Assembly (NCBI GenBank): GCA_027056485.1
Contig: JALUKQ010000023.1
Span: 1,488-40,655, forward strand
Direction: 5' to 3'
Length of the DNA: 39,168 nt
Source of the DNA: Campylobacteraceae bacterium
GTDB taxonomy: Bacteria; Campylobacterota; Campylobacteria; Campylobacterales; Sulfurovaceae
In this document: one piece after another, positions 1 to 39,168 of the stretch
Layout of the letters: the number at the start of each line of letters is the position of its first letter
Position numbering within the stretch: position 1 is the stretch's first letter
Position numbers and translations under genes: made by a program
Notes under the pieces: model-generated
The model's input: only the letters and a program-made list of their open reading frames with translations
Database searches by the model: none
What the model was told of the DNA's origin: nothing

Positions 1-755
1 GAAGCAGCATCTGATAAGATGTCTCCAAAAATATTTCCAGTTAAGATAACATCAAACTGTTTTGGATTTCTAATAAGTTGCATCGCAGCGTTGTCTACAT
101 ACATATGAGTCAACTCTACTTCTGGGTACTCTTTAGCTATTTCTATAACTGTTTCACGCCAAAATTGACTCACTTCAAGAACGTTTGCTTTGTCAACAGA
201 ACAGATACGCTTGTCACGTTTCATTGCTATCTCAAAAGCAACATGAGCGATTCTTTCAACCTCTTCACGTGTATAAACCATAGTGTTGTATGCTCTATCT
301 TCAAGAAGCTCTCTTGGTTGACCAAAATAGATACCACCTGTAAGCTCACGAACAACCATTATATCTACACCTCTAACCACATCAGGCTTTAATGTAGAGG
401 CATTAACCAACTCATCATAAACAATAGCAGGACGAAGGTTTGCAAAAGTTCCCATCTCTTTTCTTATGGCAAGTAGACCAGATTCTGGTCTTAGGTGACG
501 CTCCACATTGTCCCATTTTGGTCCACCAATGGCACCAAAAAGTACGGCATCACACTTCTTTACTCCTTGAATAGTCTCATCAGGAAGAGGAACACCAGTT
601 TCATCAATCGCAGCACCACCCATAAGTAATTCTGTATACTCTAGGTTAAAACCCATATTTGCAGATAAAGCATCTAAAACTTTAATTGCCTCATCAATAA
701 TCTCTGGACCAATCCCATCACCTTTGATGACACCAATTTTATAATTTCTTCCCAT
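1..755 (-). CDS. leuB: 3-isopropylmalate dehydrogenase, C-terminus cut off by the window edge
   Basis: Oxidatively decarboxylates 3-isopropylmalate to 2-oxoisocaproate in cytoplasmic leucine synthesis, using NAD+. Reading leftward from the ATG at 753-755 the protein begins [20 protein letters not shown], the family's nucleotide-binding start. It continues with [19 protein letters not shown] and SVDKANVLE, which are substrate and metal-site motifs, and the frame is still open at base 1 in the segment [10 protein letters not shown]. About 251 of the usual ~350 residues are present, so the 3' end lies outside the window. Its start is one base from the leuD stop codon, so the two are almost certainly co-transcribed and translationally coupled. 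Identification is by recognisable motifs along the whole visible length. Confidence 0.96.
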
Positions 756-756
756 A

Positions 757-1254
757 CTACGCCTTTTCTGCTATCTCTTTTTTGGCAAACTCTATCAGTC
801 CACCAGCATCGACCAACTCTTGCATAAACTCTGGAATTGGCATAAACTTATAGGTTTTTGCTTGTGAAATGTTTATCACTTCACCTTTTTCCATGTCTAC
901 TTTTACAGTATCACCTTCATTGATTTCAGCTGACTCTTCAAGTTCAAAGATTGGTAAACCCATATTAAAAGCATTTCTATAAAAAATTCTAGCAAATGTT
1001 GGAGCTATCACAGCAGCTACACCAGCAGCTTTAAGAGCTATAGGAGCATGTTCACGACTTGAACCACAACCAAAGTTTTCACCAGCAACAATAATGTCAC
1101 CTTCACTCATCTTTTTAACAAACTCAGGGTCTGCATCTTCCATAACATACTTAGCCAACTCACTTGGCTCACTTGTGTTTAAATATCTAGCAGCAATAAT
1201 TAAATCGGTGTCAATATGATCACCAAATTTCCAAACTTTACCTTGCAAAGTCAT
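757..1254 (-). CDS. leuD: 3-isopropylmalate dehydratase small subunit
   Basis: Small (swivel-domain) subunit of isopropylmalate isomerase, which pairs with LeuC to convert 2- to 3-isopropylmalate in leucine synthesis. The 165-residue length is normal for the family. [13 protein letters not shown] lies near residues 13-25 and the substrate-binding GCGSSREH at 62-69. No leuC is visible in the window. The start is uncertain: the only Shine-Dalgarno-like run, AAAGG, directly abuts the ATG at 1252-1254, while it sits at a good 6-nt spacing from a TTG two codons later (1246-1248). A TTG start would give MQGKVWKFG, close to what I recall of relatives. The stop is one base before the leuB start. Confidence 0.96.
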
Positions 1255-1354
1255 CCTTTAAATAGAAAAATCATAGACTTCTCTGTGAAATATTGTCGCG
1301 ATTATAGCCAAATGTGACTAAAATATAAATGTGACAAATCTTTCTATATAATTA

Positions 1355-2170
1355 TTAATATTTTTCTAATCTTGCATCTAGCTTTCTTATCTCACCGTTA
1401 TCATATATTTTTAACTTTTCTGCCTTAACACCACGTCCCTCTTCATCTAACTCAAAAATAACTATCTGAAAAATAGCTTGACAATTTTTAGGTATATCAA
1501 AATGCCCACCAACTCCTGTCAAGAAGCGATTCATCGGAATTTTTTTATCCATCCCTATAACACCATCACGACAGCCTGTAAGCCCAACATCAGAAACATA
1601 ACAACAACCATCAATAATAGCCAAATCATCCGTTCCTACATGGGTATGTGTACCAAAAACAGCAGAGACACGTTTTTTGAGTATCTGCATCATTGCCAAC
1701 TTCTCACTAGTTGCCTCGGCATGTATGTCAACAATAATATGTTTAATTCCCTCTTCTCTTAGCTCGTCGACTACCTCATCCATCATCACAAAAGGGTTGT
1801 CTACCATCGGCATAGTATAGTGTCCCATTACATTAAGAACAGCTACTTTATGGTTTAAAATATCTACTTTTATCAGCCCCTCTCCAGGGCTTTTTCTAGG
1901 GTAGTTAATGGGACGAATCAAAGGATAATCTTTATAGAGTAAAAAAACTTCCTTTTTATCCCAAGAGTGGTTTCCACCTGTCATTATATCGACACCATAA
2001 CCCAAAAGTTCATCACAATTCTTTTTGGTTAAACCAAAACCATGAGAAGCATTTTCATAGTTGGCTATAACCAAGTCAAGCCTATACTCTTTACGTAAGT
2101 CTTCTAAATGTTTACCTATTATATCTCGCCCAGGTTTACCTACTATGTCACCTATAAATGCTATTTTCAT
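1355..2170 (-). CDS. ymdB: YmdB-family metallophosphoesterase
   Basis: Member of the YmdB/TIGR00282 metallophosphatase family; the Bacillus member hydrolyses 2',3'-cyclic nucleotides and influences RNA turnover and biofilm formation. The 271-residue length fits. Metal-site motifs are visible in order: GDIVG (7-11), ANYENA (36-41), GGNHSWD (65-71), DIHAEATSEK, and GTHTHVGTDD. It has no signal peptide, so it is presumably cytoplasmic. Its ATG overlaps the stop of the upstream lipoprotein gene by 4 bp, which implies co-transcription from the 4.5-2.2 kb genes. A 100-bp gap separates it from leuD. The substrate in this organism is inferred from the family. Confidence 0.92.
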   Translation of the reverse strand: MKIAFIGDIVGKPGRDIIGKHLEDLRKEYRLDLVIANYENASHGFGLTKKNCDELLGYGVDIMTGGNHSWDKKEVFLLYKDYPLIRPINYPRKSPGEGLIKVDILNHKVAVLNVMGHYTMPMVDNPFVMMDEVVDELREEGIKHIIVDIHAEATSEKLAMMQILKKRVSAVFGTHTHVGTDDLAIIDGCCYVSDVGLTGCRDGVIGMDKKIPMNRFLTGVGGHFDIPKNCQAIFQIVIFELDEEGRGVKAEKLKIYDNGEIRKLDARLEKY

Positions 2171-2589
2171 TCTGCTCCTTTAGGCATTATCAAATCTTTT
2201 TTCAATCGTTCAAATCCCTCTTCTACATCATCTTCATCTACATTAGAATAGAGGTCAACATAGTAAGAGTACTGTAACTTCATACCTTTACGAAGCTCTA
2301 ACTTAACAAAACTTTTTGGGAATTTACCCATGTTTTTACTCATCATATTATTCGTACTGTTACAGACAATATCTTTTTTAGATGAGAGTGTTAAAGTCAA
2401 TGCACAACTATCATCAAAAGCATATAGCTTCTCTAAATTACCTAGCAACTCTTTGTCATCAGCCAGCGAATTGAGTTTCATACAACTTATAGGTCGTTTC
2501 AAATCAGAACTTATAGTAACGCTTGGCTTGGCTTTTTCTTCACAAGCAATAAAGAAGATTAAAGGAATGAGGTATAGATATTTTTTCAT
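2167..2589 (-). CDS. small predicted lipoprotein of unknown function
   Basis: A 140-residue protein starting MKKYLYLIPLIFFIACEEK: a short charged N-terminus, a hydrophobic stretch and a lipobox ending at Cys16, so it is predicted to be lipidated and anchored to a membrane after export. The rest is soluble and mixed in charge, with two further cysteines (CMKL, CALTL) plus one in DIVCNS. I recognise no domain. The gene starts 7 bp after the Toprim-like gene ends and overlaps ymdB by 4 bp. Whether it belongs functionally with either is unknown; the chaining may simply be operon packing. Confidence 0.8.
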   Translation of the reverse strand: MKKYLYLIPLIFFIACEEKAKPSVTISSDLKRPISCMKLNSLADDKELLGNLEKLYAFDDSCALTLTLSSKKDIVCNSTNNMMSKNMGKFPKSFVKLELRKGMKLQYSYYVDLYSNVDEDDVEEGFERLKKDLIMPKGAE

Positions 2590-2595
2590 TTTAAG

Positions 2596-3288
2596 TTATT
2601 GTTTGCACATATAATTTTGAATTATTTGATTAACTTTAATAAGCTTAGAATCATTTAAAGTATCTAAACTTTTTTGTTCTAAATTAGTTACAATACCTTT
2701 ACCTGTTCGGAAATTTTTAAAACATTCTAAAAAAGATAATCCATCTTTATATTCAGAACAATTCTCTTTTTCTTTGAGTAACTTATTCATCTCCACTCTA
2801 CAAATTCCACATGAGCAAAAATCAATTAAGGTACTTTCAAAACATGGAGTAGATACTAATAGTGTATTTGTAATTTCTAAACTTTCAAACTTTGTACTAA
2901 AATAGTTTTCAACTTCATTATTTTCATCTTTATCCCCATCAAAAAGGACAATAACCGAATCAAAAAACTCTATATCTCGATTGTAGAGTTCAAAAGCACT
3001 TATAGCAGGAAAAGGAACTTTACTCTCTTTATGACTTCCTCCCTCGAAAGTACATCCTTTTTTAGTTTTTGTTACAACATTTATATTTTTAGATAGCTTT
3101 TTCCCCCATGCTACACGAATAAATGTTTCACTTAATTCATAACAGCCATTCTTATAACCAAACAGTTGAAAAACTTTCACAATATATTCAAGCTCTAATG
3201 TCCCTTCTACTATACATAAAACTTTTTTTTGAGTTTCACTATGCTCCTTAGGTCGATTTGGTTTTAAATCATTTAATTTATCTAACAC
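2596..3288 (-). CDS. Toprim/DUF4435-like protein, partner of the upstream ATPase
   Basis: 230 residues. Residues 23-31 read VLCIVEGTL, with an acidic Glu28 after two hydrophobic strands, and residues 112-119 read SVIVLFDGD with a D-x-D at 117/119. Glu plus DxD on predicted beta-strands is the metal-binding layout of Toprim folds, as in OLD nucleases, RloB-like proteins and PARIS AriB. A cysteine-rich patch (FCSCGIC, with a nearby CFES) is unusual and might bind metal. Translation starts at a GTG (3286-3288) that shares one base with the TAG of the ATPase gene, so translational coupling is likely. The assignment to the Toprim group is by motif only; the exact family cannot be fixed by eye. Confidence 0.6.
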   Translation of the reverse strand: MLDKLNDLKPNRPKEHSETQKKVLCIVEGTLELEYIVKVFQLFGYKNGCYELSETFIRVAWGKKLSKNINVVTKTKKGCTFEGGSHKESKVPFPAISAFELYNRDIEFFDSVIVLFDGDKDENNEVENYFSTKFESLEITNTLLVSTPCFESTLIDFCSCGICRVEMNKLLKEKENCSEYKDGLSFLECFKNFRTGKGIVTNLEQKSLDTLNDSKLIKVNQIIQNYMCKQ

Positions 3289-4508
3289 TACAATATCTTT
3301 GTAATCAAATCTTTTATGTTTGGTATTCCACCCAATTCACCATTTTCATAGTGTGTTAAAAGATTTTCGTAGCCTTTAATATTGGGGTTATTTTTTATAG
3401 GCTCAATTTTAGTTTCATGTTCATGGTTTTTCTCTATCAAAAATATCTCATCATTTTGAAGGAACTGCATGTTATAAATATTATGAGTAGAATATATAAT
3501 TTGTATATCATTCTCTATTAATAGATTAATAATAACTGGTACTAACATGGGATGTAGTATAGAGTCTAATTCATCCAGAATTAAAACTGAACTAGATAGT
3601 TTTGCTTTAAAAATATCTAATAATACTTTCATCAACATCTGTGTACCATCAGACTCTAAACTTATTTCCAAGGGTTCTTTTAAATCTATATCATGAAAAA
3701 CATCTATACCTAAAAACTCTTTCTCTTTTGTATCATACTCTTTATATTTTGCTTCTATTTTTACAATATCTAAATTAAGAGCATTAAAAAAAGACAAATA
3801 GAATTTTTCTAAGTCAGAACTCCATTCAAATTCACTTAACCATACACCTATATTTTCATATCTATAATCAGACATACCTAAATCAGTATAAAAGGTTTCT
3901 ATATTTGAAGCAACAACTGTATTTAGAAAAAACTCTTGAATTCTATTCAAAATTTTCCCATCTTCAAACTTATATACCTCTTCAATTAAAGACTTTGTAT
4001 TTTGAAGATTATCAAAAATAGCTTTTTTAACATTACTATCAATATTTTTTACTACTTGATTTTTTCTATCAATTAAAAGTTCTTTTTCACTTCTTTCTAA
4101 TTTAAAGAGTTTTTCATTTTCAATTCCAATATTTTCAAATTTATTTGACTCAAATTCAATCTCATATAAAAACTCTTGAAATTCATTATCTATATCTACA
4201 ACAAAAGTAATAGCTATATCACTGTTGACTTCTAAATTAGCAAATTTATTTTTAAATGATTTAAAAAATTGTTTATCATTTTGATTAACAATGACACTAG
4301 ATACGCTTGTTATTGCCTTCAAAACCGTAGTCTTTCCTGAAGCATTAGCTCCATAAAGAGAAATAATCTTATTATAATACTCCCCTTTAAACTCAAACAA
4401 TCTTTCAGGATTGTTCTCAATATTATAAGGTGTTGCTTTAAAGTCAAGAATCACCTCATCTTTAATTGAAAAAAAGTTTTTAATGCGTAAGCTTGTAATA
4501 AATGCCAT
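3288..4508 (-). CDS. AAA_15/AAA_21-type ATPase of an ATPase/Toprim gene pair
   Basis: A 406-residue SMC/ABC-like ATPase of the kind that accompanies Toprim nucleases. The N-terminus, MAFITSLRIKNFFSIKDEV, is typical of RecF/AAA_15 proteins. The P-loop GANASGKT is at 53-60, an ESDGTQ segment (285-290) stands where the ABC signature lies, Walker B LILDELD is at 309-315, and a switch histidine follows in YSTHN. The middle (about 65-280) is the variable lobed insertion. No membrane segment is present. It lies first in a leftward operon, with the Toprim-like gene overlapping by one base. Families with this architecture include PARIS AriA and RloA; membership in either is inference. The 205 bp upstream carry only a gene relic. 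Confidence 0.8.
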   Translation of the reverse strand: MAFITSLRIKNFFSIKDEVILDFKATPYNIENNPERLFEFKGEYYNKIISLYGANASGKTTVLKAITSVSSVIVNQNDKQFFKSFKNKFANLEVNSDIAITFVVDIDNEFQEFLYEIEFESNKFENIGIENEKLFKLERSEKELLIDRKNQVVKNIDSNVKKAIFDNLQNTKSLIEEVYKFEDGKILNRIQEFFLNTVVASNIETFYTDLGMSDYRYENIGVWLSEFEWSSDLEKFYLSFFNALNLDIVKIEAKYKEYDTKEKEFLGIDVFHDIDLKEPLEISLESDGTQMLMKVLLDIFKAKLSSSVLILDELDSILHPMLVPVIINLLIENDIQIIYSTHNIYNMQFLQNDEIFLIEKNHEHETKIEPIKNNPNIKGYENLLTHYENGELGGIPNIKDLITKIL

Positions 4509-4578
4509 GGTTATTTCTCTTTTATTTTAGTAACTGTTATTATAACACTTTTTAATTAAGTTGTTGAATAGCTATATG

Positions 4579-4670
4579 CTAAACAGCACAATCCACACAA
4601 CGAACACTCTCAGGACGCACCAACATTCATCCTACAGCTATGGACTCTTCACAAACTATACAAATACCAA
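4579..4670 (-). pseudogene. displaced relic of the 3' end of the DksA/TraR-type gene
   Basis: Bases 4583-4670 match 9438-9525 with 6 mismatches in 88 and a constant offset of 4855. Read leftward the relic encodes GICIVCEESIAVG, then a TGA (4627-4629), then MLVRPESVRCVDCAV and a TAG stop (4579-4581). The intact gene has CGA (Arg) where the relic has TGA, so the relic cannot make the full zinc finger, and it lacks all sequence upstream of the finger. It marks the left boundary of the 4.86-kb island. Confidence 0.88.
4583..4670. repeat. left copy of the 88-bp island-flanking direct repeat
   Basis: Partner of 9438-9525. It lies outside any intact gene, next to the start of the ATPase/Toprim pair. 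Confidence 0.88.
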
Positions 4671-4713
4671 AAGGTAAAGGGTAAAGGGGTCAGGTGAACG
4701 TAATCGTATAACA

Positions 4714-5184
4714 TTACGCTAAAATCAACCCCAAAAGCTTAGAACTCACACGAAAATCCGAACCATTCAGTTTGTCAATAATAGCTAAAACCTCTTCTCT
4801 GCTCAATCTATTTTCCACATGCAAAAACCGTAAAATCCCCACCAAACCAATAATCTCAACTCTTTGCTTCTGAGCAAATCTTCGACCTTTTCGTTCATCT
4901 ATAATAAGAGGTAGTTTTTTTTCAATGGCTAAGGTAATGGAAGCAGACTCTCCACCATCTAAAATGTAGTTTATCTCTCTAAAAAGAGAACTGTCTTCAT
5001 AAGACTCTATAGAGATAAACCCATCATTTATTTCGTGGTCAAGATAGTTTTTAGCACTTGGTTTTTGAGAGACTTCATCGTAAACCTCATGGGGGATAAG
5101 GATGGAGTCTATAAAAAGTTTTAAAACACGAAACTCATCAATATTGATGAGCGTAATTAAAATAGTTGCATCAGAGATTATCAT
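4714..5184 (-). CDS. PIN-like (DUF3368-type) toxin of a toxin-antitoxin pair
   Basis: 156 residues with the scattered acidic residues of a PIN-domain ribonuclease: SDATILITLI at 4-13, VYDEV near 37-41, GGESASITLA near 77-86 and LIIDERKGRR near 92-101. This order (Asp near the N-terminus, Glu, Glu in GGE, Asp in IDERKG) is that of the DUF3368 branch of VapC-like toxins, which are expected to cleave RNA when released from the antitoxin. The C-terminus (KLNGSDFRVSSKLLGLIL) matches the same segment of the second toxin at 21.5 kb. It follows the antitoxin by 2 bp. Toxicity is inferred from family and context. Confidence 0.85.
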   Translation of the reverse strand: MIISDATILITLINIDEFRVLKLFIDSILIPHEVYDEVSQKPSAKNYLDHEINDGFISIESYEDSSLFREINYILDGGESASITLAIEKKLPLIIDERKGRRFAQKQRVEIIGLVGILRFLHVENRLSREEVLAIIDKLNGSDFRVSSKLLGLILA

Positions 5185-5186
5185 TT

Positions 5187-5522
5187 TTATTTGGCGTATT
5201 TTTTAGCAACATCAAGTTGAGCATTTAGCTCATTTTCATCATAATCTAACCAATCAATGCATAGACGATTAACTAAGCTCATAGCCTCTTGCTTGGAGAT
5301 TTCAAGAAACTCTGCCATTTTTCCCAAAGAGATAAGACCATTTTTGTACTGCTCGATGGCAACAAGGTTTTTGATACCAACTGAAAGAGTATCATTATTT
5401 AAAGGAAGTGTAATGCCAATAGGTCGGCTATGTTTAGTAATAAATACAGACTCATTGTTCTCTAAATATTTGGTCATATTTGAGGGATTGTTTTTTAAAT
5501 CTCTTATGGCTACAGTTTGCAT
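5187..5522 (-). CDS. antitoxin with Phd-like N-terminus and UPF0175-like helix-turn-helix C-terminus
   Basis: 111 residues. The first ~45, MQTVAIRDLKNNPSNMTKYL followed by VFITKHSRPIGITLPL, match the DNA-binding fold of Phd/YefM antitoxins. The second half, IEQYKNGLISLGKMAEFL followed by EISKQEAMSL, matches UPF0175 proteins, which usually stand alone. The composite is seen in both pairs of this window. A good ribosome site, AAGGAG, lies 6 nt before the ATG. The candidate autoregulatory operator is the inverted repeat CTACA-TAT-TGTAG at 5544-5556. The IS element sits just upstream, with its left terminal repeat 73 bp from this start, and could affect transcription. Confidence 0.82.
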   Translation of the reverse strand: MQTVAIRDLKNNPSNMTKYLENNESVFITKHSRPIGITLPLNNDTLSVGIKNLVAIEQYKNGLISLGKMAEFLEISKQEAMSLVNRLCIDWLDYDENELNAQLDVAKKYAK

Positions 5523-5543
5523 GGCAACTCCTTATAAAAAATA

Positions 5544-5556
5544 CTACATATTGTAG
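5544..5556. promoter_or_regulatory. candidate operator of the first toxin-antitoxin pair
   Basis: Inverted repeat CTACA-TAT-TGTAG, 22 bp upstream of the antitoxin ATG and within the promoter zone (a leftward -10-like ATAATT lies just beyond). Phd-type antitoxins usually bind such short palindromes to repress their own operon. The role is inferred from position. Confidence 0.4.
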
Positions 5557-5585
5557 GTAAATTATAACACTATATTCTTAACCTT

Positions 5586-5594
5586 ATACCCTAC
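5586..5594. repeat. left 9-bp target-site duplication of the IS
   Basis: ataccctac, identical to 6752-6760 and directly abutting the 19-bp terminal repeat. Confidence 0.88.
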
Positions 5595-5613
5595 CACGGT
5601 AAATCAAAACTAA
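5595..5613 (+). repeat. left terminal inverted repeat of the IS
   Basis: 19 bp, perfect inverted match to 6733-6751. The transposase ATG lies 32 bp inside. Confidence 0.9.
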
Positions 5614-5645
5614 TAAATAATGAAGTATAATACATCTAAAAAGCT

Positions 5646-6736
5646 ATGAAAACATTATTAGAAAGATTCAAAGAGTTACCAGATTATAGGAAATGTAAAC
5701 AGATAAAGTTTAATGTAGGCGAAGTGATGTATATGTCATTTTTAGCAATATTAGCAGGAGCAAACGGCTACATGGATATGGAGCTATGGATAAAATCAAA
5801 AAAAGAAGAACTAACAAGATTGTTAGGACATAGGTTTATAGCACCAGCAGATAATACAATACGGAATGTTTATCTAAATATGAATTTAGAAGCACTCAAT
5901 AAGATGTTTGAAGATTGGTCACATGAGATAGCGAGAAGAGAAGGCTTATCTAATCTAAATATTGTATCATCAGATGGAAAGACAATGCGAGGTTCAAAAA
6001 ACAAGATAAGAAATGAGAAAGCAAGACATATTGTTTCTCTATTTTTATCAAAAGAGAAGATTACACTAGCACAAACAAAAGTAGATGAAAAAAGCAATGA
6101 GATACCAGCACTTTTAGAACTATTAGACTCCTTAAAGTTAGATAACTGCGTAATTACGGTAGATGCGATGCATACTCAAAAAAAACTCTAAGAAAAATAA
6201 GAGCCAATGGACATAGTTTTGTAGCACAAGTTAAAGATAATCAAAAAGGTTTAGCTAATTGGATTAAATTCAATATGACTATCTCTCAACCTATTGATAG
6301 TTACTCAACTTATGATACAAATGACCATGGAAGATATGAAGAACGCACTATTGAAATCTTTGATGATTTGCATATGATTGCTAGAGATTGGACAATGGTT
6401 CGACGACTTATCAAAGTTACTGCTAAAGTTGTTCGCTATGGAAATGTTAGTGAAGAAACAAGATATTATATCTCAAATTTAACTGTCACTGCTAAAGATT
6501 TTTTGCATATTATTCGTTCTCATTGGGCTATTGAAAATAGCCTTCACTATGTTAAAGATGTAGCTTTTTTAGAAGATTGTAACCGTATGAGAACTAAACA
6601 AATCCCTGTTGTTACTTCTCTACTTAGAAGTATGGCTATTAATCTTCTAAATTTCAATAAAATTACTAATATTACCCAAGCTCGTAAATTATTTGCTTGG
6701 GGGATTGATAATCTATTTTCTTTAAAAGGTATTTAG
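5646..6736 (+). pseudogene. ISAs1-family DDE transposase in two frames (frameshift at an A8 run)
   Basis: The first part (5646-6191, 181 residues) starts MKTLLERFKELPDYRKCKQI, the DDE-associated N-terminal domain, and carries the first two catalytic aspartates in SSDGKTMRGS and TVDAMHTQKK. It stops at TAA 6189-6191. Stepping back one base in the eight-A run (6178-6185) reads straight on as TLRKIRANGHSFVAQVKDNQ through the ATG at 6275 to HWAIENSLHYVKDVAF, which holds the catalytic Glu, and ends at 6736. Joined, the protein has about 363 residues, a normal ISAs1 length with all catalytic residues. The break could be an inactivating indel (one A lost from nine) or productive -1 slippage on the A run. 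Confidence 0.9.
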
Positions 6737-6751
6737 TTTTGATTTACCGTG
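6733..6751 (-). repeat. right terminal inverted repeat of the IS
   Basis: 19 bp, perfect inverted match to 5595-5613. The transposase stop codon (TAG at 6734-6736) lies within it. Confidence 0.9.
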
Positions 6752-6760
6752 ATACCCTAC
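6752..6760. repeat. right 9-bp target-site duplication of the IS
   Basis: ataccctac, identical to 5586-5594. It includes the complement of the TAG stop codon of the leftward AAA/DUF4143 ATPase gene. Confidence 0.88.
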
Positions 6761-7968
6761 AACAAAAAAGCCAAAGGAACAGCAAAAAGTTTTTCTCCAA
6801 AACCAACTATATTTTCACCAGAATAAAAGACAATTCCTAGTATATTTTTAGAACTTCGCTCTTGAAAATCTATAATATGTTTAAAATCCTCTTTTTTAAC
6901 ACTCTTAGCAGACTTTACCTCTATGGCTAAAATATTTTCACCTTTTTTGACAATAAAATCTATCTCTTTTTTGTCTTGTGTACGGTAGTAAAAAAATTCT
7001 ATTACATTTTCAGAGTAGTTAATGTGTTTTAACAACTCTGCAAAGACAAATGTTTCATAAACATCACCTTTGTAACGAGAACTCCCCAACTCCTCAACAG
7101 AAGAGATATTTAAAATATGACTTGAAATTCCAGAGTCTGTCAGGTAAACCTTTGGTGACTTAATAAAAGTTTTTCCAATATTCTCATAGTAAGGTTTCAG
7201 AAGATAAATCTGATAAACCTTTTCTAACAAAGAGAGGTAGTTCTCTACTGTAAGGCTATTTAGCTTTGAATCTTTTGCAATGTTTGACTTGTTTAAAATA
7301 TTGGCAGACCTTGGGGCTAAAATATTGAAAAACCGTATAAAGTTATCTATATCTCGTAACTCACCAATGGAGCGAATATCTCTCTCAATATAGGTACTAA
7401 TGTAAGAGTTGAACCACATAAAACGGTCTTTTGCTCTTGACATCATAAAGGCTAAGGGGTAAGAACCCTTTAAGACAAACTGAGGAACTTTATCTACCAT
7501 CTTTTTGTCATAGTTTAGAGAGTTTGTAGGCATAGTAAAAAGCATATCAATTACATTTGAAGTTGCATCTTTGTTTTTCTCTTTAGCAGTAAAAGGGTAC
7601 ATCGTTAACTCAATCAAACGACCTGCTAATGACTCTTCTGATTTTTGCAAGTTTAAAACATTGGCTGAACCAGTTAAGAGAAAGTCTCCATTGGTTCGCT
7701 TTTTATCAACATAGAGTTTAATAGGGGTTAAGAGTTGAGGTGTTTTTTGAATCTCATCAATGGTTACAGGTTTTACCACTCTCTCAACATAGCCTTGTGG
7801 GTCATTTATAGCAGAGTCTAGTTGTGTAATGTCATCCATTACAATATACTCTCTTTTAAGTTGCATGACCGAAGTACTCTTACCAATTTGTCTTGCCCCT
7901 GCAATAAGTACTACAGGAGAGATTTTTAGTGCATCTTTAATTAATCTATCTATTGTTCTTTTTAGCAT
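6757..7968 (-). CDS. AAA_14/DUF4143-type ATPase
   Basis: 403 residues in the common bacterial ATPase family that joins an AAA_14 module to a C-terminal DUF4143 nuclease-like domain. The P-loop GARQIGKST is at 24-32, the Walker B-like VTIDEIQKT near 68-76, and the sensor LLTGSANVL near 96-104, followed by SLAGRLIEL. The C-terminal part has YETFVFAEL, FYYRTQDKKEIDFI and ILAIEVKSAKS, an E-x-D...E-x-K pattern as in restriction-endonuclease-fold domains. Cellular roles of this family are largely unknown. The ribosome site is AGAGATGAA before the ATG. It is the first of two such genes, 161 bp apart, and the IS has inserted exactly at its stop codon. Confidence 0.88.
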   Translation of the reverse strand: MLKRTIDRLIKDALKISPVVLIAGARQIGKSTSVMQLKREYIVMDDITQLDSAINDPQGYVERVVKPVTIDEIQKTPQLLTPIKLYVDKKRTNGDFLLTGSANVLNLQKSEESLAGRLIELTMYPFTAKEKNKDATSNVIDMLFTMPTNSLNYDKKMVDKVPQFVLKGSYPLAFMMSRAKDRFMWFNSYISTYIERDIRSIGELRDIDNFIRFFNILAPRSANILNKSNIAKDSKLNSLTVENYLSLLEKVYQIYLLKPYYENIGKTFIKSPKVYLTDSGISSHILNISSVEELGSSRYKGDVYETFVFAELLKHINYSENVIEFFYYRTQDKKEIDFIVKKGENILAIEVKSAKSVKKEDFKHIIDFQERSSKNILGIVFYSGENIVGFGEKLFAVPLAFLL

Positions 7969-7995
7969 TTCATCTCTTTAGTATATAAATATTTC

Positions 7996-8007
7996 ATAGT
8001 ATACTAT
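7996..8007. promoter_or_regulatory. perfect 12-bp palindrome upstream of the ATPase gene
   Basis: atagtatactat is its own reverse complement and lies 28-39 bp before the leftward ATG at 7968, where a promoter would be expected. It could be an operator or simply an AT-rich -10 region; no regulator can be named. Confidence 0.3.
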
Positions 8008-8129
8008 ATAAATTACAAATAGTAAAGCATGTATTTATTATCAATGCTTAGAACTTAAATATCTCCACAAGTCTATTGGGGTATGGCAACTTCTTATAAA
8101 TAGTTTATTGAACTTTAAACTTTTTTACT

Positions 8130-9332
8130 TTAGATAACTCTATTCAAAAAATGAGGCAAAAACTTAACTTCTATCCCATTAAATACCTTAGAACCTATCT
8201 GATTAAAATTCAAAACATACCCAACCTTAGGTTTATAGTTTTCTAAAAAATAGTGATAAGACTTTGAAATTTTTATAGAAGTTAAATTAGATTTAATCTC
8301 AATTGGAATGCTATCATCTATAATAAAATCTACCTCTGCACCATTTTTAGTACGGTAGTACTTAACATCTCTCTCAACCAACTCTCTAAAGACAAAATTC
8401 TCTAACATCGCCCCTTTATCTCCTCGGTTTTCAAGAGGTAAAAAGTTTTTAATAATGGCATTTCTAAGCCCCATATCAAAAAAGAAAATCTCTGGATTTT
8501 TGACAATCTCTAACTGTTTATTGGTGAAAAATGGGCTAATGGTTTTGGTTAAAAAGGCTTTTTCAAAAATGGATAAATACTCTTTTAGTTGAGGGCTATT
8601 GACTCCTATTAATTTTGAGAGTTCGCTGTAGACTACCACATTACCAATCTGTAGAGAGAGGGCTTTAAGAAGTTTGTACATTTTTGTCTCATCGGCTATT
8701 TTGGCTATCTCTTTGATGTCTCTTAGCAGATAGATACTTAGAAGATTTTTTAGAACCTCTACTTTTTCCTCTTTGCTTTTTGACAAAATGACCCTTGGGT
8801 AGCCTCCATAGGTGAGGTATTCATCAAGATGGCTATATATTTTTTTAGAGATAGCTAGAGAGATATTTTCATCGGCTTTAATGTAGAGCTTATGTAGATT
8901 TTCATCTTTAACACGTAAAAATTCACCAAATGAAAAAGAGTATAGATTAAAAACAAAAATACGCCCTGCCAAGTATTTAACAGCATTAATAGAGAGTTCC
9001 ATAGCAGAAGAGCCTGAGATAAAGATCTTTTTATCGGTAGTATCGTAGATGTATTTTAGGTGTTTGCCTCCCATTTTAGCATACTGAAACTCATCTATGA
9101 AAATATGCTCATAAGGCTCAATATATAGGGCTATAAAACTTTTAATGTCTTCTTCAAAAAGTATTTTTAGCTCTATATCTTCAAAGGTTAAGAAGATTGG
9201 GTTGCTAACACGGTGGTAGAACTCTTTTAAGAGGGTTGTTTTGCCTATTTGTCTAGCTCCAAAGATAGCAATTATCTCTGGTGTTTTAAGATATTGTTCT
9301 ATTTTATTCTCTAAATCTCTTTTATAATACAT
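8130..9332 (-). CDS. second AAA_14/DUF4143-type ATPase
   Basis: 400 residues from the ATG at 9330-9332; a GTG three codons upstream (9341) is also possible and neither has a clear ribosome site. The P-loop GARQIGKTT is at 25-33, Walker B IFIDEFQYAK near 75-84, and sensor FISGSSAMEL, followed by YLAGRIFVF. The C-terminus has LENFVFREL, KYYRTKNGAEVDFIID and SIPIEIKSN, the DUF4143 E-V-D...E-I-K pattern. It shares the architecture of its neighbour but differs in sequence, so the two look like distant paralogues rather than a recent duplication. It ends the island on the right, 91 bp from the zinc-finger gene. Confidence 0.88.
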   Translation of the reverse strand: MYYKRDLENKIEQYLKTPEIIAIFGARQIGKTTLLKEFYHRVSNPIFLTFEDIELKILFEEDIKSFIALYIEPYEHIFIDEFQYAKMGGKHLKYIYDTTDKKIFISGSSAMELSINAVKYLAGRIFVFNLYSFSFGEFLRVKDENLHKLYIKADENISLAISKKIYSHLDEYLTYGGYPRVILSKSKEEKVEVLKNLLSIYLLRDIKEIAKIADETKMYKLLKALSLQIGNVVVYSELSKLIGVNSPQLKEYLSIFEKAFLTKTISPFFTNKQLEIVKNPEIFFFDMGLRNAIIKNFLPLENRGDKGAMLENFVFRELVERDVKYYRTKNGAEVDFIIDDSIPIEIKSNLTSIKISKSYHYFLENYKPKVGYVLNFNQIGSKVFNGIEVKFLPHFLNRVI

Positions 9333-9433
9333 TTTAACCACACTATTTTTAATTTATATTTTATTATAGCGTGGTTATTTTACAATAGTGTTAAATTTTG
9401 ATTTTTTTAAGATGGAATTTACAAATTACTTTA

Positions 9434-9766
9434 TTATACAGCACACCCCACACAACGAACACTCTCAGGACGCACCAACATTCGTCCTACAGCTATGGAC
9501 TCTTCACAGACAATACATATACCAAACATCTCATGGTCAACTCGTTTTAAAGCATTTTTTAAACGTGTCTGCCGTAGAGTTGATTCATTTAAAACTTTTT
9601 TATTCATCATCTGTTCGTTCATTGCTTCTTCACGGGTTAAACGACCCAAAGAACAGTCTGGAGCTATGGGTTTTGTTTTCTCTTTTAAAATAGCTATCTG
9701 CTCTGCTAACTTTTGTAGCTCTTGCTCTATGGTCTCTTTTATGCTCTCTTTATCTTCAACAGTCAT
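9434..9766 (-). CDS. DksA/TraR-type C4 zinc-finger protein
   Basis: 110 residues. A helical N-terminal part (MTVEDKESIKETIEQELQKL, then a basic helix around ALKRVDHEMFG) is followed by CIVCEESI and VRCVGC, a C-x2-C...C-x2-C finger. This is the DksA/TraR fold, whose members bind the RNA polymerase secondary channel and modulate transcription during stress. At 110 residues it is shorter than E. coli DksA (151) and longer than TraR. The start is 3 bp after the xth stop, so the pair is one operon. Its last ~29 codons are repeated, in decayed form, at 4579-4670. Confidence 0.85.
   Translation of the reverse strand: MTVEDKESIKETIEQELQKLAEQIAILKEKTKPIAPDCSLGRLTREEAMNEQMMNKKVLNESTLRQTRLKNALKRVDHEMFGICIVCEESIAVGRMLVRPESVRCVGCAV
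9438..9525. repeat. right copy of the 88-bp island-flanking direct repeat
   Basis: Matches 4583-4670 at 82 of 88 positions, same orientation, offset 4855. Similarity ends abruptly at about 9526/4671 on one side and about 9437/4582 on the other. Confidence 0.88.
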
Positions 9767-9769
9767 AAC

Positions 9770-10540
9770 TTAAAGCTCTAAAACCAATTTAACAGGACAA
9801 TGGTCAGAACCCATCACCTCATCTAAAATATCTGCATCTACAATTTTATCTTTTAAATCATCTGAAACATAAAAGTAGTCGATTCTCCAGCCCACGTTTC
9901 TAGCTCTTGCCCCTGCTCTGTATGACCACCAAGAGTATCTGTCTACTTCATCACCTTTTACATGCCTAAAGGTATCTATAAACCCAGCTTCTAAAAGTTT
10001 GTCTTGCCATTCACGTTCTATGGGTAAAAAACCAGATATTTTTTCATTGGCTTTAGGTCGTGCCAAATCTATAGGATGATGAGCTGTGTTGACATCGCCA
10101 CAAATGATGATAGATTTTCCCTCTTTTCGTAGTGCTAAGATGTGTTCTAAAAAACGCTCATAAAATGCCAACTTATACTCTAAACGCTCTTCGTTTCGTT
10201 GACCATTAGGAAAATAGACATTAAAGTAGGCGATGTTATCAAAGTGATACTCATTGATTCGCCCCTCATTTAAAATATCTACATGCTCACAAGTAAAAGC
10301 TTCTCCCTCTTTGTCGGTATAGAGTGCCACACCAGACTGCCCTTTTTTGGATGAAGAATTTATATGTTCAACCTCATAATCACGCTCAAAAATAGTTTCA
10401 GGGATCTGCTCTGCTTCTGCTTTTATCTCTTGCAGACCTAAGAAGTCTACATCTGCTTCATCTATCCACTTTAGAGCCTCTTTCTTCTCTACTGCTCGTA
10501 TACCATTTACATTCCATGATATGAAAGTAGTTTTTGCCAT
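9770..10540 (-). CDS. xth: exodeoxyribonuclease III (AP endonuclease)
   Basis: Mg-dependent AP endonuclease and 3'-5' exonuclease of base-excision repair. 256 residues from the ATG at 10538-10540, chosen because AAAGG lies just upstream and the protein then begins MAKTTFISWNVNGIRA as in the family; an in-frame ATG ten codons earlier has no such support. Catalytic motifs are all visible: WNVNGIRA, FLGLQEIKAE (metal Glu), CGDVNTAH (Asp/Asn), WWSYRAGARARNVGWRIDYF and the final GSDHCPV (Asp-His). It heads a two-gene operon with the zinc-finger gene. The upstream 780 bp hold no gene. Confidence 0.95.
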   Translation of the reverse strand: MAKTTFISWNVNGIRAVEKKEALKWIDEADVDFLGLQEIKAEAEQIPETIFERDYEVEHINSSSKKGQSGVALYTDKEGEAFTCEHVDILNEGRINEYHFDNIAYFNVYFPNGQRNEERLEYKLAFYERFLEHILALRKEGKSIIICGDVNTAHHPIDLARPKANEKISGFLPIEREWQDKLLEAGFIDTFRHVKGDEVDRYSWWSYRAGARARNVGWRIDYFYVSDDLKDKIVDADILDEVMGSDHCPVKLVLEL

Positions 10541-10605
10541 ACTTTTACCTTTTAATATTATATCTCTCATAAAAATTTTTATAGCATTATATCATTATAT
10601 TAAAG

Positions 10606-10611
10606 TATAAT
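10606..10611 (+). promoter_or_regulatory. candidate rightward -10 box into the gene-free stretch
   Basis: TATAAT within aaagtataattacgc, about 120 bp before the first structured repeat. Campylobacterota sigma-70 promoters often lack a -35 box. AT-richness makes a chance match possible. Confidence 0.35.
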
Positions 10612-10668
10612 TACGCAAAAAAAGTAAGATAAGTTTGATGAAATATATGATTAAAAAAAGAAGATACT

Positions 10669-10686
10669 GTGGGCAAGATTGCCCAC
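10669..10686 (+). other. GC-rich hairpin GTGGGCA-AGAT-TGCCCAC
   Basis: A perfect 7-bp stem with a 4-nt loop, far more GC-rich than its surroundings. No U-tract follows in either direction, so it is not a standard terminator. It may be a 5' structure of the RNA proposed for 10.7-11.3 kb or a dispersed palindromic element. Confidence 0.5.
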
Positions 10687-10730
10687 CTAAGTATGTAATT
10701 AACCCCCTAAGAAGAACTCCAATCCTCCAT

Positions 10731-10990
10731 GTATAACCTAAGTTAGTTAGGTTATGTGCTTCTACTGTGCCTATTTGGCAAGAGTAAAATAAAAATATAA
10801 AGTAGAAGCGATAAAACTTTTATGAGAGACACATCTAAAATAGGAATAAAAAAATATGTCTCTCATGGCAAAAGTATAACCATAAGATGTGGGTTAATCG
10901 TGTTACACAAACACTACACAAATCCCTAAATAAAGGGCTTTAAATAGGATAAAACATAAAAGAGTAATCTTTGATATTTTATTTTTAATA
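10731..10990 (+). ncRNA. candidate structured RNA, copy 1 of 2
   Basis: Part of the 780-bp stretch between xth and thrC with no coding potential that I can see. Hairpins in order: ATAACCTA/TAGGTTAT (10733-10755); an outer stem GCTTCTACT/AGTAGAAGC (10758-10766 with 10801-10809) enclosing TGCC-TATTT-GGCA (10768-10780); ATGAGAGACA/TGTCTCTCAT (10822-10831 with 10857-10866); a CCCT/AGGG loop near 10924-10937; and AAAGA-gtaa-TCTTT followed by a T-rich tail near 10960-10990. The strand is proposed from that terminator-like end. The same series recurs 300-320 bp to the right. I do not recognise the family; it could also be a non-transcribed repeat. Confidence 0.5.
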
Positions 10991-11034
10991 GATAATTTTT
11001 ATATGCTTTTATTAAAATTGATTAGTTACAAGAG

Positions 11035-11310
11035 GTATAACCCAAGCTAGTGGCAGCATGACTTAGGTTATGTTACTTCTGCCGTGCCTATTTGGCAAGA
11101 TGCGTTAAAAAAATATATAAAGCAGAAGGTATAAAAGGTATGAGAAAAACATTTAAAAATAGGAGTGAAAAAATATGTCTCTCATGGCAAAAGTATAACC
11201 ACAAGATGTGGGTTAATTGTGTCACACAAACACTACACAAATCCCTAAATATAGGGATTTAAACAGGATAAAACAGAAAGAAATAATCTTTCATATTTTA
11301 AATTTTAATA
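11035..11310 (+). ncRNA. candidate structured RNA, copy 2 of 2
   Basis: Diverged tandem copy of the element at 10731. The central ~105 nt (from about 11171) differ from copy 1 at about 7 positions. Hairpins: ATAACCCAAG/CTTAGGTTAT (11037-11046 with 11062-11071, one mismatch); CTTCTGC/GCAGAAG (11076-11082 with 11122-11128) enclosing the unchanged TGCC-TATTT-GGCA; ATGAGA/TCTCAT (11140-11145 with 11180-11185, shorter than in copy 1); ATCCCTA/TAGGGAT (11241-11258 zone); and GAAAGA-aataa-TCTTTC with a T-rich tail near 11278-11310. In the second stem an A-T pair of copy 1 is G-C here, a compensatory change. Confidence 0.5.
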
Positions 11311-11320
11311 TTATAAAATA

Positions 11321-12790
11321 CTATAAAAAAGTAAGCATCTCATCTTTAATCTGCTCTTTTTCTACCACAATTGGGTGTTTAATCTCTTTAGAAAAAAGCC
11401 CCTCTATCATAGCAGGTACTTTTTCATTAGTATTTTCGGCTATCCACTGTAAAGCTTCTGTATCATTTTCTGTCTTATCAGAACCTAAAGCTCGTGCTAC
11501 TGTAGTAGAAAACTTTGTCCACTCAGCTGTAGAGTAGATGACACTTTTTAAATTTTTGCTTGTACGTTTCTCGTAAGACTTCATACATGTAGCTGTATGA
11601 GGATCCATAATATAGCCCTCTTTAGCGTATTTACTTATAAACGCTTCACACTCATCATCTTCACTAAACGTTGCTTCAAAATCCTCTTGTATTGATGCCA
11701 GTTCATCAGCTGTTAGTTCGTATCGACCTGTTTCATTCAGTGAATCCATAAGCTCTTTGGTTCGAACTGCTCCAAACTTATCAAAAAGCACACGTTCTAC
11801 ATTTGAACTCTTTAAAATATCCATAGCAGGTGATTCTGTTTTAATAAGCTCTCTTGAACCCATATCATAAACACCGTTTTCTATTAAATCAGTTAAAATA
11901 TTATTTACATTTGAAGCTACCAAAAGTTTCTCTACAGGAAGTCCTGCTTTTTTGGCATAGTATCCACCCAAAACATTTCCAAAGTTTCCTGATGGAACCA
12001 CCAAGTAGATATTTTCGCCCATTTTAATTTCATCTTTTCTTAGAAGCTCTAAATAGGCATGAATATGGTAGATAATCTGAAAAATGATTCGCCCAAAATT
12101 CACTGAGTTTGCAGCTGAAAGTTTAATATTTCTACTCTCTAGCTCTGCGTTGAAATCATCTGAAGCTAAAAGCTCTTTAAGCATATTTTGTGTGTCATCA
12201 AAGTTTCCAACCACACCGATGACTTTTTCATTGTCTGCCTCTTCTGTAACCATTTGTAGACGTTGAACATCAGAGGTTCCACCATCTGGGTAGAGACAAG
12301 CCACTTGGATGTTTGGCTGGTTTTTAAAAGTCTCTAGTGTTGCAGGACCTGTGTCACCAGAGGTTGCAGCCATTATAAGATAATTTTCATTTCGTTTTTG
12401 AGCCTCTTTAGAGAGAATGTAGCCAAACGGTTGTAGTGCCATATCTTTAAAAGCACGAGTTGGACCATGGTAAAGCTCCATCACAAAACAATCATCTTCT
12501 ATTTTGCTTAACGGTACAGGGTTCGAAGGATCATCAAAAGCATCATAACGGTTTAGTGCTTCTTTTAGAGTAGACTCTTCTATGTCTATTTCAAAACTTT
12601 GCAATACATCTAATGCCAACGCTTTATAGTTACTATTAAGATGTTTTTCTAAAAAGTCAATACCAAATTCAGGAAACTTTTCAGGCACATAAATCCCACC
12701 AAAACTTGCAATTGGACTAAGAATAGCCTCTGAAAAATTTACCTTTGGAGATTTTGAACCATCATTACCACGTGTCTCTATAAATTGCAT
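11321..12790 (-). CDS. thrC: threonine synthase
   Basis: PLP enzyme converting O-phosphohomoserine to threonine, the last step of threonine synthesis. 489 residues, the length of the longer bacterial ThrC class. The start MQFIETRGNDG is typical. The PLP lysine is Lys115 in HGPTRAFKDMALQPFG, the phosphate-binding loop is in AATSGDTGPA, and NSVNFGR and PSGNFGN are further cofactor-site motifs. It stands alone: no hom or thrB is near. The 3' end faces the twin structured repeats and the upstream gap to the potassium channel gene is 73 bp. Confidence 0.96.
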   Translation of the reverse strand: MQFIETRGNDGSKSPKVNFSEAILSPIASFGGIYVPEKFPEFGIDFLEKHLNSNYKALALDVLQSFEIDIEESTLKEALNRYDAFDDPSNPVPLSKIEDDCFVMELYHGPTRAFKDMALQPFGYILSKEAQKRNENYLIMAATSGDTGPATLETFKNQPNIQVACLYPDGGTSDVQRLQMVTEEADNEKVIGVVGNFDDTQNMLKELLASDDFNAELESRNIKLSAANSVNFGRIIFQIIYHIHAYLELLRKDEIKMGENIYLVVPSGNFGNVLGGYYAKKAGLPVEKLLVASNVNNILTDLIENGVYDMGSRELIKTESPAMDILKSSNVERVLFDKFGAVRTKELMDSLNETGRYELTADELASIQEDFEATFSEDDECEAFISKYAKEGYIMDPHTATCMKSYEKRTSKNLKSVIYSTAEWTKFSTTVARALGSDKTENDTEALQWIAENTNEKVPAMIEGLFSKEIKHPIVVEKEQIKDEMLTFL

Positions 12791-12863
12791 TAAACTATCC
12801 TAAATATTTTTTTTGAATTATAGCAAAAAAATATAATTACTAGACTTCTTGCATAACCCTAAT

Positions 12864-14558
12864 TTAGTTATGCCCAAAAATACGTGTTAAAAATGGTACC
12901 TCTTTCTCTTTTCCATATTTAGCATAATGAAACTCATAAATATTTGAAGATATAAGCTCTATCTCTTCTTTTGTTTCAGCATTACAAGCAAAAAGAAGAT
13001 GGTCATCTATGTTAAGTTTCATATTTCTTGGTAGTAAAATATTTTCACCATCTCTATGAACCATAAGAGGAACAGCAACATTTTTCTCTTCTCTATTAGA
13101 TAAGGAGAGACGTAAAACATCTATATTTACCTCTTTACCCTCTAATATCTCATGATAAATAGCATAACTCTCCTCTTCATTGATTCTTAGTGACATCATA
13201 ATAGGGTTCCCCCCTATTCGTTTAAGAAGTAGACGGACTAAAGTCTCTGCCCATACTTCATCTTTTTTTAGAATGTGCATTAATAGACGATGACGCAGTG
13301 GTTTTGTTAGAGCTAAAGATGTTTTGTTTATAAGTATTCTCTCTATCATAAAAATCCAATCAATATCAGCTACCTTAAAAATACTAATCTCTTGAATGGT
13401 ATTTTCTCTTGAAACCAAATAGATGTCAGGGTTAAGCTTTTTAGCCGTAATCATAATAGAGAGGTTTTTTATATCATTTTTAGTACCTATAATGAGACAA
13501 CTTGCCTCTTTTATCCCTGCTTTTAATAGTGTCTCTTTATCATCTGGATTTTCATGAATAAATTGATGATTATGAATCATATCACGACTTGCTGTACGTT
13601 TTTCATCTATAAAGACATACTCAAGATTATACTTATCAAACTTTCTTTGTAGTTCTTTTCCTAAACGCCCATAGCCACAAACAATATATTTTCCAGAGGG
13701 TGGTAGAGTGCAGACTTTACTGTTTAAATCTGCATTTTGATAAATCCAATTTTCAAGCAGAAGTACATGGGGTGAGGTTAACGATATGTCAACTCTTTTT
13801 GCAAACACTTCAAAGGGATTTATAACTGAGGCAATATCGGTATCTTTAATACTCTTCATTGTCGCATCAAATGTTGCCTTTGCCATCACTTTAACTTTTG
13901 GATTTAAAAACTTAGTTAATATAGCTATACGAAGATTTTTCTCTTCATCTTTAAAAAGAGAGACAATGGCTTTACAGTTTCTTTTACGAATACCTGCGTC
14001 TTCTAAGACCTCTGAAATAACACCATCTCCTATCATGATGGGAACATCACGACTTGACTCTTCTAAAAGAAAATGGTTAACTTTCTCTTCATCTTTTTCT
14101 ATAAATACCACTTCAATATCAACATCATGAAACTTCTTGATTATTTCAGAGTTTACATAGCTATAACCCAAAACAATCACAAAATCACTTTTAATATCTC
14201 TGACTTTCTTTCTAAAGCTACTTCTCATTAACTCAAATTTCAACGTTCTATCGGTCACAGCTGAAACCAAAGCCCCAACACCATAGAACCAACCAACAAC
14301 TGTTAAATAGATACAAATAGAAACCCAAAGTTTCTGTGCATAGGTAAAAGCATAAGGAGACTCACCAAAACCAATAGTAGAAGCCATATAGGAGACAAAG
14401 TAAAAAGCATCAAAAAAAGTTAAGTGATAAACTTTACCATTATCATCTAAACCAGGAATCAGCACCATTCCTAAAATAGCTATAGAGTAAGTCACAATAA
14501 TAACTAAGAGAGGTAGCCTTAACTTCTGTAAAATAATCCAAAGAGCATTATCACTCAT
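12864..14558 (-). CDS. potassium channel with two RCK (TrkA-N/TrkA-C) regulatory modules
   Basis: 564 residues. A short two-helix pore module occupies the first ~110: a membrane segment at about 15-35, a pore helix and the filter TIGFGE at 61-66, then a second segment at about 73-95. The filter is the GFG variant of the TVGYG signature, still expected to pass K+. Two Rossmann-like RCK modules follow: VIVLGYSYVNSEIIKKF with VVFIEKDEEKVNHFL, and YIVCGYGRLGKELQRKF with EYVFIDEKRTASRDM. A TrkA-C-like tail closes the protein. AAAGG lies 7 nt before the ATG. It is 4 bp downstream of a small membrane-protein gene, so the two are probably one transcript. Confidence 0.9.
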   Translation of the reverse strand: MSDNALWIILQKLRLPLLVIIVTYSIAILGMVLIPGLDDNGKVYHLTFFDAFYFVSYMASTIGFGESPYAFTYAQKLWVSICIYLTVVGWFYGVGALVSAVTDRTLKFELMRSSFRKKVRDIKSDFVIVLGYSYVNSEIIKKFHDVDIEVVFIEKDEEKVNHFLLEESSRDVPIMIGDGVISEVLEDAGIRKRNCKAIVSLFKDEEKNLRIAILTKFLNPKVKVMAKATFDATMKSIKDTDIASVINPFEVFAKRVDISLTSPHVLLLENWIYQNADLNSKVCTLPPSGKYIVCGYGRLGKELQRKFDKYNLEYVFIDEKRTASRDMIHNHQFIHENPDDKETLLKAGIKEASCLIIGTKNDIKNLSIMITAKKLNPDIYLVSRENTIQEISIFKVADIDWIFMIERILINKTSLALTKPLRHRLLMHILKKDEVWAETLVRLLLKRIGGNPIMMSLRINEEESYAIYHEILEGKEVNIDVLRLSLSNREEKNVAVPLMVHRDGENILLPRNMKLNIDDHLLFACNAETKEEIELISSNIYEFHYAKYGKEKEVPFLTRIFGHN

Positions 14559-14562
14559 CAGA

Positions 14563-14940
14563 TTACCTTTTTGATTTTAATGTTTCACCTATGTATAAGA
14601 TGACCGATGTAATATTGGCTAATAACGCCCCACCAGAAAGGGAGATAATCGCAGAAAATGCTTCTATATTTACAATAGAGAGATACTCCGTAACTGTCCA
14701 AACAGTTACAGCAGCGATAAGTTGAATATCTGCCACCAAGCTGGTTGCTAAAAGAACAGCTCCCATTTGCGTCTTATCACCTATCTTTAATACCGTAGAT
14801 ATTAGGCTTACAACCAAAGCAACAAAGAGTTCATAAACACTATGAAGTTCTGGTCTATCTATATCTCCATAAAAAAACCCAAAGTTAATGGTCATCGCCA
14901 AAATAAAGAAAAATCCAGAGATTACTTTTTGTAAATTCAT
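14563..14940 (-). CDS. small four-helix membrane protein, possibly DUF6394
   Basis: 125 residues with about four hydrophobic segments (roughly 5-24, 36-53, 60-84, 96-117) and a basic end, ETLKSKR. A ribosome site GGAGAA precedes the ATG. I associate the sequence with a small uncharacterised family seen in Campylobacterota (DUF6394), but this is from memory. It is located directly before the K+ channel gene with a 4-bp gap, which suggests a function linked to ion transport or an accessory to the channel; nothing in the protein proves this. Confidence 0.75.
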   Translation of the reverse strand: MNLQKVISGFFFILAMTINFGFFYGDIDRPELHSVYELFVALVVSLISTVLKIGDKTQMGAVLLATSLVADIQLIAAVTVWTVTEYLSIVNIEAFSAIISLSGGALLANITSVILYIGETLKSKR

Positions 14941-14999
14941 ATGTTCTCCAATGTTATATTTGATAAATTATAGTTAAATAGATTATATAGTAATTTTAA

Positions 15000-16652
15000 T
15001 TAAAACACCTCAAACAAAATCTCTTTTAACCTCTCTCTCATCTCTTTAGGTAGTTTTTTTTGATTTGAAAATATAAAAAATGGTACAGAGTTTGCACGAG
15101 AGACTTTTAACCTTTTTCTAACGGTTGAAAGTTCGTCTATAAGTACGGTTTTTTCTCCATCATAGAGTAAAAAGTTTTTATCAAGACCAATAGAGAGAGA
15201 AATAATAGAGTAAGCATAAAACTCCTCACCTTTTCCATATGCTTCCCTAAGCTCTTCCAAGCTCTCTTCTAATCTCTTTCGTTGTTCTGCTGTAATAACC
15301 CCAAACTTCTCCCTAAAAAGAAAACGTTCCTCTTTACTAAGCCCCAAAGTGTTGTAAAACTCAGATAGGTTTTTCCAGTTGGCTTTAAAGATGTTTTTAC
15401 CAAAGAGTATGTCTTCAAAAGCTGCTAAATAGTAACGTTCTTGATAGGTTAACGTAAGTTGATACTTTATTTTAAAGTACTCTTTTTTAAAAAGAGATAT
15501 CAACCAATTCTCATCAAGCTGAGAGATAATATCTAACTGTTTAGAGGGGTTTTTTTCCAAATTAAACTTCCACATCATCGCAATGGTCTGATAGAGTAGT
15601 TTGTCTTTAGGCACAACTAAGAGATAATCTTTTGCTAAGAAAGTAATGACCTTTTCTAACAGCGTATCTAAACGGCTAATGTTATGAGTAAAAAAAACTT
15701 TTTTATAGAGGTTAAAACGGCTCTCTAAAAGATGCTCTATATCATGTAGTGTTGAGGTCATAAACGAGAGTCTAAACTCTTTTTTCTCTTCTATTAAAAT
15801 TGCTTCACGAGTAATACGAAGTAGGTCTGCCGAAGTTGAGATGTACCCACTCGCCAACATATCACGGTTGATATAGTCTATTCTGTCTGCATCAACCGTA
15901 GAGGCTATATACTGATGTAAGGTTTTATAGGAGAACTCCTCTGTTACGACATCGTCAAATATATTTTTAACAATTAAGTAGTAAAGCTTCACCAACTCCT
16001 TACTGCTATGACTCTGTTCAGATACTTCATAGTTAAAGAGCATATCTAGGTACTCATACCCTACACTCTCATGCAGAACCATCTCACCATTTTTGGTAAT
16101 TTTTCTATAAAATTTTAAAAACTTTTTCTGCTCTTTGTTGGGTGTTTTTATCTTATTTATAGAGATATAGAGCCGTTTTAAAGCATACTCTGTCTGATGA
16201 GAGAAAGGTAGATGCCCAACATCGTGTAAAAGTCCAGCCAAACGCAGTGCTTGTAGTAAAATAAGATATGTCATATTCTCTTTTTCTGCAAAAGAGGTAG
16301 AGAAAGTCAAAAGTGTTCTATCTTTTATTTTTAAAGATTTAAGTTCAATATCTAGCCCATTCTCTTTTATAAGTTTTTTTATAGAACGACGTGCATCTTT
16401 TAAGAACTTAGAACGACTTTTTCTTGACGCATTTATAAGCGAATACTTAAACATATAAGAGGCAACATGCATGGTTCCTAAAGAGTGAATATAACGTTTG
16501 GTTGTAATAGAAGGAAAAGCAAAGTATGCCAAAGCATTTTGAGAAACAAACATAAGACGGTTAACTATTTTACTTTGTAAAAACTTCTCCTCTACACCTG
16601 AATAAGGTATATGTCCATAGACCGTGTCATTTACCATTCTATTATTTTGCAT
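15000..16652 (-). CDS. HD-domain phosphohydrolase (dGTPase/YdhJ-like)
   Basis: 550 residues. Metal-site residues of the HD superfamily are visible: RYIHSLGTMHVA (His56), the HD pair in GLLHDVGHLPFSH (143-144), YEYLDML further on, and VDADRIDYINRDMLASGY, which supplies the last Asp. This arrangement is that of dNTP triphosphohydrolases and the related COG1078 proteins, so a nucleotide-phosphate substrate is likely but not shown. A strong ribosome site, GAGGGAAC, precedes the ATG at 16650-16652. The last ~150 residues are helical and unassigned. It is monocistronic, with 251 bp of AT-rich sequence to the divergent TPR gene. Confidence 0.88.
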   Translation of the reverse strand: MQNNRMVNDTVYGHIPYSGVEEKFLQSKIVNRLMFVSQNALAYFAFPSITTKRYIHSLGTMHVASYMFKYSLINASRKSRSKFLKDARRSIKKLIKENGLDIELKSLKIKDRTLLTFSTSFAEKENMTYLILLQALRLAGLLHDVGHLPFSHQTEYALKRLYISINKIKTPNKEQKKFLKFYRKITKNGEMVLHESVGYEYLDMLFNYEVSEQSHSSKELVKLYYLIVKNIFDDVVTEEFSYKTLHQYIASTVDADRIDYINRDMLASGYISTSADLLRITREAILIEEKKEFRLSFMTSTLHDIEHLLESRFNLYKKVFFTHNISRLDTLLEKVITFLAKDYLLVVPKDKLLYQTIAMMWKFNLEKNPSKQLDIISQLDENWLISLFKKEYFKIKYQLTLTYQERYYLAAFEDILFGKNIFKANWKNLSEFYNTLGLSKEERFLFREKFGVITAEQRKRLEESLEELREAYGKGEEFYAYSIISLSIGLDKNFLLYDGEKTVLIDELSTVRKRLKVSRANSVPFFIFSNQKKLPKEMRERLKEILFEVF

Positions 16653-16903
16653 AAGTTCCCTCTCTATAATATTTAAATTCTTTTTGACTTATTATACTAT
16701 AGACTTCTTGCATCTATATATTCTTTTTAATGCAAAAATATTAAAATAAATATCTCTAATATTCTATATTATTATAAATTATTACTTTTAATATAATTTA
16801 TTATGAAAATTTAATAAATATCATAGAAACCCTCTTTTACATACTTTTTATTACACATTTAATTAGTATCATATATTAAATTAGATTTTAAGGGAGAATC
16901 ATA

Positions 16904-18067
16904 ATGTATAATTTAGAGACAATCATAGAAGAGAATATAGCAAACGCTCTCAACAGTTTAGCAGATGAATATAAAGAGAGAGGAGTATATAAGACATCAA
17001 AAAAAATATATTTTGAAGCTCTAAAATTTCGACAAGAATTATCTAAAGTAGATAAAAATAAACATCTACCTCTTATAGCAGAAACATTTCACTCATTGGG
17101 TATTATATTTAAAGAAGAGAACAAATATGATTTAGCTATCAGATATTATAGAAAAAGTATTTTAATTAGAAGAAGTTTATTTAATAATAATCCTAAAAAA
17201 TACATATATATGTTAGCCACAAACTATACAGATATAGCAAATTTGTATAGAAGAGAATATAAATACGCTCAAGCATCATACTACTATAATAAAGCATTGA
17301 AAATATATAAAAACTTACCAGAAGAAGAGCGAGAGAAGTCACAAATAAAAATTTTAAATATTTATAATTACCTAAGTATTATACATAATGAAGAGGGAGA
17401 TTTTCATAAAACAAAAGATGCTTATATAGGGGCATTGGTTATATACCAACGTTTAATTAATAAATCCAACATCTATAAATCAGAATTTTCAACCCTTCTT
17501 TATGACTTTGGGACACTATATCTTAAAAATAATAGGCAAAACAAAGCAGGAGAAATTTTTCTCTTAACACTTGAAATTTTATTAGAGTTGTATAACAAAA
17601 ATCCAACTGTTTATAAATTACCTCTTGCAATGACTTTTCATAACTTAGCAAATATATATACCTTACAACACGAGTATCATAAAGCATCTATAAGTTATAA
17701 AAAAGCACTAAATTACTACATCACCTTAGCAGAAGAGAATCCATCAAAACACAGTGAATATGTTGCTATCATTTTTAGTGATTTAGCCTCTTTTTATATG
17801 CAACAAAAGAAGAATGATTTAGCTCAAAGCTTTCATCTAGGTCTTATTAAACTATACAATGAACTAAACCAATATAACGATAACAGTTATAGTCTAAAAC
17901 TGGCTTCTGCTATCATAGATGGAGTTAAATACTATGACCAACATACACTCTCACTTTATCAAGCAGAGACTATTTTACAAAAATATTCTAAAGAGAAAAA
18001 AGCAAAAGAGTTACTAGATGATATCTACTCTTTACGTCAGGAAAAAAATTCTTTAACATCTTTTTAA
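16904..18067 (+). CDS. tetratricopeptide-repeat protein
   Basis: 387 residues composed almost entirely of TPR units of the TPR_10/TPR_12 style with about 48-50 residue spacing. Repeated elements include AETFHSLGIIFKEENKYDLA, NYTDIANLYRREYKYAQAS, IYNYLSIIHNEEGDF, LYDFGTLYLKNNRQNKAG, TFHNLANIYTLQHEYHKAS and IFSDLASFYMQQKKNDLA. There is no signal peptide or membrane segment, so it is probably a cytoplasmic scaffold binding a partner protein. AAGGGAG lies 7 nt before the ATG. Base composition is more AT-rich than the phosphatase gene next to it. The partner is not evident from the neighbourhood. Confidence 0.88.
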   Translation: MYNLETIIEENIANALNSLADEYKERGVYKTSKKIYFEALKFRQELSKVDKNKHLPLIAETFHSLGIIFKEENKYDLAIRYYRKSILIRRSLFNNNPKKYIYMLATNYTDIANLYRREYKYAQASYYYNKALKIYKNLPEEEREKSQIKILNIYNYLSIIHNEEGDFHKTKDAYIGALVIYQRLINKSNIYKSEFSTLLYDFGTLYLKNNRQNKAGEIFLLTLEILLELYNKNPTVYKLPLAMTFHNLANIYTLQHEYHKASISYKKALNYYITLAEENPSKHSEYVAIIFSDLASFYMQQKKNDLAQSFHLGLIKLYNELNQYNDNSYSLKLASAIIDGVKYYDQHTLSLYQAETILQKYSKEKKAKELLDDIYSLRQEKNSLTSF

Positions 18068-18095
18068 TCTTTTGAATACCATTTAAGTTAAATCT

Positions 18096-18104
18096 TGTAT
18101 ACTG
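18096..18104 (+). promoter_or_regulatory. candidate -10 region of the phosphatase/FAD/MFS operon
   Basis: tgtatact in aaatcttgtatactgc, about 30 bp before the chosen TTG start at 18134. It supports a separate promoter for the three-gene unit and argues against the more upstream TTG at 18095 as start codon. Confidence 0.4.
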
Positions 18105-18133
18105 CAAAAAAATTAAAAAACCAAGGTTTAATT

Positions 18134-18808
18134 TTGAAATTTACCCATAAAAAACTCTTTATATTTGATTTAGATGGTACACTTATAGACAGTTCTCCTG
18201 ACTTAGCATTGGCAGTTAACCATATGCTTACCACACTTAAGCGTGACACTTTTTCTACCGACACCATACACTACTGGGTAGGAAATGGTGCCCAAACACT
18301 GGTAAAACGAGCTTTATCAGGAAGTAGCACCATAGATGAGACCATTGACCCACTCTTATTTGAAAAGGCTTTAGAGATTTTCTTAGATTTTTATGCTAAA
18401 AACTTAGCCATAGAGACCGTCACTTACCCCGATGTAAAAAACATACTTACCATGTTGCATGGCTGGAACTACCGTTTAGCCATTGTTACCAACAAACCTT
18501 TTGCTTTTGTAGAACCTATTTTAAAAGCCTTAGCACTCTCAGACCTCTTTGAACTGGTCTTAGGTGGTGACAGCTTAAAAGAGAAAAAACCACATCCTTT
18601 GCCACTGTTACATGTTTGTAAAACATTGGGTGTAGACGTTAAAGATGCTCTAATGCTTGGTGACTCTAAAAACGACATACTTGCAGCCAATGCTTGTGGT
18701 ATGCAAAGCATCGGTTTTACCTATGGGTACAACTATGGAGAAGATATTGCTGTTTACAAACCAAACTTTGTTTTTGATGAGTTTGCTGATATACTCAGCA
18801 CCATATAA
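18134..18808 (+). CDS. gph: phosphoglycolate phosphatase-like HAD hydrolase
   Basis: HAD-superfamily phosphatase, probably acting on 2-phosphoglycolate or a similar small phosphate ester. 224 residues from a TTG at 18134-18136, chosen for the AAGG 7 nt upstream and the candidate promoter that overlaps the alternative TTG at 18095. Motif I is FIFDLDGTLIDSS (nucleophile Asp and general acid Asp), motif II lies in IVTNKP, motif III Lys in LKEKKPHPLPL and motif IV in MLGDSKNDI. The cap region (roughly 30-90) is of the Gph type. The next gene starts 14 bp downstream. The substrate is by family resemblance only. Confidence 0.87.
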   Translation: MKFTHKKLFIFDLDGTLIDSSPDLALAVNHMLTTLKRDTFSTDTIHYWVGNGAQTLVKRALSGSSTIDETIDPLLFEKALEIFLDFYAKNLAIETVTYPDVKNILTMLHGWNYRLAIVTNKPFAFVEPILKALALSDLFELVLGGDSLKEKKPHPLPLLHVCKTLGVDVKDALMLGDSKNDILAANACGMQSIGFTYGYNYGEDIAVYKPNFVFDEFADILSTI

Positions 18809-18822
18809 ATTTAGGATAAATG

Positions 18823-20256
18823 ATGTTAAAAAAAAGTAATATTGCTATTATAGGTGGTGGAGTTGCTGGTTCAACCGTAGCTATTTATCTGGGTCAAATG
18901 GGTTTAAATGTTACCCTTTTTGAAAAAGAACCAAGTTTGGTTTCGGGTCCTCCTTTTTGTCACTTACATGCTGGAGGGAACCTCTATCGTGAAATCTCTG
19001 ACGAACAGTGTATTAAACTGCTCAAACAATCTATTGATTTTTTACGTTTTTACCCTTTTATAGTCGATTATCGCCCTACTGTTATTGCTCTTCCTCTAAA
19101 CGATAAAAGCAAACCTACAAACCTTCTCCCTCGATTAGAATTACTTAAAAGTGAATATGAAAAGCTTATTAGAGATGATGAAAATAATAAAGTTTTAGGT
19201 GAGAGTGCTGACTACTATAAACTCTATAAAAGAGAAGCGTTAGAGGCTCTTAAAGAACGCCAAACAGTAGAAACACCAAGTAATGCTGATGAGTGGATGA
19301 TACCTGTAGCACAAAACATTGACCTCGACAAAATACAGTTTCCTCTCATAATGGTACAAGAGTACGGGCTAAATCTTTTCCGTTTAGCAGGGGGAGCAAC
19401 CTTAGCCTTAGAAGAGCTTTCAAATGTTACACTTCATACTGAAACTACGGTAAATAGTTTACGAAAAAATGATAATAACAGATGGAAAATATGTTACACC
19501 AAAGAGAGTAAAAAACAAGAAGAACATTTTGATTACCTCATCAATGCAGCAGGGTTTAGAACAGGAAAAATTGACGATTTGGTTAATGTTCCTTGTAAAA
19601 AAATGGTAGAGTTCAAAGCGGCCTATGTTAGCCAGTGGGACGGCTATAAAAAGACCCTATTTCCTGAAATAATCTTTCATGGTGAGCGTGGTACACCACA
19701 AGGGATGGGGCAGTTTACACCCTACCCTGGAGGTTACTTTCAGTTACATGGAATGACTGAAAACATTACCCTTTACAAAGGTGGTTTGGTTGCTAACACT
19801 CCTATTAGTTGCCAACCCGAACTGGCTCAAAGTTTTATACAAAAAATCGAAGAGTCATGGAGTACGGAGGAAGTAGAAGAGAGAACAAACTCTGCCATTA
19901 AGCACTTAGCACAATTTATTCCTAGATTTGACTCTGCCACAGTAGGAAGCAAACCCCTCTTTGGAGCCCAACAAATCCCTGGTGATGACCCTACCCTACG
20001 TGTTGCCGAGGTCTCATTTCCTGCTGAACATTATGCACGATGTGAAATTGTAAAAGTCTCTTCTGTTATGGATATGATGGATGCCATTATTAAGCAACTT
20101 ATAGAACTTAACTATCTTGATGACAAGGTTCAAAGTCAAAGAGATTTAAGCTACCTAGAGACTTTAAGCGAAGAGTCTATAAAAGAGTCTGCTCAAAAAT
20201 TGGCTCTTCAAAGAGCATACCCAAAATGTTTAGCCAATAGAAACATTGCCAAATGA
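18823..20256 (+). CDS. FAD-dependent oxidoreductase of unknown substrate
   Basis: 477 residues from the second of two adjacent ATGs, because AGGA (18813-18816) is 6 nt from it and only 3 nt from the first. The FAD-binding Rossmann motif IAIIGGGVAGSTVAIYLGQM stands at the N-terminus with VTLFEKE after it, and YLINAAGFRTG is the second dinucleotide motif of the DAO/GR2 class. HLHAGGNLYREI (about 46-57) may be near the active site. There is no signal peptide. The gene overlaps the MFS gene by 4 bp (ATGA), so the two products probably act on the same compound or pathway. I cannot name the substrate. Confidence 0.82.
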   Translation: MLKKSNIAIIGGGVAGSTVAIYLGQMGLNVTLFEKEPSLVSGPPFCHLHAGGNLYREISDEQCIKLLKQSIDFLRFYPFIVDYRPTVIALPLNDKSKPTNLLPRLELLKSEYEKLIRDDENNKVLGESADYYKLYKREALEALKERQTVETPSNADEWMIPVAQNIDLDKIQFPLIMVQEYGLNLFRLAGGATLALEELSNVTLHTETTVNSLRKNDNNRWKICYTKESKKQEEHFDYLINAAGFRTGKIDDLVNVPCKKMVEFKAAYVSQWDGYKKTLFPEIIFHGERGTPQGMGQFTPYPGGYFQLHGMTENITLYKGGLVANTPISCQPELAQSFIQKIEESWSTEEVEERTNSAIKHLAQFIPRFDSATVGSKPLFGAQQIPGDDPTLRVAEVSFPAEHYARCEIVKVSSVMDMMDAIIKQLIELNYLDDKVQSQRDLSYLETLSEESIKESAQKLALQRAYPKCLANRNIAK

Positions 20257-21440
20257 CCTATTTAGAAACGCTAAAGCACCCAGTTGTTGCAAGGCTAACA
20301 CTCATACAGTTTATCTCATACTTTGGTACTTGGTTTTCCCAAGTTGCCATAGCTTCTATGCTTGTAGAGTATGGAGCATCTGAAATGGCTATAGCCTACG
20401 TCTTCATGATGATAATGCTCCCTGCCATTCTACTCGCCCCTATTTCAGGATGGATTATAGACCGTATAGCCTTTAAAAAGCTCATGCAATTTCTACTACT
20501 CGTAGAGATAGCCATGACTCTACTCTTTATGACTATTAACTCTCTTGATCAGTTGAGTTTGTTAATGTTTTTTTTATTTATACGTTCTTTAGCTGCCTCT
20601 ACGCTCTTCTCTGCAGAGATGGCTCTTTTCCCTAAAATCTTAGAAGGAGAGATGCTAAAAAATACCAATGAAATCCATTCCATAGTCTGGTCTGTCTGTT
20701 TCGCAGCTGGTATGGCAGTGGGTGGTCTGGTCACGCACTACTTTGGCTATAACGCAACATTTATGGTTGATGTTGTTCTATACATTATTGCTTCTATTGT
20801 TCTTTTAGGTCTACATATATCATTAAAGCCTGTAGACCATACCGAGTCAGCCATAGAGATGATGAAGAGTGGATTTGTTTACCTAAAAAATCATAAGAAA
20901 CTTCTACACCTTATCATCTTACACTCAAGCATAGGATTCACAAGTTTTGACACCTTAGTTACGCTTCTTGCTGACCTACACTACAAATACATCATAGCCA
21001 TTCCTCTAGCCATAGGGTGGATAAATGCTTCAAGAGCCATAGGACTTGCCATTGGTCCTCTACTATTTAGCCGTTTTATCAATGAAAAGAACCTACACTA
21101 TTTTTTTGTACTACAAGGTTTAGCCATTATATTATGGGCATTTATACAACACAACTTCACCTACTCTCTCATAGGCATAGTAGTAGTCGGATTCTTGGCT
21201 ACCTCTCTTTGGTCATTTACCTACTACCTACTCCAAAAAGAGATAGAGGCAAAATTCCTAGGAAGAGTCATAGCCTATAACGATATGATTTTCATGACCA
21301 CAAACATAGCCGTAACCTTATTTGTAGGCTATATGGCAAAATTGGGTATGGGATTAGATATTATTACCATTATCATGGGAAGTGGTTTCTTGCTTACTGC
21401 TGTTTATTATAGGTGGTTTCGTGGGCGTTATACTTTATAA
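20253..21440 (+). CDS. major facilitator superfamily transporter
   Basis: 395 residues with about 12 hydrophobic segments in two groups of six, split by a hydrophilic stretch near 190-215 (LKPVDHTESAIEMMKS). The cytoplasmic loop ISGWIIDRIAFKKLMQ is the family's D-R-x-x-x-K/R-type signature between helices 2 and 3. This form resembles MFS_3/efflux-type permeases, so export is possible. Coupled by a 4-bp overlap to the FAD oxidoreductase. A weak AT-rich inverted repeat (TGATTTAT/ATAAATCA, 21466-21501) lies between this gene and the convergent toxin gene. Confidence 0.87.
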   Translation: MTYLETLKHPVVARLTLIQFISYFGTWFSQVAIASMLVEYGASEMAIAYVFMMIMLPAILLAPISGWIIDRIAFKKLMQFLLLVEIAMTLLFMTINSLDQLSLLMFFLFIRSLAASTLFSAEMALFPKILEGEMLKNTNEIHSIVWSVCFAAGMAVGGLVTHYFGYNATFMVDVVLYIIASIVLLGLHISLKPVDHTESAIEMMKSGFVYLKNHKKLLHLIILHSSIGFTSFDTLVTLLADLHYKYIIAIPLAIGWINASRAIGLAIGPLLFSRFINEKNLHYFFVLQGLAIILWAFIQHNFTYSLIGIVVVGFLATSLWSFTYYLLQKEIEAKFLGRVIAYNDMIFMTTNIAVTLFVGYMAKLGMGLDIITIIMGSGFLLTAVYYRWFRGRYTL

Positions 21441-21484
21441 TGTTTTTATCTAAAATTTAAGCTCATGATTTATTCTTTATATTT

Positions 21485-21964
21485 TTAAAAATCATAAATC
21501 AAAGCTTTCAAGCCATCAGAGAGTCTAAAGTCATTCTCTTCTACTTGCTTAACTATTTTTATGGCTCTATTTTTAGAAATAATCTCTTTTTCTAAAAGTT
21601 TCAAAACAATCCCAACAAATCCAATAATATTAATCTCCAATGATTGAGCAATCTTTCGCCCTTTTCTCTCGTCGATAATCAAAGGAAGTTCAAGCTTTTT
21701 TGCTAATGCAATAGATTCTGACTCTCCTCCATCTAATCTTTTTCTAAGCATCTCATACATATCATTATGCTCTATGGCAATAAGTTTTAATTTACTTGAT
21801 AATATGTAAGAGTCAATCTTCTCTTTATGATAAAACTTTTGAGTAATCTCATTATATACTTCATCAGTGATAATTATCTCTTCAAAAAGGTCAAAAAGAA
21901 GGGAAAAGTTATCGGTATCTAAAAGTGTTATAAGTGTAGAGCTGTCTGCAATAATTATCTTCAT
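21485..21964 (-). CDS. PIN-like (DUF3368-type) toxin, second pair
   Basis: 159 residues, paralogous to the toxin at 4.7 kb: ADSSTLITLLDTDNF versus SDATILITLINIDEF, VYNEITQKF versus VYDEVSQKP, LDGGESESIALAKK versus LDGGESASITLAIEK, and LPLIIDERKGRKIAQ versus LPLIIDERKGRRFAQ. The acidic residues expected for a metal-dependent RNase are all kept. Its start overlaps the antitoxin stop by 4 bp. The function is inferred from the family and the gene pair. Confidence 0.85.
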   Translation of the reverse strand: MKIIIADSSTLITLLDTDNFSLLFDLFEEIIITDEVYNEITQKFYHKEKIDSYILSSKLKLIAIEHNDMYEMLRKRLDGGESESIALAKKLELPLIIDERKGRKIAQSLEINIIGFVGIVLKLLEKEIISKNRAIKIVKQVEENDFRLSDGLKALIYDF

Positions 21965-22290
21965 AAATCTTTAAACGCCTTTAACTCATCTTCTACATCT
22001 GAAACACTATAGTCAATAACAGGCATATTCATAGAGGCAAACATTCTACGAAGTTTATCTTTTCGTACTCCTAAAAACTCTGCTAGTTTACCAAATGAAA
22101 TCTCATCTTTTTTATAGAGGTCAAAATAGAGAAGCTCTTTTATGCTTTGGTTAACTATACTATCATCAAGTGGCAGGGTAATACCTATTGGTTTTCCATG
22201 TTTAGTGACAAAAACAGCCTTACCATCAGAGAGATAAGATGTCATGGTTGCTGGATTATTTTTTATATCTCTTAGAGTTACACTTTCCAT
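21961..22290 (-). CDS. Phd/UPF0175-type antitoxin, second pair
   Basis: 109 residues with the same two-part build as the antitoxin at 5.2 kb: N-terminal MESVTLRDIKNNPATMTSYL with FVTKHGKPIGITLPLDD, then YKKDEISFGKLAEFLGVRKD, the UPF0175-like helix-turn-helix. An AAGG ribosome site lies about 7 nt before the ATG. An 8-bp palindrome ATCATGAT at 22327-22334 lies 37-44 bp upstream and may be an operator. This pair and the 4.7-5.5 kb pair share domain layout and specific motifs but differ widely in the rest, so cross-talk is not assured. Confidence 0.82.
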   Translation of the reverse strand: MESVTLRDIKNNPATMTSYLSDGKAVFVTKHGKPIGITLPLDDSIVNQSIKELLYFDLYKKDEISFGKLAEFLGVRKDKLRRMFASMNMPVIDYSVSDVEDELKAFKDL

Positions 22291-22405
22291 TTTCAGCCTT
22301 TTTAACTACGATTTATAGGATATAATATCATGATTGTAAAATTTTTGGCTTAATTAATAAAGTTTACTTGTTCTTTTAGTATATCAAACAATTAAGAAAA
22401 TAAAT

Positions 22406-22546
22406 TTATAAAAAACTTAAATATTCCAAAATAATGGCTAAATCTTTTTCATTTCGTATGGTATGTTCAAAAAATCGCTTTTGCCATATTGGGAAATATC
22501 CCTCAGTATCTCTGCTTTTTGATTGTGGATAATGAACATTATACTC
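22406..22546 (-). pseudogene. C-terminal relic of a REP-associated (Y1/IS200-type) transposase
   Basis: Read leftward from 22546 the sequence encodes 46 residues without a stop, including YFPIWQKRFFEHTIRNEKDL and AIILEYLSFL, then TAA. The WQ-[RK]-RF-[WF]-EHTIR-[ND]-E-x-DL segment is the hallmark of the C-terminal part of RAYT/Y1_Tnp proteins. The N-terminal part with the HUH motif and catalytic Tyr is absent, replaced by the glycosyltransferase gene whose stop codon is immediately adjacent and, by chance or by history, in the same frame. The 22291-22405 stretch shows nothing else beyond the promoter of the antitoxin. Confidence 0.75.
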
Positions 22547-23569
22547 CTAACAAAACCACCGAACCACCTTCAACTTCATATTTTTAGGTGATGGGAGATT
22601 AACTATCACCCTTATTTTAGAAAAAATAAAACGCCAGATAAGCTTTTGATTAGCTGTTAATGTATGCTTAAACTCTATGAACAACTTCTCTCTGTACTCT
22701 ATAGAAAAAGATGTTTTACACAAAAATGCAAAGTTCTTATTTGCTATGACTTTAGAGAACTCTTGGTTATATTTTTTTTCTAATGTTTCATTTAAATCAT
22801 TTAAAAATCTATTTGCTAATAGTAATTGTGAGTAGCTGTTTTTGGTCTCCTTTAAAGCAAATGTCCAGCTAGTTGAGTCACCTACTCTGTAGGTAGACAT
22901 GTTTTTGTTTATATATAAAGCACCTCCCCCTGAAGCTGCACCTAGTACTTGTATGGGGTAGTCGCCTACCATTGTAGTGTAAAACCAATCAGGAATTTTA
23001 GCTAAGAGTTTTGTACGAAAAACCAGTGATGATGTTGCACAAAACTCACCTCCACCTAAAATTATTTCATTTGTTGTAAAAATAGTATCTTCATTTGCTC
23101 GTTTTCCATAAGATTGACACCTTTTACTCCCAATAAGTTCACTAGCATAATGAAAACTCATATCGAGCCATGGGTACTTTTTCATTTCATCTATTTGAAT
23201 CTGTAACTTATTTTCATCTGTCCAATAATCATCACCATCACAGTGTGCTAGGTACTCACCTTTTACTTGTGAAAACAAAATAGCTAAAGGGTTGTTCCCT
23301 TGTGAGTATTGGTTCACCTTTTGGTAGAGAGGTTTGATGATGTTTGGAAATTTTTTTCTATACTTCTCTATAATCGAAACAGTATCATCTGTTGAAACAT
23401 CATCATGAATTAAAACTTCAAAAGAGTAGCTTGTATTTTGCATTAAAAAGCCATCTAATGTATCTTCCATAAACTTCTCATGATTGAATACAACACAAGT
23501 AATGCTTACTATAGGATTAATACTTTTCCCCCAATTTTGCATAACTTGTTCTTCAGTTTTATCTATCAT
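22547..23569 (-). CDS. family 2 glycosyltransferase
   Basis: 340 residues with a GT-A fold at the N-terminus: VSITCVVFNHEKFMEDTLDG, EVLIHDDVSTDDT, and the metal/nucleotide-sugar motif AHCDGDDYW. The C-terminal third (from about 250) is basic and without a recognised domain. There is no membrane helix, so it is cytoplasmic or membrane-associated. AGGAG precedes the ATG, which overlaps the flippase stop by 4 bp. It is the last gene of the five-gene glycan cassette and likely adds a sugar to the lipid-linked unit exported by the flippase. Confidence 0.9.
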   Translation of the reverse strand: MIDKTEEQVMQNWGKSINPIVSITCVVFNHEKFMEDTLDGFLMQNTSYSFEVLIHDDVSTDDTVSIIEKYRKKFPNIIKPLYQKVNQYSQGNNPLAILFSQVKGEYLAHCDGDDYWTDENKLQIQIDEMKKYPWLDMSFHYASELIGSKRCQSYGKRANEDTIFTTNEIILGGGEFCATSSLVFRTKLLAKIPDWFYTTMVGDYPIQVLGAASGGGALYINKNMSTYRVGDSTSWTFALKETKNSYSQLLLANRFLNDLNETLEKKYNQEFSKVIANKNFAFLCKTSFSIEYREKLFIEFKHTLTANQKLIWRFIFSKIRVIVNLPSPKNMKLKVVRWFC

Positions 23570-25023
23570 GATGCTCTCCTTTTTTCTCTAAAATTTTTAT
23601 ACTCATCTTTCATATATTTAAAAGATTCTATCATTAGTACCCAATGTAAAAATATATATAAAAATAGAAACAGTAAACCCTTAACCAACATAAGAACTAT
23701 AAAATAATCACATAAACCAGAGACCAAATAGCTAACTAAAACTACTACTCCTATAGTTAAAATCATCTCTATAATAATAGGTTTTACTATACTCATCATA
23801 GAGAGTTTTATCTCATCTACTGCAAATCTTATATTTAATAAAGTTGCTAGTGTACTCGTGACTATTAAACTATATAAAAATAGTTCAATAGTAAAATAGT
23901 AAAGTACAAATAGATTTAAAAACATAATAATTGTCTTATAAATTTCAAGTCTTAAAAACTTTTTGGACTCTCCTCTACTCTTTAAAATGTCAACCATTAA
24001 CGCAGAGATGGGGTAAGCAAAAGCACTTAAAAGAAAGAGTTTAAAATAGTAAATAGTCTCTCCCCACTGCTCACCTAAGAGTAAAATAATAAACTCATCT
24101 GAAATCAGATATAACTCACCCAAAATAAAAAATGTAACGATAGATACAACACTCAAAATATTGATAACAACAGCTTGAAAACGTACAGTGTCGTATTGTA
24201 TTTTACTCAAAAGAGGAAATAGTACAGACATTAGACTACTTGAGAAATAGGTAATAGCAAGGTTATTTAACTGTTTTGCTTGATGAAAATAGCCCAAGGT
24301 AGCTGCTGGAAACAACTTAGCAATAATTATATAGTCTAACTTTTGATAGACTGTTGTTAAAAGTTGAGCTAAAAACATATAGAAGCCATATACCCAAAGT
24401 TGTTTGAGTGCCTTAAGTGAAAATGTTAAAGTAGGTTTCCACAAAGATATACGCCATATAAGTATATTGTAAATTGCTTCTCTAAAAAGAACTTGTAAAA
24501 TCAAACTCCATATACTAAAACCCAATAGTGCTAAAATAACACCTAAAACACCACTGCTAAATGAAGCCATAAAGTTTAGTTTGGTTAACTGTTTATAATC
24601 TAAATTTCGTTTTAAAATAACTGATTGAACAGTATGCAAAGCTATTAACGTGAAAATAATAGAAATACTCTCTAAGTAACTCTCCAACGCTAAGTTATTA
24701 TAGAATTCTGCTATAGAAGGAGCAAATAGATACATGAGCATAGTTAAGAGAAAGCCTACTAAAATATTAAAGTAAAACACAGAAGAGTAGTGAATATCTA
24801 AAACTCTTTTACGTTGTATCAACGCACCTGCCAAACCTATGTCAAAGAGTACAGAAGCTATACCGATGATTGCCATAATAGTAGCAATAATACCAAAATC
24901 TGAAGGAGTTAAAAGCCGTGCTAAAATGATGGTTACCATGAAACTTGAACCATAAATTAAAATTTTTCCAAAAAAATCCCAAATAAATGCTTCGATGCCT
25001 TTTTCTTTTAAACTGCTCATCAT
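23566..25023 (-). CDS. Wzx-like polysaccharide/lipid-linked oligosaccharide flippase
   Basis: 485 residues, about 12-14 hydrophobic segments. The N-terminus contains LARLLTPSDFGIIATIMAII, which is diagnostic of the TuaB/WzxC (Polysacc_synt_3, MOP) exporters. They flip undecaprenyl-linked glycans across the inner membrane. The start is one of two adjacent ATGs (25023 or 25020) right behind the ThDP-enzyme stop codon. No Wzy polymerase or Wzz regulator lies in this cluster, so the product may be a short oligosaccharide rather than a polymer, or the missing parts are elsewhere. Confidence 0.88.
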   Translation of the reverse strand: MMSSLKEKGIEAFIWDFFGKILIYGSSFMVTIILARLLTPSDFGIIATIMAIIGIASVLFDIGLAGALIQRKRVLDIHYSSVFYFNILVGFLLTMLMYLFAPSIAEFYNNLALESYLESISIIFTLIALHTVQSVILKRNLDYKQLTKLNFMASFSSGVLGVILALLGFSIWSLILQVLFREAIYNILIWRISLWKPTLTFSLKALKQLWVYGFYMFLAQLLTTVYQKLDYIIIAKLFPAATLGYFHQAKQLNNLAITYFSSSLMSVLFPLLSKIQYDTVRFQAVVINILSVVSIVTFFILGELYLISDEFIILLLGEQWGETIYYFKLFLLSAFAYPISALMVDILKSRGESKKFLRLEIYKTIIMFLNLFVLYYFTIELFLYSLIVTSTLATLLNIRFAVDEIKLSMMSIVKPIIIEMILTIGVVVLVSYLVSGLCDYFIVLMLVKGLLFLFLYIFLHWVLMIESFKYMKDEYKNFREKRRAS

Positions 25024-26772
25024 TTATTCTTTTAACATCTCTTGAGCAAAGGTTTCTCTACTCAAATGTGGTCGCATATCTGCGAACGCTCTGTTAAAAT
25101 CTAATCGAGGTTCTACAGTCGTCATCTCTGGGCTTATTTGAATATCTAGGAGTTCTGCTTTATTATCTTGTAAACACTCTTCTATTTTTTTCTCTATTGC
25201 CTCTTTAGCTATTACTTCATAACTCTTTATTCCATAAGCCTCTGCAATTTTTTGAAAACTTGGCACAGAGTAGTCTTTTTGTGAACCAACTGAGTTTCCT
25301 TCTAAATAGGCATCTTGTCTTAGCTTTACCATATGCAAAGAAGCATTATTTATAACAATAATTTTAATAGGCAAATCTCTTCTTTTTATAAGCTCTAACT
25401 CTTGTATATTCATCTGTAATCCACCATCACCAGTAATAACTATAGCTCTCTTCCCTGTTGTTAATGAGGCACCTATAGCAGCTGGTAAAGCAAAACCCAT
25501 CGCACCAAAAGCTCCAGAAAAGAGTATGCGTTGATTCTCTTTTACATCTAAAGATTGAGCCACAAGCATCTGATGTTCTCCCACATCTACACAAACTACA
25601 TCGTCATTATCTAAATGTTCCGATATTTTTTGCATAAGTTGGTTACCCACTCTATCAGCTCCATCAAGTGTATATTCAGAAGGATAGTTTTTTTTATATT
25701 TTAAAACTCTTTTCTTCCAAGCAATTAAATTTGGCTCTATCTTTTTACTATTTAAAGCTTGTAAAAACGTTTTGAGATCTGACTGGATGAGTAAGTCACT
25801 ATTTACCCTAGCACCCAATTCATTTTTGTCTATATCCACTTGTATTACTTTTGTATCACCTATGAAACTCTCTATATCTCGACCTGTTTGTAGGTTATCT
25901 AATCTTGAACCCAACACAATAAGCAAGTCAGAATTTGCAATAGTAAAGTTGGCATATCGTGTACCAAAATTTCCTATAAAACCTAAATTGTATTTATATT
26001 GCGAAGAGATTGAGTCTTTACCCATTAGTGAATATACTATAGGTATATTGGTTTTTTTTAATAATTTATATAACTCATCTATACTTTCTGAAAGACGAAC
26101 CCCTCCACCAACTAATATAACTACTCTTGAAGAATTATTGATTAATTTAACTACGGCATCTATTTGATTGTTCTTAACTAAAACATTATCTTTTAAAATA
26201 CATTGTTTATACTCTAAACTATCAAAAAAAGATTTTTCATTTTCTGGATAAAAATCTGTTCTAAATTGTAGATTCTCAGGTAAGCTTATAAGTACTGGAC
26301 CTTTTCTTTGATGTTGAGATAAGAAGTATGCCTTCTCAAACTCATAACATATATCATCTAAGCTTGAAATTTGTACCGAGTACTTTGTAATCTCTTTTGA
26401 AATTTTAACTATATCACATTCTTGAAAACTTAATTGACGAATAGGTTGAGAACCTTTACACTCAAGAAGAGAAACATCACCAACAATATAAAATACAGGT
26501 ATTGAATCATAGTAACAATCAGCCAAAGAGGTCATGATATTAGTAGCTCCAGGACCACTAGTAACTGTAACTACTCCACTTTTCCCTGTTAGCCTTGCGT
26601 ATGCATCTGCTGCAAATCCTGCACCTTGCTCATGTATGGTAAATATATTTTCTATCTTATTATATTTATCTATAGAGTCACAAATATGAGCATTTCTACC
26701 AATATATGAGAATACTCTATCTATCTTCTGTTCTACTAAAAACTCTGTTACATAATCAGATACTTTCATCAT
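25024..26772 (-). CDS. ThDP-dependent enzyme of the acetolactate synthase/decarboxylase family, in a glycan cluster
   Basis: 582 residues with the three-domain build of the IlvB family: the N-terminal PYR domain with the activating Glu in TIHEQGAGFAADAYARLTGK and SGPGATN, a central domain with NLGFIGNFGTRYANF and LGSRLDNLQTGRD, and the C-terminal PP domain with VDVGEHQM, AMGFALPAAIGA and the ThDP/Mg motif TGDGGLQMNIQEL followed ~27 residues later by NN. Residues 22-32 (SYIGRNAHICD) depart from the YPGG loop of true acetolactate synthases, so a different keto-acid or sugar substrate is likely. The second of two adjacent ATGs (26767-26769) fits the AAGAG ribosome site better. Confidence 0.88.
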   Translation of the reverse strand: MMKVSDYVTEFLVEQKIDRVFSYIGRNAHICDSIDKYNKIENIFTIHEQGAGFAADAYARLTGKSGVVTVTSGPGATNIMTSLADCYYDSIPVFYIVGDVSLLECKGSQPIRQLSFQECDIVKISKEITKYSVQISSLDDICYEFEKAYFLSQHQRKGPVLISLPENLQFRTDFYPENEKSFFDSLEYKQCILKDNVLVKNNQIDAVVKLINNSSRVVILVGGGVRLSESIDELYKLLKKTNIPIVYSLMGKDSISSQYKYNLGFIGNFGTRYANFTIANSDLLIVLGSRLDNLQTGRDIESFIGDTKVIQVDIDKNELGARVNSDLLIQSDLKTFLQALNSKKIEPNLIAWKKRVLKYKKNYPSEYTLDGADRVGNQLMQKISEHLDNDDVVCVDVGEHQMLVAQSLDVKENQRILFSGAFGAMGFALPAAIGASLTTGKRAIVITGDGGLQMNIQELELIKRRDLPIKIIVINNASLHMVKLRQDAYLEGNSVGSQKDYSVPSFQKIAEAYGIKSYEVIAKEAIEKKIEECLQDNKAELLDIQISPEMTTVEPRLDFNRAFADMRPHLSRETFAQEMLKE

Positions 26773-27972
26773 CTACTCTTTTATAATTACTTTCAAATAC
26801 TTCTCCATATTGTCCATTTTTTCCAGCATTTCATCTTTGGAATCAAACTTCATTATCATGGTTCCTAAAGTTGTATGGGAACCATTAAATTTATGAACTT
26901 CATCACCTTTTTTTATAAATATATTCTCTTCTATAACATTTTTTTTAATCTCATCACTGTACCAAATATCTTCAACTATCCCATCTTTTAGGGCATGTAA
27001 AATATATGAAGAGTAGTAGCCCTTAGGCTCTACCATCGTTAAAGTTGAACAGTCCATCCCCAAGGCAGAATCTACCGTATATTTCACCAAATCTACCCCT
27101 GTTGCATACTTAATAACTTCTGGAATAAGATTTCCCCCATTTCTTGGTCCAAGCTCTAAAAATGAAAATTCTTGATTTTTATTAAAATGAAAATCAAAAT
27201 TTAAAGCTCCACTTTTTATATTTAATAAATCTAATAATCTTTGAGTTTCATAATGAGCTTTTAAAATAGCTTCTCCTTTTATCTCTGAAGGAAAACTCTC
27301 TCCAACTGGTACAAACTGGTTAGATAACTTATCAAAATGTTCATTTGCCCATGAGCGAAAAACCAACTTACCATTGAGTACAAAACCATCTCCTGCAACT
27401 TGATAGCCATCTCTATGAAAAAACTCTTCTATAACTACTTTTTTTTCTCTTGAAAACTCTAAAGCATAATTAAAAGCTTCTTTCAATTTACCTTTCACAT
27501 CAACTTTTGTAACCCCTTTACTTCCAGAAGAATCAACTGGTTTCACTATCACAGGCTTCTCTAACTCTCTAAACCAACTATATGCCTCTTCTAAATTATA
27601 AAAACTTTGTGACTTGGGTACTAAAAAATCATGTTTTTCTAAGAAATTTCGAAAGTAATCTTTTCTGCTTAAAATTTTTACAGACTCATAAGGGTTTGAA
27701 GGCAAACCCAACTTATTTCCTACATAGGCTTGAGTAGGAGCAGCTGGATCAGAGGCATATGCTACGATACCATCTATTTGTAATTTTTTTGCCAGTTCAA
27801 GTACAGCTTCTTTATCTGTTGTACTAACATCATGGTACTCATCAGCAAACTTATGTCCTGGATTATTAGGAAGGTAGTCACAAGTTATGACATAATGCCC
27901 CTGCTCTTTTGCATAAAGTATAGGGGCTATCTGAAACTGTGAAGCCCCTAAAAAGAGTATTCTTTTTTGCAT
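26773..27972 (-). CDS. ATP-grasp ligase
   Basis: 399 residues. The N-terminal pre-ATP-grasp part (ILFLGASQFQIAPILYAKEQ, YASDPAAPTQAYVGNKLGLP) is followed by the nucleotide-binding ATP-grasp core: KPVIVKPVDSSGSKGV (P-loop-like), VVIEEFFHRDGYQVAGDGFV and the metal-binding FSFLELGPRNGGNLIPEV. The family forms carboxylate-amine or carboxylate-thiol bonds via acyl phosphates. The ATG lies inside the end of the aminotransferase gene (25-bp overlap) with a strong AAGGAG site. A reasonable inference is that it couples a carboxylate, perhaps an amino acid, to the amino group made by the DegT enzyme; this is not shown by the sequence. Confidence 0.87.
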   Translation of the reverse strand: MQKRILFLGASQFQIAPILYAKEQGHYVITCDYLPNNPGHKFADEYHDVSTTDKEAVLELAKKLQIDGIVAYASDPAAPTQAYVGNKLGLPSNPYESVKILSRKDYFRNFLEKHDFLVPKSQSFYNLEEAYSWFRELEKPVIVKPVDSSGSKGVTKVDVKGKLKEAFNYALEFSREKKVVIEEFFHRDGYQVAGDGFVLNGKLVFRSWANEHFDKLSNQFVPVGESFPSEIKGEAILKAHYETQRLLDLLNIKSGALNFDFHFNKNQEFSFLELGPRNGGNLIPEVIKYATGVDLVKYTVDSALGMDCSTLTMVEPKGYYSSYILHALKDGIVEDIWYSDEIKKNVIEENIFIKKGDEVHKFNGSHTTLGTMIMKFDSKDEMLEKMDNMEKYLKVIIKE

Positions 27973-29048
27973 TCAGACTCCTTTATCAAAGTCTCTTTAA
28001 TTATTGTAGATACCTTAGACTCAATATTTGAATGCATAGGTATAACTAAAATTCTGTTTGATAAATCTCTTGAATTATGCATTATCTCTTTTGTCTCTAC
28101 ATAAGGCAAAGTATCTAACGAAGGTTTAAAATATTGTCGTACAGATATATTCTCTTTAAGTAGTGCTGACTGTACCTTTTCCCTATCCTCTTCACTCTGA
28201 AAAACAATAGGAAAATAGGAGTAACTTTGTGTAGAGTTAGGGTTCTTTTTCTGTAATTGAACATACTTATTTAATGATTTTGTATAGAACTGATGGCTCT
28301 CTTTACGTTCTTTGGAAATTTCATCTACTTCATCTAACATACAAAGACCCATCGCAGCTTGTATATCATTCATCTTGGCATTAATACCTAACATCGACAC
28401 AGAATCAGGAGTATCTATTCCATAGTTTCTAAGAATTTTTGCTTTTTCATACAATGTATCATCTTTTATAACAATAGCTGCACCCTCAATAGTATGAAAA
28501 ATTTTAGTTGAATGAAAACTTACCACAGAGATATCACCATAATTAAGTATATGCTTACCCTTATATTTAACATCAAAAGCATGTGAAGCATCATAAATTA
28601 TTTTTAGGTTATGTTTCTGGGCTATTTTATCTATCTCCTCTATATCACAAGCATTTCCAAATACATGACAAGGAGCAATAGCACAAGTATTTTTAGTTAT
28701 TAATTTTTCTATATTTTTAGGGTTTATATTATAGCTCTCTCTATCTATATCTGCAAATATAGGTTTAAGTCGTTCTACAACTATAGCACTCGTAGTAGAT
28801 ACAAAACTAAAAGGTGTAGTAATGACCTCTTTATCTTCAAAACCTAAAAGTCTATAGGCAAATTGCAAAGCATCTGTTCCATTTGAGAGACATAGCAAAT
28901 TCTTTACACCTAAGTACTCCTCTAACCTCTTCTCTAACTGTTGAATAAGTGGTCCATTATTTGTTAACCAACCACTCTCATATATACCATCGATATATGC
29001 TTTAAATTTTTCTTTATTTGGCATATATATTTTTGTTACATAAATCAT
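27948..29048 (-). CDS. DegT/DnrJ/EryC1/StrS-family aminotransferase
   Basis: 366 residues. PLP-dependent sugar aminotransferase (family typically acts on nucleotide-linked 4-keto or 3-keto sugars). Motifs: SGWLTNNGP (25-33), SNGTDALQFA (55-64), TTPFSFVSTTSAI, DASHAFDVKYKGK, and the PLP lysine, Lys182, in SVVSFHSTKIFHTIEGAA. Among this family the H-x-T-K form is common in sugar aminotransferases. First gene of the cassette: a -10 box TATAAT (complement at 29088-29093) lies ~40 bp upstream of the ATG and AAGGTGGG precedes it at a longish spacing. Confidence 0.9.
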   Translation of the reverse strand: MIYVTKIYMPNKEKFKAYIDGIYESGWLTNNGPLIQQLEKRLEEYLGVKNLLCLSNGTDALQFAYRLLGFEDKEVITTPFSFVSTTSAIVVERLKPIFADIDRESYNINPKNIEKLITKNTCAIAPCHVFGNACDIEEIDKIAQKHNLKIIYDASHAFDVKYKGKHILNYGDISVVSFHSTKIFHTIEGAAIVIKDDTLYEKAKILRNYGIDTPDSVSMLGINAKMNDIQAAMGLCMLDEVDEISKERKESHQFYTKSLNKYVQLQKKNPNSTQSYSYFPIVFQSEEDREKVQSALLKENISVRQYFKPSLDTLPYVETKEIMHNSRDLSNRILVIPMHSNIESKVSTIIKETLIKESECKKEYSF

Positions 29049-29087
29049 TAAAGCTTTCCCACCTTAAATTTTAATATTAAACAATAA

Positions 29088-29093
29088 ATTATA
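29088..29093 (-). promoter_or_regulatory. candidate -10 box of the glycan cassette
   Basis: TATAAT read leftward, within GTTATAATTTATTG, 40 bp before the degT-family ATG. No -35 box is visible. The 29049-29226 gap is very AT-rich and otherwise empty. Confidence 0.5.
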
Positions 29094-29226
29094 ACATAAT
29101 TAATATTAAACTTATAGATTATTTAACAATTTATTTAATTTATGTTTTATATAATTAAATTATATAGAAATTTAAAGAAGAAGTATTACTAATATTGGAA
29201 GTTTTAAAAATAGAGGAGATGAAGCA

Positions 29227-30351
29227 TTATTTATTTTTTAAATAACGCTCCACACCTTCAGCAATACCTTTTGCTAGAAGGCTTTTGTAATAACTGTTCA
29301 TCAAGTTATCACCCTCTTCAGGGTGTGTAATATAACCAGTTTCGACCAAAACAGCTGGCATTTGAGCACCTACTAGTACCCAAAAATTGGCAGGTTTTAC
29401 ACCACCATCTGAAACTTTTCCAAAAGAGTTTCTTACATTTGAAAGCATCATTTTACTAATATCCAATCCCAGTTTATGTGACTCAATTATCTTTTCTCGA
29501 CTTATTAGTGAAAGATACTCATTGGTAGTATAAAAATCTTTTCCTTCAAACATAACAGCATTTTCTTTAGCTGCTGCATCTTTGGCTCTATCTGTTTTAG
29601 CAGGAGATAAGTAATAAATCTCTATACCTTCAAAAGTACTATCAAGACTCTTTTTGGGTGCAGCATTGGCATGAATAGATATAAAAATATCTGCTTTTTT
29701 CTTATTAGCAAACTCTGTTCGACTTGGAAGAGGTACAAAAGTATCATCTTCTCTAGTCATATAAACCTTAAAACCATCATCTTCTAAACGCTTCTTTAAT
29801 TTAGACGATACAGAAAAGACCACTTTTTTTTCAATCTTAACTTTACCACATGAAGCTCCGTTATCTTTTCCTCCATGCCCAGCATCTATAACAACAGTAT
29901 AAGCTTTTCGTGAACTCTTAACACTTTTTTTTGTCTTAGAACTGGTTTTACCATCATGAATTAACGGAATAGTAAGACGATTACCTACATAGAGATGATT
30001 TGGAGAAAATTTTTGTTTAGAACGAATGATTACACGTAATTTAGTGGGTGAGTTTTGTCCCATTCTAAAAGATTCAATATTTCTAAAAGAGTGTTTCGAT
30101 ATACCTTTACCTGAAGGAAGAACTCCTCCATAAATATCATAAACATATTTGGTAACTCCATCTGAATCAGGCAAAGTAAAATACGTTACTCTCTCTATAT
30201 CAGAAGTAAAGTAAAGATTTAACTCTCCTTTACTTATTGTACTTTTTACAAAGTTATTCCCTGCAAAAAGTGAATTGCTAAAAAAAAGTAGTAAAAATAG
30301 CGATATTAAATATTTAGATGTAATTGTTTTGTTAAGAATTGTCTTCTCCAT
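29227..30351 (-). CDS. N-acetylmuramoyl-L-alanine amidase (amidase_3)
   Basis: 374 residues. Cleaves the amide bond between MurNAc and the stem peptide in peptidoglycan, important in daughter-cell separation. An export signal with a hydrophobic core (YLISLFLLLFFSNSLFAG) sits at about 14-31. Residues ~32-130 resemble an AMIN-type targeting domain. The catalytic amidase_3 domain from ~150 has VVIDAGHGGKDNGA (Zn His), a Glu in KIEKKVV, FISIHANA (Zn His) and AVLVETGYITH (catalytic Glu). The start overlaps the nitronate monooxygenase gene by 20 bp; this is the last gene of the pyrH operon. Confidence 0.92.
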   Translation of the reverse strand: MEKTILNKTITSKYLISLFLLLFFSNSLFAGNNFVKSTISKGELNLYFTSDIERVTYFTLPDSDGVTKYVYDIYGGVLPSGKGISKHSFRNIESFRMGQNSPTKLRVIIRSKQKFSPNHLYVGNRLTIPLIHDGKTSSKTKKSVKSSRKAYTVVIDAGHGGKDNGASCGKVKIEKKVVFSVSSKLKKRLEDDGFKVYMTREDDTFVPLPSRTEFANKKKADIFISIHANAAPKKSLDSTFEGIEIYYLSPAKTDRAKDAAAKENAVMFEGKDFYTTNEYLSLISREKIIESHKLGLDISKMMLSNVRNSFGKVSDGGVKPANFWVLVGAQMPAVLVETGYITHPEEGDNLMNSYYKSLLAKGIAEGVERYLKNK

Positions 30352-31432
30352 GCATCAACTTCTCCATAAGCTCTTTGACGGTTATTATCTCTTTGAGTCT
30401 ATAACCATTAGCACCTGTAAAGAAGAGTCCACTCTCTTTAATGCCATCATATGCATCACTCAATCTATCAGCAATACAATAACCAACTATTTTAGCTTCA
30501 ACTCCTCGATTACACGGTGCAACACAGTTTGAAATACAAGCAACTTTAGGTGCTGTTCCAGCTTCAATATCAGCATGAAGCTGACTTTTAACACCACGAG
30601 CAGGATATCCAACAGGAGATTTAAAGAGTTTAATATCCTCTTCACCTGCTTCTATTATCATCTCTTTCATCACTTGACTTGCATCACATTCAATTGTACC
30701 TATAAATCGTGTACCCATTTGTACAGCATCAGCTCCAAGCTCCATCATTTTTACTATATCATCATGATCCCAAACACCACCAGCAGCTATAACAGGCATA
30801 GAACCCCAGTTTTTAGCCTCTTCTACTACAGGTGGTAAAATCTCTTCAAGTTGATTTTCAGGTAAGAAACACTCATCGTACTTAAAGCCTTGGTGTCCAC
30901 CACTTAAAGGTCCCTCGACGATGACTGCATCAGGTAATCTATTGTGTGTTTTTTTCCAACGTCTACATAAAATTCGTAGTGCTTTTGCAGTAGAGACAAT
31001 AGGTATAAGTGCAACATCTGGATAATCTTTTGCAGCTTCAGGCATGGTCAAAGGCAATCCAGCACCAGTAATAATCATATCAGCACCTGCTTCACAAGCA
31101 TCTTTAACGACTTGTCCATAACCACTTTGTGCATATAAGATATTGGCTGCTAAAGGCTTATCACCACAAATTTTTCTTGCATTTTCAAAAATCTTTGCCA
31201 AAGCATCTTTTGAATAAAAGTTAACCTCTGTATGAGGTCTATTTTTAACCGTTTTTTTAGAAAATTCTCTATTGTTATAAACACCTGTTCCCACAGCAGA
31301 TATAACACCTAGACCACCCTCTAAACTTACCGTTCCAGCCAACTGATCCCAAGAGATACCAACACCCATTCCACCCTGAATAATAGGCTTCTCAATAGTA
31401 TGTTTTCCAATTTTAAAAGATTTTAATTCCAC
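30332..31432 (-). CDS. nitronate monooxygenase / FabK-like FMN protein
   Basis: 366 residues. FMN-dependent TIM-barrel enzyme of the NMO (2-nitropropane dioxygenase) family, which oxidises nitronates; FabK-type enoyl-ACP reductases share the fold. Motifs: PIIQGGMGVGISW at the N-terminus, IITGAGLPL, VEGPLSGGHQGF with the active-site-type His, VIAAGGVWDHDDI and ADAVQMGTRFIGTIECDAS for the FMN phosphate. A CISNCVAPCNRG cysteine cluster near the C-terminus is notable and common in the longer subtype. The start is GTG (31430-31432), sharing one base with the tyrS stop (TAGTG). Confidence 0.9.
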   Translation of the reverse strand: MELKSFKIGKHTIEKPIIQGGMGVGISWDQLAGTVSLEGGLGVISAVGTGVYNNREFSKKTVKNRPHTEVNFYSKDALAKIFENARKICGDKPLAANILYAQSGYGQVVKDACEAGADMIITGAGLPLTMPEAAKDYPDVALIPIVSTAKALRILCRRWKKTHNRLPDAVIVEGPLSGGHQGFKYDECFLPENQLEEILPPVVEEAKNWGSMPVIAAGGVWDHDDIVKMMELGADAVQMGTRFIGTIECDASQVMKEMIIEAGEEDIKLFKSPVGYPARGVKSQLHADIEAGTAPKVACISNCVAPCNRGVEAKIVGYCIADRLSDAYDGIKESGLFFTGANGYRLKEIITVKELMEKLMHGEDNS

Positions 31433-32646
31433 TACTTTACCTTTACTTTTGCAAATTTTCGTTTACCTACTTGAAGGGTATATTCTCCAGCTGTCAAGTT
31501 TAGTTTATCATCAGATACTTTCTCTTGATTCACTCGAACTCCACCTTGCTTAATATCTCTTCGAGCTTGAGAAGTAGATGGTTCTATCTTAGCATCAACC
31601 AATGCCTTACATATCCAAATACCCTCTTCCATCTCAAACTCTTCAATATCAGTAGGTATTTTATTTGATTTAAAAACGTTATCAAATTCACTCTTAGCCA
31701 TAATAGCAGACTCTTTATTATAGAATCTAGCAGTTAACTCTAAAGCCAAGTTTTCTTTTGCAACTTTTGGGTGTAAGTCTCCATTTGCTACATCATCTTT
31801 TATTTTAACTATCTCTTCTAAAGACTTCTCACTTAAAAGGTCATAGTATCGCCACATTAACTCATCTGAGATAGAAAGAGTCTTTCCATATATATCTTTT
31901 GGTGCATCGGTAATACCAATATAGTTGTTCAATGATTTACTCATTTTCTGAACACCATCAAGACCTTCTAAAATAGGCATCATAAGTACAGCTTGTTCTT
32001 TTCCAACATTATAAACACGTTGAAGATGTCGTCCCATAAGTAGGTTAAACTTCTGGTCTGTTCCACCTATCTCTATGTCTGATTTTAGTGCAACTGAGTC
32101 ATACCCTTGAAGTAGTGGATAAATAAACTCTGAAATAGAGATACTCTGCCCTGCTTTGTAACGTTTTTCAAAATCATCACGCTCTAGCATTCTCGCGACA
32201 TTATAGGTAGTCGTTAACTCAACCATACCTCTAGCTCCCAACTTCTCCAACCATGTTGCATTCCATACCACTTCTGTTTTAGATTCATCTAAAAGTAAAA
32301 ATAGTTGATCTTGATAGGTTTGTGCATTAGCTACAATAGTGTCTCTATCAAGTACTTTTCGAGTCTCACTCTTACCTGTTGGGTCACCAATGGTCGCTGT
32401 AAAATCACCTATAAGAAGTTGAATAATTGCTCCATGCTTTTGAAAAACACTTAACTTATGAAATAGAACAGCGTGACCTACGTGTAAATCAGCTCCTGTT
32501 GGGTCAAAACCAGCTTTAACAGTGTAAGTTTCACCTGTTTCATAAAACTTGGTCACCAATTTTTCTATACGTTCCATATCGATAATCTCAGCAGTCCCTC
32601 TACTGATTTCATCTAATGCTATTTTGATATTATTACTATTTGACAT
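31432..32646 (-). CDS. tyrS: tyrosyl-tRNA synthetase
   Basis: Charges tRNA-Tyr. 404 residues from the ATG at 32644-32646, which lies 6 nt behind a GGGA ribosome site; another ATG two codons upstream abuts that site. Class I motifs: the HIGH-like HVGHA within AGFDPTGADLHVGHAVLFHK, KMSKS in QKMSKSLNN, and an S4 RNA-binding domain at the C-terminus (PSTSQARRDIKQGGVRVN). The sequence type is that of the TyrZ-like, KMSKS-containing class found in Campylobacterota. Located between spoT (15 bp upstream of this ATG) and the nitronate monooxygenase gene. Confidence 0.96.
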   Translation of the reverse strand: MSNSNNIKIALDEISRGTAEIIDMERIEKLVTKFYETGETYTVKAGFDPTGADLHVGHAVLFHKLSVFQKHGAIIQLLIGDFTATIGDPTGKSETRKVLDRDTIVANAQTYQDQLFLLLDESKTEVVWNATWLEKLGARGMVELTTTYNVARMLERDDFEKRYKAGQSISISEFIYPLLQGYDSVALKSDIEIGGTDQKFNLLMGRHLQRVYNVGKEQAVLMMPILEGLDGVQKMSKSLNNYIGITDAPKDIYGKTLSISDELMWRYYDLLSEKSLEEIVKIKDDVANGDLHPKVAKENLALELTARFYNKESAIMAKSEFDNVFKSNKIPTDIEEFEMEEGIWICKALVDAKIEPSTSQARRDIKQGGVRVNQEKVSDDKLNLTAGEYTLQVGKRKFAKVKVK

Positions 32647-32661
32647 ATACATTCCCTTTTT

Positions 32662-34812
32662 TTACTTTTTATAGGCATCATTGAGACTTATCATCTCTAT
32701 AAGCTTCAATTTTTTACTCAATTTCTCTTGAAGTTTTTTCGAGTTTTGCTCTTTGGTCTCAACCTCTAGTTTACAAAACTCTGCACTCTCAGAACTTTTA
32801 ATACCCAGTTCAATACTTAAAACATTCAAATCCAAAGCTGCTAGTTTATGTAAAAGCTCAGCCAAAATTCCTCTACGGTTTTGAAGAGAAATTATCAACT
32901 GATAACGGGCTGACTTTTCATTAACCCATGATACATAAATCATTGGTTTTTTAGCCTTCATAAACCTATAGGCTTCTTGACAAAGTTTATGATGTATGGT
33001 CGCTTTTCCATCTTCAAAAAAGGCAACTATCTCATCTCCCATTTTAGGATGACAACAGTAATCAAACTCTACATTTTTTATCTCTTGATTTGTTATAAAT
33101 CTAAAATGTTCCTCTGTTATCTCAATAGGATAGACAAAATCTTTAGGAATAAATGATGACTTTTCTATAAATTTATCCAAAACTTCTTTATATATCTCAC
33201 GATTAGAGGTCAATTTATAAGCATTTTCTTTAAGCTCACAAGAGTCAAACAACTCCTCTATTAGCTCTCTATTAACACTAGTCAACTCTGTTAAAATATT
33301 AAGTGCAGCCCAATGGTTACACTCTTTTATTTTATAGTTACAAGCACTTTTAATCCCATCTTTTGCTTTTGAAGTCATAACTGTATCTATCCAAGAGCAG
33401 TGAACTGTAGCATTTTTATCGGTAATAATTCTTACAAAATCACCATTTTTCAATGTAGTTAAAAGTGAAACTTTACGTTTATTTACCAATGCAGAGACAG
33501 CTTTGTTCCCTACTTCTGAATGAATAGCATAGGCAAAATCTAAGGCAACTGAGTCACGTGGAAGTGTAAAACTCTCTCCTATCGGTGAATAGACAATGAT
33601 GTCTTCGACAAAAAGGTCTCCTTTTGCAAGAGCATAATTCTCTTCTACAGAATCACTCTGATATTGTAGCCCCTCTAACCACTCTAAGTTAACAGAGTTT
33701 TTTGACTCTTTATTATTCTCTCGACCATCTTTATATTTCCAGTGAGCTGCTATTCCAAACTCAGCTGTTTTATGCATATCAAAAGTACGTATTTGTGCTT
33801 CTACTATGCCATCATCATTAAAAAGTGTAGTATGTATGGTACTATACCCATTCTCTTTAGGTAAAGTAATATAATCTTTAAAACGCGATATAATAGGTTT
33901 AAAATTTAAATGTAATGTACCTAAAACTTTATAACAGTCAATATCTTCTTTTACTAAAATACGAATAGCAATAAGGTCAAGAATCTCATCAATTCCTATC
34001 CCTTTTCGTTGCATTTTTTGATACATAGAGTAGTAGTGTTTTACACGTCCAAATACTTCATATTGGTCTTCCCTAAAACCATTCTCTTTCATAAGTTCAT
34101 TAATCTTAGTTACAAAGATATTTAGCTTTAAATGTAAGTTCTGTCTATTACCAACTATATAGTCATCAATGCTTTTATAAGCATCAGGGTAAATATACTG
34201 AAAACTTAAATCTTCCAAACGGTTTTTAAGTTGAGAGATACCTAATCGATGGGCAATAGGGGCATAAACTACCATGGTCTCTTCTGATATTCTTACCTGT
34301 TTTTCAAGAGGTAAAGCATCAAGTGTTGTCATATTATGCAATCTGTCACATAACTTTACCACTAAAACACGAACATCTTTTATAGAAGAGAGTAACATCT
34401 TTCTAAATGTCATAGCAGAAGAGATTAGTTTCTCATTAGAAGTAGAGGGAATCAACTCAACATCACGAATAACCTCAATTTTAGTTAGACCCTCCACCAT
34501 AAAGGCTACATCTTCACCAAACATCTCAACAATATCAGAAATAAGATAATCCGTATCTTCTACAACATCATGAAGTAGTGCAGCAATAACCATCGTTTCA
34601 TCATTTGAAATAAGTGCCGTTATAGCTGCTACAAGTATAGGGTGAATAATATAAGGTTCACCACTTTTACGCGTTTGATGAACATGTGCCTCTTTTGCTA
34701 GTGTTAGTGCTTTAACAAAAAGAGAAGAAGAAATTTCGTGATATGCGTAGAGAAGTTTTTCAGCCTCTTCTACGGTAGTAATATTCCGTGCTTTTTTTAA
34801 TAAAGCCTCCAA
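32662..34812 (-). CDS. spoT: bifunctional (p)ppGpp synthetase/hydrolase
   Basis: 716 residues. Makes and degrades the stringent-response alarmone. HD hydrolase domain: HQTRKSGEPYIIHP (45-58) and LLHDVVEDT with HD at 81-82. Synthetase domain: GRVKHYYSMYQKMQRKGI, PKENGYSTIHTTL and EAQIRTFDMHKTAEFGIAAH. A TGS domain follows (DIIVYSPIGESFTLPRDSVA) and an ACT domain forms the C-terminus (RYQLIISLQNRRGILAELLH). Both catalytic halves look intact, so it is likely the organism's single RelA/SpoT homologue. rpoZ is immediately upstream (4 bp gap), as in many bacteria. Confidence 0.97.
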   Translation of the reverse strand: MEALLKKARNITTVEEAEKLLYAYHEISSSLFVKALTLAKEAHVHQTRKSGEPYIIHPILVAAITALISNDETMVIAALLHDVVEDTDYLISDIVEMFGEDVAFMVEGLTKIEVIRDVELIPSTSNEKLISSAMTFRKMLLSSIKDVRVLVVKLCDRLHNMTTLDALPLEKQVRISEETMVVYAPIAHRLGISQLKNRLEDLSFQYIYPDAYKSIDDYIVGNRQNLHLKLNIFVTKINELMKENGFREDQYEVFGRVKHYYSMYQKMQRKGIGIDEILDLIAIRILVKEDIDCYKVLGTLHLNFKPIISRFKDYITLPKENGYSTIHTTLFNDDGIVEAQIRTFDMHKTAEFGIAAHWKYKDGRENNKESKNSVNLEWLEGLQYQSDSVEENYALAKGDLFVEDIIVYSPIGESFTLPRDSVALDFAYAIHSEVGNKAVSALVNKRKVSLLTTLKNGDFVRIITDKNATVHCSWIDTVMTSKAKDGIKSACNYKIKECNHWAALNILTELTSVNRELIEELFDSCELKENAYKLTSNREIYKEVLDKFIEKSSFIPKDFVYPIEITEEHFRFITNQEIKNVEFDYCCHPKMGDEIVAFFEDGKATIHHKLCQEAYRFMKAKKPMIYVSWVNEKSARYQLIISLQNRRGILAELLHKLAALDLNVLSIELGIKSSESAEFCKLEVETKEQNSKKLQEKLSKKLKLIEMISLNDAYKK

Positions 34813-34816
34813 TTAT

Positions 34817-35023
34817 TTACCCTTCGCAACTAATTACGATTTTACCTTCTGCAATCTCAACTAAAGCGATATCAGCAAATTTTTCTACTTTTGGATCCAT
34901 ATCTACTAAAGGTGATGCTCCATTAGCAATCTCATTTGCTCTTTTACCTACAGCTGCTGCCAATAAGTATCTGTCAAAATCGACTCTCTCTAATGCTCTT
35001 GCTGTTAACTTTTCTATTTTCAT
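34817..35023 (-). CDS. rpoZ: RNA polymerase omega subunit
   Basis: 68 residues, MKIEKLTARALERVDFDRYL followed by LLAAAVGKRANEIANGAS, the conserved omega signature that wraps the beta' C-terminus and, in many bacteria, forms part of a ppGpp site. Its close linkage to spoT is the classical arrangement. It follows pyrH by 29 bp. At 68 residues it is typical for Campylobacterota omega. Confidence 0.94.
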   Translation of the reverse strand: MKIEKLTARALERVDFDRYLLAAAVGKRANEIANGASPLVDMDPKVEKFADIALVEIAEGKIVISCEG

Positions 35024-35052
35024 ATCTCTTCCTAACTAAATTAATTTTTATC

Positions 35053-35835
<783 letters not shown>

Positions 35836-35836
35836 T

Positions 35837-35842
35837 TATACT
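35837..35842 (+). promoter_or_regulatory. candidate extended -10 box of apt
   Basis: TGTTATACT: TATACT with a TG one base upstream, 31 bp before the apt ATG. The nearby TTGACT is only 5 bp away and cannot be a -35 box. Confidence 0.45.
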
Positions 35843-35872
35843 AACAGACACAAAAAAATTAAAAGAGTAAAT

Positions 35873-36415
35873 ATGTCAACTTTAACAGCCGAAGATAAAA
35901 AAATTATTGAAGATAGTATTAGAAATATTCCAGATTTTCCGAAACCAGGAATTATCTTTAAAGATATCACCACCATTTTAAACAATGCAGAAGCTTTTAG
36001 CACGCTAATGAACCATATAGAGAAACGTTATAAAAGCTACAACTTAGACTACGTTGCAGGTATTGATGCCCGTGGGTTCATATTTGGAGCTATCTTAGCA
36101 GACCGATTAAACATAGGCTTTGTCCCCATTAGAAAAAAAGGGAAACTCCCCTATACTACTGTTTCAGAAAAGTACACATTAGAGTATGGTTTTGATGAAG
36201 TAGAAGTTCACATAGACGCATTTCCAAAAGAAGATGCAAGAGTATTACTCATAGACGACCTCATAGCCACAGGAGGAACAGCAAAAGCAGCAGCCTCACT
36301 CATAAACAAAGTTGGAGCCAACTGTGTAGAAGCATGTTTCATAGCCGAACTAGACTTTTTAAAAGGGCGTGACGGAATAGAAGCAGATGTTTATTCTGTT
36401 TTACATTTCGATTAA
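35873..36415 (+). CDS. apt: adenine phosphoribosyltransferase
   Basis: Purine salvage enzyme converting adenine and PRPP to AMP. 180 residues from the ATG at 35873-35875, preceded by AAAAGAG; the frame is open upstream across the pyrH promoter but the family start and ribosome site fix this ATG. Motifs: [16 protein letters not shown] near the N-terminus, [20 protein letters not shown] and the PRPP loop [17 protein letters not shown]. Full-length and unlinked to other purine genes. Downstream 189 bp carry a short GC-rich patch and then the tRNA genes. Confidence 0.96.
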
Positions 36416-36604
36416 GCTTTTGAACTGCTGACGAGGCTAAAGCCATCGGTTCCTTATATGCCATCTGCATTTTCGGAATCGGCGTGTTTACACCCGAACT
36501 ATTTTAATATAATTTTTTATCTTTTATTTCTTAACCCAAAATTTGACGTTTAACATGGTCAAAACTACAATAAAATAATTTGTTTTTAAAATTGAAATGA
36601 AAGG

Positions 36605-36679
36605 TGGCTCCGGATGTTGGATTCGAACCAACGACCAAATGATTAACAGTCATCTACTCTACCACTGAGCTAATCCGGA
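36605..36679 (-). tRNA. tRNA-Asn (anticodon GTT), downstream copy
   Basis: 75 nt including encoded CCA. The acceptor stem TCCGGAT/ATCCGGA, discriminator G, D-arm GCTC..., T-loop GGTTCGAATCC and anticodon loop CTGTTAA are all visible. It is identical in sequence to the copy at 36725-36799. Confidence 0.96.
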
Positions 36680-36724
36680 ACAATTATGAAAAAAGTTGGA
36701 GTCAACTTTTGTATTTATATTTTA

Positions 36725-36799
36725 TGGCTCCGGATGTTGGATTCGAACCAACGACCAAATGATTAACAGTCATCTACTCTACCACTGAGCTAATCCGGA
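36725..36799 (-). tRNA. tRNA-Asn (anticodon GTT), upstream copy
   Basis: 75 nt with encoded CCA, base-for-base identical to the copy at 36605-36679. A leftward -10 box TATAAT (complement at 36837-36842) lies about 38 bp upstream and probably drives both copies as one transcript. Confidence 0.96.
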
Positions 36800-36836
36800 A
36801 CAATCAATAAAAACTTACCGTTTAAATTGGAGTGCG

Positions 36837-36842
36837 ATTATA
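36837..36842 (-). promoter_or_regulatory. -10 box of the tandem tRNA-Asn genes
   Basis: TATAAT read leftward in TCTATAATCGC, positioned so that transcription would begin about 30 bp before the first tRNA. Confidence 0.55.
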
Positions 36843-36954
36843 GACAAAAATCTTCTTTATGTCAAGAGTTTTTTAATTTTTTTAACATAAAAGCTCATGT
36901 TGGTTATATTCTAATTCTTTTTGTCTAATTTAATTAATATTAAGACTCCATATT

Positions 36955-37866
36955 TTATGGTTTTATATAGAAAAGATATCCACCACAATCAAGCTTATCT
37001 ATTTTTTTCTCATTCATTAAAACTTGAAAATTATTTTTACTCTTACTATCAAAAAGCACATCTATATCTTCTTGTGTCAATGGTCTCTTTTTTAGCGTTT
37101 CTAAAATATCTTCTTGACTATAATATGAAGGCTTAGCTGTTACTTTTTTTCGAGAAGCTATATAGATAGGCAGTGAACTATCAAATTTTAAAGAGATTTT
37201 ACGTAACTCTTCATAGCTTAAAGCTTCAACCTTATAGGCAGGTGGTCGGTCTATCGTCCCTATATCAACACGTGTAGGTTTTAACTCTAATAAGTAACTG
37301 CTTAGAGCCTCTATCTCTTCATCACTATCATTAATAGTTTTAACCATAAGAATCTCTAGAATAAGTGGATTGTAGAACTTTTTCTTAAATTCCAACATTC
37401 CCTTTTTAATTTTTTCTACATCTATACCATCATGAGACCTATCTAAACGTTTTAAACAACGACTTGTGGCACAATCAAGAGAAAGTTTTACGGTATCAAA
37501 CTTCATCAAGGCTTCTTGAGTCTTCTCATCATCTATTTTCGCTGCATTAGAAAGTATCAGCGTTTTTATAGAACCTTTTACTCTATTTATCTCATCCATT
37601 AGTTCTGACAAGTATGGATAAAGTGTCGGCTCTCCATTGGCTGTAACGGTTAGTGCATCTATATCTTGATGGTTTTGTAATGAGCTATTCAGAGCATTCA
37701 TAATCTCCTCTACAGAAATTATATCTTCATACTCATCCATCGTTTTAGCTGGGTCAAGTTCACAATATAAGCAATCAAAGTTACACTGTTTTTTAGAGGG
37801 ACTTAGGTCAATACCTAAAGACTTTCCAAAGCGTCTGGAGTTAACAGGTCCAAATATAATATTCAT
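36955..37866 (-). CDS. radical SAM protein of the COG0731 type
   Basis: 303 residues. The Fe4S4 cluster motif C-x3-C-x2-C is CNFDCLYC near residues 28-35, preceded by FGPVNSRRFGKSLGIDL, a typical start of this uncharacterised family related to wybutosine-type radical SAM enzymes. TANGEPTLYPYL is the GE-like SAM-binding segment, and VKLSLDCATS and VDIGTIDRPPAY follow. The C-terminal ~70 residues (RPLTQEDIDVL) form a winged-helix-like tail. The substrate is unknown. Monocistronic; divergent from the carbonic anhydrase gene. Confidence 0.87.
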   Translation of the reverse strand: MNIIFGPVNSRRFGKSLGIDLSPSKKQCNFDCLYCELDPAKTMDEYEDIISVEEIMNALNSSLQNHQDIDALTVTANGEPTLYPYLSELMDEINRVKGSIKTLILSNAAKIDDEKTQEALMKFDTVKLSLDCATSRCLKRLDRSHDGIDVEKIKKGMLEFKKKFYNPLILEILMVKTINDSDEEIEALSSYLLELKPTRVDIGTIDRPPAYKVEALSYEELRKISLKFDSSLPIYIASRKKVTAKPSYYSQEDILETLKKRPLTQEDIDVLFDSKSKNNFQVLMNEKKIDKLDCGGYLFYIKP

Positions 37867-37992
37867 CTATTTACTTTCTAAGTTTTTTTTATACATTATA
37901 TCACTTTAGCAAATGATTTACAAATCTACACATTAAGCTTAAGTTCATAAATTAAATATTAAAATCAATCAGTTTAGCATAAATGTTTTTGA

Positions 37993-37998
37993 TATAAT
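37993..37998 (+). promoter_or_regulatory. -10 box of the carbonic anhydrase gene
   Basis: TATAAT in tttttgatataatag, 29 bp before the ATG at 38027; the T-rich run upstream fits Campylobacterota sigma-70 promoters. Confidence 0.6.
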
Positions 37999-38026
37999 AG
38001 ACTCAACATTACTTAAAAGGAACAGA

Positions 38027-38824
38027 ATGAAAAAAATCACAACCTATACAGCCATTGCTTTAGCATCTATTTTACTTACAGCTTGTAGTCAAGAATCAAA
38101 AGTATCAACACATGAATCAACTGAACATGCTGAACATGCAACTGCTCACCATAAACATTGGGGGTACTCAGCAGATGTAGGACCTAGTCACTGGAGTACA
38201 TTAGATGATAAGTTCCATATGTGTTCAGAAGGTAAACAACAGTCACCAATTGACGTTGTATCTACCAAGGATATTGAGTTAGCTCCTCTTAACATTAACT
38301 ATGGTCAAGGTTCAAAAAGCATTATTAATAATGGACATACCGTTCAAGTAAATATTAAAGGTGGAGATACACTAACTATCAATGGTGAAGCCTATGAATT
38401 AAAACAGTTTCACTTTCATACACCAAGTGAAAACCATGTAAATGGACAAGAGTTTCCTTTAGAAGCACACTTTGTTCATGCAACTAAAGATGGTAAATTG
38501 GCTGTTATCGCTGTAATGTTCCAAGAGGGCACAGAGAATCCAACACTAAATAAAATAGTAAAAAGTTTTCCATTAGAAAAAAACCAAGAGGCTAAACTTG
38601 AGTTTACAAAAGAGTATTTAGATGTTGTTATGCCACCAAAGAGAGACTACTACCACTTTATGGGGTCACTTACAACACCACCATGTAGTGAACAAGTTAA
38701 CTGGTTTGTACTTAAGCAACCACAAACAGCTTCAGCTGCACAGATTGCTGCTATGCATAAAGAGATTGGTATGAATAACAATCGTCCTGTTCAAGCAAGT
38801 AATGGTAGAACTATCGAAGACTAA
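38027..38824 (+). CDS. alpha-class carbonic anhydrase, lipoprotein
   Basis: 265 residues. Interconverts CO2 and bicarbonate outside the cytoplasm. The N-terminus MKKITTYTAIALASILLTAC is a lipoprotein signal with the acylated Cys20; a His/Glu-rich linker follows. The mature enzyme starts HWGYSADVGPSHW. Zinc ligands are His129 and His131 in QFHFHTPSEN and His148 in EAHFVHA, a proton-shuttle candidate is His104 (NNGHTV), and TTPPCSEQVNWFVL closes the active site. Cys66 and the Cys in PPCSE can form the usual disulfide. AAAGGAAC lies before the ATG. Lipid anchoring is less common than free periplasmic forms. A strong terminator follows. Confidence 0.95.
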   Translation: MKKITTYTAIALASILLTACSQESKVSTHESTEHAEHATAHHKHWGYSADVGPSHWSTLDDKFHMCSEGKQQSPIDVVSTKDIELAPLNINYGQGSKSIINNGHTVQVNIKGGDTLTINGEAYELKQFHFHTPSENHVNGQEFPLEAHFVHATKDGKLAVIAVMFQEGTENPTLNKIVKSFPLEKNQEAKLEFTKEYLDVVMPPKRDYYHFMGSLTTPPCSEQVNWFVLKQPQTASAAQIAAMHKEIGMNNNRPVQASNGRTIED

Positions 38825-38829
38825 TCACC

Positions 38830-38859
38830 AAGAGGTACAGTAAGTTGTACCTCTTTCTT
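38830..38859 (+). terminator. rho-independent terminator of the carbonic anhydrase gene
   Basis: Stem AAGAGGTACA / TGTACCTCTT (10 bp) with a GTAAGT loop, then TCTT, beginning 6 bp after the stop codon. Confidence 0.85.
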
Positions 38860-38941
38860 ACAGCTCCCTCTGCAACTCCTAAAAAACTTATTTTTATGCT
38901 AAACTTTCAAAAAATAAATTTTAGTAAAAAAGGAAAACTCC

Positions 38942-39133
38942 ATGGATGGAACACTTAGAAAAAATATCAAATCTGGTCTAGCTGTAGGCATTGTTCTAAA
39001 AGAAGACCAAAGCTCTGGCTACATTACAACAGGAACGGTTAGAGATATTTTAACCAAATCACCCAAACACCCACACGGAATCAAAGTGCGTCTTATAGGT
39101 GGTGATGTTGGTCGCGTGAAAGAGATTTATTAA
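38942..39133 (+). CDS. YwbE-family protein (DUF2196)
   Basis: 63 residues, MDGTLRKNIKSGLAVGIVLK then EDQSSGYITTGTVRDILTKS and HPHGIKVRLIGGDVGRVKEI, the full length of the YwbE family, a small beta-rich domain of unknown function often seen in bacteria and archaea. It has no signal peptide. AAAGGAAAACTCC precedes the ATG. The stop codon lies inside a terminator hairpin, so it is transcribed alone. Confidence 0.9.
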   Translation: MDGTLRKNIKSGLAVGIVLKEDQSSGYITTGTVRDILTKSPKHPHGIKVRLIGGDVGRVKEIY

Positions 39134-39142
39134 TCTCTTTTT
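39119..39142 (+). terminator. rho-independent terminator overlapping the ywbE stop codon
   Basis: AAAGAGATT-TATT-AATCTCTTT with two further T residues; the TAA stop (39131-39133) is in the loop and 3' arm. Confidence 0.8.
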
Positions 39143-39168
39143 GAAGCTCTCTGACACTCTTTAACAAA

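Follow-up and report, generated by a model that had tools for sequence, protein, structure and literature searches.

A multicopy small-RNA family with a predicted CAC direct-repeat promoter in one genus of Campylobacterales

The window, that is, the whole stretch of 39,168 nucleotides analysed here (Campylobacteraceae bacterium, lineage Sulfurovaceae; GCA_027056485.1, contig JALUKQ010000023.1), carries two copies of a non-coding element between xth (9770-10570, minus strand) and the 3' end of thrC (11321-12790, minus strand; gene names from the initial annotation). The copies stand in series, as had been reported, and share a stretch of 150 nt at 90% identity (10837-10986 and 11156-11305) together with a second, shorter block, CTTCTAC/CTTCTGC...TGCCTATTTGGCA, at 10759-10783 and 11076-11100; the spacing between copies is 319 for the former and 317 for the latter. 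When homologues were aligned by eye, the minus strand read in the order CACRATTnnnnCAC, 10 nt, TATACT, about 5 nt and CATGAGAGA..., followed after the RNA start by hairpin 1 with a UUCCUAUUUU-like loop and by hairpin 2, GCUUCUAC...GUAGAAGC, with a small inner hairpin. The predicted features are as follows (R1 is the covariance model described below).

10752..10867, minus strand: sRNA copy 1; R1 match (E 7.4e-15, 110.8 bits) and also one of the 12 seeds; fold z -7.2; predicted 5' end near 10866/10867, hairpin 2 stopping at 10758
10822..10866, minus strand: hairpin 1 of copy 1, stem AUGAGAGACAUAUUU / AGAUGUGUCUCUCAU, loop with UUCCUAUU; predicted from the fold and from covariation in helix 1
10758..10809, minus strand: hairpin 2 of copy 1, GCUUCUACU...AGUAGAAGC; predicted from the fold and from covariation in helices 2 and 3
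10768-10780, minus strand: inner hairpin of hairpin 2 in copy 1, UGCC-AAAUA-GGCA
10873..10878, minus strand: putative -10 box of copy 1, TATACT, its spacing conserved among relatives
10889..10902, minus strand: CAC box of copy 1, CACGATTAACCCAC, a CAC direct repeat with an 11-bp period, separated from the -10 box by 10 nt
11070..11186, minus strand: sRNA copy 2; R1 match (E 9.9e-14, 104.2 bits) and also a seed; fold z -4.3
11192..11197, minus strand: putative -10 box of copy 2, TATACT
11208..11221, minus strand: CAC box of copy 2, CACAATTAACCCAC

A palindrome, ATAACCTAA...TTAGGTTAT, lies right downstream of hairpin 2 in both copies (10733-10755 and 11037-11071) and also at L027; it may be REP-like or an alternative terminator.

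The compensatory change CTTCTAC/GTAGAAG to CTTCTGC/GCAGAAG and the hairpin TGCC-TATTT-GGCA, both named in the initial annotation, are present in the sequence. Its plus-strand RNA was rejected, since both promoter conservation and fold energies point to the minus strand: folded against 200 shuffles, the minus strand gave z -7.2 and -4.3 for copies 1 and 2, with no shuffle as good, and the plus strand folded less strongly (z -5.2, 0/200 shuffles as good; z -2.2, 6/200 as good). The proposed boundaries changed accordingly. Out of the roughly 265 bp assigned to each copy, the transcribed part is likely about 115 nt and the remaining similarity is promoter and upstream DNA; the block tctcatggcaaaagtataac, described as invariant, is indeed present, but it is the reverse complement of the -10 box and RNA start; and the AAAGA/TCTTT hairpin with a T-rich tail, taken as the end of each copy, sits upstream of the minus-strand promoter and is therefore no terminator of this RNA. 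A protein-coding remnant was also rejected, as one plus-strand frame of copy 1 holds many stops and the peptides read from the minus-strand ATG vary in length.

Relatives were collected with R1, a covariance model of 12 RNA sequences without promoter, whose seeds came from a regular expression that needed a -10-like TA..T before CATGA and did not require the CAC box. A first MAFFT alignment (A1, 22 sequences) misaligned hairpin 1, and 12 of the 22 were kept for the model alignment (A2); RNAalifold on A2 gave another hairpin 1, and the structure used is that of a RIBOSUM alifold run. At E<=0.1, R1 matched 30 of the 34 genomes of the window's genus at 102 places, of which the best 95 (E up to 0.027) were read with their upstream DNA and the 7 weakest were left out. 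The window's own genome holds six strong copies (E<=1.1e-7; a pair in the window, a pair on contig 42 and single copies on contigs 152 and 155) and three weaker matches (E 0.005-0.025), and copies lie near each other in series in G000, G019, G023 and G012. Several related non-coding copies per genome are thus found, as in sibling sRNAs of the csRNA/LhrC kind.

Beyond the genus, R1 at E<=0.01 matched 28 of the 175 genomes of the taxonomic family, all of them from the window's genus and none among the 141 others, and at E<=0.001 only the window's own genome in a sample of 120 genomes of the order; the stricter filters of both searches may lose weak matches. BLASTN of copy 1 found two further clear copies in the own genome and matches in 19 of the 100 genomes searched; those in five genomes outside the genus covered 23-31 nt only and were judged chance. 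Likewise taken as chance was the one match, in an archaeal MAG, of a pattern scan of wider genome contigs, from which own and near genomes were possibly excluded. Conversely, the CAC box led to members that R1 had missed, namely two copies in series in G013 (L154), a genome with no R1 match, and one more in G022 (L156).

The initial annotation had matched the element to no known RNA, and the searches agree. Against Rfam 15 at gathering score the whole window returned two tRNAs and nothing for the element, and seven related loci (L197, L190, L170, L173, L221, L076, L085) returned nothing; a relaxed search of 10500-11400 gave sub-threshold matches only (E 2.1-6). For 6S RNA, neither an Rfam match nor, in the folds of the window copies, a long hairpin with a central bubble was found. 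The family is not named in the titles and abstract starts of the literature searched, a search that mostly did not extend to subscription papers.

Covariation was measured on 61 distinct rows aligned by R1 (62 matches, 53 loci). Paired cells reached 94.0% against 83.7% after shuffling, and double-sided changes 138 cells against 28.3 in shuffled and 15-21 in slid controls; these counts are favoured by the relatedness of the rows and by an alignment fitted to the structure. No shuffle and no slid version reached the observed values; at least one double-sided change occurred in 16 of 20 pairs, and helix 1 was weaker, with 89.9% of cells paired. Both hairpins are thus supported by the sequences as kept by compensatory change. 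Taken together, the proposal of a new ncRNA family has held up, through the lack of an Rfam match, the homologues that the covariance model recovered across relatives and covariation far above both controls, in contrast to its strand, boundaries and terminator. What emerges, and was not visible from the window alone, is a dispersed multicopy family with a common promoter box; it appears to be a real, new small-RNA family, absent from Rfam and, as far as searched, confined to one genus.

Sites of OmpR-family regulators have a direct-repeat geometry with an 11-bp period. A box of this type, CAC-N8-CAC-N10-TANANT, stands upstream of 79 of the 95 R1 matches read, giving the copies the common promoter with a regulator-type direct repeat that is typical of two-component-controlled sibling sRNAs. 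Twelve of these 79 are model seeds, and without seeds the count is 67 of 83. The distance from the end of the -10 box to the model start is exactly 5 nt in 72 of the 79. By match quality, the box is present in (58/58 at E<1e-4, 14/22 at 1e-4 to 0.01, 7/15 among weaker matches) the fractions given. Box-bearing copies were found among the R1 matches of 29 of the 34 genomes, with a single copy in 10 genomes and a maximum of 8 per genome. The sequences therefore support, as the promoter, a CAC-N8-CAC direct repeat with an 11-bp period, 10 nt, a TATAMT-like -10 box, about 5 nt and the RNA start. Of the 16 matches outside this pattern, a contig end truncates one, and another (G008:C86) does have the box, but at a spacing of 11 nt and not 10. 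The other 14 make up a second subclass, CATGAGAGTC...TTTTTCCC...GATAACTTTTAA-like, with loci that include L060, L108, L110, L111, L112, L113, L117, L120 and L132; here the -10 box is present and the CAC box absent, so these copies are presumably outside the control of the same regulator. In the window, TGTGTAGTGTTTGTGT lies upstream of the CAC box of copy 1 (10905-10920, minus strand) and at the same place in copy 2; it consists of GTG repeats with an 11-bp period in the opposite orientation, and is perhaps an extra regulator site.

The CAC box is not restricted to the RNA copies. An earlier pattern was too narrow (2 sites in the own genome) and was replaced by a slightly loose one, which gave 167 sites summed over the 34 genomes of the genus against 4 for a reversed control pattern; of the own genome's 8 sites, 7 accompany sRNA copies and one precedes a cytochrome c gene. 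With a stricter pattern the box occurred in 113 of the 175 genomes of the taxonomic family and in all 11 genera, the 141 genomes outside the genus holding 128 sites against 5 control sites, thinly in g2 (2 sites in 12 genomes), g5 (1 in 10) and g10 (3 in 13). Among 46 sites read, which were picked from listings without most known sRNA copies and not at random, 32 stand before genes for exported proteins, 10 before two-hairpin RNAs and 4 (L140, L141, L152, L160) before neither. The exported proteins comprise glycine-zipper and other lipoproteins, c-type cytochromes, SoxY (in some genomes), OmpA-like proteins and others; 27 of the 32 were translated, their signal sequences being judged by eye. 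Pfam, run on four target representatives, confirmed cytochrome c, SoxY and glycine zipper, and gave no family for the fourth (L214).

Among the ten RNAs behind a box, four belong to the present family: those of L139 (an R1 match) and L156 and the two of L154. The other six are at L170-L173 and L175 (genus g3) and at L221 (genus g4). The g3 loci (L170, L171, L172, L173, L175) and the g4 locus have two hairpins with C-rich loops (ACATCCCCCAAATGTCC-like in g3), and R1 matched nothing in either genus. Since the same box elsewhere stands mostly before exported-protein genes, these patterns suggest that the RNAs may form the RNA arm of a cell-envelope response. We give even odds to a broader reading, in which an envelope-response regulon with an RNA arm that works without Hfq extends through the taxonomic family. 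The regulator's box, enriched in several genera, would in at least three of them (g1, g3 and one g4 locus) drive two-hairpin RNAs with C-rich loops, too diverged for homology search, and in the window's genus these RNAs would have multiplied to a maximum of eight box-bearing copies per genome.

As the promoter can be read from the sequence, the regulator is probably readable too. In four genomes (G000, G021, G032, G033) the gene immediately downstream of an sRNA copy encodes an OmpR-family regulator, and in 4/4 a kinase gene follows it. The G000 regulator has the domains Response_reg and Trans_reg_C, and the G000 kinase, the one scanned, falls into the ArsS family (NF038389, 368 bits against a cut-off of 250). 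The linked regulator has close orthologues (>=69% identity) in 12 genomes, in 8 of which the upstream DNA, on inspection, held no CAC box. A paralogous regulator is present in 164 of the 175 genomes of the taxonomic family, and naming the regulator by distribution failed because this paralogue is nearly universal; the binder of the CAC box could be the linked regulator or its paralogue. At L183 and L187 a gene for an LTXXQ (Spy/CpxP-like) exported protein lies directly upstream of the orthologous regulator gene, and the upstream DNA of L181, L182 and L186 looks alike.

With regard to function, UCC, CCU or CCC is present in the hairpin-1 loop region of 79 of 79 copies against 48 expected after letter shuffling, a count to be read with the relatedness of the copies, which are not independent, and with the automatic stem finder behind the loop figures, which misplaced at least one stem. 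In loop 2 UCC is not enriched (53/79 against 53 expected). Upstream of predicted starts the commonest 5-mer was AAGGA (sample of 327 genes). A set of 220 genes served to compare start sites with internal ATGs: 13 of 18 loops favoured starts beyond their 25 shuffles, with a mean z of about -1 and a strong preference in few, e.g., C155 and C97; the four loops of the window copies (z -0.7, 0.3, -1.2 and 1.7) have no clear preference. For 12 of the 18 loops the best single target was sought, and none stood clearly above shuffles (lowest 8/60); a duplex between the C155 copy and the start of a membrane-protein gene (L237; -21.8 kcal/mol) is accordingly not claimed, 8 of 60 shuffles being as good. 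Hfq (PF17209) was found in 0 of 34 genus genomes with a control positive in 5 of 14, which speaks against an Hfq-dependent sRNA. TTTT occurs near the 3' end in 49 of 95 matches (chance about 25%) and in neither window copy. In one sRNA subfamily (L085, copies at 742 and 10968; L079; L080), a recurrent motif, AAAATAGG(C/T), begins some 20 nt upstream of the CAC box and is complementary to the hairpin-1 loop CCUAUUUU.

Our best reading, to which we give a probability of roughly 70%, is that these are sibling trans-acting sRNAs, switched on by a two-component regulator, whose UCC-containing loop blocks translation starts. The copies, two of them in tandem in the window, would be transcribed from the minus strand; an OmpR-family response regulator, with an ArsS-family kinase, would bind the CAC repeat and activate both the sRNA copies and a group of envelope genes. 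Hairpin 1, through its pyrimidine-rich loop, would pair with Shine-Dalgarno regions of mRNAs and lower their translation without Hfq, and hairpin 2 would protect the 3' end, acting as a terminator where a T-run is nearby, as in about half of the matches. We infer the regulator and the targets; translational repression is favoured by analogy with the csRNAs and CJnc190, for which PMC3091779 and PMC8687705 serve as sources.

Alternatively, the RNAs might bind a protein and not mRNAs, as a 6S-like decoy of RNA polymerase or a CsrB-like sponge. Strong hairpins, several copies per genome and conserved unpaired loops would suit such a role, and the mRNA target tests gave no clear target; however, Rfam gave no match to 6S or to families of the CsrB type, the loops have UCC and not repeated GGA, and a single long hairpin with a central bubble is missing, and we judge this unlikely. 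Improbable, too, is a cis-acting leader or attenuator of the downstream gene. Since both copies share the minus strand with thrC and xth, copy 1 reads toward xth, ending about 180 bp ahead of its listed start; a copy also precedes xth in L009, L010 and L011, and the four copies upstream of the regulator gene share its orientation. Other copies nevertheless occur in varied contexts, those of the window follow one another, each behind a promoter of its own, and the two hairpins form a self-contained unit. A leaderless mini-gene, with an RNA starting at AUG (AUG-AGA-GAC...), would fit the AUG at predicted +1 or +2 in 74 of the 79 CAC-box copies and by the recurrence of MR(D/E)IFF, but with peptides of 1-46 aa, 5 of 79 copies without ATG, and the AUG inside helix 1, where pair 4/64 has one double-sided change, we regard it as very unlikely. 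A mobile repeat (MITE/REP) with no RNA function would account for several copies per genome and for the serial neighbours, but is hardly compatible with a promoter and RNA kept as a unit at fixed spacing between differing flanks, with double-sided changes that keep the stems, and with the lack of noticed terminal inverted repeats in the copies inspected.

Read as sibling trans-acting sRNAs, the family is best filed under a known kind, sibling sRNAs under two-component control. The csRNAs of Streptococcus (CiaRH) are likewise a group of sibling sRNAs, each with two stem-loops, and a response regulator drives them via a direct repeat with an 11-bp period. Their box is TTTAAG-N5-TTTAAG, as opposed to CAC-N8-CAC, so the copies here lack a CiaR box; and the pyrimidine motif, compared by description, lies between the hairpins in csRNAs and in the hairpin-1 loop here. 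The motif beside the hairpin-2 stem is CATA in 44 of the 79 copies, a csRNA likeness absent from the two of the window, TATA in 25 and AATA in 7; the remaining 3 have none of them. LhrC RNAs have a known structure and UCCC motifs; they belong to another organism, and the likeness is by description. According to PMC7602753, the LhrC family of Listeria (LisRK) consists of multicopy sRNAs induced by an envelope-responsive two-component system. CJnc190 of Campylobacter jejuni, again alike by description, differs in its antisense partner CJnc180 and processing by RNase III.

CpxQ derives from an mRNA 3' end. The enterobacterial CpxQ, MicA and RybB are the RNA arm of an envelope regulon, as the present RNAs may be, and MicA and RybB are Hfq-dependent, according to PMC7602753; in this they differ from the present family, with Hfq not found in its 34 genomes. 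A further likeness to Cpx and envelope sRNAs is the LTXXQ gene that precedes the linked regulator in some genomes. The DccRS box of C. jejuni, wTTCAC-N6-TTCACw, has an 11-bp period, as has the CAC box. DccRS itself includes an OmpR-like regulator under which a small number of genes for periplasmic and membrane proteins are activated (PMC9449129); its likeness to the regulators considered here lies in box geometry and target type. On this reading, a lineage with no detectable Hfq would gain a multicopy sRNA family, one with links to exported proteins and to genes of periplasmic electron transfer (cytochrome c; SoxY in some genomes). Moreover, the CAC box offers a handle on diverged sRNAs missed by homology, such as the copies in G013 and G022 and the RNAs in sister genera.

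Separately, a strongly conserved, RNA-like element of about 150 bp was seen upstream of C114-type regulator genes (L190, L193-L206). At L197 it has a long inverted repeat, GTCTTCAGCATTGTTCACGAG...CTCGTGAGCAATGCTGAAGA, around CTCCTTTG, CTCCCTTG and CTCCTTTG motifs, giving three anti-SD-like motifs. Elsewhere in the window, tandem tRNA-Asn (gtt) genes with equal Rfam scores lie at 36605-36679 and 36725-36799 on the minus strand.
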